Below, one piece after another: positions 1-46,554 of a stretch of DNA of 46,554 nt. Location: positions 1 through 46,554 of the forward strand of contig JAAZAA010000007.1 of NCBI GenBank assembly GCA_012514535.1. The letters are read 5' to 3'. The notes below the pieces were generated by a model. That model was not told the origin of the DNA, did not search any database, and saw only the letters and a program-made list of their open reading frames with translations. Origin of the DNA: Myxococcales bacterium. Lineage in GTDB: Bacteria; Myxococcota_A; Polyangia; Polyangiales; Polyangiaceae. Every line of letters starts with the position of its first letter. The stretch's first letter is position 1. The position numbers and the translations under genes are program-made.

Positions 1-918
1 ACGACGGAGCGCGACGCGGGCCGCGTCCCGCACGAACCGATCCGAGTCCTCCCGCGCGGCCTGGACGGCGCTCTTCGCGGCGGGATCGGCGATCCTCCCC
101 AAGGAGAACACCGCCGCCGCGCGCACGCGCGCGTCGGGCTCCGTGTCGGGAGAGGTGAGCTCGAGGAGGTGGGGCACGGCGGAGGTGACCCGCGCGACGC
201 CGAGCACCTGGGCCGCCCGCCGACGCACCTCGGGGGACTCGTCCGCCAGGCGCGCGATCACCGCGTCCATGTCCGAGTAGCCGCTCATGCCCACGGTGGC
301 GTCGACGGCGGCGAGCCGGACCCGCACGTCCTCGTCTCCCATGGCCGTCGCCAGCTCCCCCCGGGGGCCCGGGTGGCCCATCCGCGCGAGGGCGCCCACC
401 GCGCTCGCGCGCACCAGCGGTGACGCGTCGGACACGGCGGCCGTGGCGAGGGGCTCGAGCCCCGCGTGCGTCAAGAACTCCCCGAGGGCCTCCGCGGCAT
501 GCGCCCGACGCTCGTCGGGGGCGGTGGGATCCTGCAGGGTCTCCACCACCTGCGAGTAGACCTCCCCCGGACCGAACACGCCGAAGATCCGGCGCCGCAG
601 CCACCACGCGCCGATCTCCCGTGTCTTCGGGTGACCGGCATAGAGCAGCTTGGCCACATGGGGGATGCAGTCGAGGCACTCGACGCGCTCCCCGTGCTCG
701 AGCACGCGCCAGATCTTCGAGGGCGCCATGTTCGGCAAGCTCACCGCCCGGATCGCGTCCGGCGTGCTCAGCCGCTCCAAGGACTCCGCCGGGAGCTGCC
801 GGTACACCTCCGCGCGCCCCGAGTACACGTTGTGGGGATCGGAGTCGCCGCGCGCCCCCCCGAGGGACACGACGAGCAAGCTCGCGAGCGCGACCCCCGA
901 GCTCACCCACCGTCGCAT
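1..918 (-). CDS. HEAT-repeat exported protein (C-terminus beyond window)
   Basis: The frame is open from an ATG at 918 to the window edge (306 codons seen). The N-terminus has a short basic start and a hydrophobic stretch (SSGVALASLLVVSLGGARG), consistent with a Sec signal peptide. From about residue 130 the sequence is a series of roughly 30-residue helical repeats with the HEAT/PBS-lyase pattern (e.g. PLVRASAVGALARMG, PEVRRRAAQVLGVA, PDARVRAAAVFSLG). A C-x2-C pair (ECLDC, about residue 86) is not followed by the His needed for a c-type haem. It lies 40 nt downstream of the di-haem gene on the same strand, so co-transcription is likely. HEAT solenoids usually serve as protein-binding scaffolds; a partner role for the neighbouring cytochrome is inference. 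Family call confident, function unknown. Confidence 0.75.
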   Translation of the reverse strand, partial: MRRWVSSGVALASLLVVSLGGARGDSDPHNVYSGRAEVYRQLPAESLERLSTPDAIRAVSLPNMAPSKIWRVLEHGERVECLDCIPHVAKLLYAGHPKTREIGAWWLRRRIFGVFGPGEVYSQVVETLQDPTAPDERRAHAAEALGEFLTHAGLEPLATAAVSDASPLVRASAVGALARMGHPGPRGELATAMGDEDVRVRLAAVDATVGMSGYSDMDAVIARLADESPEVRRRAAQVLGVARVTSAVPHLLELTSPDTEPDARVRAAAVFSLGRIADPAAKSAVQAAREDSDRFVRDAARVALRR

Positions 919-958
919 GCCGCCTCGAGCGAACCTGCGCGCCTCGTTCCTCGTCGAG

Positions 959-3349
959 TCAGTAGTCACGACCGTCTCCTCCACCCAGCGTGTAAGGTTC
1001 GAACGCGGTGTTCTTCCGCGAGTAGAACTGCCCCCCGAGATCGATGGCGCGGATCAGCTTCACCAGCTCCTCCCGCGTCAGGCCGGCCTCGGCGGCGTGA
1101 TCCGTCCGCGTACCGCCTGCGATGCGCCCGTCGCTGAAAGCCTCCCCGAGGGGCCAGGCGTAGCGCGACTCGTCCTGGAACGACGTCACGTTCAGCTTCT
1201 CGATGAGGGCGCTGTGCCGCGCGTCGGACGGCACGGCCCAGCGCGGCGGCACCTCTCCCTCCACCTGAGCTCCCATGGCCATCGCCATGTCGAGCGCAGC
1301 CGGGAAGAACAGCGAGACGTAGGAGGCGGGCCACGGCTTGGTCTCGCCGTCGTAGGTGACGGTGATGGGCCGGGAGCTCAGATCCAGGCGCGGGATCTCG
1401 TAGGTCGACGTCTCCCCGCCCACGGGGGTCATCGACAGGGAGTAGAAGGTCTGCGGCTCGGACCCGTTCGTGGTCTCGTTGTGACAGCTCACGCAGCGCG
1501 CCTCGAGGATCTTCTGGATCTCGTTGGGGTCGTCCGCGTCGTTCGCGTAGGCCCACGGGTACTCCGTGCGCTCGTTCCAGGGCAGCATGAAGTCTTCCGG
1601 CCCCTTGCCCGAGGCGATGCCGAGCTGCTGCCCCGAGGGAGCGAAGGGTTCGGTGCGATCCTCGTGGCACCCACCGCAGACGCGGGCCTCCCCCGGCATG
1701 CCCTGGATCCACGTCGTCTGGTTGCGGATCGCCAGATCGAACTCGTCCACTACCTGCAGGTGCACGGGGATGAAGGGCGGGATCTGCGCGCTCCAGGAGC
1801 CGTCCGCGTGGACGGTGGCCTCGCCGAGCAGCGCGGCGCCCTCCGCCATCGTCAGCCCAAACATGGTCACCCCGGGCGCACCTTCGCTCGAGAAGCCCTC
1901 GATGATGCGCACCTTGACCGCCTCACGCAGGGCCTCGTCGATGGACACGCCGTCGCCGAACTGCGCTCCGGTCACCCGCTCCTCGTGGATGCTGCCCAGG
2001 GAGGTCTGGCGGACGTCCACCGAGCCGAGCAGCGTCGGGATCGTCGGATCTTGGCTGTTCTGGATGGCGCCGATGGGCGGCGGCTCGTCCCGCACGATGA
2101 TCGGCTTCGCGTAGAGCTCCCAGGTGTCGGCGTAGTTCTTGACGAGCTGGTTGACCCTCGACTTGGCGTCGTAGACGTAGATGCCGAAGTCCGGAGGCGT
2201 CAGCGCGAGCTCGTTGACGTCGTTGACGGTGCCCTCGGCCCAAGAGGTGAGCACCCGACCGTCGGGCAACACGGTGGGCGCGCGGTAACGTCCCACCGGG
2301 GAGGCGTCTTCGCCGCGCGGCACCGAGGGCGTGAGCACCTCGTACTCGGCGAGCTCCTCGTTGTGGCCGTTGTCACCGCGGGCGTCGACGCGCACCAACG
2401 CGCCCGCCTGGATCGTGTTCTCCCGGGACGTGGCGATGCCCACGAACACCCCCGGCGTGGCGGTCTCCTGCATCTGCACCAGGGAGTTGGCGGGCTTGCC
2501 GTGTTGCCCCGCCAGCGCCGTCATCTGGGTGCAGTCGGGGTTCATGCTGAAGAGCTTGACGTCGTTGATGTTCTCGAGGTGCTCCCAGCGCGAGAAGCCC
2601 AGGCGGCCGTCGTGGAGCGAGAACAGCTCCACCGTGTGGGAGAGGTTCTGCGAGCAGAGCTTCCGGTCCGCGTCGCCTCCCTCCAGGGTGATGGTGGCGA
2701 TCTGGGTCACCATGCGCGCGTGGTTGTACTCGTCGGCGCGCGTGCCCATCTCCGTGTACGGCTGCTCCGTCACGAAGGCGATGCGATTGCCGGGCAGCCA
2801 GAGCCCGTGGATGTCGTCGTAGGGGCCGAAGGTCAGCTGGTGGATCTCGAAGCGTCCCTCCGCGTCGCGCTCGAGGCTCGCCCAGTAGAGGTGATAGTGA
2901 TCGTCGGCGCTCGTCTTCATCGAGAAGAGCACCTTCGTGGCGTCGTAGCTCACGTCGACGCTCGCGATGTCCGCGCTCTCGAACTCCTCGATGATGTTCG
3001 CGACCTCGCCCGTGCGTAGGTCCAACACCTCCAAGCGCCCACCGGGGACGTAGCGCTTGTAGTCCATGACCTGGCCCATGCCGCCGGCCACGTCGATGCG
3101 CACCCCGTCCTCGTCCACCACCGTGTGCTGACGCACCGCATACACGATGCGGGTCACGTCCGTGCGGTTGGGTCCGTCCTCCCGATCCGTCGAGCAGCTC
3201 GGCACCGCCGCGAAGGCCGCGGCGACCGCCGCGCAGAACGTGCCAGCGACGAGCAGACCGTTGCCCCACCTCCACCCGGTCTTCGCCCGAGGTCGAGCCG
3301 AACCGGCGGTGGTCGTTGGGAGGCCGACCTTGGATCGGAAAACGCGCAT
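959..3349 (-). CDS. HzsA-like di-haem cytochrome c / PD40 propeller protein
   Basis: Protein of 796 aa from an ATG at 3349 with GGAG about 12 nt upstream; in-frame starts at 3388 and 3394 lack a better site. A hydrophobic segment (about residues 31-50) ends at Cys52 and may be a lipoprotein or Sec signal. The first half carries PD40/WD40-like blade motifs. The second half has two c-type haem sites, CGGCH (558-562) and CVSCH (619-623), and ends in a motif like LIRAIDLGGQFYSRKN. This order and length are those of proteins annotated as hydrazine synthase alpha-subunit-like (HzsA-related), which are widespread outside anammox bacteria and mostly uncharacterised. It probably acts in the periplasm in electron transfer or redox chemistry. 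Neither HzsB/C partners nor other anammox genes are in the window, so hydrazine synthesis is not implied. Confidence 0.7.
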   Translation of the reverse strand: MRVFRSKVGLPTTTAGSARPRAKTGWRWGNGLLVAGTFCAAVAAAFAAVPSCSTDREDGPNRTDVTRIVYAVRQHTVVDEDGVRIDVAGGMGQVMDYKRYVPGGRLEVLDLRTGEVANIIEEFESADIASVDVSYDATKVLFSMKTSADDHYHLYWASLERDAEGRFEIHQLTFGPYDDIHGLWLPGNRIAFVTEQPYTEMGTRADEYNHARMVTQIATITLEGGDADRKLCSQNLSHTVELFSLHDGRLGFSRWEHLENINDVKLFSMNPDCTQMTALAGQHGKPANSLVQMQETATPGVFVGIATSRENTIQAGALVRVDARGDNGHNEELAEYEVLTPSVPRGEDASPVGRYRAPTVLPDGRVLTSWAEGTVNDVNELALTPPDFGIYVYDAKSRVNQLVKNYADTWELYAKPIIVRDEPPPIGAIQNSQDPTIPTLLGSVDVRQTSLGSIHEERVTGAQFGDGVSIDEALREAVKVRIIEGFSSEGAPGVTMFGLTMAEGAALLGEATVHADGSWSAQIPPFIPVHLQVVDEFDLAIRNQTTWIQGMPGEARVCGGCHEDRTEPFAPSGQQLGIASGKGPEDFMLPWNERTEYPWAYANDADDPNEIQKILEARCVSCHNETTNGSEPQTFYSLSMTPVGGETSTYEIPRLDLSSRPITVTYDGETKPWPASYVSLFFPAALDMAMAMGAQVEGEVPPRWAVPSDARHSALIEKLNVTSFQDESRYAWPLGEAFSDGRIAGGTRTDHAAEAGLTREELVKLIRAIDLGGQFYSRKNTAFEPYTLGGGDGRDY

Positions 3350-3565
3350 GAACAGGTACTCCGGTGGACGCACTGGATGGATCCCCATGCACACGATAGG
3401 CCAGGCTCGAAATCTCGGAAAAGGTCAATGATCCAATCTCAACGGAGGGAGCAGGCCCCCAGCTCGGCGCGGTGCGCTGGGGGGCACACCCCTCACGGAG
3501 GCCCAGGGCAGCGTCCCGGGGCGGCCCCCTCGCGGTCGGCGCCGTGAGCCGCTATCCCCCCTCCC

Positions 3566-4282
3566 GTGACGGACGTTCGCCTCCCCTCCGACCTCAAGCT
3601 CGATCCTCAGGGCCTCATCCCCGCCATCGTCCAGGACCGCCTGACGGGTGAGGTCCGCATGATGGCCTGGATGAACCCCGAGGCGCTCCAGGCCACCCTC
3701 CGGACGCGCCGGGCCACCTTCTACAGCCGCTCCCGACAGACGCTCTGGGTCAAGGGCGAGACCAGCGGGCACGAGCTGCGGGTCCACGACGTGCTCCTGG
3801 ACTGCGATCGGGACACGGTGCTCCTGCTCTGCGACCCCGTCGGCCCTTCCTGCCACACGGGGCGGGACAACTGCTTCTTCCAGCCCCTGAGCGCCGCCGC
3901 TGCGCCGAGCCAGGGAGGCCCGACCCAGAAGGGTCAGGGGCCTACCCCCGACGAAGCCGAGGTGGCCCTGCCCCTGCTCGGCGCCCTCGAGCGCCTCCTC
4001 GAAGCCAGGAAGGAGAGCACCGGCGAGAAGAGCTACACCCGCTCCCTGTTCGACGGCGGCGTGCCGAAGATCGGCGCCAAGATCCGGGAGGAGGCCGAGG
4101 AGCTGACGGTCGCCCTCGCCGAGGAGACGGACGATCGAGTCGCCAGCGAGGCCGCGGACGTGCTGTATCACGTCCTCGTCGGCCTGCGGCACCGGGGCGT
4201 CGCCTGGCGTGACGTGCTGGGAGTGCTCGCGCAACGGCTGGGGACGAGCGGACACACGGAGAAGGCGTCCCGCAAGAAGTGA
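3566..4282 (+). CDS. hisIE: Bifunctional phosphoribosyl-AMP cyclohydrolase / phosphoribosyl-ATP pyrophosphatase
   Basis: 238 aa from a GTG start. Residues about 1-115 form the HisI domain with its zinc/magnesium signatures (the [11 protein letters not shown] segment, then [13 protein letters not shown]). Residues about 130-225 form the HisE domain ([39 protein letters not shown]). The fusion performs steps 2 and 3 of histidine biosynthesis in the cytoplasm. No other his genes flank it, so the pathway is dispersed here. A GC hairpin sits at its stop codon. The linker between domains is Pro/Gly-rich and slightly long. Function is confident; the GTG start is reasonable because the HisI core begins almost at once. 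Confidence 0.93.
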
Positions 4283-4298
4283 CCGGGGCCCGCCGGTC
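4281..4298 (+). terminator. Hairpin at end of hisIE
   Basis: GACCGG / CCGGTC forms a 6-bp stem with a 6-nt loop, overlapping the hisIE stop codon and followed by a pyrimidine tract (TCTCTC) rather than a true U-run. A weak intrinsic terminator is possible. Confidence 0.35.
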
Positions 4299-4386
4299 TC
4301 TCGACCAGCACCGGGAGGACCAGGACGCCCCCGGAGGTATCGGGGACGGATTCTCGAGGGCTTCGGACGAGCGCACCGAGCCCGAT

Positions 4387-4439
4387 CGCGGGGCGTCCCC
4401 GCGGCAGTTATCGAACTATCAATGCGCACACCGTGCGCA
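4387..4439. promoter_or_regulatory. Two dyads in the hisIE-frzS-like intergenic region
   Basis: The gene-free stretch 4283-4635 holds two perfect inverted repeats: CGCGGGG-CGT-CCCCGCG (4387-4403) and TGCGCAC-ACC-GTGCGCA (4423-4439), separated by a comparatively AT-rich patch. The first may be a transcript hairpin; the second looks like an operator. They lie 110-160 nt upstream of the candidate promoter for the next gene. No regulator can be named from sequence. Confidence 0.35.
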
Positions 4440-4548
4440 CATCGTGCGACTCTGGCGCCGACGTGCATTCGTCAATCGAGGTGCGTAGCGGACCGTGAAC
4501 GGACGCCGTGTCCAGCGCCGGCGCGTCGCCGCGAAAAGCCCATGCCAT

Positions 4549-4578
4549 TTGACCGCTTCGAAGCAGGACAGGTACGCT
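4549..4578 (+). promoter_or_regulatory. Candidate sigma-70 promoter of the FrzS-like gene
   Basis: TTGACC (4549-4554), 18-bp spacer, TACGCT (4573-4578), giving a predicted leader of about 50 nt before the ATG at 4636. The -35 box is good and the -10 box matches only at the key T-A...T positions. Confidence 0.4.
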
Positions 4579-4635
4579 CGACGTCTCCCCGACGCGACGT
4601 CCACGGACGGGAATGACAACAGCGCGGATTGCATC

Positions 4636-6711
4636 ATGACCAACGTCCTCGTGTTCGAGAGTGACTCCGATTTCGCCAAGACCTTGCAGACCGGGCTCGG
4701 CACCTTGGGCTGCGCGACCACGGTGGTCGACGACGCGGAGCAGGGCATGAAGATGGCGGAGAGCCAGCGCCCCGACCTGATCCTCCTGTCGATCGAGCTG
4801 CCGCGCATGAACGGGTTCTCCGTCTGCAACAAGCTCAAGCGGAACGCTGCGCTCAAGGACGTCCCGCTCATCATCATGAGCAGCGACTCCACGGACGAGA
4901 CGTTCGAGCAGCACAAGCGGCTGCGCACGCGCGCGGAAGATTATTTGCACAAGCCGATCAGCGTCGACCAGCTCGTCGAGCGCATCCGGAGCTTCGTCCC
5001 CCTCCAGAGCCCCGCGGCGGAGGAGGGCGACGATCTCGTGATCGAAGACGAGATCGAGATCGAGGAGGCGATCGAGCTGGACGCGGAGGGCGACGTCGAC
5101 AACGACATGGAGGCGCTGACCGAGGCCGCCTTCGGAGCGATCACCTCGCCGTCGAAGGCACCGCCACCGCCGCCGCGCCCCGCGTCCGTCGCGCCCCCCG
5201 CACCCGTCGCGGATCTGCGCCCGCCGCCGCCGACCCGCGCCGGCGCGAGCAGCGCGAGCGCCGCGGACTCGGCGGAGCTCGACGAGGCGGACATCGCGGA
5301 GCCCAGCGCGCCGGCCGCCAGCCACGAGGCGCCCCTGCCCCCCCCCGCCGACCTCGCCGCCCAGCGGGAGCTCGAGGAGGCGCTCGCCCAGCAGCGCGCC
5401 CGCGCCGAAGAGCTGGAGCGCGAGCTGAACGAGGCGCGGGCCGCCGCACGCGCGGAGAGCGAGCGTCAGGCGCAGTCCCTGGACGCGGCGAATCGAGCCG
5501 TCGACCAAAAGGTTCAGGAGCTCGACAAGAAGAACCAGGAGCTCGAGCTCGCCCAGCGGGAGCTCGACGAGCTCCGTGAGAAGCTGGAGAGCGGGGCCGC
5601 CGCCGGCACCGCGCGGGAGTTCCTCGACCTGCGCGAGCAGCTCAACCGCAAAGACAAGGAGATCCTCGAGATCCGCGACAGCCTCATCTCGAGAGAGAAG
5701 GAGGTCGTCTCCCTCAACGAGCGCAACATCGGTCTCGAGCGCGAGAAGGCGGACCTGCTGGACAGCGAGGCCGAGCTGAAGCGCGCCAAGGCCGAGCTGG
5801 AGAAGGTGCGCGACGCGCTCACCGCCGACAAGGAGCAGGCCAACAAGCGCGCGTCCGACTACAAGGCGAAGAGCGAGAAGCTCGCCGAGGAGCTCGCCGC
5901 CCGCGGGGAGGAGCTGCGGCAGGCCCACGAGCGGCACGAGGCGGACCTGGCCACGCGCGACGCCCGAGAAGCCGCCCTCCGCGAGGACCACTCCCAGGCG
6001 CTGGAGCGCGCTCGGGAAGAAGCCGAGCAGGCTCGAGCGCAGGCCGTCGAACAAGCGGTGGCGGCGACGGAGGAGAAGGCCGCGCGCGCCCAGGAGGAGG
6101 CGCTGGCCGCCGCCGCCGTCGAGGCGCAGGAGGCGCAGGCGCAGGCGATCCGCGCTCGCGAGGCGGAGCTCAAGCACGAGCACGACTCGAAGATGGCCGC
6201 CCTGCACCGCGCCAACGAAGAGGCGATGGGCAAGCTCCGCGCGGAGCACCAGCAGAAGCTGATCGAAGAGCGTGACGCGACGATCGCCGCCCAGCGCGCC
6301 GAGTACGAGCCGCAGCTCGCCGAGCGTGACGCGCGGATCGCCGAGCTCGAGTCGGAGCTCGCGACCCGCACCCAGGAGCGCGACGCCGCGAACGCCACCA
6401 TCGAAGCCCGCGACGCGACGATCGCGTCCCTCGAAGGGGCCCTGGCGGCTCGCACCGAGGAGCGCGACGCCGCGAACGCCACCATCGAGGAGCGCAACGG
6501 GCGCGTCGCGGAGCTCGAGGCGGAGCTCGCGAAGACCCGGCGGGAGCTCGCCGACACCCAAGGCACCCTCGCCAGCGAGTCCAAGAAGCTCGAGAACGCC
6601 CGTGACAAGTGGCGGGCGGACAGCGCGTCGATCCGCGCCGCGAAGGAGGCCCTCGGCGCCGCGCTCGAACGCCTCGCCGAGGCGGAGCAGCGGCCGCTCG
6701 AGGAGAGCTGA
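4636..6711 (+). CDS. FrzS-like pseudo-receiver / coiled-coil protein
   Basis: 691 aa from the ATG at 4636, where the receiver fold begins. Residues about 1-120 are a response-regulator receiver domain, but where the phosphorylated Asp normally sits the sequence reads LILLSIELPRMNG, with Ser in its place. The later Ser (IIMSSDS) and Lys (YLHKP) are kept. An acidic/Pro-Ala linker follows (about 130-230), then about 450 residues of Glu/Ala/Arg-rich heptad coiled coil. The tail has a 28-residue internal duplication (ERDAANATIE, about 6379 and 6463). The closest known architecture is FrzS, the Myxococcus xanthus polarity protein whose receiver domain is also non-phosphorylatable and whose coiled coil directs it to cell poles. 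Polar localisation and motility roles here are inference. The cytoskeletal or kinase partners are not in the window. Confidence 0.7.
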   Translation: MTNVLVFESDSDFAKTLQTGLGTLGCATTVVDDAEQGMKMAESQRPDLILLSIELPRMNGFSVCNKLKRNAALKDVPLIIMSSDSTDETFEQHKRLRTRAEDYLHKPISVDQLVERIRSFVPLQSPAAEEGDDLVIEDEIEIEEAIELDAEGDVDNDMEALTEAAFGAITSPSKAPPPPPRPASVAPPAPVADLRPPPPTRAGASSASAADSAELDEADIAEPSAPAASHEAPLPPPADLAAQRELEEALAQQRARAEELERELNEARAAARAESERQAQSLDAANRAVDQKVQELDKKNQELELAQRELDELREKLESGAAAGTAREFLDLREQLNRKDKEILEIRDSLISREKEVVSLNERNIGLEREKADLLDSEAELKRAKAELEKVRDALTADKEQANKRASDYKAKSEKLAEELAARGEELRQAHERHEADLATRDAREAALREDHSQALERAREEAEQARAQAVEQAVAATEEKAARAQEEALAAAAVEAQEAQAQAIRAREAELKHEHDSKMAALHRANEEAMGKLRAEHQQKLIEERDATIAAQRAEYEPQLAERDARIAELESELATRTQERDAANATIEARDATIASLEGALAARTEERDAANATIEERNGRVAELEAELAKTRRELADTQGTLASESKKLENARDKWRADSASIRAAKEALGAALERLAEAEQRPLEES

Positions 6712-6717
6712 GCGCCC

Positions 6718-8397
6718 TCAGTAGTTCACCTGGAGCTGGAAGCGGAACAGGCGCCCGGACTCGAGCTCGTAGGGCGGCTCGGCGAACGTGCGCTCCGCGA
6801 TCGTGTAGGCACCCACGAGCTCGAGGGCCTGGATGGCCTGCCACTCCACGCCGAGCTCGACCTCGCGCACCGTGTAGCTGGGCGCGTTCGTCTCGTGCTT
6901 CTTTCCTCCCTCGTAGTAGAAGCCGCGCACGTAGGGGATGAAGTCGCCGAGCACGAGGGACGCCAGGGCGTAGCCGCCGTGGAGGAACTGCTCCCGCACC
7001 TCTCCCGTGAACACGCGGCTGCCGTCGGGCTGCAGCACCTCACGGGCGTCGAGCTCGGGGCCGACGCCGATGTTGTACTCGACCTGCAAGCCGAAGGGCT
7101 GGGGGTACAGGACGAAGGTCGCCTGCGCCCGCGCGTCGCGGAACTCCTCACCCCCGCCGATCTCCGGGTCCTTCTTGATCACGTACTTGCCCACGTACCC
7201 CGAGGCGCCGACCTCCACGTACTGCTCCCCGAGCTGGAAGGGGTACGTCACGCGGGCGACGACGTGCTTGTTCTCGTTCTTTTCGGGGCGGTTCGCCGTC
7301 TGACCGTTGTAGATGCCGAGGCCCACCATGCCGTAGTCCCCGGTGCCCTTGAGCTTGCTCGATCCGAGGAGCTTGAAGCGCCGCCGCACCTCGACCGGCG
7401 CGTAATAGAAGAAGAGCCCGATGTCGCGCTCGTTCGCGACGGCGCTGTTCAGGGCGTCGGAGCGATCGAGGGGCAAGCGGTTCGAGCTCGACTGCATGTT
7501 CTCGAAGCCGAAGGGCACCTTCGATTGCCCGACGCGGACGCGAAACTCGGTCGAGGGATCGGAGATGTCGGCGTACCAATCCCGGACCTGCACGAAGTTC
7601 AGGGAGTCCCCGGAGGGAGCGCTGACGAAGTCGGGCTGCAGGTACAGCTGCACCTGCGGGTGGAGCTTCCCGTAGAGGATGATGCGAGCGCGCCGCAGGA
7701 AGAAGCCGCCGCCCTCGCCGCCCCAGGACTTGTCCCCCTGTACGTTGACCAGGCGCGGGTTCGTCTGTCCCAGGTGGTTGTAGCGGAGCTGCGTGTAGCC
7801 GCGGACGTCGATGCGATCGAAGAAGTGCTCCGTGGGTTTCTCTGGCGGGGGGGCCTCGATCGTCCCGGGGTGCTCCGCGCCGCTGCCTCGCCCCGCACCC
7901 TGAGCAGGGCCGTTCGGAGGCGCGGAGGGCGCGGGCGCCGAGTCCGGGGTGCGTGCGGAGGGCGGCGCAGCGGCGGGCGCCGACCGCGAGTCGGACGGAG
8001 CTGGCGAATCGGCGGGCGCCGACGGCGAGTCGGACGGAGCTGGCGAATCGGTGGGCGCGGGCGGCGAGTCGGACCGAGCTGGCGGATCGCTCGGAGCCGT
8101 CGAGTCGGTCGGAGCTGGCGAATCGCTCGGAGCCGTCGAGTCGGTCGGAGCCGCGGGCGCGGAGGGCTCGGACGTCGGCGCGCGGGGTGTCGTCGACGCG
8201 TCGGGAGCGCCTGGAGCCGGCGGCGCTGGCGCGGGCGGCGGGGGCTCCGGTGCCTGGGCGGCTCCCTCCTGGGCGAAGGCCGGCAGGGGCGACAGCAGGG
8301 GCGACAGAGGCGCCGCGCAGCCGGCGGCGACGAGGAAGAGGAAGCGCAAGGCGCCAGAGGGGGCGCCCCGGTGACGTGAAGTGCCTCGGAACGTCAT
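6718..8397 (-). CDS. Phosphate-selective porin O/P-type outer-membrane protein
   Basis: 559 aa from an ATG at 8397. A signal peptide (RFLFLVAAG ... LPAFAQE) is followed by a Pro/Ala/Ser/Asp linker of about 120 residues, then a beta-barrel domain with porin O/P hallmarks: FFLRRARIILYGKL, LYLQPDF, FRVRVGQSKVPFGFE and a run of alternating strands ending in the aromatic C-terminal signal QLQVNY used for barrel insertion. Members of this family (OprO/OprP) pass phosphate or polyphosphate across the outer membrane. A Pho-box-like direct repeat directly upstream supports that reading. The linker, built of 12-13-residue tandem repeats, is not typical of the family. The gene converges on the FrzS-like gene with only 6 nt between stops. 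Confidence 0.8.
   Translation of the reverse strand: MTFRGTSRHRGAPSGALRFLFLVAAGCAAPLSPLLSPLPAFAQEGAAQAPEPPPPAPAPPAPGAPDASTTPRAPTSEPSAPAAPTDSTAPSDSPAPTDSTAPSDPPARSDSPPAPTDSPAPSDSPSAPADSPAPSDSRSAPAAAPPSARTPDSAPAPSAPPNGPAQGAGRGSGAEHPGTIEAPPPEKPTEHFFDRIDVRGYTQLRYNHLGQTNPRLVNVQGDKSWGGEGGGFFLRRARIILYGKLHPQVQLYLQPDFVSAPSGDSLNFVQVRDWYADISDPSTEFRVRVGQSKVPFGFENMQSSSNRLPLDRSDALNSAVANERDIGLFFYYAPVEVRRRFKLLGSSKLKGTGDYGMVGLGIYNGQTANRPEKNENKHVVARVTYPFQLGEQYVEVGASGYVGKYVIKKDPEIGGGEEFRDARAQATFVLYPQPFGLQVEYNIGVGPELDAREVLQPDGSRVFTGEVREQFLHGGYALASLVLGDFIPYVRGFYYEGGKKHETNAPSYTVREVELGVEWQAIQALELVGAYTIAERTFAEPPYELESGRLFRFQLQVNY
7987..8153. repeat. In-frame tandem repeat in porin linker
   Basis: Units beginning CGAGTCGG recur at 7987, 8026, 8065, 8101 and 8137, i.e. 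periods of 39, 39, 36 and 36 bp, encoding 12-13-residue Ser/Asp/Pro/Ala segments. All periods are multiples of three, so the frame is kept. Confidence 0.8.
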
Positions 8398-8421
8398 GGG
8401 GCCGCCTTGTCGGCCTCCCCT

Positions 8422-8439
8422 GTGACAATCCGATGACAA
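8422..8439 (-). promoter_or_regulatory. Pho-box-like site upstream of the porin gene
   Basis: Read on the minus strand the site is TTGTCAT-CGGA-TTGTCAC: two 7-bp direct repeats with a 4-nt spacer, the geometry of the PhoB box (CTGTCAT-N4-CTGTCAY), with one mismatch per repeat (T for C at position 1). It ends 24 nt before the porin ATG. The spacer is not AT-rich, and a downstream -10 box is not obvious (GACAAG at the expected distance). Confidence 0.5.
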
Positions 8440-8547
8440 CCCCGTGCCGCCTTTGCAGCATCCGTCTCCCGGGCCCGCCCAGCTGGCCTCGGGATCCGGC
8501 GCGCAGGGGCACCCTGCCCGCCCTTCGTGCGATCAGCGGGCAGAACC

Positions 8548-8688
8548 AGCGCGCGCCACCGGCGTTCTCCGGCGCGCGGTCCGTTCCCCCGACGTGCAGA
8601 GCGCCTCGCCGTGACGGCTCAGCGCGTCGATCCAACGCGCGCCGCCAGCGTTCCAGCGCGCCGAGCCCTCGCCGTGACGGCTCGGCGC
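8548..8688. repeat. Duplicated hairpin-bearing unit between porin and bpt
   Basis: The gene-free stretch 8398-8714 contains two diverged copies of a unit: AGCGCGCGCC...GCGTTC...GCGCGC (8548-8577 and 8634-8662), each followed by CTCGCCGTGACGGCTC (8604-8619 and 8668-8683). The second copy forms a perfect 10-bp stem. Confidence 0.55.
8658..8688 (-). terminator. Hairpin downstream of bpt
   Basis: GCGCCGAGCC / GGCTCGGCGC, a 10-bp perfect stem with an 11-nt loop, begins 26 nt after the bpt stop on the minus strand. No U-run follows, so it may be a stability element or a terminator of the GC-rich type. Confidence 0.45.
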
Positions 8689-8714
8689 TCTCGGGAATCA
8701 CCCCCTCGGCGCGC

Positions 8715-9506
8715 TCACCGGAACGTCTGCCAGGCGCCGTCGACGAGGCGCTGATGGGGACGGTACCTCGCCTTGTAGAGCATCGCGTCGCACTCGGCGA
8801 TGTAGAGGCCGAGGTAGAGGTACTCGAGGGACCAGCTGCGACACAGCTCCAGCTGCTTCAAGATCGAGTAGGTGCCGATGCTCAGGCGAGACGCCGCCGG
8901 GTCGTAGCAGCAGTACACCGCGGACAGGGACCGCTGGCCCCGGTCGACGATGGCGACCCCCACGAGCTCGCCGTCGAGGTGGTAGGAGAGCTCGAAGCTC
9001 TCACAACAGGTCGAGACCAGAAAATCCCGGTACCCCTCGGCGTCGATGGGCGGCTGCCCGTCGTTGAGCCCGCGCCCCGACTTGTGCTCGTTGTAGATGT
9101 CGACCCGGCGACCGTCGACCTGAGGTGGCCCGATCAGGACCTTCAGCTCCGCGTCTCCCCGCTGGAGGATGCGCCGCTGCGACTTCGTCGGCGTGTAGTC
9201 CCCCGCGGCGATGCGGATCGGCTCACAGGCGACACACTGGGGGCAGTGGGTCCTGTACAACACGAACCCCTGACGCCGATCGCCCGCCTCGAGCCGCTCA
9301 TCCAGCTCCTCACGGCTCAGCGGCCGCGCCGGCAACCTCAAGGGCATGCGCGCGACCCGATCCTGCAGATAAGGGCAGCGCTGCGCCCGATCGTACACGA
9401 TGAGCTCTGGCGGGTTGGCCAGCGTCAGTCGAGGAACGCTCACTTCTGCCCCATCCACCTCGGCATGCTCCAGTCGTAAGGATACCCCGACCCGAGGCTC
9501 ACGCAC
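8715..9506 (-). CDS. bpt: Aspartate/glutamate leucyltransferase (N-degron pathway)
   Basis: 263 aa from a GTG start. The N-terminal part has the metal/thiol-type signature CPYLQDRVARM followed by RTHCPQCVACEPIRI. The C-terminal part has the ATE acetyltransferase-like fold with IVDRGQRSLSAVYCCYDP, GTYSILKQLELCR, YLYLGLYI and a terminal MLYKARYRPH. This is the Bpt branch of arginyl-tRNA-protein transferase homologues, which moves leucine from Leu-tRNA to proteins starting with Asp or Glu and so marks them for ClpS/ClpAP. It lies between the sigma-54 regulator and the porin on the same strand, with 110 nt upstream. clpS/clpA are not in the window. Other GTG codons occur within the first 25 codons, so the start could be slightly later. 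Confidence 0.9.
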   Translation of the reverse strand: MREPRVGVSLRLEHAEVDGAEVSVPRLTLANPPELIVYDRAQRCPYLQDRVARMPLRLPARPLSREELDERLEAGDRRQGFVLYRTHCPQCVACEPIRIAAGDYTPTKSQRRILQRGDAELKVLIGPPQVDGRRVDIYNEHKSGRGLNDGQPPIDAEGYRDFLVSTCCESFELSYHLDGELVGVAIVDRGQRSLSAVYCCYDPAASRLSIGTYSILKQLELCRSWSLEYLYLGLYIAECDAMLYKARYRPHQRLVDGAWQTFR

Positions 9507-9616
9507 GCTCGGTCCAGAGATCCTCCATTCGAGCTCAGCGATGCGGCCGTGTCACCCCTGGGTCACCCACGACCTGTCGGCCGCCGCCCCCGCGGCCCCA
9601 CAGAGCCGCGCACACG

Positions 9617-11038
9617 TCACTCCACCTTTCTGTAGATCGTGCGGGTGGAGATCCCGAGGAGCTGAGCAGCGAGGGACTTGTCGCCGTTGGTGTAGCGCAG
9701 GGTCTCGCGGATGAGTCGCTGCTCCACCTCGGCCAGGGGCGTCCCGATGGAGAACACCAGCGGCGCCGGATCCTCGCTGGACACCTCCGCGCGCCGCACC
9801 TGCTCCGGCAGATCCTGGAGCGTGAGCACGTCGCTCCGACACAACACCGCGGCCCGCTCCATGACGTTCTCCAGCTCGCGCACGTTGCCTGGCCAGCTGT
9901 AGTCGACGAGGCGCTGCATCACCTCGGGCTCCACGGACAGCCGCGCTCGACCATTCTTCTTGCAGTAGATGCCGAGGAAGTGGTCCACCAAAAGCGGGAT
10001 GTCCTCGCGCCGCGCGCGCAGCGGCGGCGCGGTCACGGAGATGACGTCGAGCCTGTAGTAGAGATCCTCACGGAAGCGCCCCGCCTCGACCTCCGCCGCC
10101 AGATCGCGGTTCGTCGCGGCGACGATGCGCACGTCCGCCTGCACGGTGTTCCCCCCCACGGGCTCGTACTCCCCCTCCTGGAGGACGCGCAGGATCTTCA
10201 CCTGCACGCTCGGGCTCAGCTCGCCGATCTCGTCGAGGAACAGGGTCCCGCCCCGAGCCTTCGCGAAGCGCCCCTCCTTGCGCGCGACGGCCCCCGTGAA
10301 GGCGCCGCGCTCGTGCCCGAACAACTCCGCCTCGAGGATCGTCTCCGGGATGGCCGCGCAGTTGACGGCGACGAAGGGCGCAGAGGCGCGGGAGCTCCTG
10401 GAGTGGATGTAGCGGGCGATGAGCTCCTTGCCCGTCCCGCTCTCGCCGAGGATGAGCACGGTCGCGCTCGAGGGGGCTGCCTGGTTGGCCACGTTCAGGA
10501 CGCTGCGCAACGCGACGCTGTGCCCGACGATCTCGCGCGCCGTGAGGGAACGGAGCTCCTCCCGCAGCGAGCGATTCTCCGCCACCAGGCGCTGGCGCTC
10601 CGCCGCCTTGCGCACGCTCTTGACGATGGTCATGCGCTTGAGGGGCTTCTCCACGAAGTCGTAGGCGCCGTCGCGCATGGCCTGCACGGCGGTCTCCACC
10701 GTGCCGTAGGCGGTCATCAGCACGATCTCCGTCTCCGGGGAGATCTCCTTCAGCGCGCGCAGCAGTTCGACTCCGTTGACGCCGGGCATCATCAAGTCCG
10801 TGAGCACCACCTGGACCCGGTGCTTGCGGACCAGCTCGAGCGCCGCCCGCGCGCCGTCGGCGGTGAGCACGCGCATGCCCTCCCGCACGAAGGTCTTCTC
10901 GAGGGACGTCAAGTTGCTGGGCTCGTCGTCCACCACCAGCACGGTGATCTCCGACGCGTCCGTCTCCCTGCTCGTCGTGGGGGCTCCCGGGACCTGCTCC
11001 GAGCTCACCTCCGCGTCTTGCGCCAAAGCGTCAACCAT
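9617..11038 (-). CDS. NtrC-family sigma-54-dependent response regulator
   Basis: 473 aa. Receiver domain (about 31-145) with the acidic pocket VVDDEP and phospho-acceptor Asp81 (VVLTDLMMPG). AAA+ sigma-54 activation domain with Walker A GESGTGKE, the sigma-54 contact loop GAFTGA and LFLDEIGEL. C-terminal Fis-type helix-turn-helix (SLAAQLLGISTRTIYRKVE) ending a few residues earlier than usual. It should activate RNA polymerase-sigma-54 promoters when phosphorylated. No cognate histidine kinase adjoins it. I chose the ATG at 11038 because AGGA lies at a suitable distance; an ATG at 11047 is the alternative. A symmetric three-half-site array lies just upstream of the start, suggesting autoregulation or control by another regulator. 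Confidence 0.9.
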   Translation of the reverse strand: MVDALAQDAEVSSEQVPGAPTTSRETDASEITVLVVDDEPSNLTSLEKTFVREGMRVLTADGARAALELVRKHRVQVVLTDLMMPGVNGVELLRALKEISPETEIVLMTAYGTVETAVQAMRDGAYDFVEKPLKRMTIVKSVRKAAERQRLVAENRSLREELRSLTAREIVGHSVALRSVLNVANQAAPSSATVLILGESGTGKELIARYIHSRSSRASAPFVAVNCAAIPETILEAELFGHERGAFTGAVARKEGRFAKARGGTLFLDEIGELSPSVQVKILRVLQEGEYEPVGGNTVQADVRIVAATNRDLAAEVEAGRFREDLYYRLDVISVTAPPLRARREDIPLLVDHFLGIYCKKNGRARLSVEPEVMQRLVDYSWPGNVRELENVMERAAVLCRSDVLTLQDLPEQVRRAEVSSEDPAPLVFSIGTPLAEVEQRLIRETLRYTNGDKSLAAQLLGISTRTIYRKVE

Positions 11039-11049
11039 GCACGCCATCC

Positions 11050-11074
11050 TGTCACAGCCGTGACAGAATGTCAC
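11050..11074. promoter_or_regulatory. Three alternating TGTCAC/GTGACA half-sites before the sigma-54 regulator gene
   Basis: TGTCAC (11050-11055), GTGACA (11060-11065) and TGTCAC (11069-11074) alternate in orientation with start-to-start spacings of 10 and 9 nt, about one helical turn. The core CTGTCAC-AGCC-GTGACAG (11049-11066) is a perfect 7-bp dyad. The array abuts the chosen start codon (11038). Confidence 0.45.
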
Positions 11075-11107
11075 CACCCGGAATGCAGGCTGTTTTCCCT
11101 GCGTTTT

Positions 11108-11794
11108 TCAGCGCATGGCGCGGGACAGGGCCTTGAAGGCCGGGTGCCCCGCGTGCTCGAGCAGGTCGAAGACCAGGGTCTCCGCGGTCGTGAGGGTGGC
11201 GCCCGCCCGAGTACACAGATCGAGCCCCACCTGCCGGTGGTCGTCCCGGCGGGACACGACACCGTCGATGGGCACGTGGACGGCGAACCCTCGCTCGATC
11301 AGATCCCGCACGGTCTGGAACACACACACGTGGGTCTCCATGCCGATCACGATCAGGGCGTCGAGATCGGGGGGCAGCGCGTCGCCGAAGCCGCTCGCGC
11401 CACAGGCGCTGAAGCTCGTCTTCTCGACGCGCAGCGCGCCGAGCCCCTCGAGGTCCCGCCGCAACGCGGCGTTCGTCGGACCGAGGCCCTTCGGGTAGTG
11501 CTCGGTGAAAATCACCCGCAACGGCAGCTCGCGGGCGGCGCCGAGCAGGATGTGCGCGCAGCGGTTCAGGTCCGCCATGCGCTCCTCGGACATCACCGCG
11601 CTCAGCTTCTCCTGCACGTCCACCACGAGCAGGGCAGTCCGTTCCGGGCGGGGGCGGCGCAGGCCCCGGGGGACGGAGTCGGCACTGCGGCGTTCATCAG
11701 CAACGCGGCGTTCGTCAGCAACGCGGCGTTCGTCAGCAACGCGGCGTTCGTCAGCAACGCGGCGTTCGTCAGAAGAGTGTGATGGCTGGCTCAT
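11108..11794 (-). CDS. ISOC1/2-like cysteine hydrolase (isochorismatase fold)
   Basis: 228 aa, ATG at 11794 with AAGG 6 nt upstream. The catalytic triad of the isochorismatase/nicotinamidase superfamily is visible: Asp in VVDVQEKL, Lys in VEKTSFSACG and Cys in GMETHVCVFQT. The segment FTEHYPKGLGPT and the tail LVFDLLEHAGHPAFK match the branch containing animal ISOC1/ISOC2 and bacterial YcaC-like hydrolases better than true isochorismatases or nicotinamidases; its substrate is unknown. Residues 9-36 are an odd N-terminal addition, five copies of a DERRVA-type hexapeptide encoded by an 18-bp repeat. PNP lies 61 nt upstream on the same strand, so the two may be co-transcribed; a joint role in nucleoside/nicotinamide salvage is speculation. 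Confidence 0.85.
   Translation of the reverse strand: MSQPSHSSDERRVADERRVADERRVADERRVADERRSADSVPRGLRRPRPERTALLVVDVQEKLSAVMSEERMADLNRCAHILLGAARELPLRVIFTEHYPKGLGPTNAALRRDLEGLGALRVEKTSFSACGASGFGDALPPDLDALIVIGMETHVCVFQTVRDLIERGFAVHVPIDGVVSRRDDHRQVGLDLCTRAGATLTTAETLVFDLLEHAGHPAFKALSRAMR
11687..11771. repeat. 18-bp tandem repeat, ~4.7 copies, in ISOC-like gene
   Basis: GCGGCGTTCGTCAGCAAC repeats at 11687, 11705, 11723, 11741 and 11759. The first copy has one change (ATC for GTC) and the last is partial. The unit encodes the hexapeptide VADERR on the minus strand, so copy-number change would keep the frame. Confidence 0.92.
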
Positions 11795-11855
11795 GATCCC
11801 TTCGAGATTGCCTCGCCCCCACCCGAATGCAAACTCAGCCTCCGAGCCGACCCAC

Positions 11856-12752
11856 TCAGGATCGGTTCGTCCCCACGCCAGCAGCGCCGACGAGCTCGCC
11901 CGCCCGCACGATCCAGCCTTCCATGAGCCGGGTGAGGCGCTCGGTCGCCTGCGCCGCCGTTTGCTGGACCTCCGCGTGATCGAGGGGCGCCGCGGCGAGA
12001 CCGGCCGCGGGATTGGTGATGCAGCTCAAGCCGCCGACGCGCACACCGCGGTGTCGGAGGGCGATCACCTCGAGCACCGTCGACATCCCTACGGCATCCG
12101 CCCCGAGCTTCGCGAGCATCCGGACCTCCGCGGGCGTCTCGTAGCTCGGCCCGAGCACCCCGGCGTAGATGCCCTCCGCGAGCTCCACGTCGTGCTCCCG
12201 CGCCGCCCGGCGCGCCGCCTCCCGGAGCTCCGGATCATAGGCGAGCGACATGTCCGGGAACCGGGGCCCGAGGCGCTCGTCGTTGAGGCCCACGAGGGGG
12301 TTCTTCCCGGTGAGGTTGAGGTGATCGGTGATCAGCATCAACGTCCCGGGCGCGAAGTGCGGAGCGATGCCCCCCGCCGCGTTCGTGACGAGGACGGCTC
12401 CGACCCCGAGCTCCGCCAGGAGCCGGACCCCGAAGACCGCGTCCTGGGCCGTGTGCCCCTCATAGACGTGGGCGCGCCCCGCCAGACACGCGACGGGCAC
12501 CGCGCCGATCTCGCCGAGCACCAGGCGCCCGGCGTGACCGGCGACGTGGGGCGTCGGCATCCCGGGGAGCTCCCGGTACTCGATCGCGACCGCGTCGCTC
12601 AGCCGCTCGGCGAAGTCACCGAGCCCGGAGCCGAGGACCACGCCGATCCGCGGGCTCAGGGAGGTCCGTTCGCGCACGACGGCGCGCGCGCTGGTGAGGC
12701 GATCCAGGACGCCGAGGGGGGTGGCCGGGCTCGTGAGTCCAGTCGTGTTCAT
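11856..12752 (-). CDS. punA: Purine nucleoside phosphorylase
   Basis: 298 aa from the ATG at 12752 (a GTG two codons earlier is the alternative). The trimeric PNP/MTAP family motifs are present in order: GVVLGSGLGDF (phosphate site), HVYEGH, VTNAAGGIAP, DHLNL, LGPSYETPAEV and DAVGMSTVLEV. It splits purine nucleosides with phosphate into base and ribose-1-phosphate in the cytoplasm, for salvage. It is the first gene of a likely two-gene unit with the ISOC-like hydrolase and is divergent from the small basic protein gene. PNPs of this class can also use nicotinamide riboside, which is one possible reason for the pairing. Confidence 0.93.
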   Translation of the reverse strand: MNTTGLTSPATPLGVLDRLTSARAVVRERTSLSPRIGVVLGSGLGDFAERLSDAVAIEYRELPGMPTPHVAGHAGRLVLGEIGAVPVACLAGRAHVYEGHTAQDAVFGVRLLAELGVGAVLVTNAAGGIAPHFAPGTLMLITDHLNLTGKNPLVGLNDERLGPRFPDMSLAYDPELREAARRAAREHDVELAEGIYAGVLGPSYETPAEVRMLAKLGADAVGMSTVLEVIALRHRGVRVGGLSCITNPAAGLAAAPLDHAEVQQTAAQATERLTRLMEGWIVRAGELVGAAGVGTNRS

Positions 12753-12861
12753 GGACACACTCTAACGTCCTTCCGCCCGCTCCGTTCGTCGGAGGTCGCT
12801 GTTCCGCCGACCCGGGCTCCTCCTTCCGGGACGGCTACTGGGCCCCGCTCCTCCCCCCTGC

Positions 12862-12926
12862 TAAGGTCCGCGCCCCCGCGCCCTTCGGGCGGGGGCCCTT
12901 CACTCGGGCGGAGACACGGAGTCTCC
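12862..12926 (+). promoter_or_regulatory. -10-like box and two leader hairpins before the small basic protein
   Basis: A TAAGGT hexamer (12862-12867) could serve as a -10 box, without a clear -35. Downstream lie a GC hairpin with a TTC loop (12872-12896, about 10 bp with a 2-nt bulge) and a second hairpin GGAGAC-ACGGA-GTCTCC (12910-12926), 20 nt before the start codon. They may modulate translation or transcript stability. Confidence 0.35.
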
Positions 12927-12946
12927 GGTCCGCTCCAGGAGACAGC

Positions 12947-13264
12947 ATGGCATCCAAGTTTGCCGAGTTCATCGAATCCAAGAAGATCGACCCCCGACGC
13001 ATCGTCGCCGTCTCTCGCAGGATGGAACGTCTGCGCCCCGAGGATCGCGTCCTCAAGCAGAAGAAGCGCAAGGGCGCGGCCGCGGAAGGCGAGGAGAAGC
13101 CCGCCAAGCCCCGCTCGGGTCGTCCCGTGACCCCCGTGCTCCTCGATCGCATCAACGCCGGCAAGCCCGTGAGCGGCGCCGCCAAGACGCGCGTGCTCCG
13201 CGCCGTCAACGCGGTGCTCGAGCAGAAGAAAGAGCAGCCCGTCGAGCTGAAGCAGCTCTTTTGA
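12947..13264 (+). CDS. Small basic protein of unknown function
   Basis: 105 aa, ATG preceded by a strong CAGGAGAC ribosome site. Residues 1-38 look like an ordered helical domain (FAEFIESKKIDPRRIVAVSRR). A Lys/Glu/Ala-rich linker spans about 40-60, and a second helical part (TPVLLDRINAGKPVSGAAKTRVLRAVN) follows. It is Lys-rich and has no signal peptide or membrane segment, so it is probably cytoplasmic, possibly nucleic-acid associated; that is inference from charge. I recall no named family. It is transcribed alone between PNP (divergent) and a lipoprotein (convergent). Confidence 0.7.
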   Translation: MASKFAEFIESKKIDPRRIVAVSRRMERLRPEDRVLKQKKRKGAAAEGEEKPAKPRSGRPVTPVLLDRINAGKPVSGAAKTRVLRAVNAVLEQKKEQPVELKQLF

Positions 13265-13265
13265 T

Positions 13266-13280
13266 GGAGCGGGGCGCTCC
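13266..13280. terminator. Small hairpin between convergent genes
   Basis: GGAGCG-GGG-CGCTCC, a 6-bp stem starting 1 nt after the stop of the small basic gene. A following U-run is missing. Confidence 0.3.
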
Positions 13281-13303
13281 GACGTCGCCGTCGACGCGAG
13301 ACG

Positions 13304-13762
13304 TCACTGACGTCGCATGACGATGGAGCGCCCGCCTCCGAGCACCCAGCGCAGGCTCGCCTCGTCGTCGAGCAAGAGGACGAGCTCGGAGGTCTCCCCC
13401 GCCGGATCCAGCACCGCGAGCCGCACCGTGCGCTCCTCGAGCGCCTCCACGCGATAGGTCCCGGTGCGTGGCTCCTCCGCCGGGATCGCGACGGTCAGGG
13501 TCGAACCCGCGAACTCGAAGCTCGTCCCCTTCGCCCACCCCATCGCCGCGGCGGACACCTCGTCGTCGAAATTCTCGACCGAGTCGCCCAGCCAGCGCCC
13601 TTGGAGCGCGCGCTGGGTGGGGTGCCCGCAGCCCACGAGCGAGAGCGCGAAGGGCACCGACAGCAGGAGCAGCGACGCGGTCCAGCGCCGCGAGGATCGA
13701 TCCGCCCGCGCGCCGAGGGGGCCGCTCGGGCGAGACACGGAGTGCGAAGCGTGAGCAAGCAT
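13304..13762 (-). CDS. Lipoprotein of unknown function
   Basis: 152 aa from the ATG at 13762. After a basic N-terminus, a hydrophobic stretch (LLLLSVPFALSLVGC) ends in a lipobox with Cys45. The mature part (about 108 aa) starts with QRALQGRWLGDSVENF and is rich in beta-strand (TGTYRVEALEERTVRLAVL), like the many small lipocalin-like or copper-resistance-type lipoproteins whose function is unknown. No SD is clear at this start, and a GTG upstream at 13786 is possible. It follows the SUMF lipoprotein by about 120 nt on the same strand. Confidence 0.65.
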   Translation of the reverse strand: MLAHASHSVSRPSGPLGARADRSSRRWTASLLLLSVPFALSLVGCGHPTQRALQGRWLGDSVENFDDEVSAAAMGWAKGTSFEFAGSTLTVAIPAEEPRTGTYRVEALEERTVRLAVLDPAGETSELVLLLDDEASLRWVLGGGRSIVMRRQ

Positions 13763-13882
13763 CCCGGAGATTCTACCCACCTGCACCTACATCGGGCTAC
13801 ATTTCAACACCACCAGGAGGCCGTTGATGTCGAAGTCCGGGAGCCTCCGCACCCGGAGCCCCCCGGAGGCGCGCGGAGCCGC

Positions 13883-15064
13883 TCAGGGGAGCCCGGGATC
13901 CCGGCAGCAGCGGGTCCCGAGGCTGTAGTCCAGGTAGCTCGGCGCGTGGGACGAGATGGACGCGTCACAGCCCTCGCGGTTCGCCCGTGAGTAGAACCCG
14001 CCGAGGAAGACGCCGCTCTCGTCGTCGATCCACTCGTCGAGGTTCCCGACCATGTCGAAGATGGCGTCCTCCCCCCAGCGGCTCGCGCACCCGGGCGTCG
14101 CCCCGGTGGGGCGGAGGAGCGGACCGTCATGGGCCTGCACCAGGGGCAGGCGTGGATCGAGGTGGTTGATCGAGGCGCTGCCGTGGAGGAGCGCCGCGGG
14201 GTGGGCGTCCCGGTGGACGTTGCACACGCCGGCCCGGTACGAGGGACCGTAGGGAAACTTCATGTCCTGGTCGCCCCGGCAGGCGCGGACCCACTCGTCG
14301 CGGCGACACAGGCGTTTCCCTGCGCTCTGGCAGGCTCGCTCGGCGGTGTCCCGGGAGAGATAGCCATTGGGGATCGCGCCCCGCTCGGAGACCGCTCGGG
14401 GTACGAAGGGCTCCTCCAGCTGAAAACGCGGTGGCGCGGGGATGGCGAGCAACCTGCCGAGCTCCGTGGTGGCCCGAGCCTGCCGCTGCTGCCAGCTCTC
14501 GTAGAGCTGCTGGATGCGTCCGCGCACCGGTGGGTAATGCGGAGAGAGCCGGCGACCCTGGGCGGCGTCGACCAGGGACACCTCGTAGCGGTCGATGCAG
14601 AACTGCCCGGCGACGTCCACCATGTCCGCGGGGCAGCGGCGCCCCTGGGCTGGGGGGGCGAAGACCGGCGCGCCGGCGACGGGACGTGCCTCGTCGAGGC
14701 GGACGGACTCCTCGGGGGTCCCCTCCGCCAGATCCAGGACCCGTGGCGCGCTCGTCAGGCGCGGAGGCGCCGGCGGCTCCGTGGGCTCCGTCCGCTCGGG
14801 CGGAGACGGGCCGTCCTCACAGCCACAGCCGGTCAACGCCGGAGACGTACACAGGGCCGCGAGCAGACACGTGACGCGGGCCCACCCCAGGAGGGACGCT
14901 CGAGCTCGCGGGAACGCCTGCTCCCGAGGGGCACCCCGGTCCGGAGGGGCAACTCGGCCCAGAACTCGGCCCCAAGAAGGAGTTCGGCCCAGAACGGACG
15001 CCCGGCGGAGCGAGCTCGACCGGGCAACGACATCACACGCGGACGACCGCGTGGGCGGCCTCAA
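13883..15064 (-). CDS. SUMF (formylglycine-generating-enzyme-like) lipoprotein
   Basis: The last 300 residues carry the sulfatase-modifying-factor/FGE-like C-type lectin fold: FCIDRYEVSL, then GYLSRDTAERACQSAGKRLCRRDEWVRAC, IFDMVGNLDEWIDD, GGFYSRANREGCD and GTRCCRD. Upstream is a hydrophobic stretch ending in a lipobox (TCLLAALCTSPALTGCGC). In myxobacteria such proteins are usually non-catalytic envelope or kinase-linked modules, so formylglycine synthesis should not be assumed. The start is a problem: the frame contains no ATG or GTG near the signal sequence, and the nearest standard start is a TTG at 15064 overlapping the infA stop, about 60 residues too early for a signal peptide. An unusual start codon or a frameshift is possible. 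Confidence 0.7.
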   Translation of the reverse strand: MRPPTRSSACDVVARSSSLRRASVLGRTPSWGRVLGRVAPPDRGAPREQAFPRARASLLGWARVTCLLAALCTSPALTGCGCEDGPSPPERTEPTEPPAPPRLTSAPRVLDLAEGTPEESVRLDEARPVAGAPVFAPPAQGRRCPADMVDVAGQFCIDRYEVSLVDAAQGRRLSPHYPPVRGRIQQLYESWQQRQARATTELGRLLAIPAPPRFQLEEPFVPRAVSERGAIPNGYLSRDTAERACQSAGKRLCRRDEWVRACRGDQDMKFPYGPSYRAGVCNVHRDAHPAALLHGSASINHLDPRLPLVQAHDGPLLRPTGATPGCASRWGEDAIFDMVGNLDEWIDDESGVFLGGFYSRANREGCDASISSHAPSYLDYSLGTRCCRDPGLP

Positions 15065-15285
15065 CTGCGGCCGCGATACACGATGAGCCCGTGGCTCAAA
15101 TCGTAGGGGGACACCGCCACCCGGACGCGATCGCCGGGCAGCACACGGATGTGGTGGCGACGCATGCGACCGGAGAGCTGGGCTCGCACCACCGCTCCAC
15201 CTTGGTCGACCTTGATCGTGTACTGACCACCACCGAGAGCGTCTTGAATCACGCCCTCCATCTCCAAAAGGTCGCCTTTGCTCAT
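15061..15285 (-). CDS. infA: Translation initiation factor IF-1
   Basis: 74 aa, MSKGDLLEMEGVIQ through the OB-fold, ending SHGLIVYRGRS; length and the motifs GVIQDALGGG, MRRHHIRVLPGDRV match IF-1. It binds the ribosomal A site during 30S initiation. The more usual neighbours (adk, rpmJ, rpsM) are missing, so this is infA outside the S13/alpha operon; a second copy elsewhere is possible, as in other Myxococcota. Its stop codon overlaps the TTG that is the only standard start candidate of the SUMF lipoprotein. The upstream region (15286-15552) holds three copies of a 17-nt motif. Confidence 0.93.
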   Translation of the reverse strand: MSKGDLLEMEGVIQDALGGGQYTIKVDQGGAVVRAQLSGRMRRHHIRVLPGDRVRVAVSPYDLSHGLIVYRGRS

Positions 15286-15403
15286 AGAATTTCTGTATCT
15301 TCCCCACGGGGCGGCGCCTCGTAAGAACGGCTGCAGCGGCCCGAGGTGGGCGCAAGCTGACACAAGGCGAGACGGAGGGCAAGGCGCGGGCCAACCGCGC
15401 TCT

Positions 15404-15457
15404 CCTTCCCTGGAAAACTGCCTCCCCCGAAAAACTGCGGCCCTCCCCGAAAAATCG
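15404..15457. repeat. Three near-copies of a 17-19-nt motif upstream of infA
   Basis: CCTTCCCTGGAAAACTG (15404-15420), CCTCCCCCGAAAAACTG (15421-15437) and GCCCTCCCCGAAAAATCG (15440-15457) are arranged head to tail in the divergent infA/HAD intergenic region, 120-170 nt upstream of infA. The A-runs stand out in this GC-rich DNA. Confidence 0.6.
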
Positions 15458-15552
15458 CCACTCGGTGGGTGCCGCGGCCAGGACGGCCCCTCTGGGCCGG
15501 CCGGGCCGACCGTCTTGGTTCTCCACCGGTACTTCCGCTAAGGACGAAGCCC

Positions 15553-16245
15553 GTGTTCCCCGCAACCCTCTTTGATTTCAACGGTGTGCTCGTCGACGAC
15601 GAGCACGTACACCTCGAGGCCTTTCGCGACGTGCTCGCCCCCCTGGGGATCGAGGTCTCCGAGGAGGCCTACTGGGAGCGGTACCTCGGCTTCGACGACC
15701 GCGGCGCCTTCGAGGCCATCTTGCGAGACGCCGGCCGAACCACGTCCCCCCGAGAGCTCACCTCGCTGATCGAGGCCAAGCGGCCCCACTACATGAACCG
15801 CGCGAAGGCCTCCCTCCGCACGTTCCCCGGAGCGGGTGAGCTGGTCACCCAGCGAGCGGCCGCCGGTCCGGTGGGGGTCGTGTCGGGCGCGCTGCGCGAC
15901 GAGATCGAGTTCGGGCTCGGGCACCTGCGCGTGCGGCAACACGTCGAGCGCATCGTCTCGGCCGAAGACACCACCGCCTCCAAGCCCGATCCGGAGGGGT
16001 ATCGGATCGCCATGGCCTGGGTCGCCGATCGTCTGGGAGCGGAGGCCGCGGCGACGTCCCTGGTCATCGAAGACTCGCCGGCCGGGATCGCCGCGGCTCG
16101 GGCGCTGGGCCTGCCGTGCATCGCCGTCGCGCACAGCTACTCCCAGGAGGAGCTGGCGTCGACGGAGGCAAACGCCGTCGTCGCGACGATCGCCGACATC
16201 ACCCCCGCGCTGCTGACCCGCCTCTGGAGCGACCTCGGGCTCTGA
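15553..16245 (+). CDS. HAD-superfamily hydrolase (beta-phosphoglucomutase-like subfamily)
   Basis: 230 aa from a GTG at 15553 with AAGGA 8 nt upstream. Motif I is LFDFNGVLVDD: the nucleophile Asp8 is kept but the usual acid/base Asp two residues on is Asn10. The cap domain follows (residues about 18-90). Motif II is VSGALRDE, motif III Lys is in ASKPDPEGY and motif IV is VIEDSPAGIAAARA. A cytoplasmic phosphatase or phosphomutase of subfamily IA is expected; the substrate is not predictable, and the Asn may slow or redirect phosphoryl-enzyme hydrolysis. The next gene starts 5 nt after its stop, so they are co-transcribed. Confidence 0.85.
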   Translation: MFPATLFDFNGVLVDDEHVHLEAFRDVLAPLGIEVSEEAYWERYLGFDDRGAFEAILRDAGRTTSPRELTSLIEAKRPHYMNRAKASLRTFPGAGELVTQRAAAGPVGVVSGALRDEIEFGLGHLRVRQHVERIVSAEDTTASKPDPEGYRIAMAWVADRLGAEAAATSLVIEDSPAGIAAARALGLPCIAVAHSYSQEELASTEANAVVATIADITPALLTRLWSDLGL

Positions 16246-16250
16246 GCGCC

Positions 16251-17456
16251 ATGGGAGGAGCTCGCGCGCTGCTGGCGGGTGCCCTGGCCCTCCTCGTGAT
16301 CGGAGCCGCGGCCCCGGGCACGACCGCCCCCCGTCAGCCTGCCTCCCCCCGAGCGGCGCGCTCTCCCGCGCCCCAGCTCCTCCCGCACCCCGACGCCTGG
16401 GCCTCGTCGGAGGCGCGGGCGATCCGCGGGATCACCCTCGGCCCCATCGAGAGCAGCCTGCAGCCGGGGCGCGGCTACGGCACCCCTGCGTCTCTGCGGG
16501 CGATGCAAGAAGCCAAGGCTCTCGGCGCCAACTGGATCAGCCTCACGGTGTTCGGCCGCGTGTGGGACACCCAGAGCACCGGGGTCACCCTGGACTTCGA
16601 GCAGCCCGTCCCCGTGAACCGAGCGGCGGTGCGCGCCGCGATCGCCCAGGCGCACTCCTTGGGGCTGCGGGTGCTGCTCGTCCCTCACCTCTGGGTGGAG
16701 ACCGGGCAGTGGCGGGGCGAGCTCGATCCGCCGAGTGACGCGGGCTGGGAGCACTGGGCGGCGAGCTATGGTCGTTTCCTGCTCGAGTGGGCGGGCTTCG
16801 CGGAGGCCACCGGGGTGGACATGCTCGCCGCGGGGGTCGAGCTCCGCACCTGGGTGACGACGACGCACGCCCCCAGCTTCGCGCGGCTGCTGAAGCAAGT
16901 GCGGCAGCGCTATCACGGTCTGCTCACCTACGCGGGCAACTGGGACGACGTCGAGGAGACGGTGATCGCCGGTGAGCTCGACGTCATCGGCATCAACGCC
17001 TTCTATCCCCTCGCCGAGCAGGAGGGCGCGACCTTGGAGGAGCTCCGCCGCGGCGCTGCCCGGGCCGCCGAGCGCGTCACCCGGCTCGCCGAGCGCTGGG
17101 ATCGCCCGGTGATGTTCACGGAGTTCGGCTACACGACGCGCCCGGATCCCGCCGTGCGGCCGTGGGAGTGGCCCGAGGCGCTGCGCAACGTACGCGTCGA
17201 TCAGCAGGCGCAAGCGGACGCGTACCGGGCGCTGCTCGGCGCCATGCTGGACTGTGAGGGCTTCGCTGGTTTGTTCGTGTGGCGCTACTACGCCGATCCC
17301 GCGGACCTCTCCCAGGAGGCGGAGTGGGGGTTCTCTCCCCGTGGGAAGGCCGCCGAGCGGGTGCTCTACGACGCCTTCGGCGCCCGCTGGCGCGCCGATC
17401 CCCCGCGCCGCGGACACGCTCTGATCAGCGGGCGCGAGTCGCCGATCGTGTTCTGA
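16251..17456 (+). CDS. GH113-like exported TIM-barrel protein
   Basis: 401 aa from the ATG at 16251. An N-terminal hydrophobic segment (ALLAGALALLVIGAAAPG) suggests export. The barrel begins at RGITLGPIESSL with GANWISLTVFGRVWD. Glu197 (LAAGVELRTW) and Glu291 (MFTEFGYTTRP) lie on the strands that carry acid/base and nucleophile in glycoside hydrolase family 113 (beta-mannanases and related). GFAGLFVWRYYADP near the end is typical. It probably cleaves or binds a beta-linked polysaccharide at the cell envelope; substrate unknown. It forms a tight pair with the HAD gene (5-nt gap), which could process a released sugar phosphate, though that link is speculative. Confidence 0.78.
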   Translation: MGGARALLAGALALLVIGAAAPGTTAPRQPASPRAARSPAPQLLPHPDAWASSEARAIRGITLGPIESSLQPGRGYGTPASLRAMQEAKALGANWISLTVFGRVWDTQSTGVTLDFEQPVPVNRAAVRAAIAQAHSLGLRVLLVPHLWVETGQWRGELDPPSDAGWEHWAASYGRFLLEWAGFAEATGVDMLAAGVELRTWVTTTHAPSFARLLKQVRQRYHGLLTYAGNWDDVEETVIAGELDVIGINAFYPLAEQEGATLEELRRGAARAAERVTRLAERWDRPVMFTEFGYTTRPDPAVRPWEWPEALRNVRVDQQAQADAYRALLGAMLDCEGFAGLFVWRYYADPADLSQEAEWGFSPRGKAAERVLYDAFGARWRADPPRRGHALISGRESPIVF

Positions 17457-17467
17457 TCGCAAACACT

Positions 17468-17540
17468 CCACGGCGCGGCGGAGATCCCGTGCTCCCGGCG
17501 TTCGCCCCACGGCGCGGCGGGGCTCCCGTGCTCCCCGGCG
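17468..17540. repeat. Direct repeat between GH113-like gene and antiporter
   Basis: CCACGGCGCGGCGGAGATCC... (17468-17500) and CCACGGCGCGGCGGGGCTCC... (17507-17540) are near-identical 33-34-nt copies 39 nt apart in the 108-nt gap between convergent genes. Confidence 0.7.
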
Positions 17541-17564
17541 CGCAGCGCTCGGCGGACCGCTCGC

Positions 17565-19067
17565 TCAGCCCTTGGGATCCTGGGCCTCGTCGACGTTCGC
17601 TGCCGCGGTCCGCTCGGCGGAGTCCGTCCCCGTCGGAGCGGAGTGAGCCGGAGGAGTCGAGCGGGGGACCGGGGCCGCGCGAGGGATATCGAGCGTGACC
17701 CGGGGAGGTGGCACCGACGCCGTCGGGGGCGGAGGCATCGTGTCGAGCAAGGACAAGCGTTCCGCCATGTCCATCGGGAGGGCGGACCCGGCGGGCATGG
17801 ATCGGGCGTTGACCCCCTCCGCCGCGGGGGTCAGCTTCCGCTTCACGATGGGGAAGCCGACCGCGAAGATGAGGATCGTCGTGAAGACCGCGGAGAACAC
17901 GATCACCGGAAATGACTCGGTCCCCGGGACTCCCTTGGCGACCGGGAGCGTCGCGAGCACGCCCGCCGCCATCCCCCGCGGCAGAGCCACCGCGACGAGC
18001 CGCTCCTGATCCTTGGTCAGCCCCGCGCCGATCAGCGCGGCCTTCACCGCCGGGATCCGCACCAGGAAGAGGGCGATGCCCAGAACGATACCGAGGAACA
18101 CACCGCCCCACGGCGGCCCCAACATGGCCCCGATGAAGACGAAGAAGAACGATTTGATGATGAACGCCATCTGGTGGTGAAAACCACGGACGGCGATGTC
18201 GAGCTCGACCTCCTCGCTCAGGCCGATCGACTTACCGATCGATTGGGCGTTCCCCAGGATGAGGGCGACGGTGAGGATGCCGAACGCCGCGCTGCCTCCG
18301 GCCATGTCGATCACGACGTAGAGAGCGAGCAGCGCCGACAACGTGAACGGATAGGCGTGCTGGTGGTCACGCAGGACCCGCAGGAACAACAGCCAGATGA
18401 CGCCAGCCACCAGTCCCAGGCCCGCGCCGATGCTGAAGGAGCGGACCAAGGCCATGGCGGGGCCCGAAGCCCCCGAGCTCGTCGCCCCGAGCATGATGTC
18501 GATGACCGCCGCCGACCCGACGACGCACAGCGCGTCCGTCACCGCCGACTCGAGGTTTGCCAGGTTGGCGAGGCGCGGCTCCACGCGGGCGGCGGCCATC
18601 GCCGGCATCAGGATGATGGAGCTCGAGCCGCCGAGGATGGCGCCGAGCAGCACCCCGTGCATGACGCTCCACTCCGCAGGGACGAACCGATCGACCCCGA
18701 AGATGTCGTGCATCTTGTCGCTGGCGAAGCCGAACAGCAGGCTCAGCGCGATCATGACGACCACGGACGCCGCGAAGGTCGACAGCGCGAGGACCCCGGA
18801 GCGAGGCGCCGTGTGCCGCAGGTCCTCGAGCTTGAGCGCACTCCCACCCTCGAAGAGCACCACGACGAGCGTCAGCGCAGCGAAGTAGGGCGCCACCGAC
18901 TGCAGCATCTCGCGGGTGACGACCCCCGACACGGGGCCCAACACGATCCCCGCCAAGATCAGCCACACCACGTCGGGAATGTTCGTGCGTTGGAAGATCA
19001 GCTCCCCGAAGGCGCCGATCACGAAGATCGCCGAGATCGAGAGGAGAAAAAGCGCAACGCTGTCCAT
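17565..19067 (-). CDS. Cation:proton antiporter (CPA family)
   Basis: 500 aa from the ATG at 19067. About 12 hydrophobic segments span residues 5-400, with family features LVVVLFEGGSALKL, GAILGGSSSIILMPAM, ANLESAVTDALCVVG (the Glu...Thr-Asp ion-binding region) and FVFIGAMLGP. The final 95 residues are a hydrophilic Pro/Ser/Ala-rich cytoplasmic tail. It exchanges Na+ or K+ for H+ across the inner membrane. It follows the lytic transglycosylase gene by 267 nt on the same strand, but a GC-rich palindrome in that gap suggests separate transcription. A TAAGGT hexamer at 19141-19146 on the minus strand could be its -10 box. Confidence 0.87.
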   Translation of the reverse strand: MDSVALFLLSISAIFVIGAFGELIFQRTNIPDVVWLILAGIVLGPVSGVVTREMLQSVAPYFAALTLVVVLFEGGSALKLEDLRHTAPRSGVLALSTFAASVVVMIALSLLFGFASDKMHDIFGVDRFVPAEWSVMHGVLLGAILGGSSSIILMPAMAAARVEPRLANLANLESAVTDALCVVGSAAVIDIMLGATSSGASGPAMALVRSFSIGAGLGLVAGVIWLLFLRVLRDHQHAYPFTLSALLALYVVIDMAGGSAAFGILTVALILGNAQSIGKSIGLSEEVELDIAVRGFHHQMAFIIKSFFFVFIGAMLGPPWGGVFLGIVLGIALFLVRIPAVKAALIGAGLTKDQERLVAVALPRGMAAGVLATLPVAKGVPGTESFPVIVFSAVFTTILIFAVGFPIVKRKLTPAAEGVNARSMPAGSALPMDMAERLSLLDTMPPPPTASVPPPRVTLDIPRAAPVPRSTPPAHSAPTGTDSAERTAAANVDEAQDPKG

Positions 19068-19285
19068 ATCCAAGAAAGTACAAGAGGTTGGCCTCCGTGG
19101 CTCGATCGATGCGCGTATTCTTCACTCGGAGGCGAAAACCACCTTACCTGGGGGCGTCCCACAATCACCTACCCAGCATCCGGCCCGTCGCGCGGGATCG
19201 CTCCCACGCGCCCTTTCGGGCTCACCTGGGGCTCTCCGGCTCCCATCTCCCCGACTGAGCCCCTCCGACGGCGCCGGAGCGCCGC

Positions 19286-19301
19286 GGCGCCGCGCGGCGC
19301 C
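19286..19301. terminator. GC palindrome downstream of the lytic transglycosylase gene
   Basis: GGCGCCGCGCGGCGCC is a perfect 16-bp palindrome, flanked by two direct copies of CGGCGCCGGAGCG (about 19269 and 19296). It lies 34 nt past the stop of the lytic transglycosylase; terminator or processing site are both possible. Confidence 0.35.
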
Positions 19302-19334
19302 GGAGCGTTCGCGGGCGCCCGCAGCACCCTCGGC

Positions 19335-21680
19335 TCAGTAGGCGTCCGCGGGCGCGCGGAGCCCCCGCGGGATCTCGAGGCTCAGCCTCGGCACGGCGTC
19401 CGCGCCCCCCGCCAGGTACGTGTAGCGGGCCCAGTTGCCCATGACCCGATACACGTAGCCGCGCGTCTCCGTGTACGGGATCCGCGCGACGAACACGTCC
19501 AGGGGCAGCTCCTCACCCGCATGCAGCCAGCGGGTCGCCGCGTGGGGCCCTGCGTTGTAGGCGGCCGCGGCCAGGTAAGGCTGCTCCCCGAACATGTCGA
19601 GGAGCCTCCGCAGGTAGTAGGCGCCGAACCTCACGTTCACCGCCGGCGCGCGCATCAGGCTGGGATCGTAGGTCTCGTCCAGCTCGCTGGCGATGTTCCG
19701 CGCGGTCGGGTCGATGATCTGCATCAAGCCGACGGCCCCCGCCGGGGACTCCACGGTCGCGGAGAAGGCGCTCTCCTGCCGCATCACGGCGTAGATGAAA
19801 TGCTGCGGCAGCGAGTGCTCTTCCTCCGCCCGCGCGACGACCTTCTCGTAAGGTTGCGGGTAGATGCAGTCCCACTGCCAGGCGGTGGCGGGACTGGGCG
19901 CGACCGCGAGGGCGTCCGAGCTCACGGCGCTGTGAGCGATCTGATAACGACGCCGCGCGCTGCGGAGCTGCCCGTAGGTCTGGCACAAAGCCTCGCCGCT
20001 GCGCACGCCGTACTCGCGCCGCAGCTCGCTCTCGTGCTGCCGCAGCTGCTCCTCGGCCTCCGCGTCGAGCCCCACGGCGTGGAGGCGCGCCACCTTGTCG
20101 GGCAGCGTCGGCCGCACGGGCTCCGGGGGCGGCTCCGGCGGCGCTGGCGCGATCAGCGGCGGCTCCGGCTCCCCCAGCTGTCGCAGCCGAGCCGCAGCCA
20201 CCAGCGCTTCGAAGGACAGCGGTCGCTCGGCGATGACACGTCGGAACGTCTCCACCGCCGCGCTCCGCTTGCCCGCCCCCTGCTGGGCGACGCCCTCGAG
20301 CTGGAGCAGACGCGGCACGAGGAACGCGCTCTTCGTCTTGCTCCGCAGCAGCCGCAGCTCGACCTCGGCCTGGGCGAACTGTCCAGCGGCGAGGCGCGCC
20401 ACCGCGAGCTCGTAGTTCACGCTCTCGACGTTGCGCCCGTTGGGGCGACGCTTCAGGTAATCCTCGTACGCCTTGACCGCGGCCTGCCACTGTCCATCGA
20501 TGAAGCGGAGCCGCGCCGCGCTGTAGTGGGCCGAGTCCGCCCAGCCGCTCCGCGGGAACCTCTTCACCAGCGCCTCGTACTTCTCGATCGCCTCGGAGTC
20601 CCGGTGAGCGCGGGAGAGGCTGCTCGCCTCGAAGTACGAGTTGCGGTCGCGCCCCACCGGCGACAGCTTGGCCGCTCGCCCGTAGAGCTCCGCCGCGCGC
20701 GCGTAATCGCGCCGAGAGCGATAATATGCCCGCGCCAACACGGCGACGGTGTCCGCCTCGTCCACCTTCGGGCCCGGCGCGTCCTTCAGCAGCTCCAGCT
20801 CCCGCTCGACGTTCTCGAGGGCGCCGGCCTCGGCGAAGGCTTCCGCGCGCTGCATGCGCTGTTGACGGGTGAGGCGCTGCTTGGCGTCCAGGCGCTCCAG
20901 CGCCTCGTCCGCCCCCACCGCGGCGGCCTGGGTCGCCCCATCGAGAGCAAGCCAGCGGTAATCCAGGATCGCCTGGTTGCGATGCCCTTGGGCTTCGGCG
21001 ATGCGCGCGCGCAGGGCGCGGGCCTCCGCGCGGACCGACTGCGACCGCTGCTTCATGGACGCCGCGACGATCTTGTCGGCCCACACGCGTGCCTCCGCCC
21101 AGCGCTCCGCGTCCGCCAGGGCGCGCGCCGCCACGAGCCACGAGGGCACGTCCGACTGCGTTCCGTAGAAGGCCACCACCTCGTCCGTGTGGCCCGCCGC
21201 CAAGTGAGCCTCTGCGCGCAGCTGCCGAACCTCGGCGGCGAACATGGGCGCGTCCGCCTCGAGATCCTTCACCGCGATCAGGGCGCGCTCCGGATCGCCC
21301 AGCTCGAGCAGCACGCGCCCTCGCAGGTACCGGACCTCCGGGCGGGCCTGCTCCTTCGCGGGCGCCGCGTCGAGGAAACGGAGCGCCGCCTGCCAGTCAC
21401 GCAGGCGCACCGCCTCCGGATAACTCAGCGGACCGATGGGTTGCTTCGGCTCCAGGGGGATGTCCACCGAGCGCCCTTGGAGATCCGCCACCTTCACGGG
21501 GATGGCCGCGAGCCGACCGACCTCCCCGCTCGCCAGGGTGAGCGGGGCGTCCTCGTTCCGTGAGCCCTTTGAGAGCTCGGGCGTCGTCGAGGTGGAATGA
21601 CCAGCACAGCCGGCGGCGAGCAAGCCGGGGGCGCAGAGGGAGAGCGCCCTCACCCAGCGGCAAGTTTGCCGAAAAAGCAT
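19335..21680 (-). CDS. Slt-type lytic transglycosylase lipoprotein with TPR-like repeats
   Basis: 781 aa from the ATG at 21680, which gives a short lipoprotein signal (ALSLCAPGLLAAGC). The mature protein is mostly helical, with TPR-like repeats (about residues 100-500: AAELYGRAAKL, ALVKRFPRSGWADSAHYSAARLR), matching the Slt70 U/L superhelix. The C-terminal catalytic domain (about 610-770) has the Glu in YAVMRQESAFS (Glu636), then GAVGLMQI, PAVNVRFGAYYLRRLL and AAAYNAGP. It cleaves peptidoglycan glycan strands to 1,6-anhydro ends, here anchored by a lipid, probably to the outer membrane. An ATG 16 codons earlier exists but would disrupt the signal peptide. Confidence 0.9.
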   Translation of the reverse strand: MLFRQTCRWVRALSLCAPGLLAAGCAGHSTSTTPELSKGSRNEDAPLTLASGEVGRLAAIPVKVADLQGRSVDIPLEPKQPIGPLSYPEAVRLRDWQAALRFLDAAPAKEQARPEVRYLRGRVLLELGDPERALIAVKDLEADAPMFAAEVRQLRAEAHLAAGHTDEVVAFYGTQSDVPSWLVAARALADAERWAEARVWADKIVAASMKQRSQSVRAEARALRARIAEAQGHRNQAILDYRWLALDGATQAAAVGADEALERLDAKQRLTRQQRMQRAEAFAEAGALENVERELELLKDAPGPKVDEADTVAVLARAYYRSRRDYARAAELYGRAAKLSPVGRDRNSYFEASSLSRAHRDSEAIEKYEALVKRFPRSGWADSAHYSAARLRFIDGQWQAAVKAYEDYLKRRPNGRNVESVNYELAVARLAAGQFAQAEVELRLLRSKTKSAFLVPRLLQLEGVAQQGAGKRSAAVETFRRVIAERPLSFEALVAAARLRQLGEPEPPLIAPAPPEPPPEPVRPTLPDKVARLHAVGLDAEAEEQLRQHESELRREYGVRSGEALCQTYGQLRSARRRYQIAHSAVSSDALAVAPSPATAWQWDCIYPQPYEKVVARAEEEHSLPQHFIYAVMRQESAFSATVESPAGAVGLMQIIDPTARNIASELDETYDPSLMRAPAVNVRFGAYYLRRLLDMFGEQPYLAAAAYNAGPHAATRWLHAGEELPLDVFVARIPYTETRGYVYRVMGNWARYTYLAGGADAVPRLSLEIPRGLRAPADAY

Positions 21681-22065
21681 GGAGCCGTTGGTAGCACGGG
21701 CTCTGCTCTCGTTCCCAAACTCCGGCATGATTCGACCCGACGCGCGCGCGGTATCCCCAAGACTAATGGGTCCTAGAACGGTCTTCCACTTTCGGGGTGG
21801 CCCAACTCGAGCTCAACTCGGGACGAAACGGACGCTCCTACGCGCGCGCCGTCGTCGTGTGGGGGAGCGCGCGGGGGTCGTCGCACCATGCACGACGACG
21901 CCTCCGTGACGTCCGTCCAGCTGCGCCGCAAACAGCTACGAACACGAAAATGAACGCAAAAAGCCGGCGTGCGCCGAGCACGGAGCGAGCGCGCGCGGCG
22001 GCTGGACGAGCGCGTTGGACACCAAGCACGCACGGAATCGCGGCACGAACGCCGCGCGAAACGCC
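21681..22065. other. Intergenic region between barrel protein and lytic transglycosylase
   Basis: 385 nt without a convincing gene. The part at 21930-21965 is unusually A-rich. A terminator-like hairpin for the rimB-rimK-barrel operon lies at 21956-21976. The promoter of the lytic transglycosylase gene should be here, but I see no good -35/-10 pair. Confidence 0.5.
21956..21976 (-). terminator. Candidate terminator of the rimB-rimK-barrel operon
   Basis: On the minus strand CGGC-GCAC-GCCG forms a short stem followed by CTTTTTG, about 90 nt after the barrel gene stop. The stem is short but the T-run is rare in this DNA. Confidence 0.45.
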
Positions 22066-22644
22066 TCAGAACCCCCAGCGATACTCGGCGCGCAGCTGCG
22101 CTCCGTACTCCCAGGAGCCCGCGAACAGGAAAGCGCTGCGCCCCACCACCCCCACGCCGAAACTTCGACTCACCGCGTAATCGAGCCCGAGCATGCCGGA
22201 CACGAGGCCATCGTGACGGCGCAGGTCCTGGACGGGAAGCGGTTCCTCGAAGGCCAGGAAGTAACCGGCGCCCACGGAGATCCACGGCACCCAGCGCAGG
22301 ATGTCGATCTTGTAGGCCAGCGCCGCCTCGGTGCGCAGAAAGCCGCGCCATTCGTCGACGCTCCGGTGGCTGACCGGGAGGAGCGCCAGGCGGCTCTCGA
22401 GCCGCACGTCGAAGCTGTCGGTGATCCCGTACGCGCCATGCGCGCCGACCTCCGGCCCCCAACCGACTCCCGTCGCGGTCAGATCCGTCGCGCCCACGCC
22501 CACCCCGAGGTGCCACTCCCGCTCGAACGCCGCCGCGGGGGCCGTCACACCCAAGCAGGCGACGAAGAGCGCCGCCGCTGCGGCTCTCCTTGGGCCCGGC
22601 ACGAGCGCTCTCGGCACACGCCGTCCCGACACGCGCGCTCTCAT
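22066..22644 (-). CDS. Outer-membrane beta-barrel protein of unknown function
   Basis: 192 aa from the ATG at 22644, which overlaps the rimK stop by one base (TGATG). A signal peptide (AAAAALFVACLGVTAPAAAF) precedes about 160 residues of alternating strands (WHLGVGVGATDL, SFDVRLESRLALLP, ISVGAGYFLAF) ending in RAEYRWGF, an aromatic C-terminal barrel signal. Small eight-stranded barrels of this kind (OmpW/OmpA-like size) have diverse or unknown roles. Translational coupling to rimK is striking, because RimK is cytoplasmic. Confidence 0.7.
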   Translation of the reverse strand: MRARVSGRRVPRALVPGPRRAAAAALFVACLGVTAPAAAFEREWHLGVGVGATDLTATGVGWGPEVGAHGAYGITDSFDVRLESRLALLPVSHRSVDEWRGFLRTEAALAYKIDILRWVPWISVGAGYFLAFEEPLPVQDLRRHDGLVSGMLGLDYAVSRSFGVGVVGRSAFLFAGSWEYGAQLRAEYRWGF

Positions 22645-23546
22645 CACCCCTCCACCCGATCCCGGGTCTTGCCCGCCTTGGCGTTCTTCTCGATGTACTC
22701 GATGATCGCCGAGGCCACGTCCTTGCCCGTCGCGTTCTCGATCCCCTCGAGGCCCGGGCTGGAGTTCACCTCCATCACCACGGGGCCGTGGTTCGAACGC
22801 AGCAGGTCGACCCCACAGACGCGGAGCCCGAGGGCGCGCGCCGAGCGGATGGCCGTGCTCCGCTCCTCGGGACTCAGCTTGGTGAGCTCCGCCTTGCCGC
22901 CTCGGTGGAGGTTCGAGCGGAACTCACCGTCCTGCGCTCGACGCAGCATGGCGGCGACGACCTTGTCGCCGATCACGAAGGCGCGCACGTCCTCGCCGTG
23001 GGCTTCCTTGATGAACTCCTGCACCAGGATGTTCGCGTCCAGCTGTCGAAAGGCCGCGATCACGGACTCCGCCGCCTTGTTCGTCTCCGCCAACACCACC
23101 CCGACCCCCTGGGTCCCCTCCAGCAGCTTCACCACCAGCGGGGCACCCCCGACCACGTCGATGAGCCCGGCGATGTCCTTGGGAGACCGGGCGAAGCTCG
23201 TCACCGGCAGCCCGATGCCATGTCGGGAGAGCAGCTGCAGCGCCCTGAGCTTGTCCCGAGAGCGGGAGATGGCCTGGGAGCTGTTCACCGGATACACGCC
23301 GCGCATCTCGAACTGCCGCACCACCGCCGCCCCGTAGAACGTGTAGCTGGCGCCGATGCGCGGGATGATCGCGTCGAAGTCGAGCTCCTCGTTGCCGAGC
23401 AGCACCGACGGTCGCCGCGTCGTGATGTTGATGTAACAGCGCGCGTAGTCCACCACGCGCGCTTCGTGGCCACGCGCCCGCGCCGCCTCGAGCAGACGTC
23501 GCGTCGAGTACAGCTGGGGTTTGCGCGACAGGATGCCGATCCTCAT
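22644..23546 (-). CDS. rimK: RimK-family alpha-L-glutamate ligase
   Basis: 300 aa, the standard RimK length. ATP-grasp motifs include [28 protein letters not shown] (Gly-rich loop), [26 protein letters not shown] and [17 protein letters not shown] (metal-binding Glu/Asn). RimK adds glutamates to the C-terminus of ribosomal protein S6, or in some bacteria to other targets. It starts with an ATGA overlap with the preceding RimB-like protease gene and is followed by the barrel gene with a 1-nt overlap, so all three are one operon. Confidence 0.92.
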
Positions 23547-24025
23547 GGGGCCCCCCGCCCGGCGTGCTGCCGGGACGCCAGGAACGAGCGCCCCGGGTCC
23601 ACCATGAAGCGGCCGCGGATCGCCTCTCGGCCGAGGAGCATCCGGAACCCCATGGCGTCGCGGCGGGTGAGCGTCAGCTCGATCTGCCAGCGCAGATCGC
23701 CCAGCTCGATGTCGGTCCGGATCACCGGGCGCACCTCTCGCCGACCGTTGGAGCTCGTCACCTGGCGGTACTCGAGCAGCTGCGCCTCACACTCGACGAT
23801 GTGCCTGTCGTTTCTTTGGAGCGGGTGCACTTTGAAAACCAACCAAACCTGTCCGTGACGTCGAACCTCTCGCAGGTCGTAAGCGTGGAGGCAGGAGCTG
23901 CGAGCGCCCGTGTCGACCTTGGCCTTGACGGCCTTGACCCCGAGCGACGGCAGGCTGATCCATTCCCTCCAACCCACCGCGCGTCCTCCGGCCAGGGTGA
24001 CCGTCGGCTCAGCGCTACGCACCAT
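23543..24025 (-). CDS. rimB: RimB-like retropepsin-type / zinc-dependent protease (PF05618-type)
   Basis: 160 aa from an ATG at 24025 (longer starts lack support). Core motifs: [27 protein letters not shown] (the Asp-Thr-Gly retropepsin-like site), [18 protein letters not shown] and [19 protein letters not shown]. These are the features of the RimK-associated protease family annotated as ATP-dependent zinc protease. In Pseudomonas, RimB acts with RimK to tune S6 glutamylation. The 4-nt overlap with rimK supports the same pairing here. Confidence 0.85.
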
Positions 24026-24194
24026 GCGGCCGTAGGGTACTCCCGTGCCCGGCGGCGCACCAACCGCCCGACGCGCACCGGCGTCGACGACCGCCACCAG
24101 GTCTTTTCGTGCGATGCCGCGGGGGCACGACGTCGCCGGCGCCGAGGTCCGTCACCGCTTCCGACGACACCAGGCGCGGCCTCCACGCCCCCCG

Positions 24195-24284
24195 GCCGAA
24201 AGGAGCGAGCCCGAAAGGAGCGAGGCCGGCCCAGGTCGCAGGAGCAGGTCGCAGGAGCAAGCCGCAGGAGCGGGCCGTAGGAAC
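24195..24284. repeat. Tandem 15-mers and 13-mers between rimB and priA
   Basis: Two 15-mers (GCCGAAAGGAGCGAG at 24195, CCCGAAAGGAGCGAG at 24210) are followed by four 13-mers (AGGTCGCAGGAGC at 24233 and 24246, AAGCCGCAGGAGC at 24259, GGGCCGTAGGAAC at 24272). All lie in the 290-nt gap downstream of priA, which otherwise holds no gene I can support. Confidence 0.75.
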
Positions 24285-24315
24285 ACAGCACGACGCTCCG
24301 CCGCCGTGCCCCAGC

Positions 24316-26610
24316 TCAGAGCATCCCCAGGGGATCGACGTCGATGCTCACCCGCACCCGCCGATCCGTGGGCGCGCGGGCGACCGCCAGGAGGGGAGCG
24401 CGCAGCCCCGAGCGCTCTCGACACCTCAACATGAAGCGATACCGGTAGCGATTGCGGAGCCGCGCCAGGGGAGCGGGGCTGGGCCCCAACACCTCCAGCG
24501 CCCCCGGAGTGCCGGCGCGACGGGCCAGCTCCGCGAGCCGCTCTGCCTCCCGCAGGGCGCGGGACTCCTCCACGGCGTCGAGCCGCACCAGGGCGATCCT
24601 CGAGAACGGCGGATAGCGGAGCTCCTCCCGCGCCAACATCTCCTGCTCGACGAAGGCGCGCACGTCGTGACGGGCAGCGAGCTCGATCGCCGGATGTTCG
24701 GGCTGCCGGGTCTGGATGAGGACCCGCCCGGGTTTCCCGGCGCGCCCGGCGCGTCCGGCCACCTGCACGAGGAGGTGGAAGGTGCGCTCCGCCGCGCGAA
24801 AATCCGGCAAGGACAGCGCGGCGTCCGCGTTCACGACGCCCACCAGGGTGACCTGCGGCAGGTCGTGTCCCTTGGTGACCATCTGCGTCCCCACGAGGAT
24901 GTCGACCTCGCGGCGGCGCATGCGGTCCAGGATGGCCTCGCTCTTCGCCCCCGAAGCGACGTCCCGATCCAGCCGCGCGAGGCGGGCCCCCGGGAACTGC
25001 TCGGCGAGCACGGTCTCGATGCGCTCGGTGCCCATGCCCTCCTCGAGGAGCCGCGGCCCCTTGCACGCGGGGCACAGCTCCGGGATCGACACCTGGTAGT
25101 CGCAGTAATGACACTCCAGGCGCGCCCCGCGGGCGCGGTGCAGGGTCAGGGACACCGAGCAGTGGGGGCACTCGACGATGGCCCCACAGGACTCACACTG
25201 GAGCGTCGGGGCGAACCCGCGCCGGTTGAGGAAGAGGATCGCCTGGTCCCCCGCGGCCAGGGTCGCCTCGAGGGCCCGGTGTAGGGGCAAGCTGAGCAGC
25301 GCTTCGCCGCTCGGACCGCTGCGGAACTTCCGCAGGTCGACGATCTCCACTTCGGGCAGGGTCGCGTCCGCGCGGGCCCGCGCGGGGAGCTCCAGGCGCT
25401 CCAGGCGTCCGGCGCGCACGGCCGCTTCGCTGGTGAGGGACGGCGTGGCCGAGCCGAGCACGCACACCGCGCGCGTCCGGTGCGCCCGCAGCAGCGCCAT
25501 GTCCCGCGCGTTGTAGCGGACCCCCTCCTCCTGCTTGAAGGAGCCGTCGTGCTCCTCGTCGACGCAGATCAACCGCAGATCACGTACGGGGGCGAAGAGC
25601 GCCGAGCGCGCGCCGATCACCACCCGGAGCTGCCCCGAGCGCAGCGCCCGCCACATGGTGAGCCGCGCCGTCTCCGTGAGGCCGCTGTGCAGAACGGCGA
25701 TGGCGTCCCCCAGCCGCGCGCGGAAGCGGGCCACGAGCTGCGGGGTCAGGGCGATCTCCGGGACGAGCAAAATGGCCCCTCCGCCCGCCTCCAGACAGCG
25801 CTGCGTGGCGCGCAGGTACACCTCCGTCTTGCCCGACGCCGTGACGCCGTCGAGCAGGAACGACGTCGCGCCCCCTCCCCCGACGAGCGCCGTCCCGATG
25901 CGCTCCACCGCCCGCTGCTGGGCCGCGTTGAGCTCCGGCGGGACGTCCCGCTCCGCGCGCTCCGCGAAGAACGGATCGACGTCCTCCGAGCGCCGCTCGA
26001 TCCGCACGATCCCCCGCTCCGCCAGCTTCTTCACGGCGGCGCGTGCGTTGCCGAAGCTCTTCGCCAGCTCGCTCACCCGGGTGTCCCCCTGCGCGCGCAG
26101 GTGCTCGACGATGTCCCGCGCCTGCCCCCGCAGCTCGGCGCCGCTCGCGGCCTCCGGCTCCAGGCACACCACCTGCGTCAACCTGCCCACCGCCTCGAGC
26201 TTCTTGCCGGCGGCGTCCTCGATGCGCTGCGCGAGGGATCGCTCGAGGGCGGGGAGCGCCAGCCGCAGCACCTCGCCGACGGGCGCGAGGTAATACCGCG
26301 CGAGCTCGAGCAAGAAGTCGAGGAGCTCCTCCTCGAGCACGGGCTCGTCCCCCACCGGCGCGAGGATCGGCTTCAGTTTGTCGAGGGGCACCCCCGCTGG
26401 TGGCTCCGTGCCGAGCCCCACGATGACCCCCAGCACCTTCCGTCGCCCGAACTCGACCAGCACACGCCAGCCGCGATGGAGCGGGAGCGCCTCGGGGAGG
26501 ACGTACGTGAACGTCTGCCCCAGAGGCACCGGCAAGGCCACTCGGGCGTACCGCGTCGCCGCCGTGGACTCGGGGAAGAGCTCGCGGAGCCCGCGCATGG
26601 GCGGCGACAT
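24316..26610 (-). CDS. priA: Primosomal protein N' (replication restart helicase)
   Basis: 764 aa from the ATG at 26610. The N-terminal 3'-OH-binding domain (ARVALPVPLGQTFTYVLP) is followed by the superfamily 2 helicase core: Walker A VTASGKTEVY, DEEH box CVDEEHDGSFKQ, motif III VLGSATPS, motif V VGTQMVTKGHD and motif VI QVAGRAGR. Eight Cys of the zinc-binding insert are visible (CESCGAIVECPHC, CHYCDY, CPACKG). PriA reloads the replisome at stalled forks. It is preceded by a Ser/Thr kinase gene 29 nt upstream on the same strand, an uncommon association. Confidence 0.94.
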   Translation of the reverse strand: MSPPMRGLRELFPESTAATRYARVALPVPLGQTFTYVLPEALPLHRGWRVLVEFGRRKVLGVIVGLGTEPPAGVPLDKLKPILAPVGDEPVLEEELLDFLLELARYYLAPVGEVLRLALPALERSLAQRIEDAAGKKLEAVGRLTQVVCLEPEAASGAELRGQARDIVEHLRAQGDTRVSELAKSFGNARAAVKKLAERGIVRIERRSEDVDPFFAERAERDVPPELNAAQQRAVERIGTALVGGGGATSFLLDGVTASGKTEVYLRATQRCLEAGGGAILLVPEIALTPQLVARFRARLGDAIAVLHSGLTETARLTMWRALRSGQLRVVIGARSALFAPVRDLRLICVDEEHDGSFKQEEGVRYNARDMALLRAHRTRAVCVLGSATPSLTSEAAVRAGRLERLELPARARADATLPEVEIVDLRKFRSGPSGEALLSLPLHRALEATLAAGDQAILFLNRRGFAPTLQCESCGAIVECPHCSVSLTLHRARGARLECHYCDYQVSIPELCPACKGPRLLEEGMGTERIETVLAEQFPGARLARLDRDVASGAKSEAILDRMRRREVDILVGTQMVTKGHDLPQVTLVGVVNADAALSLPDFRAAERTFHLLVQVAGRAGRAGKPGRVLIQTRQPEHPAIELAARHDVRAFVEQEMLAREELRYPPFSRIALVRLDAVEESRALREAERLAELARRAGTPGALEVLGPSPAPLARLRNRYRYRFMLRCRERSGLRAPLLAVARAPTDRRVRVSIDVDPLGML

Positions 26611-26639
26611 AGCGCCCCGCGCCAAGGCTGACCAGTTGA

Positions 26640-27626
26640 TCAGCGACGCCCCGGCGCCGGGGCGCCCTGCTGCGCCCGAGCCCGCCGGAGCCGCGCCTGC
26701 TCCCGCTCGACCAGATCGGGGCACGCTTGCGCGATCCACTCCGCGGCGGCGGCGACGTCCGTGACCGCGGCGGCGCCCCACGCCCTCTGCCAGGCGGCGC
26801 GCATCTCCGAGGCGGAGCGGTAGCGCTCCTGGGGATCCGGCGCGAGGGCCCTGCGCAGCACCGCCCCCGCGGGCCCCCGCGCGTCCACGAGCTCACCCCG
26901 CGCCGCCCCCTCGAGCCCGACGGAGCGCCCCTCGGACACCCCAGCAGACCCGGCAGACGCACCCCAGAGCTCCGCCAGACACGCCGCGAGCTGATGGAGA
27001 TCCGCGCGGGCGTCGGGCGGCACCCCGCGCGCCACCTCCGGTGGCAGGTAGCGCGGCGTACCCTGGCCGATCTCATCATCCTCCAACATCCCGTGCCAGG
27101 CGAACCCGTGCGCCAACCCGAAATCCGTCAAGCGCACGCGCCCATCGAGCCCGACGAGCACGTTCGAGGGCGTCACGTCCCGATGCACCAGATCCGCCGC
27201 GCGGCCCGGAGACAGCTCGCACCCGTGCACTCGAACCAGCGCCGCCAGGAGCGCGTCCCCCATCACCGCGATGACCACGTCCGGGACCGGTGCGCCCTCC
27301 CGCGCGACCCGCCCCTTCAGCTCGGCGAGGGTGAACCCCACGACGTACTCCCGCGCGACGAACGCCCCCGCCTCGGCCTGCCCCCAGCCGACGACGCGCG
27401 CGATCGACGGGTGCGCGCAGGCCGCCTGGAGCTCTCCTTCCCGCAGCAACGCCGCGCGCTGTTCCATCACGTCGGCGAAGGGCTGCAGGGTCTTCAAGGA
27501 GAGCAGCGCGCCGTCGCTCCGGCCCACGGCCAGCCAGCTCCGCGCCTGGCGGCCCTCGTGCAGGATCTCCACCCTCCGATAGGGCCCCCAGTCCCCCTGC
27601 TCCGCGTCCCGACTTCGACCTGCCAC
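26640..27626 (-). CDS. Eukaryotic-like Ser/Thr protein kinase, soluble
   Basis: 328 aa from the GTG at 27626, which has GGAG 5 nt upstream; starts further upstream lack a ribosome site. Kinase motifs: Lys45 in LLSLKTL, catalytic Asp150 in HRDVTPSNVLV (a frequent bacterial variant of HRDLKPEN with Thr for Lys), Asp168 in TDFGLAHG, then GTPRYLPPEVA. A typical GxGxxG loop is not seen, so nucleotide binding may be unusual. No transmembrane segment or sensor domain. It probably phosphorylates cytoplasmic targets. Its gene runs into priA with a 29-nt gap and is divergent from a second kinase gene 326 nt away. Confidence 0.8.
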   Translation of the reverse strand: MAGRSRDAEQGDWGPYRRVEILHEGRQARSWLAVGRSDGALLSLKTLQPFADVMEQRAALLREGELQAACAHPSIARVVGWGQAEAGAFVAREYVVGFTLAELKGRVAREGAPVPDVVIAVMGDALLAALVRVHGCELSPGRAADLVHRDVTPSNVLVGLDGRVRLTDFGLAHGFAWHGMLEDDEIGQGTPRYLPPEVARGVPPDARADLHQLAACLAELWGASAGSAGVSEGRSVGLEGAARGELVDARGPAGAVLRRALAPDPQERYRSASEMRAAWQRAWGAAAVTDVAAAAEWIAQACPDLVEREQARLRRARAQQGAPAPGRR

Positions 27627-27952
27627 ACCTTCTCCGGACCCGCGCGTCTCGCCATGAACCCCATCGCCCGCGGATGGGGCGCCCTGCCGCAGCCGTCCCC
27701 CCGTGAGACTGACACTCACCTTTCGGAAGGGGAAGCTCCACGCTGCGTCCCGCCGCGCGTCCGCTCCCGCGGGGCGTCCCCCGGCGGCCATCCACGCCGT
27801 CCCAGCCGTACGCAAACGAGCACCCCCCTATGCGCGCCCCCCCGCGGTCCGTTCCTTGGCGGCGAGTCCGCCCCGAAGGCCCCCTCCGCGGGCCCCCTCC
27901 GAGACGGAGTCGCGGCGCTCCCGGAGCACTCTTCTCGACGCCTACGGTCTCG
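27627..27952. other. Divergent intergenic region between the two kinase genes
   Basis: 326 nt of GC-rich DNA without a convincing gene; promoters for both kinases are expected here. An imperfect direct repeat (CGACGCCTACGG and CGATGCCTACGG) overlaps the start of the plus-strand kinase gene. No convincing -35/-10 pair seen. Confidence 0.4.
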
Positions 27953-29560
27953 ATGCCTACGGATTCCATCCCCACTCCCCTGGAGAGCCAGCGACACCGC
28001 TGCGCGCGCGCCCGCGTGGGCTCGACGCTCTCGGAGAAGTGGCGGCTGGACGAGCTCCTGGGCGTCGGCGGAATGGCCGCCGTGTACGGGGCGACCCACC
28101 GCAACGGCCGGCGCGCGGCCCTCAAGATCCTCCACCCGACCCTCTCGGAGGTCCAGGAGCTCCGCGATCGGTTCTTCGACGAAGCCTACGCCGCCAACCT
28201 CGTCAACCACCCGGGCACCGTCGCCGTGCTCGACGACGGCGTGTGCCCCGACGGATCGCTGTACCTCGTCATGGAGCTGCTCGAGGGCGAGAACCTCGAC
28301 GCCCGCCTGACGCGGGCCGATCGCGGGCTGCCGCCCGCGGAGGTGCTCGCGCTGACGAGGCCGCTCCTCGAGGTGCTCGCCGCCGCCCACGAGCGCGGCA
28401 TCCTGCACCGCGACGTCAAACCCGAGAACGTGTTCCTGACCACGTCCGGGGAGGTGAAGCTCCTCGACTTCGGCGTCGCGCGCATGAGCGACTCGCTCCG
28501 CACGTCGCGGACGCGCGCCGGGCTGACCCTGGGCACGCCCTCCTTCATGCCCCCGGAGCAGGCGCGCGGTCGCTGCGCCGAGCTCGACGTGCGCGCCGAC
28601 GTGTGGGCGGTGGGCGCCACCATGTTCACCCTGCTGACGGGGCGCTTCGTCCATGAAGCGGAGACCCAGAACGAGGCCCTGCTCGCCGCCATGAGCCACC
28701 CGGCGCCGCCGTTGCGGAGCGTCGCGCCCCACGTCCCCGAGCGCGTCGCCGCCGTGGTCGATCGCGCCCTCGCCTTCGCGCGGGAGGAGCGCTTCCGTGA
28801 CGCGCGCCGCATGCTGCGAGCGGTGCGAGCCGCGGAGCGCACCCTCGCCAAGCTCGAGGGAGGTTTGCCGCCGCGTCCTCGCGCGGGCGAGCCCATCGCG
28901 CCGCCGCGCTTCGCGCCCATCGAGGAGCCCTCGTCGGAGATCCATCGCCGCGTCACCCTCGCCGAGGGCGGCGCCGCTCCCCCGCCCCGCCGCGCCCCGG
29001 ACGGGACCGCCGGCAGCCCCAAGGCCTGGGGGCGATGGTCGACCGCCCCGCGGCGGAGCGCGGCGGCGGGAGCTCTCGGCGTCCTGGCCGTGTCCCTGGT
29101 CGGCGCGGGCTCCGTCCCGTCCGTGGCGGGGCTCTCCGCGGCGCTGCTGGAGCCGTCGCACGGCGCCGCGTCGCCGGCGCAGGGCGCCCCCGCCGACGTC
29201 GGCGCCCCCGTCCGCACCAGCACGACACACGTCGAGCCGACGCGCAACGGCGCCGCGTCGCCGGGCGACAGCGGGGCGCCCACCCCATCGACGCTCGACG
29301 GCGCGGCACCCACGACTCCGTCGACGCGCGGTCACGCGGCGGCACGACCGACGCGCAGCGAAACACGCGCGCCGGCCGGCGGCGCTCCAGCCCGCTTCGA
29401 CTGCGCTCCAGTGGCCGCCCGGGGCGAGGCCGCGCAAGCGACGCGCTCTGCTCGAGCGAGTGGCCCCCCACCCAAGCGCCGCGCGAGCGCTCACCCCACG
29501 CCCCGCTCCCCGCGCGCCACGTCGCTGCCGCGCCGCGATCCCCTGGCCCGCCGCAAGTGA
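27953..29560 (+). CDS. Eukaryotic-like Ser/Thr protein kinase with C-terminal membrane anchor
   Basis: 535 aa from the ATG at 27953. The kinase domain (about 28-295) is canonical: GVGGMAAVYGA loop (37-47), Lys58 in AALKIL, Asp154 in HRDVKPENVFL, DFG at 172-174, TLGTPSFMPPEQARG and ADVWAVGATMF. After a Pro-rich juxtamembrane part comes one hydrophobic segment (about 369-398) and an Ala/Thr/Pro-rich low-complexity tail of about 135 residues expected outside the membrane. This is the PknB-type layout without recognised sensor repeats. It may sense an envelope signal; the substrates are unknown. No clear SD precedes the chosen start. Confidence 0.87.
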   Translation: MPTDSIPTPLESQRHRCARARVGSTLSEKWRLDELLGVGGMAAVYGATHRNGRRAALKILHPTLSEVQELRDRFFDEAYAANLVNHPGTVAVLDDGVCPDGSLYLVMELLEGENLDARLTRADRGLPPAEVLALTRPLLEVLAAAHERGILHRDVKPENVFLTTSGEVKLLDFGVARMSDSLRTSRTRAGLTLGTPSFMPPEQARGRCAELDVRADVWAVGATMFTLLTGRFVHEAETQNEALLAAMSHPAPPLRSVAPHVPERVAAVVDRALAFAREERFRDARRMLRAVRAAERTLAKLEGGLPPRPRAGEPIAPPRFAPIEEPSSEIHRRVTLAEGGAAPPPRRAPDGTAGSPKAWGRWSTAPRRSAAAGALGVLAVSLVGAGSVPSVAGLSAALLEPSHGAASPAQGAPADVGAPVRTSTTHVEPTRNGAASPGDSGAPTPSTLDGAAPTTPSTRGHAAARPTRSETRAPAGGAPARFDCAPVAARGEAAQATRSARASGPPPKRRASAHPTPRSPRATSLPRRDPLARRK

Positions 29561-29587
29561 CGCGCAGGGACGCGCGCCCATCTCCTT

Positions 29588-30595
29588 TCACCCCTGGAGA
29601 CGAGGCGCCGCCGCGCGCCGCAGCCGATCCACGATGGCCCGCCCCACGCCGACCTCCGCGGGAGGCACCACCAGCAGCACGTCGACACCGCGTCGATCCA
29701 CCTCCCGCAAGCGGGCGTAGAGCTCCCGCGCGACGCCCTCGAGATCCCTGGAGAGCTCGAAGCGCTCCACCTCCGACGGCAGCCCCTCCGGGATCTCCGA
29801 GGCGAGCACCCCCACCCGCGCGCCGGACGCCACCAGCTCCTCGGCGCGCGCCGCGATCTCCGCACCGGTGAGCAGCGAGACGCTCGCGCGCGGGGCGTAG
29901 TGGGACGCCAGGAGCCCAGGGGCGCGCACCTCGCTCGTCCCGCCCGCGCGGATCGGCGCACCGAGGACGCCCTCGAGCATCTCCTGCGTGATCGCCCCGG
30001 GGCGCAGGATGACCGGGGTCGTCCCCGAGCAGTCGACGATGGTCGACTCCAACCCGACCTCGCAGCTGCCGCCCTCGAGGATCAGCTCCACTCGATCGCC
30101 GAGCTCGCTCGACACGTGCTCGGCGTGCGTCGGGCTCACTCGACCAAAGCGGTTGGCGCTCGGCGCCGCCACCCCGTCTCCCACCTTCTCGAGCAGCGCG
30201 CGGGCCACCGGGTGCCGCGGGATCCGCAGCCCGATCGTCTCCTGGCCTCCGGTCACCTCGTCGGGCACCCCGGGCGCCCGACGCAAGATGAGCGTCAGCG
30301 GGCCGGGCCAGAACGCCTCCGCCAGCTGGTGCGCCGCGTCGGGCACGGCCACGGCCCAGGACACCACCTCGCTCGCGCGGGCGAGGTGCACGATCAGCGG
30401 GTGGTCCGCGGGGCGCCCCTTCGCGGCGAAGATCTTCGCGACAGCGCGGGGATCACGCGCGCGCGCCCCCAGCCCGTAGACCGTCTCCGTCGGGAAGGCG
30501 ACGAGCCCGCCTCGCCGCAGCACCTCCGCGGCTTCGTCGAGGTTCGCGGTCAGACGACCCGAGGTCGCGCGCGGTCCAGGCTCGTGGGGGCTCAT
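29588..30595 (-). CDS. tsaC: L-threonylcarbamoyladenylate synthase (Sua5-type)
   Basis: 335 aa from the ATG at 30595. The YrdC/TsaC catalytic domain covers about 15-205 (GGLVAFPTETVYGLG, KIFAAKGRPADHPLIVHL, WPGPLTLIL, GVAAPSANRFGRVSPT, STIVDCSG). A linker and the C-terminal Sua5 domain (APGLLASHYAPRA, VLLVVPPAEVG) make it the longer Sua5 form. It makes threonylcarbamoyl-AMP for the t6A37 modification of ANN-reading tRNAs. It is convergent with the membrane kinase and divergent from the biotin carboxylase-like gene. Confidence 0.93.
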   Translation of the reverse strand: MSPHEPGPRATSGRLTANLDEAAEVLRRGGLVAFPTETVYGLGARARDPRAVAKIFAAKGRPADHPLIVHLARASEVVSWAVAVPDAAHQLAEAFWPGPLTLILRRAPGVPDEVTGGQETIGLRIPRHPVARALLEKVGDGVAAPSANRFGRVSPTHAEHVSSELGDRVELILEGGSCEVGLESTIVDCSGTTPVILRPGAITQEMLEGVLGAPIRAGGTSEVRAPGLLASHYAPRASVSLLTGAEIAARAEELVASGARVGVLASEIPEGLPSEVERFELSRDLEGVARELYARLREVDRRGVDVLLVVPPAEVGVGRAIVDRLRRAAAPRLQG

Positions 30596-30776
30596 GGGAG
30601 ATCGAGGCGCAGCCCCGTGTCGCGGCCGGCGCCGCGCGGAGGTTGCCACGGGGTCGCACGCATCGCCACGCCGGGAGCAGCGCCGTCGCGAGGGGCGCGC
30701 CCCGACGCGCGGCCCCGGAGCTCTCCGGAGCCCTGCTGGACGCCCTCCCGAGGCGGGCCTAGCTTTCCTTCCCCCG

Positions 30777-33119
30777 ATGGCAACCAACTCCGAAGCACCC
30801 GTGCGCCCCGCCTACACCGAAGGCCCGCGGGGCGAGCTCCAGCTCGTCCAGCGCCCGAGCGATCCCATCGACATGCGCCTGGTCCTGCCCCCGGGGGGCC
30901 AGGTGAGCTACCGGCACGCCTTCGCCGTCTACCTCGGCGTCCCCGGCTGCTCTCTGATCGACCACCCCGCCTTGCCCGCGGGGGAAGCGGGCTGCAGGTT
31001 GGTCACCGTCCGCTACATCGTGGCCAACGGGCAGGCGTGGCTCGACCACTTCGCCTGGCAGGGCCCACTGCGCGCGGCGCTCACCCCGCACCTCACCGAG
31101 CAGGGGCTGAGCGGGGCGGCGCTGGAGCAGCGCCTCGAAGAAGCCCTCGAGCGCGTCCGGACCCTGGTCGCCGACATCGCCGAGCTGCGCCGGGCCGCCG
31201 CGGCGGAGCCCGCCCCCGACGACGCCTGGCTCGCGGCGCTCCTCGATCCGAGCACGCCGACCTGCGCCACCCTGTGTGGTGACCCCCGCGAGCCCGAGGC
31301 CCTGCGGATCCTCGCCCTGCTCCACGAGCACCCGGAGCTCCGGGCCCGTGGACGCGAGCTCCTCCGGCAGCGCGCGAACGCCCTCTACGACGCAGCTCCT
31401 CGCCAGCTCGATCTCCTCTACCTCGCCTTGTCCGAGCTGGGGCGTTACCCCGCCACGACGGTGAGCGCGGGCGAGCTCCGCTACGTGCTCGTCGCCGACA
31501 AGGGCGAGATGGGTGTGCGCGCCGTGCGCGAGGCAGCGGCCCTCGGCAAGGTGCCCGTCGCCCTCTACAGCCTGCAAGACGACGCGGACTCCTTGCAGCT
31601 CCGGCTGGCGGAGGCGTCCGGTGGGTTCGGGATCGGGCTCGAGGGGGCCTTCCGCGAGAGCTACGCGAACTACGCCCAGATGAGCGAGCGGATCCACGCC
31701 ACGTTCCAGGAGCGCTTCGGCGACGACTGGGAGGCGGAGCTCCGCCGCGCCGCGCTCTACCCGGGCTACGGCCCCCTCGCGGAGAACGCCGCCGCCATCC
31801 GGCACTTTCGCCGTCACGGCATCGTGTTCATCGGCCCGCCCCAGGACGTGGTCGAGAACATCGGAGACAAGCGCAACTTCCGCCGCCTGGCCCAGAGCCT
31901 CGACCCCAAGGCGGTCACTCCGGGCATCGTGATCGACTCCAACGACGCCGCCGAGATCACGCGCCTCGTGGAGGAGGGGCTCGCCCGGGGCGATTTCGCG
32001 TTGCCCGGACGGATCAAGGCCGCCAACGGCGGCGGAGGCCGCGGCCAGGCCCTGGTCGGCAAACCCGAGGAGCTCTCCGGCGCCATCGCGAAGGTGCTCG
32101 GTGAGATCCAGACCTACGGCTGGGATCCGGGCGTGATGTTCGAGCAGAACATCTTCGAGACCATCCACCTCGAGGTGCAGGTGCTCCGGGATCGCTACGG
32201 CAACACGCGCCACTTCGGCATGCGTGACTGCTCCGAACAGCGCGCGAGCCAGAAGATCCAGGAGGAGGCGCCCCCGGCGCTCCTCGTGGCGCGCCCGGAG
32301 CTCCGCGCGCGGATCGAGCGCACCGCCGTCGAGATCATCGACTCCGTCGGCTACGTGGGCGCCGCCACCGTGGAGCTCATGTACAAGGACGAGAGCTTCT
32401 ATTTCCTCGAGACGAACACGCGCATCCAGGTCGAGCACCCCGTGACGGAGGAGGCCCACTGCATCCAGCGCGGCGAGGGCCCCGACGGAGCCACGCCCCT
32501 CAACCTGGTGCAGCTCCAGATGCGCATCGCCGAGGGGGCCCCCCTGGACTTCACCCAGGACCAGATCGTGCCCACCCACGTCGCGCGGGAGTTCCGGATC
32601 AACGCCGAATCCTGGAATCCCCAGCTGAAAGACTCTCGGGACGGGCAGCGGGGCCTGTTCTTGCCCAACGGCGGCATCTTCGACGAGCTGTACGTGCCCA
32701 CGAGCGAAGACGTGTTGGCCGCGCTGGACACGAGCGACCTCGGTCCCGAGGAGCGCATCGAGGAGCTGAAGATCCGCTTCGACACCGGGTTCGAGGTCGG
32801 CGACACCCTCGTGAACAAGGATCCCACCTTCGGGAAGCTGATCGTGGCCGTGCGCGCCCCCTCGTCGCGCCGCCCCTACGAGCTCCTCCGGCGCGCCAGC
32901 CTCGCCGTCCTGGAGCGTATGCGCATCGAGGGGCGCCAGGTGCTGCCCACGGGCAAGGTGCTCGAGGACTCGCCCTTCCGCACGAACATCGCGGATCACC
33001 GGCGGATCCTGGTGGAGCAGGTGCTCGTGAGGCATTCTGGAGGAGACGAGACGGGGCGCCACGTGAACTGGGTGCTCGCCGCCTTCCGGGCTCCACGCGC
33101 CGAGGATCAGCCGAGCTGA
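30777..33119 (+). CDS. Divergent biotin carboxylase with long N-terminal extension
   Basis: 780 aa from the ATG at 30777. Residues 1-234 match no domain I recognise. From 235 the biotin carboxylase fold begins, with departures from AccC consensus: VLVADKGEMGVRAVREA (for IANRGEIA), YPGYGPLAENAAAIRHF, FIGPPQDVVENIGDK, KAANGGGGRGQALVGK (Gly loop), HFGMRDCSEQR, QKIQEEAPP and FLETNTRIQVEHPVTEE (active-site Glu/Arg). There is no biotin-carrier MKM motif and no carboxyltransferase domain, so it would need partners in trans; none are in the window. It may carboxylate biotin for an acyl-CoA carboxylase or serve a related ATP-grasp reaction. A DUF3634 gene follows by 54 nt. Confidence 0.75.
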   Translation: MATNSEAPVRPAYTEGPRGELQLVQRPSDPIDMRLVLPPGGQVSYRHAFAVYLGVPGCSLIDHPALPAGEAGCRLVTVRYIVANGQAWLDHFAWQGPLRAALTPHLTEQGLSGAALEQRLEEALERVRTLVADIAELRRAAAAEPAPDDAWLAALLDPSTPTCATLCGDPREPEALRILALLHEHPELRARGRELLRQRANALYDAAPRQLDLLYLALSELGRYPATTVSAGELRYVLVADKGEMGVRAVREAAALGKVPVALYSLQDDADSLQLRLAEASGGFGIGLEGAFRESYANYAQMSERIHATFQERFGDDWEAELRRAALYPGYGPLAENAAAIRHFRRHGIVFIGPPQDVVENIGDKRNFRRLAQSLDPKAVTPGIVIDSNDAAEITRLVEEGLARGDFALPGRIKAANGGGGRGQALVGKPEELSGAIAKVLGEIQTYGWDPGVMFEQNIFETIHLEVQVLRDRYGNTRHFGMRDCSEQRASQKIQEEAPPALLVARPELRARIERTAVEIIDSVGYVGAATVELMYKDESFYFLETNTRIQVEHPVTEEAHCIQRGEGPDGATPLNLVQLQMRIAEGAPLDFTQDQIVPTHVAREFRINAESWNPQLKDSRDGQRGLFLPNGGIFDELYVPTSEDVLAALDTSDLGPEERIEELKIRFDTGFEVGDTLVNKDPTFGKLIVAVRAPSSRRPYELLRRASLAVLERMRIEGRQVLPTGKVLEDSPFRTNIADHRRILVEQVLVRHSGGDETGRHVNWVLAAFRAPRAEDQPS

Positions 33120-33173
33120 GCTCCCGCGCCCCACGGTCGTCGCCATCTCGTCTCCGAATCCTAGCGAGCTCTC

Positions 33174-33500
33174 ATGCGCACTCTTCTCCTGCTGTTGCTG
33201 ATCCTCACGATCGTTTTCTGGTGGTGGGGCTTGAAGCGCAGCAATCAGCTCTTCGTCGTGAAGATCCGGGAGGGACGCGTCGCGTTCTCCCGAGGTCGCA
33301 TCCCGGCCGAGCTGCTGGCGGACATCGCGGACATCGTGGCGCGCGCGGGTGTCACCCGGGCGGAGATCCGCGGGGTGGTGAGCGACGGCGCGCCGCGCCT
33401 GCTGTTCCAGGGCGAGATGAGCCCAGGGGTACAGCAACAGCTCCGCAACGTGGTGGGCACGTTCTCCACCACGCAGATCCGTCAGGGCAAACAGCGCTGA
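33174..33500 (+). CDS. DUF3634-family membrane protein
   Basis: 108 aa. One N-terminal transmembrane helix (LLLLLLILTIVFWWWGL) followed by a cytoplasmic or periplasmic domain (LFVVKIREGRVAFSRGRIPAELLADI ... ISTTQ-like end) that I recall as DUF3634. Function unknown. It follows the biotin-carboxylase-like gene closely and precedes fliO; a GC palindrome 110 nt after its stop may end the transcript. Confidence 0.65.
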   Translation: MRTLLLLLLILTIVFWWWGLKRSNQLFVVKIREGRVAFSRGRIPAELLADIADIVARAGVTRAEIRGVVSDGAPRLLFQGEMSPGVQQQLRNVVGTFSTTQIRQGKQR

Positions 33501-33612
33501 ACGAGACGCACTGGACCTTCACGAGCGACGACGAGCCCTGGCTCGCCCCGAGCTTGCCCCGTGACTCCAAAACCCTAGTCTCCATTCGCCGTCCGAGACC
33601 GCTCGTCGTCCG

Positions 33613-33630
33613 GCCCCCGCGCGCGGGGGC
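33613..33630. terminator. Perfect GC palindrome between DUF3634 and fliO genes
   Basis: GCCCCCGCGCGCGGGGGC, an 18-bp perfect palindrome, followed after some bases by a T-rich tract (CTTTCATCTTTCC). Likely ends the transcript of the biotin-carboxylase-like/DUF3634 unit. A TAGGGT hexamer at 33672-33677 may be the -10 box of the next transcript. Confidence 0.45.
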
Positions 33631-33713
33631 TGAATGGCTCTTTCATCTTTCCTCCCGTCGGCGTCCGAAGTTAGGGTGCCGCCACGACCGGGGAGAGTGG
33701 AGGGACGGAACGG

Positions 33714-34232
33714 ATGAGCTCGCTGGTGACCTACGTGGTGCAGGTGTCATCGACCCTGCTGGTCTTCGGTGTCATCGCCGCCGCGCTCATCCACTTCGGG
33801 CGCCGATCGGGTCGGCGCCCTGCGGGCCCCCTGGAGCTGCTGGACCGCCTGCACCTCGGGGGCCGACGGGTGGTCTATCTGGTGCGCGCAGGGGAGCGCG
33901 TGCTCGTCGTAGGAGGGAGCGAAGGAGGGCTCACGCGGCTGGGTGAACTCGACGCCAGCGCGCTGCCCCGCACCACGCCGCGGCGGTCCCTGGGCGCACG
34001 CCGAGAGCCCGCATCACGGGAGCCTGCGTCACGAGAGCCCGTATCACGGGAGCCTGCGTCACGAGAGCCCACCGGTGCACTCCGCGAGCCCGGTGACGCG
34101 CTCCAAAGGTCCAGGGGCGCCGGCGAGGTGCCCAGCGCCAGCCAGGAGCCCCAGGGCGCCAGCCCCGCGACAGGGCCCGGGCCTGGGAGCTGGCCACGGA
34201 GCGGGGCCGCAGGAGGAACTCCGAGTCGCTGA
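33714..34232 (+). CDS. fliO: FliO-like export-apparatus assembly protein
   Basis: 172 aa. An N-terminal membrane helix (residues about 5-28) is followed by a short FliO domain (GPLELLDRLHLGGRRVVYLVRAGERVLVVGG). The rest (about 85-172) is hydrophilic and disordered, with a pentapeptide repeat (REPAS-type, residues 97-120). FliO is a scaffold that helps assemble the FliP/SctR pore of flagellar export systems. The next gene, 9 nt downstream, encodes that pore protein, which supports the call despite weak conservation. The ribosome site GGAGGG is rather far from the ATG. Confidence 0.7.
   Translation: MSSLVTYVVQVSSTLLVFGVIAAALIHFGRRSGRRPAGPLELLDRLHLGGRRVVYLVRAGERVLVVGGSEGGLTRLGELDASALPRTTPRRSLGARREPASREPASREPVSREPASREPTGALREPGDALQRSRGAGEVPSASQEPQGASPATGPGPGSWPRSGAAGGTPSR
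34002..34073. repeat. Alternating 15-mers (30-bp repeat) in the fliO-like gene
   Basis: CGAGAGCCCGCATCA and CGGGAGCCTGCGTCA alternate for nearly five 15-bp units, each encoding REPAS or REPVS. The alternation shows that a 30-bp pair, rather than the 15-mer, was duplicated last. Confidence 0.85.
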
Positions 34233-34241
34233 GGGGGCGCC

Positions 34242-34889
34242 GTGCAGAACACCGACCTCGTCCTCGTGCTGGCAGCCCTCGGGCTGGTGCCGCTGGTCTT
34301 CATGGGCCTGACCGCCTTCGTGAAGATCTCGACGGTGCTGTTCATCACCCGCAGCGCCATCGGCATGCCCGCCGTGCCCGCGAACCTGGTGGTGACGGTG
34401 CTGGCCGGCGCCTTGACCGTCGTCGCCATGATGCCCGTCGGGCAGCTCATCCACGGACGGCTGACCCCGCTGCTCGAGCAGGTCGAAGAGCGACCGCTGG
34501 GCGAGCTCGCCAGCGAGGCCCTGGACCGGCTGCGGGAGCCGCTGCGCGATTTCTATCGCGCCAACGCCGCCCCCGGAGAGATCGAGCGCTTCGCCCGGCT
34601 GCAGGAGGAGCAGTCCGCGCCCGGGACCGAGGTGGACCACGGCGCATTCACGGTGGTGATCCCCGCGTTCCTGGTCACGGAGCTGCTCGAGGCCTTCGCC
34701 CTCGGCTTCGCCATCTTCCTGCCGTTCCTGGTGATCGATCTGATCGTCGCCAACGTGCTCGTCGCCCTCGGTGTCCAGGCGATGAGCCCGACGCAGGTCG
34801 CCCTCCCCTTCAAGCTGCTGCTGTTCGTGGCCGTGGACGGCTGGGGCCTCCTGGCCCGCTCCCTCGCGAGCGGCTACGTCCCGGGCTGA
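34242..34889 (+). CDS. sctR: Type III export-apparatus pore protein SctR/FliP
   Basis: 215 aa from a GTG start, the SctR length and without the cleavable signal peptide of many FliP. Signature stretches: LTAFVKISTVLFITRSAIG, PANLVVTVLAGALTV, VVIPAFLVTELLEAF, GFAIFLPFLVIDLIVANVLVALG and SPTQVALPFKLLLFVAVDGW. Four or five hydrophobic segments. SctR/FliP forms the pentameric core of the export gate with SctS/FliQ and SctT/FliR. Those genes do not follow here: a strong terminator comes next. FliO-type partner immediately upstream. Confidence 0.88.
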   Translation: MQNTDLVLVLAALGLVPLVFMGLTAFVKISTVLFITRSAIGMPAVPANLVVTVLAGALTVVAMMPVGQLIHGRLTPLLEQVEERPLGELASEALDRLREPLRDFYRANAAPGEIERFARLQEEQSAPGTEVDHGAFTVVIPAFLVTELLEAFALGFAIFLPFLVIDLIVANVLVALGVQAMSPTQVALPFKLLLFVAVDGWGLLARSLASGYVPG

Positions 34890-34972
34890 CGCTACGGCGG
34901 CGCCCCTTGCTTGGGTCGCCGCGGGATCGGCGAGGCGCGGCAGGTGCGGACAGGGGCGCTCCGAAGGCTCGG

Positions 34973-35013
34973 CCGCCGCTCGGCCCCTCACTCACTCGGG
35001 AGCCGAGCGGCGG
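34973..35013. terminator. Bidirectional terminator between sctR and lipoprotein gene
   Basis: CCGCCGCTCGGC / GCCGAGCGGCGG is a perfect 12-bp inverted repeat with a 17-nt loop, midway between two convergent genes. Confidence 0.6.
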
Positions 35014-35073
35014 AGGGCACGGCACAGCTGGGAACCGCCGTAGGCCGCCGCCGTCCATGCGCCTTCGACGGGC

Positions 35074-35595
35074 TCAGAACCGCACCACGTGGTCGACGCT
35101 CATCGCGAGCTGCTCGGCGTCGGAGCCCGTGGTCACCGCACGCACCCGCTCGAGCACCTGGCGCCCCGTCGCCGCGTCCTCCGCGGTGACGTCCACGAGG
35201 TACCCGTTCTGGGCGGCGGACACGCTGACCCGCACCCCGGGGATCGCAAGCGGATCGCTGCTCTGCTGGCTCGAGGCGGCGTGCTGGGCCACCTGGCAGC
35301 TGGCGGCGCGGTGCACGTACTCCTGCGTCACACCTTCCCGGGCGGGCACGAACACGCGCGCGCCGGTGGTTTGCTGTCGGGGCGCCCTGCCGATGGGACG
35401 CTGCTCCTTGCGCGCCTCGACGAAGGACACGCCCTCCCAGGCGAACAGGCTCACGTCCCGGGCCTCGGTGGGCAAGCCTGCGCAGGCCCGATCGGGATCT
35501 CCCGCGCGCGCGCTCTCGGCCTTCGGGGTGGCCGCCGAGCACCCGAGAGCGAGGAGGAGGGCGGGAACGGCGAGGGCGAGCTTGCTAGTATACAT
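35074..35595 (-). CDS. Lipoprotein of unknown function
   Basis: 173 aa from the ATG at 35595, which has GGAG 6 nt upstream; an ATG four codons earlier is possible. A signal peptide (SKLALAVPALLLALGC) ends in a clear lipobox. The mature part has four further Cys or so, a Gln/Ser-rich middle (ASSQQSSDP) and an alternating end (GYLVDVTAEDAATGRQVLERVRAV). No family recognised. It is divergent from the response regulator gene. Confidence 0.7.
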   Translation of the reverse strand: MYTSKLALAVPALLLALGCSAATPKAESARAGDPDRACAGLPTEARDVSLFAWEGVSFVEARKEQRPIGRAPRQQTTGARVFVPAREGVTQEYVHRAASCQVAQHAASSQQSSDPLAIPGVRVSVSAAQNGYLVDVTAEDAATGRQVLERVRAVTTGSDAEQLAMSVDHVVRF

Positions 35596-35747
35596 CGAAG
35601 TCTCCATGGTTGGGTTGAGGTGGCTCCTTGTCACCTCGGCAACGTGAGGCACCCATCCCGGGGAGTCGATGAGCACATTTGCCCATGCACGATCCGTCTC
35701 TTAGCCCATACTCGACCGGGCATGACCCCTATCATCCCAGTCGAACC

Positions 35748-36386
35748 ATGAGCGACCTCCGGGTCGTCGTCATCGACGATCAGACGATCTTCCGAGAGAT
35801 GCTCGCGGAGATCGTCGCCAGCCGCCCTGGTTATCGGGTCGTGGGGCAGTTCCACACGGGGCGGGAAGGCCTCGAGGACACCCTGGGCTTGCACCCGGAT
35901 CTGGTGGTGCTCGACGTGATGTTGCCCGACATGAACGGCATCGACGTGCTGCGAGCCCTCGTGCGGCGACGCCCCTCTCTCAATGTGCTCATGATGACCG
36001 CCTACGAGAAACCGACGGTGGTCCAGGACGCGCTCCGGGCGGGTGCCAAGGGCATCGTGATGAAAGGGACCCCGCTGCGGGAGCTCAAGGAGGCGATCGA
36101 TCGTGTCTCCCGGGGCGGGACGTTCTTCTGCCCCGCCTCCTCGGAGCTCCTGCGCCGCACGGTGGAGCGCCCGATCCAACAAGTGGAGCTCAGCCCCCGA
36201 GAGCGCGAGATCCTCCAGCTGGTGGCCTCCGGTCTCAGCACGAAGGAGATCGCCCGCAAGCTCTCCCTGAGCGCCAAGACCGTGGCGAACCACCGGCTCC
36301 ACATCCGCAACAAGCTGGACCTCCACGACGTGGCCAGCGTCACACGCTACGCCATCGATCGCGGGCTCATCGAGCCCAAGGTATGA
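35748..36386 (+). CDS. NarL/LuxR-type response regulator
   Basis: 212 aa from the ATG at 35748. Receiver domain with VVVIDDQ and phospho-acceptor Asp56 (LVVLDVMLPDMNG), then Lys in GIVMKGTPL. C-terminal LuxR helix-turn-helix (LSPREREILQLVASGLSTKEIARKLSLSAKTVANHRLHI). It should bind DNA after phosphorylation. The hybrid kinase gene begins 21 nt after its stop, so the two are very likely a phosphorelay pair. Confidence 0.92.
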   Translation: MSDLRVVVIDDQTIFREMLAEIVASRPGYRVVGQFHTGREGLEDTLGLHPDLVVLDVMLPDMNGIDVLRALVRRRPSLNVLMMTAYEKPTVVQDALRAGAKGIVMKGTPLRELKEAIDRVSRGGTFFCPASSELLRRTVERPIQQVELSPREREILQLVASGLSTKEIARKLSLSAKTVANHRLHIRNKLDLHDVASVTRYAIDRGLIEPKV

Positions 36387-36407
36387 GGCTCATCGAGGAG
36401 CCCTCCG

Positions 36408-38678
36408 ATGCCCCCTCCCAAGCGGGAAGCAGCCCGCTCCCCCCTCCCCTCTTCAGGACCCACGCAGGACGCGGGTGAGGGAACGCTCCCCGCTCGGGGC
36501 GCTCCGGACGAAGGCGGAGAGAGGGCACGGCGAGAGCTCACGGGCGGCTCGAACGAGGTGTTTCGTGCCGTCGCCGACTACACCTACGACTGGGAGAGCT
36601 GGATCGACGCCACCGGGCAGCTCGTCTGGGTGAACCCCGCCGTCGAACGCATGACCGGCTTCGGGGTGTCGGAGTGCTTCCGGATGAAGGATTACCCGCT
36701 GCCGCTCGTGCACCCGGAGGACCGGGAGGCGATCGGGGCGCTGTTGCGAGCGGCGGCCGCGGGCGGCTCCGGCAACGACTTCGAGTTCCGCGTCGTCACC
36801 AGGCAGGGCGAGACCCGCTGGCTGGCGGTGTCCTGGCAGGGCCTCCAGCAAGGGGACGGAGTGCCGTTGGGGTACCGCACCAGCGTGCGCGACATCCACG
36901 AGCGCAAGCTCGCGGAGCGACGCCTGCAGGAGGCCATGCGCTGGGCCGAGCAGGCCGCCGCCGCGCGACAGGACTTCCTCGCCACCATGAGCCATGAGCT
37001 CAGGACGCCCCTGCAGTGCATCGTCGGCTACGCCCAGCTCCTCGAGGGAGAGCTCGGGGACGCACGACAACGTCACTTCGCCGAGATCGTCCGCACGGAG
37101 GGAGAGGCGCTGCTGCGCATCATCGGCGGCGTGCTCGAGTTCTCGTCGCTCCAGGCCGCCGAGTCCCCCCTCGAGGAGCGCACGTTCCAGCTCGCGGAGA
37201 TCGTCGAGAGCTGCGTGCGCGCCGCCCGCCCCCTGGCGGACGCGAAGGGGCTGTCCCTGGTGACGAAGATCCGCCGTCGCGGGCTACCCCGCTACGTGAT
37301 CGCCGACGATCTCCGCATCCGTCAGGTGCTCACGAACCTGGTGGGCAACGCCATCAAGTTCACCGAGCGGGGGCGCGTCGTCGTCACCCTCGAACCAGGT
37401 CACCCCGCGAGCGATCCACTGGGTGACGACACGGCGACCACGGCGACGACGGCAGAGCGGCCCCGCCGCAGGGTGCGCCTCACCGTGGCGGACACCGGCC
37501 CTGGCATCACGCCCGCGGTCCAGGCGCGGCTCTTCTCACCATTTTATCAAGCAGACGAGAGCACCGCACGGAAACACGGGGGCACGGGGCTCGGGTTGGC
37601 CATCTCCAAGCGCCTCTGCGATCTCCTCGGCGGCGAGCTGTGGGTGGAGACGGAGCCAGGTCGGGGCTCCACCTTCTCCGTGGAGCTGCCGGTCCAGGTG
37701 GCCGAAGCTCACGACATCGGGCGCCCTCCCGCGGCCCCGCTCGCCGACGCGGAGCCGGACCTCACGCCGCCCCGGGCCGACCGCGGCTTCGCCGAGCGTC
37801 ACCCCCTCTCGCTCCTCGTCGTGGACGACAGCCCCGCCGTGCTGGAGCTCACGACGGAGTTCTTGAAGCTGCTCGGCTACGCCGCGGACACCGCCGCCAC
37901 GGCTCACGAGGCCGTCACCGCCGCGGCCCGCCGTCCTTACGATCTCATCCTCATGGACCTGCACATGCCGGATCTCGACGGCGTGACCGCGGCCCGCCTC
38001 ATCCGCGCCCAGGGGGCAGAGCGCTCCACGCGGCCCGCGATCGTCGCCCTCACCGCCGACCCCTTCGCGCGGGCTCGGGCGCTGTCGAGCGAGGGTGGCA
38101 TGGACGCCTTCCTCACCAAGCCTCTGGCCTTCGTCGACCTGAAGGCGTTGCTCACCCGGGTGGCCCAGGGGGAGGCGCTCACGGACCCCCTCCGCCCCCC
38201 CCGAGAGGGCCCCCGAGAGGCCCGACCAGGCCCGACGACGACGCGCCCCCGCACCCGACGAGGACGCCCCGCACTTCGCGAAGCGGAGCTCGACGCCCGC
38301 GTCCTCGACGACCTGCGAGAGACCCGGAGCGGCGACGGCCGAACGCTCCTCGACCGCATGGGCGCCCGGGTCCTCGAGGACGGAGCCCCCCTCCTCGCCG
38401 AGTTGGAATCCATCGTCGCTGCATGGATCCCCGGAGAGCGGAACCCGACGAAGCCGCCTCGGGAGGGGACCGCCGAGGCCTCCCAAGCGCTGCGCCATGT
38501 GGCCCATCGGCTCAAGGGCAACGCCTTGCTCGTGGGCGCCACCGAGCTGGCCCGCCAGTGTCAGAAGCTCGAAGACCTCGCCGCGACGGGTCGGATCGGC
38601 CGGCGTCAGGTCCGCGCCGTCGTCGAGGAGCACCGGGCCCTGGAGCGCACCCTGCGCCGGATCCTCGGCGCTCCCTGA
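36408..38678 (+). CDS. Hybrid sensor histidine kinase (PAS-HisKA-HATPase-REC-Hpt)
   Basis: 756 aa. Order of domains: PAS (about 50-168, with [14 protein letters not shown]), HisKA with phospho-His196 (MSHELRTPL), ATPase with N box ([14 protein letters not shown]), DTGPGI and [10 protein letters not shown], receiver with Asp517 ([13 protein letters not shown]), and a C-terminal Hpt with His700 ([14 protein letters not shown]). No transmembrane segment, so it is cytoplasmic. The full set permits His-Asp-His-Asp transfer ending on the NarL-type regulator encoded just upstream. The link between receiver and Hpt is Pro/Arg-rich. Confidence 0.93.
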
Positions 38679-39085
38679 GAAAAAAACTCCCCTCCCTGAG
38701 GAGGCCCGGAATAAATGCCCCCCCAGGCGGTTGGCCACCGCGACGGGCTGGGTGTTCCCCTGGTGACCGCGCGCGCAGTCGCCCCCCTCCCTCATCAATC
38801 CATGCAATTGACAGTGATCGACTCGTCGTTAGGATGCCGCGGCCGCGTCCCCCCCAGTGGAGGGACGATACGCCGATGGGAGAGGTACGCGGCGCAGGGA
38901 GCCAGTGACCCCTTCGTTGGGTCTCCGCGTCTCCCGGGGCACCCCCACCAGGGAAGTGGCCTTTTCAGAAGCGGGGTTCCGCGCTGCGGACACCTCGGCT
39001 CCTCGGATCACGGTTTCGTCGGCGGAGGCCCCTCGGGTCCCGCCTCTCTCGAACAGGAACGGCCCAGCACCCAATTGGAGGTCGG
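38679..39085. other. Intergenic region with ABC-operon promoter and long leader
   Basis: 407 nt without a supported gene. After the kinase stop, a short hairpin CCTCC-CTGA-GGAGG (38691-38704) may terminate weakly. A strong promoter follows (38808-38835), leaving about 245 nt of untranslated leader. A 10-codon reading frame starts with an ATG at 38875 and ends at a TGA at 38905. Confidence 0.55.
38808..38835 (+). promoter_or_regulatory. Sigma-70-like promoter of the Gld-type ABC operon
   Basis: A perfect -35 box TTGACA (38808-38813), a 16-bp spacer and TAGGAT (38830-38835). The surrounding 38790-38830 is AT-richer than the rest of the window. Predicted transcription start about 38842, some 245 nt before the first gene. 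Confidence 0.7.
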
Positions 39086-40207
39086 ATGTCTACCGACGTC
39101 ATGATTCAAGCCAGCGACCTGTCGAAGCGTTTCGGACACGTGCGAGCGCTCGACAAGGTCAGCTTCCAAGTGAAAAAAGGCGAGGTCGTCGGATTTCTCG
39201 GCCCCAACGGGGCGGGCAAGTCCACGGCCATGCGGATCCTGACGTGCTTCCTGTCGCCCAGCGCGGGCTCGGCGACGGTGCACGGCTACGACGTATTCGA
39301 CGATCCGCTCGCCGTGCGGCGCTCCATCGGCTACCTGCCCCAGCGCGCGCCCCTCTACACGGACATGTCCGTCATCGACTATCTCCGCTTCACCTCGGAG
39401 ATCCGCGGACTGTCCCCCGCGACGTTCAAGAAGCGCCTCGGCACCGTGATCGAGGTGTGCGGACTGGCCCAGGTGATGACGAAGGACATCGGCACCTTGT
39501 CCCACGGCTACCGCCAGCGCGTGGGCCTGGGGCAGGCGCTCATTCACGACCCGCCGATCCTCATCCTCGACGAACCGACGGCGGATCTCGATCCCAACGA
39601 GAAGGCGGAGGTCATCCGCTACATCCAGGAGATCGGCCGCGACCGGACGGTGCTGCTGTCCACGCACAACCTCTCGGAGGTGGAGCAGGCCTGCGCCCGC
39701 GCGATCATCATCAGCAAGGGCAAGATCGTCGCCGACGGGCAGCTCGAGGAGATCCGCGCCAAGTCGGGCGGCATCCGCTACGTCGTCGCCGTCGACGGGC
39801 AGGGCGCCGAGGGCGACCAGGCGGCGCCGGGCTACTCGGATCTCGAGGAAGCGTTCGGGAAGCTGCCGGGCGTGAAGCACGTCCGTGAGCTCCGCACGGA
39901 GGAGAACGCCCGCCGCGTGGAGATCGCCGGGCCCCCCGACGCGGATCTGCGGGCGGAGATTTTCCGCCTCATGGTGGCGCGGGGTTGGACCCTGCTCGAG
40001 CTGCGCCGCGACGCGCAGAGCCTCGACGCCGTGTTCCGGGATCTCACGAAGGCCGACGAGGCCCTGGATCGTGGCCGAGAGTGGGACGAGGCCGTTGCCG
40101 CGGGTCCCGCCGACGAGGACGACGACGACGACGACGATAGCGAGGACGACGACACGGACGCGGCGAGCGCCGCCGAGCCCGTCGCCGAAGCCGCGGAGAA
40201 GAGGTGA
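39086..40207 (+). CDS. ABC transporter ATPase, GldA-like
   Basis: 373 aa. Walker A GPNGAGKS (39-46), signature LSHGYRQ (138-144, the LSxGYRQ form of GldA-like proteins), Walker B LILDEPTADLDP and the H-loop STHNLSEVE. After the ATPase core (about 235 aa) is a C-terminal extension that predicts an alpha/beta domain (about 240-340) and a run of Asp/Glu (EDDDDDDDSEDDD). First gene of a four-gene operon; its stop overlaps the next gene's possible GTG. With the permease and GldG-like protein it forms the ABC unit known in Bacteroidota for gliding; the role here is unknown. Confidence 0.9.
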   Translation: MSTDVMIQASDLSKRFGHVRALDKVSFQVKKGEVVGFLGPNGAGKSTAMRILTCFLSPSAGSATVHGYDVFDDPLAVRRSIGYLPQRAPLYTDMSVIDYLRFTSEIRGLSPATFKKRLGTVIEVCGLAQVMTKDIGTLSHGYRQRVGLGQALIHDPPILILDEPTADLDPNEKAEVIRYIQEIGRDRTVLLSTHNLSEVEQACARAIIISKGKIVADGQLEEIRAKSGGIRYVVAVDGQGAEGDQAAPGYSDLEEAFGKLPGVKHVRELRTEENARRVEIAGPPDADLRAEIFRLMVARGWTLLELRRDAQSLDAVFRDLTKADEALDRGREWDEAVAAGPADEDDDDDDDSEDDDTDAASAAEPVAEAAEKR

Positions 40208-40209
40208 CC

Positions 40210-40944
40210 ATGACGCCTACCTTGACGATCGCGAAGCGCGAGTTTCGCTCCTACTTCGATTCCCCCCTGGCCTACGTGGTCATCTGCCTGAGCTTCTTCG
40301 GCTTGGGGCTGTTCTTCTTCATGTATCGCGGCGGGTTCTGGCAGCTGGACCGCGCCACGATGCAGCCGCTGTTCGAGTTCGTGCCCGCCGGGCTGGCGAT
40401 GCTGGTCATCCCCGTCGTGACGATGCGGCTCATGGCGGAAGAGAAGCGCAGCGGCACCCTCGAGATGCTCATCACCTTGCCGGTGAAGGACAGCGACGTC
40501 GTGCTCGGCAAGTTCATCGGAGCTTTCGGCCTGGTGCTGACCATCGTGACCGCGACGCTCCTGTACCCGGTGCTCATGTTCAAGGCGCCCTGGAACCTGG
40601 GTCCGCTCGACATGGGGCCCGTGTGGAGCGGTTACCTCGGCCTGGTGCTCTACGCCGCCGCTGCGGTGTCCGTGGGACTCTTGATCAGCTCACTCACGGA
40701 CAGTCAGGCCGTCGCCTTCTTCGTGACCTTCTTCGTGCTGGGTGCGTTCTGGTTCTCCGGGAACGTCGCCGACCACCTCTCCGGCGCCAGCGCCAACGTG
40801 CTGCACTACGTGAGCTTCCAGTCACGAATGAGCGGCTTCATGCGCGGGCTCATCGACTCCCGCGACGTCGTGTTCTTCCTGTCCATCACGATCCTGGCGC
40901 TCGTGGTGGCTTTCCGGGCGCTCGAGCGCCGCAAGTGGGCGTGA
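40210..40944 (+). CDS. ABC-2-type permease, GldF-like
   Basis: 244 aa from the ATG at 40210 (a GTG at 40204 overlaps the upstream stop). Six hydrophobic segments. The signature TIAKREFRSYFDSPLAY and MRLMAEEKRSGTLEMLITLPV are typical of ABC-2 permeases paired with GldG-like proteins. It probably forms the membrane channel or mechanical element driven by the GldA-like ATPase. AGAGG lies at proper distance. 3 nt separate its stop from the next start. Confidence 0.9.
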   Translation: MTPTLTIAKREFRSYFDSPLAYVVICLSFFGLGLFFFMYRGGFWQLDRATMQPLFEFVPAGLAMLVIPVVTMRLMAEEKRSGTLEMLITLPVKDSDVVLGKFIGAFGLVLTIVTATLLYPVLMFKAPWNLGPLDMGPVWSGYLGLVLYAAAAVSVGLLISSLTDSQAVAFFVTFFVLGAFWFSGNVADHLSGASANVLHYVSFQSRMSGFMRGLIDSRDVVFFLSITILALVVAFRALERRKWA

Positions 40945-40947
40945 CCG

Positions 40948-42795
40948 ATGGCTAACCAGGACCGCAGGCGCAAAGTCGCCACCCAAACCGGGCTCTACCT
41001 CGTCGTCATCACGGCGATCGTAGTGGTCGCCAACATGCTGAGCGCGGGCGCGTACGTCCGCTCCGATCGGACCAAGACTCAGCGCTACACCCTCAGCGAA
41101 GGCTCCGGCCGGCTCGTGCGCACCCTGAACGAGCCCGTCCACGTCGAAGCCTACGTGAAGACGGGCCTCGCTCAGCTCGACGCCTTCGTCCGCGATCTCA
41201 CCGATCTGCTGAAGGAGTACGAGCGCGTCGGCGACGGGAAGTTCCAGTACACGATCATCGAGCCGGACACGGACGAGCTCCGTGAGCGGGCGCGCGAGGC
41301 GGGCCTCCAGGAGCAGCCCTTCGGCGAAGCCAGCGCGACCGGCGCCGACCAGGCCTCCGTGACGCAGGGCTTCATGGGCTTGGTGTTCAAGTACGGCAGC
41401 GAGAAGGGCGTGATCCCTGCCCTGCATCCCGCCCGCGGCGAGGGGCTCGAGTTCTGGATCACGAACAAGATCCGCGAGATCCGCGACAAGAACGACGACA
41501 TCAAGCACCGCATCGGCGTCGTCACGGGCAAGGACGAGCTCAAGCTCGACGACACCAACCTGGTGGCGCGGCAGGGAGGCGGCGGTGCGCCCAGCCTCAA
41601 GCAGATCATCCAGCAGGCGTTCCCCTTCTACACCATCGAAGAGGTGGACCTGAAGGAAGGCAACGAGCCCATCGACTCGGGCTTCGTCGGCCTCATCATC
41701 ACCCAGCCGCGCAAGGCCTACACGGAGAAGGAGCTGCGCCGCGTCGACGAGTTCCTCATGCTCGGCGGCAAGTCCCTGGCGGTGTTCGCTTCCGCCGTGA
41801 CGATGAAGCCGAACGATCCCTCCATGAAGGCGGAGCTCGACCTGCACGGCCTCGATCAGCTGCTCACCGGCTACGGCATCGAGATGAAGAAGGACGCCCT
41901 CTTCGATCACGGCGCCCAGTTCCGTCTCCCCGTGCTGACCCAGATGGGCGGCATGGGTTGGATCCGCCACCCCGGCATCGCCCACGTCGTGAACGACTCG
42001 CGGTTCGAGGAAGACGAGAAGCTCCTGGACACGAGCTTCCCCGGCTTCTTCCGGATGGACGAGATGATGGTGCCCTTCCCCTCGAGCCTCGTGCTCCATC
42101 GGGACAAGCAGCCCGAGGACGTGGAGCTCAAGGTCACCGCGCGCACGACGCCCGGCACCACCTCCACGACGGACGGCCCGGTCGACATGAGCCTGCGTGA
42201 GCAGTGGGAGACGAGGCCGCCCTTCGAGCAGCGCATCATCGGCGCGGTCGCCGAAGGCAAGCTGAAGAGCGCCTTCGCCGGAAAGCCCGACGAGTCGATC
42301 AAGCCCGCCGACAGGGCGCCCGAGCCCTCGCGAGTCTTCGTGCTCGCCTCGAGCCAGTTCCTGACCAACCCGTTCGCCTACGCGGGCAACGGCCCCGAGC
42401 TGGGCGGACAGTTCCAGATGATGGGCGGGATCGGTGGCGACCAGCAGCTCCAGATGATGGCGGGGCCCTACGCGCAGAAGTACCTCACCGCGACGATCCT
42501 CTCCCTGAAGAACACCCTGGACTGGATGAGCGGGGACACCGATCTGATCGCGGCGAGCGCCAAGATCCTCGGCGAGCCCAACCTGACCTACTCGAGCATC
42601 CGCAAGCCCGAGTTCAAGGCCGAGGACAGCGAAGAGGAGATGCGCCGCAAGGACGAGGAGTACCGCAAGAAGCGCAAGGAGCTGCAGCAGCAGGTCCAGT
42701 GGTCCCTCACCCTCGGGGTGCCCGTGCTCTTCGCGGGCTTCGGGGTGGTCCGCTGGCGTTCACGGGAATCCAAGCGCAACAGCAAGGTCGTTTGA
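40948..42795 (+). CDS. GldG-family ABC auxiliary membrane protein
   Basis: 615 aa. N-terminal helix (LYLVVITAIVVVANMLSAGA), a large periplasmic part with the family start RYTLSEGSGRLVRTLNEPVHVEAYVK, a middle GATase-like/ABC_transp_aux region (LIITQPRKAYTEKELRRVDEFLMLGGKSLAVF), and a C-terminal helix (WSLTLGVPVLFAGFGVV) after a charged stretch. Such proteins sit in the same membrane complex as the ATPase and permease. Third in the operon. Confidence 0.88.
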   Translation: MANQDRRRKVATQTGLYLVVITAIVVVANMLSAGAYVRSDRTKTQRYTLSEGSGRLVRTLNEPVHVEAYVKTGLAQLDAFVRDLTDLLKEYERVGDGKFQYTIIEPDTDELRERAREAGLQEQPFGEASATGADQASVTQGFMGLVFKYGSEKGVIPALHPARGEGLEFWITNKIREIRDKNDDIKHRIGVVTGKDELKLDDTNLVARQGGGGAPSLKQIIQQAFPFYTIEEVDLKEGNEPIDSGFVGLIITQPRKAYTEKELRRVDEFLMLGGKSLAVFASAVTMKPNDPSMKAELDLHGLDQLLTGYGIEMKKDALFDHGAQFRLPVLTQMGGMGWIRHPGIAHVVNDSRFEEDEKLLDTSFPGFFRMDEMMVPFPSSLVLHRDKQPEDVELKVTARTTPGTTSTTDGPVDMSLREQWETRPPFEQRIIGAVAEGKLKSAFAGKPDESIKPADRAPEPSRVFVLASSQFLTNPFAYAGNGPELGGQFQMMGGIGGDQQLQMMAGPYAQKYLTATILSLKNTLDWMSGDTDLIAASAKILGEPNLTYSSIRKPEFKAEDSEEEMRRKDEEYRKKRKELQQQVQWSLTLGVPVLFAGFGVVRWRSRESKRNSKVV

Positions 42796-42807
42796 GGGAG
42801 GTTTGCC

Positions 42808-43851
42808 ATGGCAATGACCGCAGACAAGAAGCTCTACCTCTCGCTCGCCGTGCTCGCGGTGCTGGGCGGCGCGCTGTACTACCAGAACCAGAGCGCCGCC
42901 GCGGATCGCAAGGCGCACTCCTACGAGGGCATGACGAACCTGCCCTCCCTCAGCATCACCGAGGAGGACACCAAGGCGCTGACGCGCATCGTGATCGAGC
43001 AGCCCGCCAAGGAAGCCAAGGACGGCGAAGAGGCCAAGGCGACCAAGCACGTCCTCGTGAAGGAGGGCGACGAGTGGCGCCTGGAGGAGCCGCTGAAGGC
43101 GCGGGGCAACCAGGCCAACGTGGAGAGCCTGCTCAAGAACCTCGCGGGCATGAAGGTGAAGGAGCGGCTCTCGAGCGGCGCCGACGCTCAGGCGGCCTTC
43201 GCTCAGTACGACCTCACGGACGACAAGGCCGTGCACGCCACCTTCTTCGCCGGCGATGAGAAGAAGTACGAATTCTGGTTCGGCAAGGGCGGCGGGCGCG
43301 GGCAGACCGCGCGCTGGGACGGCGCCGACGGCGTGTTCGTCGTCGACGGCTACTCGAGCTTCCTCTACACCCGCGACACGAAGGGCTGGCGCGACCTGTC
43401 GATCTTCAAGTTCGAGCAGGACGACGTCGTCGCCGTGACCATCGAGAACGAGCACGGCTCGTACCAGTTCGACAAGGACGGGGACGAGTGGTCGGCGAAG
43501 TTCAAGAAGGCCAAGGCGCCCGTGGCGGCCAAGCTCAAGGACTTCGAGCAGAGCAAGATCGATGACATGCTCCGCGCCTACAAGTCCCTCAACGCGAGCG
43601 GCTTCGGCGACGACAAGAAGCCCGCCGAGGTAGGTCTCGACGAGCCCCTGGCCACGGTGCTGATCCGCCTCGACGACGGCGCGCAGCGCAAGCTGATCTT
43701 CGGCTCCAACGCAGAGGGCTCGAGCCGCTGGGCGCAGGTCCCGGAGAAGGAGCAGATCTACACGGTCAGCTCCTGGGCCGCAGACTGGGCCTTCGCGGAG
43801 GAGTCCAAGTTCCAGAAGGCGAAGGACGCGGACGACGATCCGCATCCCTGA
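42808..43851 (+). CDS. DUF4340-domain membrane-anchored protein
   Basis: 347 aa, ATG preceded by GGGAGG. One N-terminal helix (LYLSLAVLAVLGGALYY), then repeated DUF4340-type beta modules (VLVKEGDEWRLEEPLKARGNQANVESLLKNL and YQFDKDGDEWSAKFKK) in a Lys/Asp/Glu-rich protein. It is expected in the periplasm. DUF4340 genes commonly close operons encoding GldA/F/G-like transporters, supporting one complex. A strong terminator follows. Confidence 0.85.
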   Translation: MAMTADKKLYLSLAVLAVLGGALYYQNQSAAADRKAHSYEGMTNLPSLSITEEDTKALTRIVIEQPAKEAKDGEEAKATKHVLVKEGDEWRLEEPLKARGNQANVESLLKNLAGMKVKERLSSGADAQAAFAQYDLTDDKAVHATFFAGDEKKYEFWFGKGGGRGQTARWDGADGVFVVDGYSSFLYTRDTKGWRDLSIFKFEQDDVVAVTIENEHGSYQFDKDGDEWSAKFKKAKAPVAAKLKDFEQSKIDDMLRAYKSLNASGFGDDKKPAEVGLDEPLATVLIRLDDGAQRKLIFGSNAEGSSRWAQVPEKEQIYTVSSWAADWAFAEESKFQKAKDADDDPHP

Positions 43852-43879
43852 CCGACCGAGCTCGTCCGGAGCTCCCCGA

Positions 43880-43919
43880 CGACGCCCCACGCCGTCCCCC
43901 CGTGACGGCTGGGGCGTCG
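43880..43919 (+). terminator. Terminator of the Gld-type ABC operon
   Basis: CGACGCCCCA-C-GCCGT pairs with ACGGCTGGGGCGTCG: a 15-bp stem with one bulged C and a 9-nt loop, followed by CTCTTTCC. It lies 28 nt after the DUF4340 gene stop. Confidence 0.7.
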
Positions 43920-44118
43920 CTCTTTCCGGCGCGGCGGCTCCGGCGCCACCGAACCAGCTCCCGAGGACCAACCCCGACGACGCCGAAGCCGCCCTACGTC
44001 CTCCGGCTCGCGCGCTACGTGCACACGCGGCCCGGGGCGAGCCGATGACTTCCCCCGCTGCTTCCCCCGCTCCGGCCGCGCCACGCTCGGGACCGGAACT
44101 CCGTCAGACGGAGTTCCT

Positions 44119-44928
44119 TCAGACGCGATGCGTACCGCGCCCCGCTGCCGCGGCTCGCTCCGCTCGAACCGCCGGTGAGCGCGCCTCCCGGATCGCGCGA
44201 CCGCGCAGCTGGTTGTCGGGCTTCACCCGGGCGCCACCGCCCCGGCGGGTCGACTTGCGGGACGGCTCCGTCTGCGAGTCCTCGAGGGCGTAGGTGGCCT
44301 TGATGTCTGGCCCCTTGGTGTTCCGGGTCGCGGTCGCGCCCTCACCCACCTTTCGATCCGAAGCGCTGACTCCCGGCGCCGCGGTGTTCACGGGGAACTT
44401 CCGATCGACCTTCTCGGGGCGACGCGCCGCGGCGGCCACGTTGGCCTTGCTGGTCCCCACGCGACGTCCCACCAGGCTCCCCGCGGGAGACGGGGGAGCA
44501 GCTGCTGCCCTCGCGCTCGTCTTCCTAAGGGATGCCGTGGCCTTGCGGGTGACCTTCGGAGTGCGGGTGCCCGAGCTCTCGAGGGCCTTGCGCACCACCC
44601 GGACGCTCCGATCCGCCGCCTTGTTGAAGGCCAGCGGGACGGTCTCCGCCACCTCCGTGACGACGAGACTCGGGAGCCCGCTGAGCACGACCTTGATGCG
44701 GCACTCGATGTCGACGCCGCCCTTCGGTCCGTTCACGTCCTCGAACCGCACCGTGACTCGCTCGATGTGCGGAGAGAACTTGCCCAACTTCTTGCCGAGG
44801 CGAACCCGGAAATAGCCGCGCTCCTCGGGCGCCAGCGCCAAGCCCGAGGTCCTCACGTTGAGCGGCGTCTGGCTGGTCTCCGTACGACCCGCCTGTCGCT
44901 TCTCCTCGCGCGGCAACGCCTCCGTCAT
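44119..44928 (-). CDS. HPF/RaiA-like ribosome-associated domain protein with basic tail
   Basis: 269 aa from the ATG at 44928, chosen because AGGG lies 5 nt upstream; an ATG at 44958 and a GTG at 44979 are alternatives. Residues about 20-120 form a sigma-54-modulation/HPF-like domain (RVTVRFEDVNGPKGGVDIECRIKVVLSG, AFNKAADRSVRVVRKAL). The second half is a disordered, Lys/Arg/Thr/Ala-rich tail (over 130 aa) not seen in ordinary HPF. HPF-type proteins bind the 30S subunit and promote dormancy of ribosomes. The tail could bind RNA or other ribosomes; this is inference. Confidence 0.7.
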   Translation of the reverse strand: MTEALPREEKRQAGRTETSQTPLNVRTSGLALAPEERGYFRVRLGKKLGKFSPHIERVTVRFEDVNGPKGGVDIECRIKVVLSGLPSLVVTEVAETVPLAFNKAADRSVRVVRKALESSGTRTPKVTRKATASLRKTSARAAAAPPSPAGSLVGRRVGTSKANVAAAARRPEKVDRKFPVNTAAPGVSASDRKVGEGATATRNTKGPDIKATYALEDSQTEPSRKSTRRGGGARVKPDNQLRGRAIREARSPAVRAERAAAAGRGTHRV

Positions 44929-44984
44929 CGGTGCCCTACGCGAAGGCCCCGTCCCCATCCGCACTTTCTTGTTAGGCACTCTAA

Positions 44985-45014
44985 ATTGTGAGTGTGCCTG
45001 GGCGACTCCGTCAA
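44985..45014 (-). promoter_or_regulatory. Candidate promoter of the HPF-like gene
   Basis: On the minus strand TTGACG (45014-45009), 18-bp spacer, CACAAT (44990-44985). The predicted transcription start falls at about 44978, at the outermost GTG, which would therefore be leaderless; this favours the internal ATG starts. Confidence 0.5.
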
Positions 45015-45087
45015 GGAAGAACGCTGGGCGCCCTCGCGCGAGCGAGCCCGAGTGGGCCAGCGCGAAGCCTCGAGAGGCGTCGGCAGC

Positions 45088-46059
45088 TCAGTGTTCGGCC
45101 TCCGCCCCGGCCGCCGCTCCTGCGGCTTCGCGTCCTCCGACGCCAGGATCCTCGCGACGGGCCACCCGCTCCGGCGCGAGCTCCTCGACGTCCGTCCCAT
45201 GAACGGCCTCGAGCCTCCAGGCAGGCTTCGCGCGACGGGGCGCGTCAGCGCTGCCGAGCCGGAACGTCCGCTTCACCGCCTCCGGCAACGGCCGCAGCGC
45301 ATCACCGGAGAAACAGCGCACGCGCCCACCACTGCCCTGCGGGTCCTCGTCCTGCGCGTCGTTCTCCTCGCTGATGGCGACCGCGGCCTCTGCCCCGGAG
45401 GACGCCGCGAGGACCGCAGGCTCCGCGGCGGAACCGGCATCGTCACCAAACACCTCACGGAGCAGTCGCGCGCCTCCCTTCCCACCCAACTGATGACTCC
45501 ACACGTCGGTGACCAGCGCCGTCCGCCCGGAGGCGTCCAGATCCTCCGCGGAGAGCGTCACGGCCTTGTGCCGGTCGTCGTCGGCGATGCCACCGATGGG
45601 CGCGAGCTCGCCGCTCACCGGATCTCGTCGATAGGTCACGGAGGCACCCTCGATGTCACCGGGTCCGTAGAGCAGCTCGCGCGCGCCCGGCAACAGGAAG
45701 AACGTGTGGCTGTAGAACGCGTCGACGAAGAGCGCCGGCAAGACACCGTAGGTGAGGTTGTTGCTCCCCCACGGGCGCTCCGTCGACCAGTAAACGAAAT
45801 AGCCGACGGTGAGCTGATCGCCGTGGCGGCGATAGTGATAGTAGACGGTGTCCGCCATCGTGCCCGCAGACCAAACCCGCGAGCCGATGCACACGGGATG
45901 CGCCTCGATGGCCGCGCGATCTGCGGCTTCCTGCTCGCTCATCTCCGGGTCGAGCGTCGCCTGCATCGCTCCGCACCAGTCGCTGCTGTGGTCCGGGCAG
46001 ATCGCCGCCGCGAGGGAAAGGGTCGCCGCGAGGGAGGTGAACCTTTGGAAATAGGGCAT
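45088..46059 (-). CDS. Exported protein of unknown function
   Basis: 323 aa from the ATG at 46059. A signal peptide-like start (RFTSLAATLSLAAAIC) is followed by a Cys-containing region (SSDWCGAM), a core rich in aromatic residues (TVYYHYRRHGDQLTVGYFVYWSTERPWG, FVDAFYSHTFFLLPG), and an Ala/Glu-rich low-complexity end. I do not recognise a family. It stands alone on the minus strand, 160 nt upstream of the HPF-like gene; a link between them is not evident. Confidence 0.6.
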   Translation of the reverse strand: MPYFQRFTSLAATLSLAAAICPDHSSDWCGAMQATLDPEMSEQEAADRAAIEAHPVCIGSRVWSAGTMADTVYYHYRRHGDQLTVGYFVYWSTERPWGSNNLTYGVLPALFVDAFYSHTFFLLPGARELLYGPGDIEGASVTYRRDPVSGELAPIGGIADDDRHKAVTLSAEDLDASGRTALVTDVWSHQLGGKGGARLLREVFGDDAGSAAEPAVLAASSGAEAAVAISEENDAQDEDPQGSGGRVRCFSGDALRPLPEAVKRTFRLGSADAPRRAKPAWRLEAVHGTDVEELAPERVARREDPGVGGREAAGAAAGAEAEH

Positions 46060-46389
46060 TGAAGGTCGTGGATAGCAGTGCAGGCACGACGATCCAGCGA
46101 CGGACAGCTGTCCGAAGGTTCTCACATCGTACGCTCACCGTACGCACACGACCGTCACGCCCGCACAGGGGCGGACACTCGTCCGCGCGACACGTGAAGC
46201 CGAGCTCCGCGGGATGCGCAACGCGCTCGCGGCGCAGCCGATGCGCGAAGCGACACGACGCGAGACGTGCGACGCGAAGGGTGACGCACGCAGATGCACG
46301 ACCACCGAGGCACGCGACACGACGCACCGAGACGCGCGACACGAGAACCCGTGACGCACCGAGACGCGCGCACTCGTCTCCCGAGGAGC

Positions 46390-46405
46390 ACGGACACGTG
46401 TCCGT
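46390..46405. promoter_or_regulatory. Perfect 16-bp palindrome
   Basis: ACGGACACGTGTCCGT, followed by TCTTTC. It could be an operator for a dimeric regulator or a short hairpin; a role is not established. Confidence 0.35.
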
Positions 46406-46414
46406 CTTTCACCG

Positions 46415-46532
46415 CCTCGCACCCACTCGTGGGCAGCGCATCCGCTCGTGGCAGCGCACCCATTCATGGCGCCGCACCCACTCATGGCACCGCACCCATT
46501 CATGGCGCCGCACCCACTCATGGCAGCACACC
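46415..46532. repeat. 18-bp tandem array, ~6.5 copies
   Basis: Units of the type GCGCCGCACCCACTCATG repeat at 46433, 46451, 46469, 46487 and 46505, with a partial copy at 46523 and a diverged one at 46415. Alternate units share bases (CCCACTCATG versus CCCATTCATG), as if a 36-bp pair had been copied. Confidence 0.88.
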
Positions 46533-46554
46533 GACCCCGGCTCCGTCCTTCGCG

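Follow-up and report, generated by a model that had tools for sequence, protein, structure and literature searches.

Why should the gene for the pore subunit of a type III export gate stand beside a fliO gene and no other gene of the gate? The question is raised by a locus on a 46,554-nucleotide contig of a Myxococcales bacterium (family Polyangiaceae, order Polyangiales). We call this whole stretch of DNA the window. In it, fliO and sctR adjoin and run in the same direction as a two-gene unit (Table 1). Based on sequence comparisons, the pair is very probably one piece of a single dispersed non-flagellar type III export system of the Myxo kind found in the Polyangiales.

Table 1. Features of the FliO-SctR locus in the window and single export genes on other contigs of the same genome
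Feature	Location	Strand	Description
FliO-like membrane protein	33714..34232	+	172 aa; Pfam PF04347 40.9 bits (cut-off 22), residues 29-89
Tandem repeat inside fliO	34002..34070	+	30 bp, 2.3 copies, 97% match; codes for SREP-rich tail
SctR, pore subunit of non-flagellar type III export gate	34242..34889	+	GTG start; PF00813 174.7 bits
GC-rich stem-loop	34973..35013		arms 34973-34987 / 34999-35013, 15 nt, 93% complementary; no T tract
SctS	contig C8		single match in genome
SctV	contig C8, ~22 kb from SctS		single match in genome
SctT	contig C82		24.5 bits, under Pfam cut-off 27.8
SctU	contig C239		Pfam 46.3 bits
SctN (FliI/SctN-type ATPase)	contig C106		TIGR01026 516 bits (curated cut-off 379.5); only one over cut-off
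SctJ	contig C96		PF01514 38.8 bits, over cut-off

The best NCBIfam model for SctR is that of the EscR/YscR/HrcR subfamily (NF009438, 195.2 bits against a cut-off of 179), while the yscR and fliP models score 173.7 and 152.3 bits, both below their own cut-offs. The C-terminal half of the fliO product is a low-complexity tail, and the protein probably assists in assembling the SctR ring. Profiles for SctS, SctT, SctU and SctV gave no match in the window. The first-pass annotation had described an isolated FliO-SctR unit not followed by these four genes, and the Pfam FliO and FliP and NCBIfam matches, together with the profile searches, bear it out on both counts. Its “strong 12-bp-stem terminator” behind sctR stands in part: the stem is real, although its arms are 15 nt long, and a 71-nt stretch of this region, between sctR and a convergent gene (35074-35595, minus strand), has a folding energy of -42.6 kcal/mol (z -3.9), matched by 1 of 200 shuffles. 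Because the run of T residues is absent, we do not call an intrinsic terminator with confidence. The stem-loop is not among the entries of our terminator scan, which is uninformative since that scan was limited to loops of 3-8 and the loop here is longer. The short N-terminus of SctR, taken in the annotation as a sign of a T3SS, proved not to be diagnostic: in alignment A1, which covers 20 of the 24 family relatives, 12 proteins start 27-41 residues earlier, with starts as picked by our crude gene caller, which also failed to call fliO itself and some of the target genes on other contigs. Upstream of fliO lies a gene for a DUF3634 protein (33174-33500, 59 bits), a domain matched at 4 of 24 family SctR loci. 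Downstream of the pair, at 39086-43851, are genes for an ABC ATPase, an ABC-2 permease, an ABC_transp_aux protein and a DUF4340 protein, which we take to be a GldA/F/G-like set.

The annotation had the pair “without the rest of the export gate” and proposed a genome search for SctS, SctT, SctU, SctV and the ATPase. Its statement is true for the locus and false for the genome. In the genome of the window (5.77 Mb in 442 contigs, 98.8% complete, 2.24% contamination), all five were found, and with them SctJ, one copy each, scattered over five other contigs (Table 1). A complete set with its own FliP, which would have spoken against the annotation's view, was looked for and not found: SctR of the window is the single FliP-family match in the genome. 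Apart from fliO and sctR, no two of the export genes found adjoin. SctT and SctJ are divergent and were nevertheless accepted because their neighbors are common to relatives and BLASTP ties them to relatives' copies (SctT to L184, E 2.7e-22; SctJ to L193, E 3.0e-18). No second, flagellar-type FliP, FlhA or FlhB was found in the genome, which has one gene each, and from their gene neighborhoods we take its SctU and SctV to be non-flagellar. A profile search for SctQ (PF01052, FliMN_C), which a divergent copy could escape, found none in the window's genome or in the relative G012, and gave a match in 51 of the 59 genomes searched, flagellar copies included. In G029 and G022, SctQ has genes resembling yggS and rarA in its vicinity. 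SctJ of the window's genome (L181:6731-7411) matches only positions 78-170 of the 179 in its profile, i.e., the second half. It has no cysteine in its first 75 residues, and four relatives' copies carry a cysteine after a signal-like stretch; judging from its sequence, this SctJ may no longer be a lipoprotein.

Do these scattered genes belong together? We scored non-flagellar SctR, SctV, SctU, SctT and SctJ in 37 family genomes, the window's included, with flagellar and non-flagellar copies sorted by hand from score, profile coverage and contig, and with a 28.8-bit SctJ fragment in G030 scored as present. All five genes occur in 20 genomes and none in 10; the remaining 7 have three or four, and no genome has one or two. 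Among 20,000 column shuffles, which ignore shared ancestry, the number of genomes with none never reached 10 (maximum 3). Gene neighborhoods are shared as well: SctU has an M48 peptidase on one side and a PspA-family gene on the other in the window's genome, G022 and G029, SctV lies near a presumably PP2C-like gene in the window's genome, G029, G021 and G012, and the neighbors of SctT and SctJ in the window's genome match those of relatives. Directly upstream of SctV, a FIST-domain protein is encoded (L007:5514-6800), and in G029 a protein (L084:6136-7296) has the same position before SctV. SctJ is followed in G029 by an ABC ATPase gene (L192:7412-8143, by Pfam) and in G022 by a similar one, with permease-like genes further on; we assume that these genes are MlaE-like.

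A third line of evidence comes from rates, for which the percent identity between the window's genome and two relatives was set against the mutual identity of those relatives. The values are 55-57% versus 77% for SctR, 44-45 versus 65 for SctV, 34-37 versus 56 for SctU, 35-36 versus 54 for SctJ and 59-62 versus 69 for SctN, while SctT shows almost no excess (39-41 versus 43). Several neighboring genes are scarcely faster in the window's genome: M48 (60-64 versus 66), a dihydrolipoamide-dehydrogenase-like gene (68-71 versus 69), the PP2C-like gene (58-63 versus 57), a third SctV neighbor (48-59 versus 45), DnaJ-like genes (54-62 versus 53, one being a short call) and the gene after SctT (53-59 versus 60). 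Others are also faster, namely PspA (55-58 versus 70), the gene before SctT (46 versus 54) and the gene before SctJ (52-53 versus 62). The contrast with the neighbors is thus not uniform, but clear for SctR, SctV, SctU and SctJ. Co-occurrence, synteny and shared rate shifts tie the scattered genes into one system.

These data also bear on the suggestion of a pore recruited elsewhere, according to which FliO-SctR would have been taken up for a job unrelated to type III export, e.g., with the nearby ABC transporter genes. FliO-SctR does stand alone at its locus, and each gene of the downstream ABC/DUF4340 block has matches at 8-10 of 24 family SctR loci. Yet this block went unseen at more than half of the fetched family loci, some of them short, the other gate genes are present in the genome and co-occur with SctR, most of them shift rate with it, and the class of genomes with one or two of the five genes is empty. 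We therefore consider such a recruitment very unlikely, and the suggestion is not supported.

Could the dispersal itself be an artefact of assembly or binning? The genome is a fragmented draft with measurable contamination, as given above. On the other hand, the export genes have intact, unrelated neighbors, common to relatives where compared, and two relatives with single-contig chromosomes are equally dispersed. In G021 (12.24 Mb), SctR lies at 1.07, SctT at 1.22, SctU at 4.24, SctV at 4.50, SctJ at 4.76, SctN at 8.14 and SctQ at 11.10 Mb; in G048 (10.33 Mb), the order is SctU 1.96, SctJ 5.48, SctT 5.75, SctV 5.80, SctR 7.98, SctQ 9.10 and SctN 9.78 Mb. The seven core genes of these chromosomes are 50 kb to megabases apart, so that an artefact is the least probable of the explanations weighed here, and hardly credible. 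SctS adjoins SctT in G048 and, judged from position and length, seemingly also in G041 and G055; the two are apart in the window's genome.

The same arrangement extends across the order. FliP-family matches from the 59 genomes searched, one of them the window's, were split into flagellar and non-flagellar types. The non-flagellar SctR occurs in 41 relatives, of which 24 belong to the family and 17 to the rest of the order; this count leaves aside FliP matches that were partial (G054) or weak (G047 and G052, 47-49 bits). SctR loci of 3 to 17 kb were obtained from 40 of the 41 relatives, one per genome; G044 was seen only as a 3.6-kb locus. At none of these 40 Polyangiales loci did the SctS, SctT, SctU or SctV profiles match. 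The SctT profile, iterated on six-frame reading frames, also caught SctU, which leaves this result unaffected, and SctS could be scored in relatives only if the fetched locus contained it. In the Myxococcaceae-type clade, by comparison, SctS, SctT, SctU and SctV are all present at 7 of 9 SctR loci; the other two are short (6.1 and 8.0 kb) and have SctS alone or SctS, SctT and SctU. FliO neighbors SctR, in the same orientation, at all 24 family loci and at 7 of 16 loci from the rest of the order, where the profile may miss divergent copies. A “dispersed, reduced export system”, the other possibility raised in the annotation, is thus supported by gate genes elsewhere in the genome and by the same dispersal across the order.

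A phylogeny of SctR, which the annotation had also proposed, was built from 100 of the 153 loci with a match, 12 flagellar loci being sampled. Flagellar loci form one side of a branch and the non-flagellar rows a clade (support 100, starred), inside which the SctR of the window groups with G008 and G010 (99, starred). Its branch is long (1.0 versus a median of 0.25) and its placement uncertain. SctR proteins of the Myxococcaceae type lie with it among the Myxococcota of the tree (branch support 92, not starred). A clustered SctR locus in a record titled Comamonas sp. KCTC 72670 (L119) falls among Myxococcaceae; this record is perhaps mislabelled. The flagellar gate (FliOPQR-FlhAB) resembles the system in having FliO beside a FliP-family gene and in the protein families involved. 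It differs in that SctR lies outside the flagellar clade and in that flagellar-type copies are lacking from the window's genome. In G001 and G002, two genomes of the window's genus, FliP and FlhB are of the flagellar type and non-flagellar copies are absent, the reverse of the window's genome; in G002, no SctV/FlhA match whatever was found. With SctR outside flagellar FliP and only flagellar-type copies in these congeners, a flagellar remnant was rejected.

An unusual reduction concerns SctU. In type III systems, the transmembrane part of SctU/FlhB is integral to the gate, and Asn-Pro cleavage in the NPTH site is required for substrate switching (PMC7064499). SctU of the window's genome has 232 residues and ends in the linker past the last transmembrane helix, before the NPTH domain. 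The gene 3′ of sctU is on the opposite strand and ends ∼35 bases further, which leaves no space for the missing domain. As the protein ends before its self-cleaving domain, a cleavage-driven change of cargo class would not be possible. Among 30 non-flagellar SctU proteins, 24 from the family and 6 from the rest of the order, the cleavage site reads NPTH in 16, NPTR in 2 and NPEH in 2. Seven lack N-P at the site (G008, G021, G026, G036, G038, G048 and G051), and three lack the whole domain (G000, which is the window's genome, G041 and G055); these three, from two families, end before the cleavage site and retain the linker. Parsimony on a poorly supported tree gives four changes for loss of the N-P site (bootstrap 3-5). 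To judge from these sequences, the site was probably lost independently several times, and we say no more than probably since the well-supported (starred) branches require just one change. The SctU branch of the window's genome is very long (3.15 versus 0.68). An AlphaFold model of the short SctU has a mean pLDDT of 70 and a pTM of 0.47; Foldseek with this model returned nothing at E ≤ 0.001, with FlhB (6s3l_K) 34th at E 9.6 and with the highest query TM-score (0.39) among the matches listed. The identity of SctU therefore comes from the Pfam score, the alignment and synteny, and not from the structure search.

Is the apparatus still in use in this species? The SctR, SctS, SctT, SctV, SctN and SctJ reading frames are open in the window's genome. 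Open frames are weak evidence of use, because neutral drift often leaves the SctR frame open: in a neutral simulation, it stayed open in 345-817 of 2,000 runs (17-41%), depending on the assumed divergence. Drift as an explanation of the open SctR frame alone was not rejected by this simulation. SctR keeps 64 of the 70 columns that are invariant in 21 slower relatives, three faster family rows being set aside, at an overall identity of ∼57%; random change at 57% identity would keep ∼40 of 70 (p ∼2e-10, binomial).

The opposing explanation is that the system is decaying in this species, its genes being leftovers heading to loss and the short SctU a broken gene. As the genes evolve fast in the window's genome, decay in progress stays a live rival. 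Consistent with it, 10 of the 37 family genomes are without all five scored genes, no SctT, SctU or SctQ was matched in the relative G012, whose listed completeness is 100%, SctQ gave no match in the window's genome either, its SctJ matches the second half of the profile only, and the SctR and SctU branches are long. Against it speak the open frames, the retained invariant columns of SctR and the SctU proteins of three genomes, representing two families, that retain the linker and stop ahead of the cleavage site. We consider decay possible, but rather doubtful; on balance, these sequence data suggest that the apparatus may well still work.

How does the system compare with known ones? The Myxo group was described from clustered loci of Cystobacterineae that have neither secretin nor needle subunit; scattered systems were noted in Chlamydiales and a few others (PMC3459982). 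In Myxococcus xanthus, a needleless T3SS* is encoded in one large gene cluster and, with a Tad-like pilus, is needed for prey lysis (PMC12075869). The system of the window's genome shares with it the non-flagellar gate proteins SctR, SctS, SctT, SctU and SctV, the SctN ATPase, the small inner ring protein SctJ and FliO. This likeness is known here from the gate, ATPase and ring genes and the SctR tree, “needleless” being a feature of Myxococcus. It differs from it in that the gate genes are scattered, as opposed to the clustered Myxococcaceae-type loci, and in that SctU lacks the autocleavage domain. Since no two export genes are adjacent besides fliO and sctR, we file it as a variant and not as a clustered system: it is a dispersed variant of the Myxo non-flagellar T3SS, reduced further in this species. 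The chlamydial T3SS is likewise non-flagellar with genes at several places, but belongs to another group of organisms and is spread over four or more loci, of which three contain core genes (PMC3459982), whereas in the window's genome nearly every core gene found is alone.

The annotation had counted FliO as a flagellar trait and dispersed systems as reported in parts of Myxococcota. FliO is present in Myxococcota non-flagellar systems (PMC12403147) and is therefore not purely a flagellar trait in this phylum. As for dispersal, none was found reported: the parts of the literature at hand describe clustered needleless systems (PMC3459982; PMC12075869) and the presence of FliO (PMC12403147). T3SS annotations are reported in Polyangia (PMC11509652). 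In a search with Myxococcus proteins, the Myxococcaceae bin had half or more of the T3SS homologs, and its authors suggest that contact-dependent predatory functions may be missing from other taxa or that these have different mechanisms (PMC11821767). In the open-licence literature, to the extent of the text accessible there, we found no description of gene-by-gene dispersal in Polyangiales or of loss of the SctU cleavage domain in this order.

The sequences show the genes, their dispersal along the chromosome, singly or in pairs, in the order Polyangiales, their co-occurrence and the truncation of SctU; the assembly, function and cargo of the apparatus we infer by homology. FliO would aid oligomerization of SctR, which with SctS and SctT would form the inner-membrane gate; SctU would wrap this gate, a SctV ring beneath would gather cargo, and the SctN ATPase and a SctJ ring would complete the base. 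The apparatus would then pass a single class of protein through the inner membrane, either into the periplasm or on to a partner machine, in line with a proposal for Myxococcus. A further step, which we put forward tentatively as somewhat short of probable, is that this is a switchless minimal type III exporter: a working one-class exporter from unlinked genes that discarded its cleavage domain several times. With no needle or hook to build, a change of cargo class would be needless, and the autocleaving domain of SctU, perhaps also the C-ring, could be dropped; scattering of the genes would follow once assembly no longer proceeded in coordinated stages.

Searches that rely on gene clusters, as well as BLAST against Myxococcus, will probably overlook the dispersed system of the Polyangiales. 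Sandaracinus amylolyticus, a described species with a complete genome, is apparently among the relatives. The Polyangiales provide a natural series: some members have a full gate with NPTH, some have lost the cleavage site, others the domain, and in others again the system is absent. With this series, one can ask which functions of the gate export itself requires and which serve only the construction of a needle or hook.
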